Source: Candidatus Cloacimonadota bacterium
GTDB taxonomy: Bacteria > Cloacimonadota > Cloacimonadia > Cloacimonadales > TCS61
Direction: 5' to 3'
NCBI GenBank assembly: GCA_030596265.1
Contig: JAUVKM010000069.1
Span: 1-8,810 of the forward strand
Length of the DNA stretch: 8,810 nt
Below, in pieces: positions 1 through 8,810 of this stretch. The position numbers were made by a program, and so were the translations under genes. A model generated the notes under the pieces. It did not search any database. It saw only the letters and a list, made by a program, of their open reading frames with translations, and had not been told where the DNA came from. Position 1 is the first letter of the stretch, and each line of letters starts with the position of its first letter.

Positions 1-38
1 TAACAGAAAGATAATTTAAAGGAGTAACCATGAAAAGA
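1..38 (+). repeat. 38-bp leader direct repeat, copy 1
   Basis: Bases 1-38 are identical to 1945-1982. The repeat contains an AAAGGAG ribosome binding site, the ATG and the first codons (MKR) of the lipoprotein gene. After base 38 the copies differ at two positions, then share nine more bases (ATTAATATT) before diverging. Since the window starts exactly at base 1 of the match, the repeat may extend further left. It could be a duplicated expression leader, a recombination product or an assembly join. Confidence 0.9.
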
Positions 39-404
39 TCATTAATATTATCAATCGTAATGTTCGCAGTATTTATTATTGCAAGTTGTAATGATACCAC
101 TTCTGCAGATGATCTTACTAAATATGAAGTAGTAATTATTAATGTTAGTTCGTCTAAAATTACCAATATCGAGTTAGAAATGACCGGTGTAGAGAATAAT
201 GTAACAATCGACTCTCTGGCAATTGGCGAAAACACACCTGAGTATGAATTTTTATTACCTCTTCCGGAAGATGATTCTCCAATTTCATATGGAGATTATT
301 CTGGAAGCTATATACAGGAATATATAGAAAAAGATTTTGCTGTCATTCAGCCTGAATTATCAATTACAATACTGATAAATGACGATTCTTTTTCTTATGA
401 ATAG
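30..404 (+). CDS. Small predicted lipoprotein, function unknown
   Basis: This 124-aa protein has a lysine/arginine N-terminus, a hydrophobic stretch (residues 4-18) and a lipobox ending at Cys20 (I-A-S-C), so it should be exported by Sec, cleaved by signal peptidase II and anchored by lipid. The mature part (about 105 residues) is acidic and rich in alternating hydrophobic/polar residues (for example YEVVIINV at 32-39), which suggests a small beta-sandwich domain; I recognise no family. The ATG is supported by an AAAGGAG ribosome binding site about 5 bases upstream. Asn/Asp follow the lipid-bearing Cys. The gene ends 15 bases before the end of the convergent acetyltransferase gene, with no obvious terminator between. 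Its leader and first codons belong to a 38-bp sequence repeated before the gene at 1974. Confidence 0.75.
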   Translation: MKRSLILSIVMFAVFIIASCNDTTSADDLTKYEVVIINVSSSKITNIELEMTGVENNVTIDSLAIGENTPEYEFLLPLPEDDSPISYGDYSGSYIQEYIEKDFAVIQPELSITILINDDSFSYE

Positions 405-419
405 ATAATAACCAAACAA

Positions 420-830
420 CTAAATGTTACCTTTTTGAAACTTAAAATTTCTTTTCCCCATTGCCGGCATGGGAGAGAGACCAAACTTCTGGTAAAAAGG
501 TTTTAGCGGTTCATCACAACAAAGATCTATCATATAATGTTTATTCAATTTATCCAACATTCTTGTCATGAGTTCTTTTCCTATTCCCTGTTTTTGGTAT
601 TCTGGTAAAACTTCCAGAAGCGGGATATAGGCACTCAATATTTTATCTGAAATGGCATTAACAAAACCAATTACCTCATTTGTTTGATCATCAATTGCCA
701 GAATTACAAAGGCACTGTTTTGCAAGATCTGCAAGTGAGTCTTTTGTGAAGGCTGTTTTAGCCATCCTACAAAGAAACCCTTTAATTGTTCGGCTTTTAT
801 TCCTTCGATAGCGCTTTTATAAATTATCAT
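420..830 (-). CDS. GNAT-family N-acetyltransferase
   Basis: This 136-aa protein has the layout of a single-domain GNAT acetyltransferase, which transfers the acetyl group of acetyl-CoA to an amine. Strands around residues 40-60 (FVILAIDD, EVIGFVNAI) lead into the acetyl-CoA pyrophosphate loop: LEVLPEYQKQGIGKEL carries the Q-x-x-G-x-G motif A, followed by the helix LMTRMLDKL. The C-terminal FYQKFGLSP is the usual motif-B end (Tyr near the CoA thiol, then F-G-hydrophobic). A TAGGAG ribosome binding site lies 6 bases upstream of the ATG. It starts 46 bases after the lipoprotein gene on the same strand, so the two are probably cotranscribed. The substrate cannot be inferred; small soluble GNATs acetylate antibiotics, polyamines or protein N-termini. 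Confidence 0.85.
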   Translation of the reverse strand: MIIYKSAIEGIKAEQLKGFFVGWLKQPSQKTHLQILQNSAFVILAIDDQTNEVIGFVNAISDKILSAYIPLLEVLPEYQKQGIGKELMTRMLDKLNKHYMIDLCCDEPLKPFYQKFGLSPMPAMGKRNFKFQKGNI

Positions 831-876
831 TTAGTGCTCCTATTACTGCTTATAAAAAAGATAATCTTGTTTTTAA

Positions 877-1767
877 TCACTCCACAGAAACTCTATAAGG
901 TAACAACCATGCATTAGAATCATATTGAAATTCATCATCCATAAGCGTCTCATATTTTATCATATCAAAAGCAGCATGATGAACAGTAGTCAAAACATTT
1001 CCCATATTTGCCGGAGCATACCACACACCAGTATAAACTCCATTGTCTATGAATTGAAAACGAGATCTGAAATGCTGAATGAATCGTCTCCAGGAATGAA
1101 GGAAGACAAAATCATTTTCTACATTCACATCGAAATTTGTATAGACCGTTAGACTGCATCTTTCCTGGGGATACAGAGTGATCAGATCATCAACAGAAAA
1201 AAGAGCCATTGGATCGGTGAAGACAGTATCGGGATAACTATCGCAATTCAAACGTACGCTGTCAATTCTCACGCTTTGATCTCCAGGACCTGTTTCTGCT
1301 CCGGAAACATCTGTCAATCGCCATCCTCTTCTGTTCAATGGGTCATCTTCAATATCTTCAAGACGTTTGAAAACAGCGTTTCTTGCACTGTGTTCTACAA
1401 AATCTTTTATGTGAAGTTCAATTGAATCCTGCACAGCAAATAAATTCAATACACCGGTAAAATCTCCATTAAATTCTACAAAAGCAGAATCACCGGTAAT
1501 AAGAATATTGTAATTCAATGATGCACTTTGCAACTCCCGATACCAGAAGAAAGTATTAAGCGGATCTCTATAACCGATTCGAACATCGGTAGTATCTTCT
1601 TCTCCGTAGTGATTATTTGTGTCGAAGTATGATTGATTGTCTGTGATAAGTAGATCCAATGCTTCTTCATCCGTCAGGTCAGCATTTGTGAGTCCTTCAT
1701 CACTGCAACCCCAGATAAATAGTCCTACTAAGCAGCTTAAAAGTAAAAGTTTGATAATGATTTTCAT
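877..1767 (-). CDS. Predicted lipoprotein, 296 aa, function unknown
   Basis: The N-terminus is a lipoprotein signal: two lysines, a leucine-rich core (residues 5-19) and Cys21 after I-W-G, an acceptable though not ideal lipobox. The ATG is preceded by a perfect AGGAGG (1774-1779) 6 bases upstream. After a short linker (DEGLTNADLTDEEALDLL) comes a sequence of predicted beta strands with many aromatic residues, for example NYNILITGDSAFVEFNGDF and SLTVYTNFDVNVENDFVFLHSWR. This resembles a periplasmic or surface beta-rich domain, possibly NTF2/cystatin-like in the middle, but I recognise no named family. There are no catalytic motifs. It is the first gene of a likely two-gene unit with the acetyltransferase downstream. 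Confidence 0.8.
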   Translation of the reverse strand: MKIIIKLLLLSCLVGLFIWGCSDEGLTNADLTDEEALDLLITDNQSYFDTNNHYGEEDTTDVRIGYRDPLNTFFWYRELQSASLNYNILITGDSAFVEFNGDFTGVLNLFAVQDSIELHIKDFVEHSARNAVFKRLEDIEDDPLNRRGWRLTDVSGAETGPGDQSVRIDSVRLNCDSYPDTVFTDPMALFSVDDLITLYPQERCSLTVYTNFDVNVENDFVFLHSWRRFIQHFRSRFQFIDNGVYTGVWYAPANMGNVLTTVHHAAFDMIKYETLMDDEFQYDSNAWLLPYRVSVE

Positions 1768-1773
1768 TTTTCG

Positions 1774-1779
1774 CCTCCT
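1774..1779 (-). promoter_or_regulatory. Consensus Shine-Dalgarno of the 296-aa lipoprotein gene
   Basis: Read on the minus strand this is AGGAGG, 6 bases before the ATG at 1767. It fixes the start codon and implies strong initiation. Confidence 0.7.
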
Positions 1780-1944
1780 AATGATTTAAGACATTTGTTT
1801 ATTCAATATCCTGTAAAAAAAATTTAGATACTAATCAAATTCAATGTTTATTTAACGAACGCAACCGAATTTGCCAAATTGAAACTTATAGGTCAATAAC
1901 AAAATCTCTTTGACAGAAAAAATCGTTTTGCACACTTTAAGTAT

Positions 1945-1982
1945 TAACAGAAAGATAATTTAAAGGAGTAACCATGAAAAGA
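1945..1982 (+). repeat. 38-bp leader direct repeat, copy 2
   Basis: This copy is identical to bases 1-38 and holds the ribosome binding site, the ATG at 1974 and the first codons of a gene whose product is otherwise unrelated to the lipoprotein behind copy 1. The shared reading start (MKR) shows that leader and start codon moved or were copied together. A TTGACA lies at 1910-1915, upstream of the repeated part, so the likely promoter is not known to be shared. Confidence 0.9.
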
Positions 1983-2384
1983 CTATTAATATTTATAATA
2001 TTTTTATGGGAATTACCTCAGAACATATTGGGCATTTTTATCTGGTTTTACTTTAGAAGTAAGATCCAAAAATATGAAAGGCTGCATAATAGACATTTTT
2101 TTCAAACTCCAAATTTTGGTATTAGTCTCGGCAGTTTTATTTTCTGGTCCCAAACTGATAATGCAGTAATAATGATTCAAGGTAATAATAAGGAACACGA
2201 ATTTGGGCATTCTATTCAATCACTATTTTTTGGACCTCTTTATCTGATAATTATTGGGCTGCCGTCTATTCTTCGAGTTATTTACGGCTCGTTGTATTTA
2301 TCCTATAAAAAAGAAAGATGGCAAAATTATTATAAAGGATACCCCGAAAATTGGGCAGATAAATTAGGAATGAAGTACTATTAA
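1974..2384 (+). CDS. Small membrane-associated protein with HEFGH metalloprotease-like motif
   Basis: This 136-aa protein begins with a hydrophobic segment (residues 3-27), has a basic stretch (28-42) and a second hydrophobic segment (about 84-110). Between them lies HEFGHSIQSLFFGPLYL (from residue 75), which contains an HExxH signature of zinc metallopeptidases. A possible third ligand, Glu125, lies in YPENWADKLG near the C-terminus. From memory, similar small proteins with an H-E-x-G-H-x-x-Q-S-x-x-x-G-P-L-Y core and a C-terminal E-x-W-A-D are common unannotated proteins in Bacteroidetes-like and Firmicutes genomes. Peptidase activity is therefore an inference from the motif. The start is supported by AAAGGAG upstream. 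It converges on the VanZ-like gene. Confidence 0.75.
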   Translation: MKRLLIFIIFLWELPQNILGIFIWFYFRSKIQKYERLHNRHFFQTPNFGISLGSFIFWSQTDNAVIMIQGNNKEHEFGHSIQSLFFGPLYLIIIGLPSILRVIYGSLYLSYKKERWQNYYKGYPENWADKLGMKYY

Positions 2385-2523
2385 TCAACAAATTTTATTT
2401 CACCAAACGATACTATTGAGCCGGCAAGTAAATTGGTCAGTGAAAGTCTGTGGTAAATAATTTTTGAATTAATCAATATGAGAGATAACTTGCCCCTTCG
2501 ATAAACTCAGGGTGACAAATTAA
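2385..2523. other. Convergent intergenic spacer
   Basis: This spacer lies between the 3' ends of the HEFGH gene and the VanZ-like gene. No ORF with a ribosome binding site is seen. The only structured element is the imperfect palindrome at 2490-2518. Confidence 0.5.
2490..2518. repeat. REP-like imperfect palindrome between convergent genes
   Basis: TTG-C-CCCT and AGGG-TGA-CAA flank the centre TCGATAAACTC, giving a CCCT/AGGG stem (2494-2497 with 2509-2512) and partly paired TTG/CAA ends. The text closely resembles a short element, CCTTCGACAAGCTCAGGGTGAC, that I recall as dispersed in many environmental bacterial genomes. Its place between two convergent 3' ends suits a bidirectional terminator or RNA stabiliser, though there is no strong T tract. 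Confidence 0.45.
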
Positions 2524-2934
2524 TCAAGAGCGTAATTTAATATTTTTCCGCTTCAAAACAATCAGTTCAAAAATAATGATCGCCAGTAATGATCCTATCC
2601 CGCTTGCTACAATATCGAACAGATCATAATGTGTGCTGGCTCCCCACATGGGCATCAGTTCTTCAACTGCCAAGATTAAGAATATAATTATAGAGCTAAG
2701 ATAAACAATTAAACGATCATGTTTAGGTTTTTTTGTTACGATCCCATTCACTAAACAAAGACTGATAATAAAAGCAGCCATAAAATTGGGGAAGCATCCA
2801 GTTATAGTCCCAATAAATGCCGTGTGTCCGGTGAGTGGTCTTAATGTTTCTTTGTTAAATGTAATTGATAAAAATAGAATAGCGAATAAAACTGCATTGA
2901 ATGTGAGTATTCTTTTTTTACCTTGTATTTTCAT
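2524..2934 (-). CDS. VanZ-like four-helix membrane protein
   Basis: From the ATG at 2934 the product is 136 aa with hydrophobic helices at about 10-26, 45-66, 76-93 and 105-126 and positive ends (KIQGKKR at the N-terminus, KRKNIK at the C-terminus). The EEL after helix 3 and the YDLFDIVASGIGSLLA stretch before and in helix 4 match the acidic pair and D-x-x-D-x-x-A-x-x-x-G pattern of VanZ-like proteins; the match is loose, so the family call is tentative. The function of VanZ-like proteins outside teicoplanin resistance is mostly unknown. An upstream TTG (2949) would add five residues, but the ATG has AGAGGG about 5 bases before it and is preferred. The start overlaps the end of the permease gene by 17 bases, indicating translational coupling. 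Confidence 0.65.
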   Translation of the reverse strand: MKIQGKKRILTFNAVLFAILFLSITFNKETLRPLTGHTAFIGTITGCFPNFMAAFIISLCLVNGIVTKKPKHDRLIVYLSSIIIFLILAVEELMPMWGASTHYDLFDIVASGIGSLLAIIIFELIVLKRKNIKLRS

Positions 2935-4777
2935 TTTTCCCTCTTGCAAATCTTACTCGCTTACTCAGTAAAACCATATCTCTTAAGTAATGAGTATCAG
3001 CAGCAGTCAGCCATTTTTCTTCGAAATCTTCTTTTTGAACAAGGGTGGCAATTGAGGCTAAGGTTTTCAGATGAAATGCCCTGTCTTCTTCTGTTCCAAC
3101 AAAGGTAAATACAGCTTTCACTGAATCTTCTTTAGAAGTGAATCTGATGCCCTCTTTACACCTGATAAGCATTAAAAAAAAATGATCACTACCCTCGATT
3201 ATTATATGCGGAATAGCAATAAAAGGAGATATAGCTGTATTGCAATCTTCCTGTCTGGTTTTTAACAGAGTAAAGATTTCTTCTTTATCTATCTCAATTT
3301 TTTTAGAAATATTTTCAGAAATTATTTCAAAAAGCTGATCTATTTCAAGAGGACCCTCTAGATCTATAATTTTTGCTGTTTTAACCAGCTTATCAAATTT
3401 ATCAGGTTCTATATTGTCTCGATCACATAAAATATCTCTGAATTCAGATTCCAAAATATGATCTGTTAACCTGTTGTCAGTTATTCTTTTCAACAGATGT
3501 AAAAGTGCGTATTCACCTGCATATTTTTTCTTTCCGTAAAACAGGTAAAAGCTAACGCCTATCAAAAGAAAAGCAATACTGATCTCAATAGCTTCCAGAC
3601 CGAGATCGATAATGAAAAATGTGAAGACAATAATTCCGAATATTTGCAACCAGGGATATAAGGGTGCCTTAAAACTTGGTCTATAATTTTTCAGTTTACT
3701 TTCTCTTAAAATAATTACTGCAAGATTTGTTAAAACATATGCAGTTAAAATAACAACGGAAGCGGCTTTTACTAACATTTCCAAAGGTAATTGTAATGCC
3801 AGAACAATAAACAAACCGGTTATGGAAATCGAGAGAACAGGCGTTTTGAATTTTTTACTTACTTTACTGATGGCACTAGGTAGAAGATTATCTCTGCTGA
3901 GAGCTAATGGATAACGAGATGCTGACATTATCCCAGCATTTGCAGTTGTGATGAAGGCTAATAAGGCTGCAATTGAGATGATTATAAAACCAGGTGTTCC
4001 AAAAATATTTTTTGCAGCATCGGCGATCGGCGTAAGTGAACCGGAAAACGTTTCTGCTGGCAAAATTCCAACAGTAACAATTAGGATTAAAATATAGATA
4101 ATCGTAACAGAAATCACAGAAGCGATCATTCCAAGTGGAATATTCTTTTTGGGATTGTCAACTTCCTCCGAAACACTTGCCACTTTCAATAATCCACCAA
4201 AAGAGATAAAAATAAAACCGGCTGTAGCAAAAATTGGATTGATCCCCTTGGGTGCAAAAGGATAGAAATGAGACATATTCATTTTTGAAAATCCAAAGAT
4301 TATGTACAAAACCATTAAAATTAGTAACCCTGATACAAGTGATACCTGGAATTTAGCAGCTTCTTTTACTCCAATCGAATTTAACACGATAAAAAAAATA
4401 CAAACAATAATTGAAGAGATCAATACCGGAAATCCGGTTACAATAAAAATTATCTCCGATATACCAAATATAGCAAAGGCACTTTTCAACGATAATGCGA
4501 ACCAGCTTAAAAAACCGGAAATAGTTCCTATGAACGGCCCCAGGCTTCTATTGATGAAATAGTAATCACCGCCGGCTTTGGGCATAGCTGTAGAAAGTTC
4601 GATAATACTGAGAATTCCTATCAGAGCAAGAATTCCCGCCAGAAAATATGAAATAACTACTGACGGACCGGTTCGAGCAAAGGCAAGTCCGGGTAAGATA
4701 AAAATTCCGGAACTTATCATTGCTCCAGTTGCTATACTGAATACGTCAAAGAATTTTAACCCTTTTTTTAATTTCAT
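2918..4777 (-). CDS. APC-family amino-acid permease fused to a PTS EIIA-like domain
   Basis: This 619-aa inner-membrane protein has two parts. Residues 1-415 are an APC-superfamily permease of about 12 helices: the unwound helix-1 motif G-A-M-I-S-S-G-I-F (18-26), AMPKAGGDYYFINRSLG (64-80) in the loop after helix 2, and SEEVDNPKKNIPLG (203-216) before helix 6. APC members move amino acids by proton or solute coupling. After a cytoplasmic linker (416-470), residues about 475-605 resemble a PTS EIIA (fructose/Ntr type) domain, with the AIPH motif giving His524 as candidate phosphorylation site and a second conserved-type His569 (FHLKTLA). The fusion suggests regulation of amino-acid uptake by a phosphorelay. 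The ATG at 4777 (AAAGG 6 bases upstream) is chosen over an upstream TTG at 4822. The amino-acid substrate is not predictable. Confidence 0.88.
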   Translation of the reverse strand: MKLKKGLKFFDVFSIATGAMISSGIFILPGLAFARTGPSVVISYFLAGILALIGILSIIELSTAMPKAGGDYYFINRSLGPFIGTISGFLSWFALSLKSAFAIFGISEIIFIVTGFPVLISSIIVCIFFIVLNSIGVKEAAKFQVSLVSGLLILMVLYIIFGFSKMNMSHFYPFAPKGINPIFATAGFIFISFGGLLKVASVSEEVDNPKKNIPLGMIASVISVTIIYILILIVTVGILPAETFSGSLTPIADAAKNIFGTPGFIIISIAALLAFITTANAGIMSASRYPLALSRDNLLPSAISKVSKKFKTPVLSISITGLFIVLALQLPLEMLVKAASVVILTAYVLTNLAVIILRESKLKNYRPSFKAPLYPWLQIFGIIVFTFFIIDLGLEAIEISIAFLLIGVSFYLFYGKKKYAGEYALLHLLKRITDNRLTDHILESEFRDILCDRDNIEPDKFDKLVKTAKIIDLEGPLEIDQLFEIISENISKKIEIDKEEIFTLLKTRQEDCNTAISPFIAIPHIIIEGSDHFFLMLIRCKEGIRFTSKEDSVKAVFTFVGTEEDRAFHLKTLASIATLVQKEDFEEKWLTAADTHYLRDMVLLSKRVRFARGKNENTR

Positions 4778-4821
4778 ATGAAACCTTTTTAAACAATACG
4801 TTAGAAATAATATCTGTTTCA

Positions 4822-4849
4822 ATTATACACTTTTCTTACATAATTACAA
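4822..4849 (-). promoter_or_regulatory. Predicted sigma70-type promoter of the permease operon
   Basis: On the minus strand TTGTAA (4844-4849, four of six matches to TTGACA) is followed after 16 bases by a perfect TATAAT (4822-4827). Transcription would start near 4815, leaving a leader of about 38 bases to the permease ATG. Predicted by eye only. Confidence 0.45.
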
Positions 4850-4907
4850 AACCAAATTTGCATAAATGAAATTAATGAGTCAATTAGAAAATGTTTATGG
4901 ACTAAGT

Positions 4908-4971
4908 GGTTTAATAGTTGAGTAGTTGAGATGAATAAAAAAATTAGTAGAATAAAAGGTTTAATTGTTGA
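4908..4971. repeat. Short degenerate TAGTTGA-type repeats
   Basis: TAGTTGAG occurs twice in perfect tandem (4915-4922, 4923-4930). The 14-mer GGTTTAATAGTTGA (4908-4921) recurs 50 bases later with one change (4958-4971, GGTTTAATTGTTGA). This looks like a decayed minisatellite or copied spacer element. Confidence 0.5.
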
Positions 4972-5078
4972 ATTTATCATTCTCTGCAATACCTTTACCC
5001 ATTGGAATAATTTAGCAAATTAAGTAAGTTCTTGACACTTCATTGTTTCTATATTCGCCTTGTTTCAAAGATTTCCGA

Positions 5079-5166
5079 AATCTATTTTTCTACTGTTCTT
5101 CTAAGAAGATAGGTCGATAGGGTTTGGTTGGAAACGACCCTGCCTCCCGCGTTTGGAAAGGAGATT
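5079..5166 (+). ncRNA. Moco/Tuco riboswitch (MOCO RNA motif), compact form
   Basis: The 3' core GCCTCCCGCGTTTGGAAAGG (5142-5161) is nearly the same as the core of the E. coli moaA Moco riboswitch as I recall it (GCCTCCCGTATCTGGAAAGG). It is preceded by a hairpin, TAGGGT (5118-5123) with ACCCTG (5137-5142), in the place of the last hairpin of that motif. Upstream, CTA...TCTTC-TAA-GAAGA-TAG (5090-5112) forms a second stem, and AATCT (5079-5083) can pair with AGATT (5162-5166) as a closing P1. The element is shorter than the E. coli one and seems to lack the extra P3-type arm; such forms were proposed to sense the tungsten cofactor (Tuco). Its position just before a tungsten-enzyme gene supports this. 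The 5' boundary and helices are estimates by eye. Confidence 0.8.
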
Positions 5167-5181
5167 ATCCAAAAAAACAAA

Positions 5182-5187
5182 GGGAGG
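5182..5187 (+). promoter_or_regulatory. Shine-Dalgarno of the aldehyde oxidoreductase gene
   Basis: GGGAGG lies 4 bases before the ATG at 5192, inside the run AGGGAGGAG. It decides the start: an in-frame TTG at 5153 lies within the riboswitch core and has no ribosome binding site. The site is about 20 bases past the riboswitch core, not inside it. Confidence 0.75.
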
Positions 5188-5191
5188 AGAA

Positions 5192-6982
5192 ATGAAAGCT
5201 TATGCAGGAAAAATCTTAAGAGTTAACCTTGCAACTGGAGAGATCAAGAAAGAAAATCTTGATCCGGAAATAGCAGCCAAATTTATCGGCGGAAGGGGAT
5301 TAGGAACATACATCCTCTCAAAAGAGATCGATCCAAAAATTGATGCACTTTCTAAAGAAAACAAAATCATTTTTGTAACAGGTCCCTTAACGGCTGCGCC
5401 TGTGCCTACAGGTGGTAGATTTATGGTCGTTACTAAATCTCCTTTGAGCGGAACTGTAGCCTGCTCTAACTCAGGTGGATATTGGGGAGCAGAGTTAAAG
5501 ATGGCTGGATATGATGCCATAATTGTAGAAGAAAAATCAGAAAAACCTGTTTTTTTAACAATTGAAGACGACAAAGTAGAGCTAAAAGACGCTTCCTATC
5601 TTTGGGGTAAACTTGTAGGTGAAACAACCGATATTTTAGAGAGCGAAAGTGCTCCAAAATCTAAAGTGCTGACCATTGGTCCTGCTGGTGAAAAATTATC
5701 CGAAATTGCGTCCGTTATGAATGACCGCTATAGAGCAGCAGGCAGAAGTGGCGTGGGAGCTGTAATGGGCAGTAAAAACTTCAAAGCCATTGTAGTTAAG
5801 GGTAGCGGAAAAGTGGAAATTGCCAACGAAGAAGAATTAAAAATTGTAAACAAGAAGTGGATGCAGAAATTGAAAGATGATGGTGTCACGGGTACTGGAT
5901 TACCTGCCTACGGTACAGCTGTTCTTGTTAATATAATCAACGAAAGCGGTGTTTTCCCAGTCAGAAATTTCCAAGAGGCACATTTGGACGACGTTGAACA
6001 AATATCGGGTGAGACTCTCTCTGATAACTATTTAGTCAGAAAAGATCCTTGTTATAGATGCCCTATCGCCTGCGGTAGATATTGTAAAGCCGATGATATC
6101 GAAGGTGGCGGACCTGAATATGAAACTGTATGGGCTTATAGTGCCAACTGCGGAGTAAATGACCTGAAAGCCGTAATCAAAGCAAATTATTGGTGTAACG
6201 AATACGGATTAGATACAATTTCTGCCGGATGTACAATTGCGGCTGCAATGGAATTGTATCAAAAAGGTATTATTAAAGACGAAGAACTCGAAGGCAATCC
6301 ATTAGAATTTGGAAATACAGATTCAATTGTTGATTGGACAATTAAAATGGGCAAAAGAGAAGGTCTTGGAAAAAAATTATCTATGGGGTCATATAGATTT
6401 TGCGACAGTTATGGTCATCCTGAAATTTCTATGAGTGTAAAAAAACTGGAAATTCCTGCCTATGATCCTCGTGGAATTCAGGGTATGGGATTACAATATG
6501 CAACTTCCAACAGAGGTGGTTGCCATGTGCGCGGCTATTTGATCGCTCCGGAAATATTAGCTCACCCAGAAGCTATAGATAGATTCTCCCTTGATGGCAA
6601 GGCAACCTGGGCAAAGGTCTTCCAGGATCTAACTGCAACAATTGACTCTCTCGGGTTATGCCTATTCACATCATTTGCTTGTGGTGCTGATGATTATGCT
6701 GAACTTATTAATGCCGCTTCAGGGACAAATCATGATGCCAACAGTATTTTGGAAGCTGGTGATAGAATTTGGAATATGGAAAAACTATTTAACTTAGAAT
6801 CCGGCATCCTACCTGGTGAGGATAAACTTCCTAAAAGATTACTTGAAGAAGAAATTCCAAGCGGACCATCTAAGGGCTGGAAACACAAATTAAATGAACT
6901 ACTTCCTCTCTATTATGAAGAAAGAGGTTGGAGTAAAGAAGGTATCCCAACTAAAGAAAAGCTTAAAGAGTTAGGCTTATAA
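5192..6982 (+). CDS. aor: Tungsten-type aldehyde:ferredoxin oxidoreductase
   Basis: This 596-aa cytoplasmic enzyme should oxidise aldehydes to carboxylic acids, or run in reverse, with ferredoxin, using a bis-pterin tungsten cofactor and one [4Fe-4S] cluster. The length matches the family (about 600). The N-terminal domain (1-205) shows FIGGRGLGTYIL, TGPLTAAPVPTGGRF, SNSGGYWGAELKMAGYD and DRYRAAGRSGVGAVMGSKNFKAI, the usual cofactor-binding AOR-N pattern. Cluster ligands are Cys287, Cys290, Cys294 (C-x2-C-x3-C) and Cys490 in DSLGLC (485-490). The active-site pair is likely Glu311 (GPEYE) or the adjacent Glu309, and His445 (SNRGGCH). YDPRG-x-QGMGLQYATSNRGG is the second cofactor-binding stretch. 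The start is set by AGGGAGGAG. A Moco/Tuco riboswitch precedes it and a terminator follows, before its maturation genes. The aldehyde substrate is unknown; amino-acid-derived aldehydes are plausible beside a permease. Confidence 0.95.
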   Translation: MKAYAGKILRVNLATGEIKKENLDPEIAAKFIGGRGLGTYILSKEIDPKIDALSKENKIIFVTGPLTAAPVPTGGRFMVVTKSPLSGTVACSNSGGYWGAELKMAGYDAIIVEEKSEKPVFLTIEDDKVELKDASYLWGKLVGETTDILESESAPKSKVLTIGPAGEKLSEIASVMNDRYRAAGRSGVGAVMGSKNFKAIVVKGSGKVEIANEEELKIVNKKWMQKLKDDGVTGTGLPAYGTAVLVNIINESGVFPVRNFQEAHLDDVEQISGETLSDNYLVRKDPCYRCPIACGRYCKADDIEGGGPEYETVWAYSANCGVNDLKAVIKANYWCNEYGLDTISAGCTIAAAMELYQKGIIKDEELEGNPLEFGNTDSIVDWTIKMGKREGLGKKLSMGSYRFCDSYGHPEISMSVKKLEIPAYDPRGIQGMGLQYATSNRGGCHVRGYLIAPEILAHPEAIDRFSLDGKATWAKVFQDLTATIDSLGLCLFTSFACGADDYAELINAASGTNHDANSILEAGDRIWNMEKLFNLESGILPGEDKLPKRLLEEEIPSGPSKGWKHKLNELLPLYYEERGWSKEGIPTKEKLKELGL

Positions 6983-6990
6983 GGAAAATG

Positions 6991-7027
6991 TGCCTTCATC
7001 TTTTACAAAAGAGGTGAAGGCATTTTT
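6991..7027 (+). terminator. Intrinsic terminator/attenuator inside the operon
   Basis: A 14-bp stem, 6991-7004 (TGCCTTCATCTTTT) with 7009-7022 (AAGAGGTGAAGGCA), two pairs being G-T wobbles, has a 4-base loop (ACAA) and is followed by TTTTT (7023-7027). It starts 9 bases after the oxidoreductase stop codon. Most transcripts should end here, with read-through supplying the maturation genes. Its T tract ends 11 bases before the radical SAM start codon. Confidence 0.88.
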
Positions 7028-7038
7028 ATAATTACACT

Positions 7039-8109
7039 ATGAGAAAAAATGTTTACAAATCAAAAGATGTGACAATCTCCATCTCTCACAATAATAAAAT
7101 AGAAAAAATATATTTGGAGTTATCTGCTTTATGTAATTTTTCTTGTGGTATGTGTTTTAGAAGCAGTTTTACTGAAAAATTAGGGAACATGACACATTCC
7201 ACGATAGAAAGGATAAAAGAAGAAATTGCGTTGCTGCCTAAACTGCAGGAAGTAGTCTTAGGAGGCATTGGAGAACCATTACTCCATCCGGAAGTAGATG
7301 AATTAGTAGCTTTTTTAAAGAACCTTAAACTTGATGTTATCCTAAATACGAATGCCGAACTGCTGAGTAAACATCTTGATTTTTTATTAGATAAACATGT
7401 CAATAAGATAATCTTCTCATGTGAAACTGATGATAATGAGCACGATAATAAAGCATATTTAATTGAAAACATAGAAAAAATCATAGCTTATAATAAAGAA
7501 TCTACAATTAAAACAAAAATTGCTCTACAAATGGTTTTAACAAAAGATAATATTGGTAAATTACCAAATTTCGTTAGAGAAATGCTAAAAAAATACAAGA
7601 TTGACGAGATAAGGTTTTCTAATATCTTGCCCATAAAAGATGATATGATAGATTCTATTCTATATTTAAAAGATGAACCCGAAGAGATTTCGAAAACGAG
7701 ATGGATAGGCTATTCAAAAACTAATATGGTAATACCAAATTTTGAATTAAAGACAGAAAGATATTGTAATTTTATGGAGAATCACTCTCTTGTCGTCAGA
7801 TGGGATGGAAAGATTTGTCCGTGTTACAGGTTACTTCACAGTGGAAAAGAGATTGTAATGAGCAGACATAAACAAATCGTTTCCCAATCTTTTGGTGATA
7901 TAACAAGTGATGGTTTACTTGACATTTGGAATAGACGAGATTACACATGGTTCAGATATAAGGTAGAAAATGCACTCTTTCCATCCTGTACCGATTGCTC
8001 TCTTGAAGAGGTATGTCATTATGTAGAAACTACTGAGATTGATTGTTGGGGGAATAGCCCATCCTGTGCAGATTGTCTATGGTATCGAAAAATCTTGATA
8101 TGTCCGTGA
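7039..8109 (+). CDS. Radical SAM/SPASM maturase of tungsten oxidoreductase
   Basis: This 356-aa protein carries the radical SAM motif C32-x3-C36-x2-C39 (ALCNFSCGMCFRS) for the [4Fe-4S] cluster that cleaves S-adenosylmethionine, and GGIGEPLLHP (75-84), the GGE-like SAM-binding strand. The C-terminal part is a SPASM-type domain: Cys243, CPC (260/262), C317-x2-C320-x5-C326, Cys336, C343-x2-C346 and Cys355, enough for two extra clusters; 14 Cys in all. I recall a family of tungsten-cofactor oxidoreductase radical SAM maturases (TIGR04317) encoded beside AOR-type genes, and this fits in motif and context. Its chemistry is not established; cofactor or enzyme modification is inferred. The ATG at 7039 has no visible Shine-Dalgarno and follows the terminator closely, so expression is probably low. 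The next gene is 31 bases on. Confidence 0.85.
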   Translation: MRKNVYKSKDVTISISHNNKIEKIYLELSALCNFSCGMCFRSSFTEKLGNMTHSTIERIKEEIALLPKLQEVVLGGIGEPLLHPEVDELVAFLKNLKLDVILNTNAELLSKHLDFLLDKHVNKIIFSCETDDNEHDNKAYLIENIEKIIAYNKESTIKTKIALQMVLTKDNIGKLPNFVREMLKKYKIDEIRFSNILPIKDDMIDSILYLKDEPEEISKTRWIGYSKTNMVIPNFELKTERYCNFMENHSLVVRWDGKICPCYRLLHSGKEIVMSRHKQIVSQSFGDITSDGLLDIWNRRDYTWFRYKVENALFPSCTDCSLEEVCHYVETTEIDCWGNSPSCADCLWYRKILICP

Positions 8110-8140
8110 TTTTGAATAACTCTCTAAATAAGGAAAGATT

Positions 8141-8365
8141 ATGAGTATTTGCGTTAAATTGTTTGCAACTCTGCGGGAAAACAGAGACAAACAACTGGAT
8201 ATAAATTATAAAAAAGGGATAACTCCCAAAGATATTATTCTAAAATTAAATATAGAATTAAATGAAGTTGCTATTCTCTTGATAAATGGAATATACTCTC
8301 CGCCGGAGCAAGAATTGAAAGATGGTGATATTATCTCGTTGTTTCCTCCCGTGGGCGGTGGATAA
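8141..8365 (+). CDS. moaD: MoaD/ThiS-like sulfur carrier protein
   Basis: This 74-aa beta-grasp protein matches the length of MoaD/ThiS (about 65-90). It starts with VKLFATLRE, typical of MoaD strand 1, continues with LNEVAILLINGIY and ends LKDGDIISLFPPVGGG. E. coli MoaD ends similarly with FPPVAGG, so the terminal diglycine is directly exposed and can be adenylated and thiocarboxylated. It would supply sulfur to form the dithiolene of molybdopterin/tungstopterin. AAGGAAAG lies just upstream of the ATG. The stop TAA overlaps the ATG of the E1-like gene by one base (TAATG), so carrier and activating enzyme are translationally coupled. The symbol is by family; it may be a dedicated AOR paralogue. 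Confidence 0.9.
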   Translation: MSICVKLFATLRENRDKQLDINYKKGITPKDIILKLNIELNEVAILLINGIYSPPEQELKDGDIISLFPPVGGG

Positions 8366-8810
8366 TGAAAGGTAGATTTTTCGCTAATGAAGGATCATTT
8401 TCCAAAAAAGAATTAGAAAAAATCTACAACACTAAGGTAGCTGTTATTGGTTGCGGCGGACTTGGTGGATACATTATCCAAGAATTAGTCCAATTTGGAA
8501 TAAGAGAATTGGTTATAGTAGATGGTGACAAATTTGAACTAACGAATCTAAACCGTCAGTTATATTGTAACGAGGATAATCTTGGAATATTTAAAGTAGT
8601 ACAGGCAAAAAGAAGTGCTGAAAAAGTAAACTCAGCAGTAATGAGCACTGCCTACGATAAAAAATTTGACGCAGAAAATGGACTTGAAATATTAAAAGAT
8701 TGCGATATTGTTATCGATGGTGTTGATAGTATCCAAACTAGGTTTGTAATCGCTGCACTTGCATCTCAACTCAATATCCCTTATGTTTGCTGTAGCGTAG
8801 CTGGATTTTA
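8365..8810 (+). CDS. ThiF/MoeB/HesA-like E1-type adenylyltransferase, partial
   Basis: The reading frame is open from the ATG at 8365 to the window end (148 codons), so the gene is cut by the window edge. The product starts MKGRFFANEGSFSKKELEK and has the nucleotide-binding loop VAVIGCGGLGGYII (G-x-G-x-x-G), then VIVDGDKFELTNLNRQLY, the D-x-x-E-x-x-N-L-x-R-Q signature of ubiquitin-activating-like enzymes, and DCDIVIDGVDS further on. Members adenylate the C-terminal glycine of MoaD or ThiS. The N-terminus is short compared with E. coli MoeB, resembling HesA/ThiF-type AOR-operon members. It overlaps moaD by one base, and the matching partner right upstream makes activation of that MoaD the likely role. 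The catalytic Cys, if any, lies beyond the window. Confidence 0.9.
   Translation, partial: MKGRFFANEGSFSKKELEKIYNTKVAVIGCGGLGGYIIQELVQFGIRELVIVDGDKFELTNLNRQLYCNEDNLGIFKVVQAKRSAEKVNSAVMSTAYDKKFDAENGLEILKDCDIVIDGVDSIQTRFVIAALASQLNIPYVCCSVAGF

What the first reader, a model, noticed from the sequence alone, without database searches (positions are those of the whole stretch)
5079..5166. Moco/Tuco-type riboswitch in front of an aldehyde oxidoreductase gene
The 20-base core at 5142-5161 is close to the hallmark 3' core of the Moco RNA motif, and flanking stems can form. Known examples mostly sit upstream of cofactor synthesis or Mo-enzyme genes. Here it controls a tungsten-type AOR with its maturation genes, and it lacks the extra arm, matching the form proposed to sense tungsten cofactor. 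It is a candidate for a natural Tuco-specific aptamer.
Basis: partly seen in the sequence, partly recalled or inferred. Interest (0 to 1): 0.75.

Follow-up and report, generated by a model that had tools for sequence, protein, structure and literature searches.

The report
Tungsten-cofactor riboswitch before aldehyde oxidoreductase
An RNA sensor of a known family, in the form thought to sense the tungsten cofactor, sits in front of a tungsten enzyme gene and looks built to switch that gene on rather than off.

Summary
The RNA is real. P3 is absent (linker CGAUA, 5115-5119), as in the form proposed in 2008 to sense tungsten cofactor (Tuco). An AOR gene starts at 5192, followed by radical-SAM, MoaD-like and MoeB-like genes. 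Such RNAs before AOR genes are not rare: 43 of 324 leaders analysed, a sample rich in AOR genomes. What I add is the platform: without ligand the Shine-Dalgarno 5182-5187 pairs with the aptamer core 5143-5148 (unpaired 0.002-0.006); with the aptamer forced it is 0.56-0.59 unpaired. That predicts gene-ON by Tuco. AOR-type leaders were called ON in 27 of 32, uptake and cofactor-gene leaders in 11 of 118; the same rule on further matches gave 8 of 11 and 4 of 37. Whether the aptamer tells W from Mo cannot be decided from sequence. Host: probably Cloacimonadota.

The parts
5061..5179 (+). Moco/Tuco-type riboswitch aptamer (RF01055), P3-less
   Evidence: cmscan 56.0 bits, E 1.3e-11; own P3-less model R2 75.6 bits
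5071..5076 (+). P1 5' strand (pairs with 5160-5165)
   Evidence: Rfam alignment
5160..5165 (+). P1 3' strand
5080..5114 (+). P2 hairpin; its tetraloop-receptor region departs from the consensus
   Evidence: compared with the consensus by eye
5115..5119 (+). P2-P4 linker CGAUA; no P3 arm
5120..5145 (+). P4 with GAAA tetraloop 5131-5134
5146..5156 (+). P5 (5146-5147 with 5155-5156)
5143..5148 (+). core segment CCUCCC, predicted to bury the Shine-Dalgarno when no ligand is bound
   Evidence: MFE pairs 5143-5148 with 5182-5187 at 25, 37 and 55 C
5169..5173 (+). CCAAA element 5' of the Shine-Dalgarno, complementary to the core's UUUGG
   Evidence: within 22 nt of the SD in 7 of 8 AOR leaders with the RNA directly before AOR, 3 of 51 without it (motif chosen after looking)
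5182..5187 (+). Shine-Dalgarno GGGAGG of the AOR gene
   Evidence: sequence; the start at 5192 fits the N-terminus of the 88% homologue P0121
5192..6982 (+). aldehyde:ferredoxin oxidoreductase (AOR)
   Evidence: PF02730, PF01314; PDB 9g7j 831 bits, 1aor 737 bits
7039..8109 (+). radical SAM/SPASM protein close to the tungsten-cofactor oxidoreductase maturase family
   Evidence: TIGR04317 370.8 bits, just under its cut-off of 380
8141..8365 (+). MoaD/ThiS-like sulfur carrier
   Evidence: PF02597
8365..8808 (+). MoeB/ThiF-like adenylyltransferase, runs off the window
   Evidence: PF00899

Best explanation
A P3-less Moco/Tuco-class riboswitch that controls translation of the AOR gene and activates it. 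Shown by computation: the class, the architecture, and that the Shine-Dalgarno is predicted either to pair with the aptamer core or, with the aptamer formed, to be largely free. Inferred: during transcription the aptamer (P1, P2, P4, P5) folds first; if tungsten cofactor binds, the core stays locked and the Shine-Dalgarno is free, so AOR is made when its cofactor exists; if not, the emerging Shine-Dalgarno captures CCUCCC of the core and AOR is not translated. Inferred from the AOR context and the missing P3: the ligand is Tuco rather than Moco. AOR would then be opposite in sign to tungstate-uptake and cofactor-synthesis genes, whose leaders mostly look like OFF switches.
For: Class. P3-less and AOR operon. 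Window platform: MFE pairs 5182-5187 with 5143-5148 at 25, 37 and 55 C; P(SD unpaired) 0.006 free, 0.59 with P1+P4+P5 forced; 0.002 and 0.56 for a longer leader with P2 forced too. MFE of transcripts ending at 5165-5177 has 6 of 6 P1 and 9 of 9 P4 pairs; P1 is lost from 5180, and from 5189 all six SD bases pair into the core. No terminator was found before the gene and the SD is outside P1. Comparative: AOR-type leaders 27 ON, 1 OFF, 4 unclear of 32; uptake/cofactor genes 11 ON, 93 OFF, 14 unclear of 118 (Fisher 3e-18, relatedness not corrected). Further matches, same rule: AOR-type 8 ON, 3 OFF of 11; uptake/cofactor 4 ON, 31 OFF, 2 unclear of 37 (p 2.3e-4). Among leaders without a terminator and with the SD outside P1, SD-core pairing is at least 0.4 in 14 of 18 AOR-type and 3 of 10 uptake/cofactor leaders. 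Two different ON platforms occur before AOR genes (SD pairing; a terminator that uses P1's 3' strand). On the AOR tree RNA directly before AOR needs 3 changes, the window's clade apart from the others.
Against: No ligand or expression data. RNAfold, which ignores the tertiary contact, puts the ligand-free form 10 kcal/mol below the aptamer at 37 C, so the switch must work during transcription or the gap is overestimated. SD/core complementarity is partly built in (the core holds CCUCCC, SDs hold GGAGG): shuffling the window's 15-nt linker leaves SD pairing at 0.99 on average, so the linker adds no evidence here. With the aptamer forced the SD is only 56-59% free. The ON/OFF rule was tightened once, after a first version called 17 of 53 TupA-type leaders ON. 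By the unchanged rule 3 of 11 AOR-type leaders in the second set are OFF. The aptamer's P4 and receptor are imperfect, so function is not guaranteed.
Confidence: 0.7

Rival explanations
1. Same class, but an OFF switch: the ligand-bound aptamer represses AOR, as proposed for E. coli moaA.
For: The platform described for E. coli has the ribosome binding site within P1; 157 of 236 leaders in my survey were called OFF.
Against: The window's SD is outside P1, no terminator was found, and forcing the aptamer frees the SD; repressing an enzyme by its own cofactor makes little sense (inference).
Confidence: 0.12
2. The aptamer senses Moco, or Moco and Tuco alike; lack of P3 is inherited baggage, not specificity.
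For: Specificity of the P3-less form was not measured in the 2008 paper; deleting P3 in E. coli abolished regulation and did not switch specificity. Two P3-containing RNAs (L082, L130) stand before TupA-type genes (L082's protein matches the TupA model, under its cut-off).
Against: Published correspondence in 17 of 19 organisms. Here 43 of 43 AOR-type RNAs have linkers of 3 to 5 nt, but long linkers were rare altogether (4 of 254, 7 of 88), so this adds little.
Confidence: 0.4
3. A decaying, non-switching relic of the motif.
For: Two mismatches in P4, degenerate receptor; 68 of 98 matches score above its 56.0 bits.
Against: The core, the P1 and the P5 pairs are kept, the SD is complementary to the core, the score is 20 bits over the cut-off.
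Confidence: 0.1
4. Chance match.
For: None found.
Against: E 1.3e-11, right strand and place before a cofactor-dependent gene.
Confidence: 0.01

Closest known systems
Moco RNA motif / molybdenum cofactor riboswitch (Rfam RF01055), E. coli moaA leader
   Same: Core, P1, P2, P4, P5, GAAA tetraloop
   Different: No P3; SD outside P1 and complementary to the core; predicted gene-ON. The 2008 paper proposes repression through P1 for E. coli; a 2025 paper infers transcription termination there (passage)
P3-less 'Tuco' variant of Regulski et al. 2008 (PMC2408646; abstract, sections 5, 6, 11, 12 and found passages read; the body of Table 1 and the supplement not seen)
   Same: Architecture; association with Tuco genes
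   Different: Probable host phylum is not in the abstract's list; no activating platform in what I read
Translational ON riboswitches of other classes, e.g. the adenine add riboswitch (recalled)
   Same: Ligand-free form hides the SD, ligand frees it
   Different: Other aptamer and ligand; here the conserved aptamer core itself pairs with the SD

Membership tests
RF01055 Moco motif | Covariance-model score over the curated cut-off | tested here: met
   56.0 against 36 bits, full model
RF01055 Moco motif | P1, P2, P4, P5 around the conserved core | tested here: met
   P4 has two mismatches; covariation in relatives
RF01055 Moco motif | GNRA tetraloop on P4 and receptor in P2 | tested here: inconclusive
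   GAAA present; receptor region differs from the consensus
RF01055 Moco motif | Upstream of Moco/Tuco synthesis, transport or enzyme genes | tested here: met
   AOR start codon 12 nt after the match, maturation-type genes next
RF01055 Moco motif | Gene control in response to the cofactor | not testable with these tools
   needs cells or ligand
P3-less Tuco variant | P3 absent | tested here: met
   5-nt linker
P3-less Tuco variant | Host carries Tuco genes | tested here: inconclusive
   AOR operon with a near-TIGR04317 maturase in the window; genome not held
P3-less Tuco variant | Responds to W cofactor and not to Mo cofactor | not testable with these tools
   not shown in the sections of the 2008 paper that I read either

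The most novel reading that the evidence does not exclude
P3-less RNAs are true tungsten-cofactor sensors that run a two-sign regulon: they shut off tungstate uptake and cofactor synthesis and switch on the tungsten enzymes (AOR), here by pairing the Shine-Dalgarno with the conserved ligand-binding core, an arrangement that joined AOR genes more than once.
Probability: 0.4. Interest if true: 0.75.

Novelty: new variant of a known kind. Interest (0 to 1): 0.52.

Why it matters
In 2008 direct binding could not be shown because Moco and its intermediates are unstable, and I found no later binding report in my searches. An AOR leader predicted to switch on gives a positive read-out (signal rises with W cofactor), and leaders of uptake and cofactor genes, mostly of opposite predicted sign, give a control. 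It would make testable in vivo whether an RNA tells tungsten from molybdenum in a near-identical cofactor.

Tried and rejected
Host genome: none held. First alignment A1 had several RNAs on the wrong strand; redone as A2. Model R1 had P2 one column out for most sequences; replaced by R2. A first SD-accessibility measure used the longest SD match and gave mixed results; for AOR leaders the change was mostly positive but small. First ON/OFF rule: AOR 16 ON, 1 unclear of 17; Fe-S+AOR 12 ON, 3 unclear of 15; TupA-type 17 ON, 34 OFF, 2 unclear of 53; rSAM 3 ON, 13 OFF, 8 unclear of 24; MoeA 1 ON, 15 OFF, 3 unclear of 19. It took the lowest-energy long hairpin, which swallowed P1 in leaders that have their own terminator; replaced, and that rule used unchanged. 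The one OFF call (first copy in L321) and two of the three (L407, L416) look ON to my eye but are counted as called. Idea that the window's linker is fitted to hide the SD: not supported by shuffling. Idea that aptamer and AOR arrived together from the other RNA-bearing AOR leaders: not favoured. Papers: PMC2408646, abstract, sections 5, 6, 11, 12 and found passages; found passages only of PMC12121620, PMC11477304, PMC3766115, PMC5317091, PMC6239172; listings. 'No activating platform in print' rests on these alone.

Full report
Observation. cmscan of the whole window against Rfam 15 gives one match over its cut-off: RF01055, 5061-5179 (+), 56.0 bits, E 1.3e-11, all 135 model positions. The P3 positions are deleted; the linker between P2 and P4 is CGAUA (5115-5119). 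The alignment gives P1 5071-5076/5160-5165, P2 within 5080-5114, P4 5120-5130/5135-5145 with loop GAAA and two mismatches, P5 5146-5147/5155-5156.

Surroundings. AOR 5192-6982 has both AFOR domains and matches the PDB AORs 9g7j and 1aor with 831 and 737 bits. The next gene is a radical SAM/SPASM protein whose best NCBIfam match is the tungsten-cofactor oxidoreductase maturase (370.8 bits, cut-off 380), then MoaD/ThiS-like and MoeB/ThiF-like genes. No genome is held. Of the five organism-named relatives at 87% or more of the permease on the other strand, three are Cloacimonadota, one Bacteroidetes, one Armatimonadetes, so the host is probably of Cloacimonadota. The AOR has proteins at 88, 83 and 74% and then many at 72% and less, the named ones of these being Clostridia-type (best 120 listed). 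With the tree below this suggests horizontal transfer.

Survey. 80 AOR loci were fetched (the best 80 of 143). RF01055 was searched in their genomes (over the cut-off in 34 of 39 and 23 of 39) and in samples drawn round some of them: the class of L029's genome, which also holds L019 and L028 (13 of 99), the class of L078, titled Gammaproteobacteria (3 of 143), the phylum of L052, titled Deltaproteobacteria (33 of 148), the phylum of L016, titled Bacteroidetes (10 of 198). A P3-less model (R2) gave 16 matches in the window and the 80 AOR loci: directly before AOR in the window and 7 loci (L004, L009, L014, L018, L035, L069, L073), before an Fe-S gene + AOR in 6 (L050, L051, L054-L057); most AOR orthologues thus lack it. 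Over all loci 254 distinct RNAs were obtained, 4 with a linker over 8 nt. A model made from P3-less RNAs may misplace a P3: at least seven long rows are poorly aligned in P2 or P4. First genes were named through clusters and Pfam matches of cluster representatives; 'TupA-type' was checked on four proteins, all matching the TupA model at 213-252 bits, under its cut-off of 400.

Platform. In the window the ligand-free fold buries GGGAGG (5182-5187) against CCUCCC (5143-5148), bases that form P4 and P5 in the aptamer. The chance that the SD is unpaired is 0.006, and 0.59 with the aptamer forced (0.002 and 0.56 for a longer leader). Minimum-energy folds of growing transcripts are aptamer-like up to 5177, lose P1 from 5180, and are fully sequestered from 5189. 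No terminator was found between. In 7 of 8 leaders with the RNA directly before AOR a CCAAA, complementary to the core's UUUGG, stands within 22 nt of the SD, against 3 of 51 AOR leaders without RNA (p 2.7e-6; motif chosen after looking; 17 loci had no recognised SD, 3 partial loci were left out, and two of the loci without RNA, L016 and L039, have under 150 nt upstream). Duplex energies between the window's core and the SD region have medians of -16.9 and -12.2 kcal/mol (p 0.003). Against this, shuffling the window's own linker does not lower its SD pairing (mean 0.99).

Sign of control. With one rule for 236 leaders, AOR-type leaders are 27 ON, 1 OFF, 4 unclear of 32; TupA-type 7 ON, 43 OFF, 3 unclear of 53; MoeA 0 ON, 16 OFF, 3 unclear of 19; rSAM (7 of 24 followed by MoaC) 2 ON, 15 OFF, 7 unclear of 24; ABC permease 0 ON, 9 OFF, 1 unclear of 10. 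Uptake and cofactor genes pooled, binding proteins and ABC ATPases included: 11 ON, 93 OFF, 14 unclear of 118. The cost of forcing the aptamer is 9.8 against 3.8 kcal/mol (medians). The rule had been tightened once, so it was left unchanged and applied to new matches from a larger sample of the class of G059 (391 genomes, some seen before, new matches only) and the phylum of L026, titled Spirochaetes (149 genomes): AOR-type 8 ON, 3 OFF of 11; uptake/cofactor 4 ON, 31 OFF, 2 unclear of 37. These are predictions from sequence; related leaders, and two tandem copies before one gene in L321, are not independent.

History. On a quick AOR tree (68 rows: the window, 62 of the 80 loci, 5 proteins) the state 'RNA directly before AOR' needs three changes, which the starred branches force; the window's clade stands apart from the other bearers. 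Three gains is the shortest history. By pairwise score the window's RNA is nearest to RNAs before moeA (L162, L163, L171). Both fit repeated joining of this aptamer to AOR genes; 120 nt cannot prove it.

Known and new. The class, its P3-less form and the Tuco proposal are from Regulski et al. 2008 (PMC2408646). What I read there describes a repressing platform with the ribosome binding site in P1, and terminators; its passages on activation concern FNR, ModE and, in the references, other riboswitches. Searches on this class with AOR, tungsten or Tuco listed no paper that I could recognise as describing an activating platform; subscription papers and supplements are not in that library. So: a member of a known class, in a P3-less form already proposed, in a probable new host phylum, with an activating platform that I count as a new variant.

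Noticed in passing
L211, L206, L214, L223, L254, L248, L283, L301 and others: P3-less RNAs also precede aldehyde dehydrogenases of PF00171 (the two tested, in L211 and L254, are L-glutamate gamma-semialdehyde dehydrogenases by TIGR01236), a family that needs no Mo or W (recalled). Calls: 7 OFF, 2 ON, 5 unclear of 14. Perhaps a tungsten-free stand-in made when Tuco is short.
   Followed up: partly
L176, L302, L188, L300, L311: P3-less RNAs before NiFe-hydrogenase small-subunit-like genes, which need neither Mo nor W (recalled).
   Followed up: no
L172, L190, L303, L307, L310: P3-less RNAs before Porin_O_P genes, in L310 followed by a TupA-type gene: candidate outer-membrane tungstate porin.
   Followed up: no
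L172, L206, L307, L321: Two RNAs of this class in a row on one strand.
   Followed up: no
window 1-37 and 1945-1981: The same 37 bases (leader and first codons) stand before two different small genes; seen by eye.
   Followed up: no
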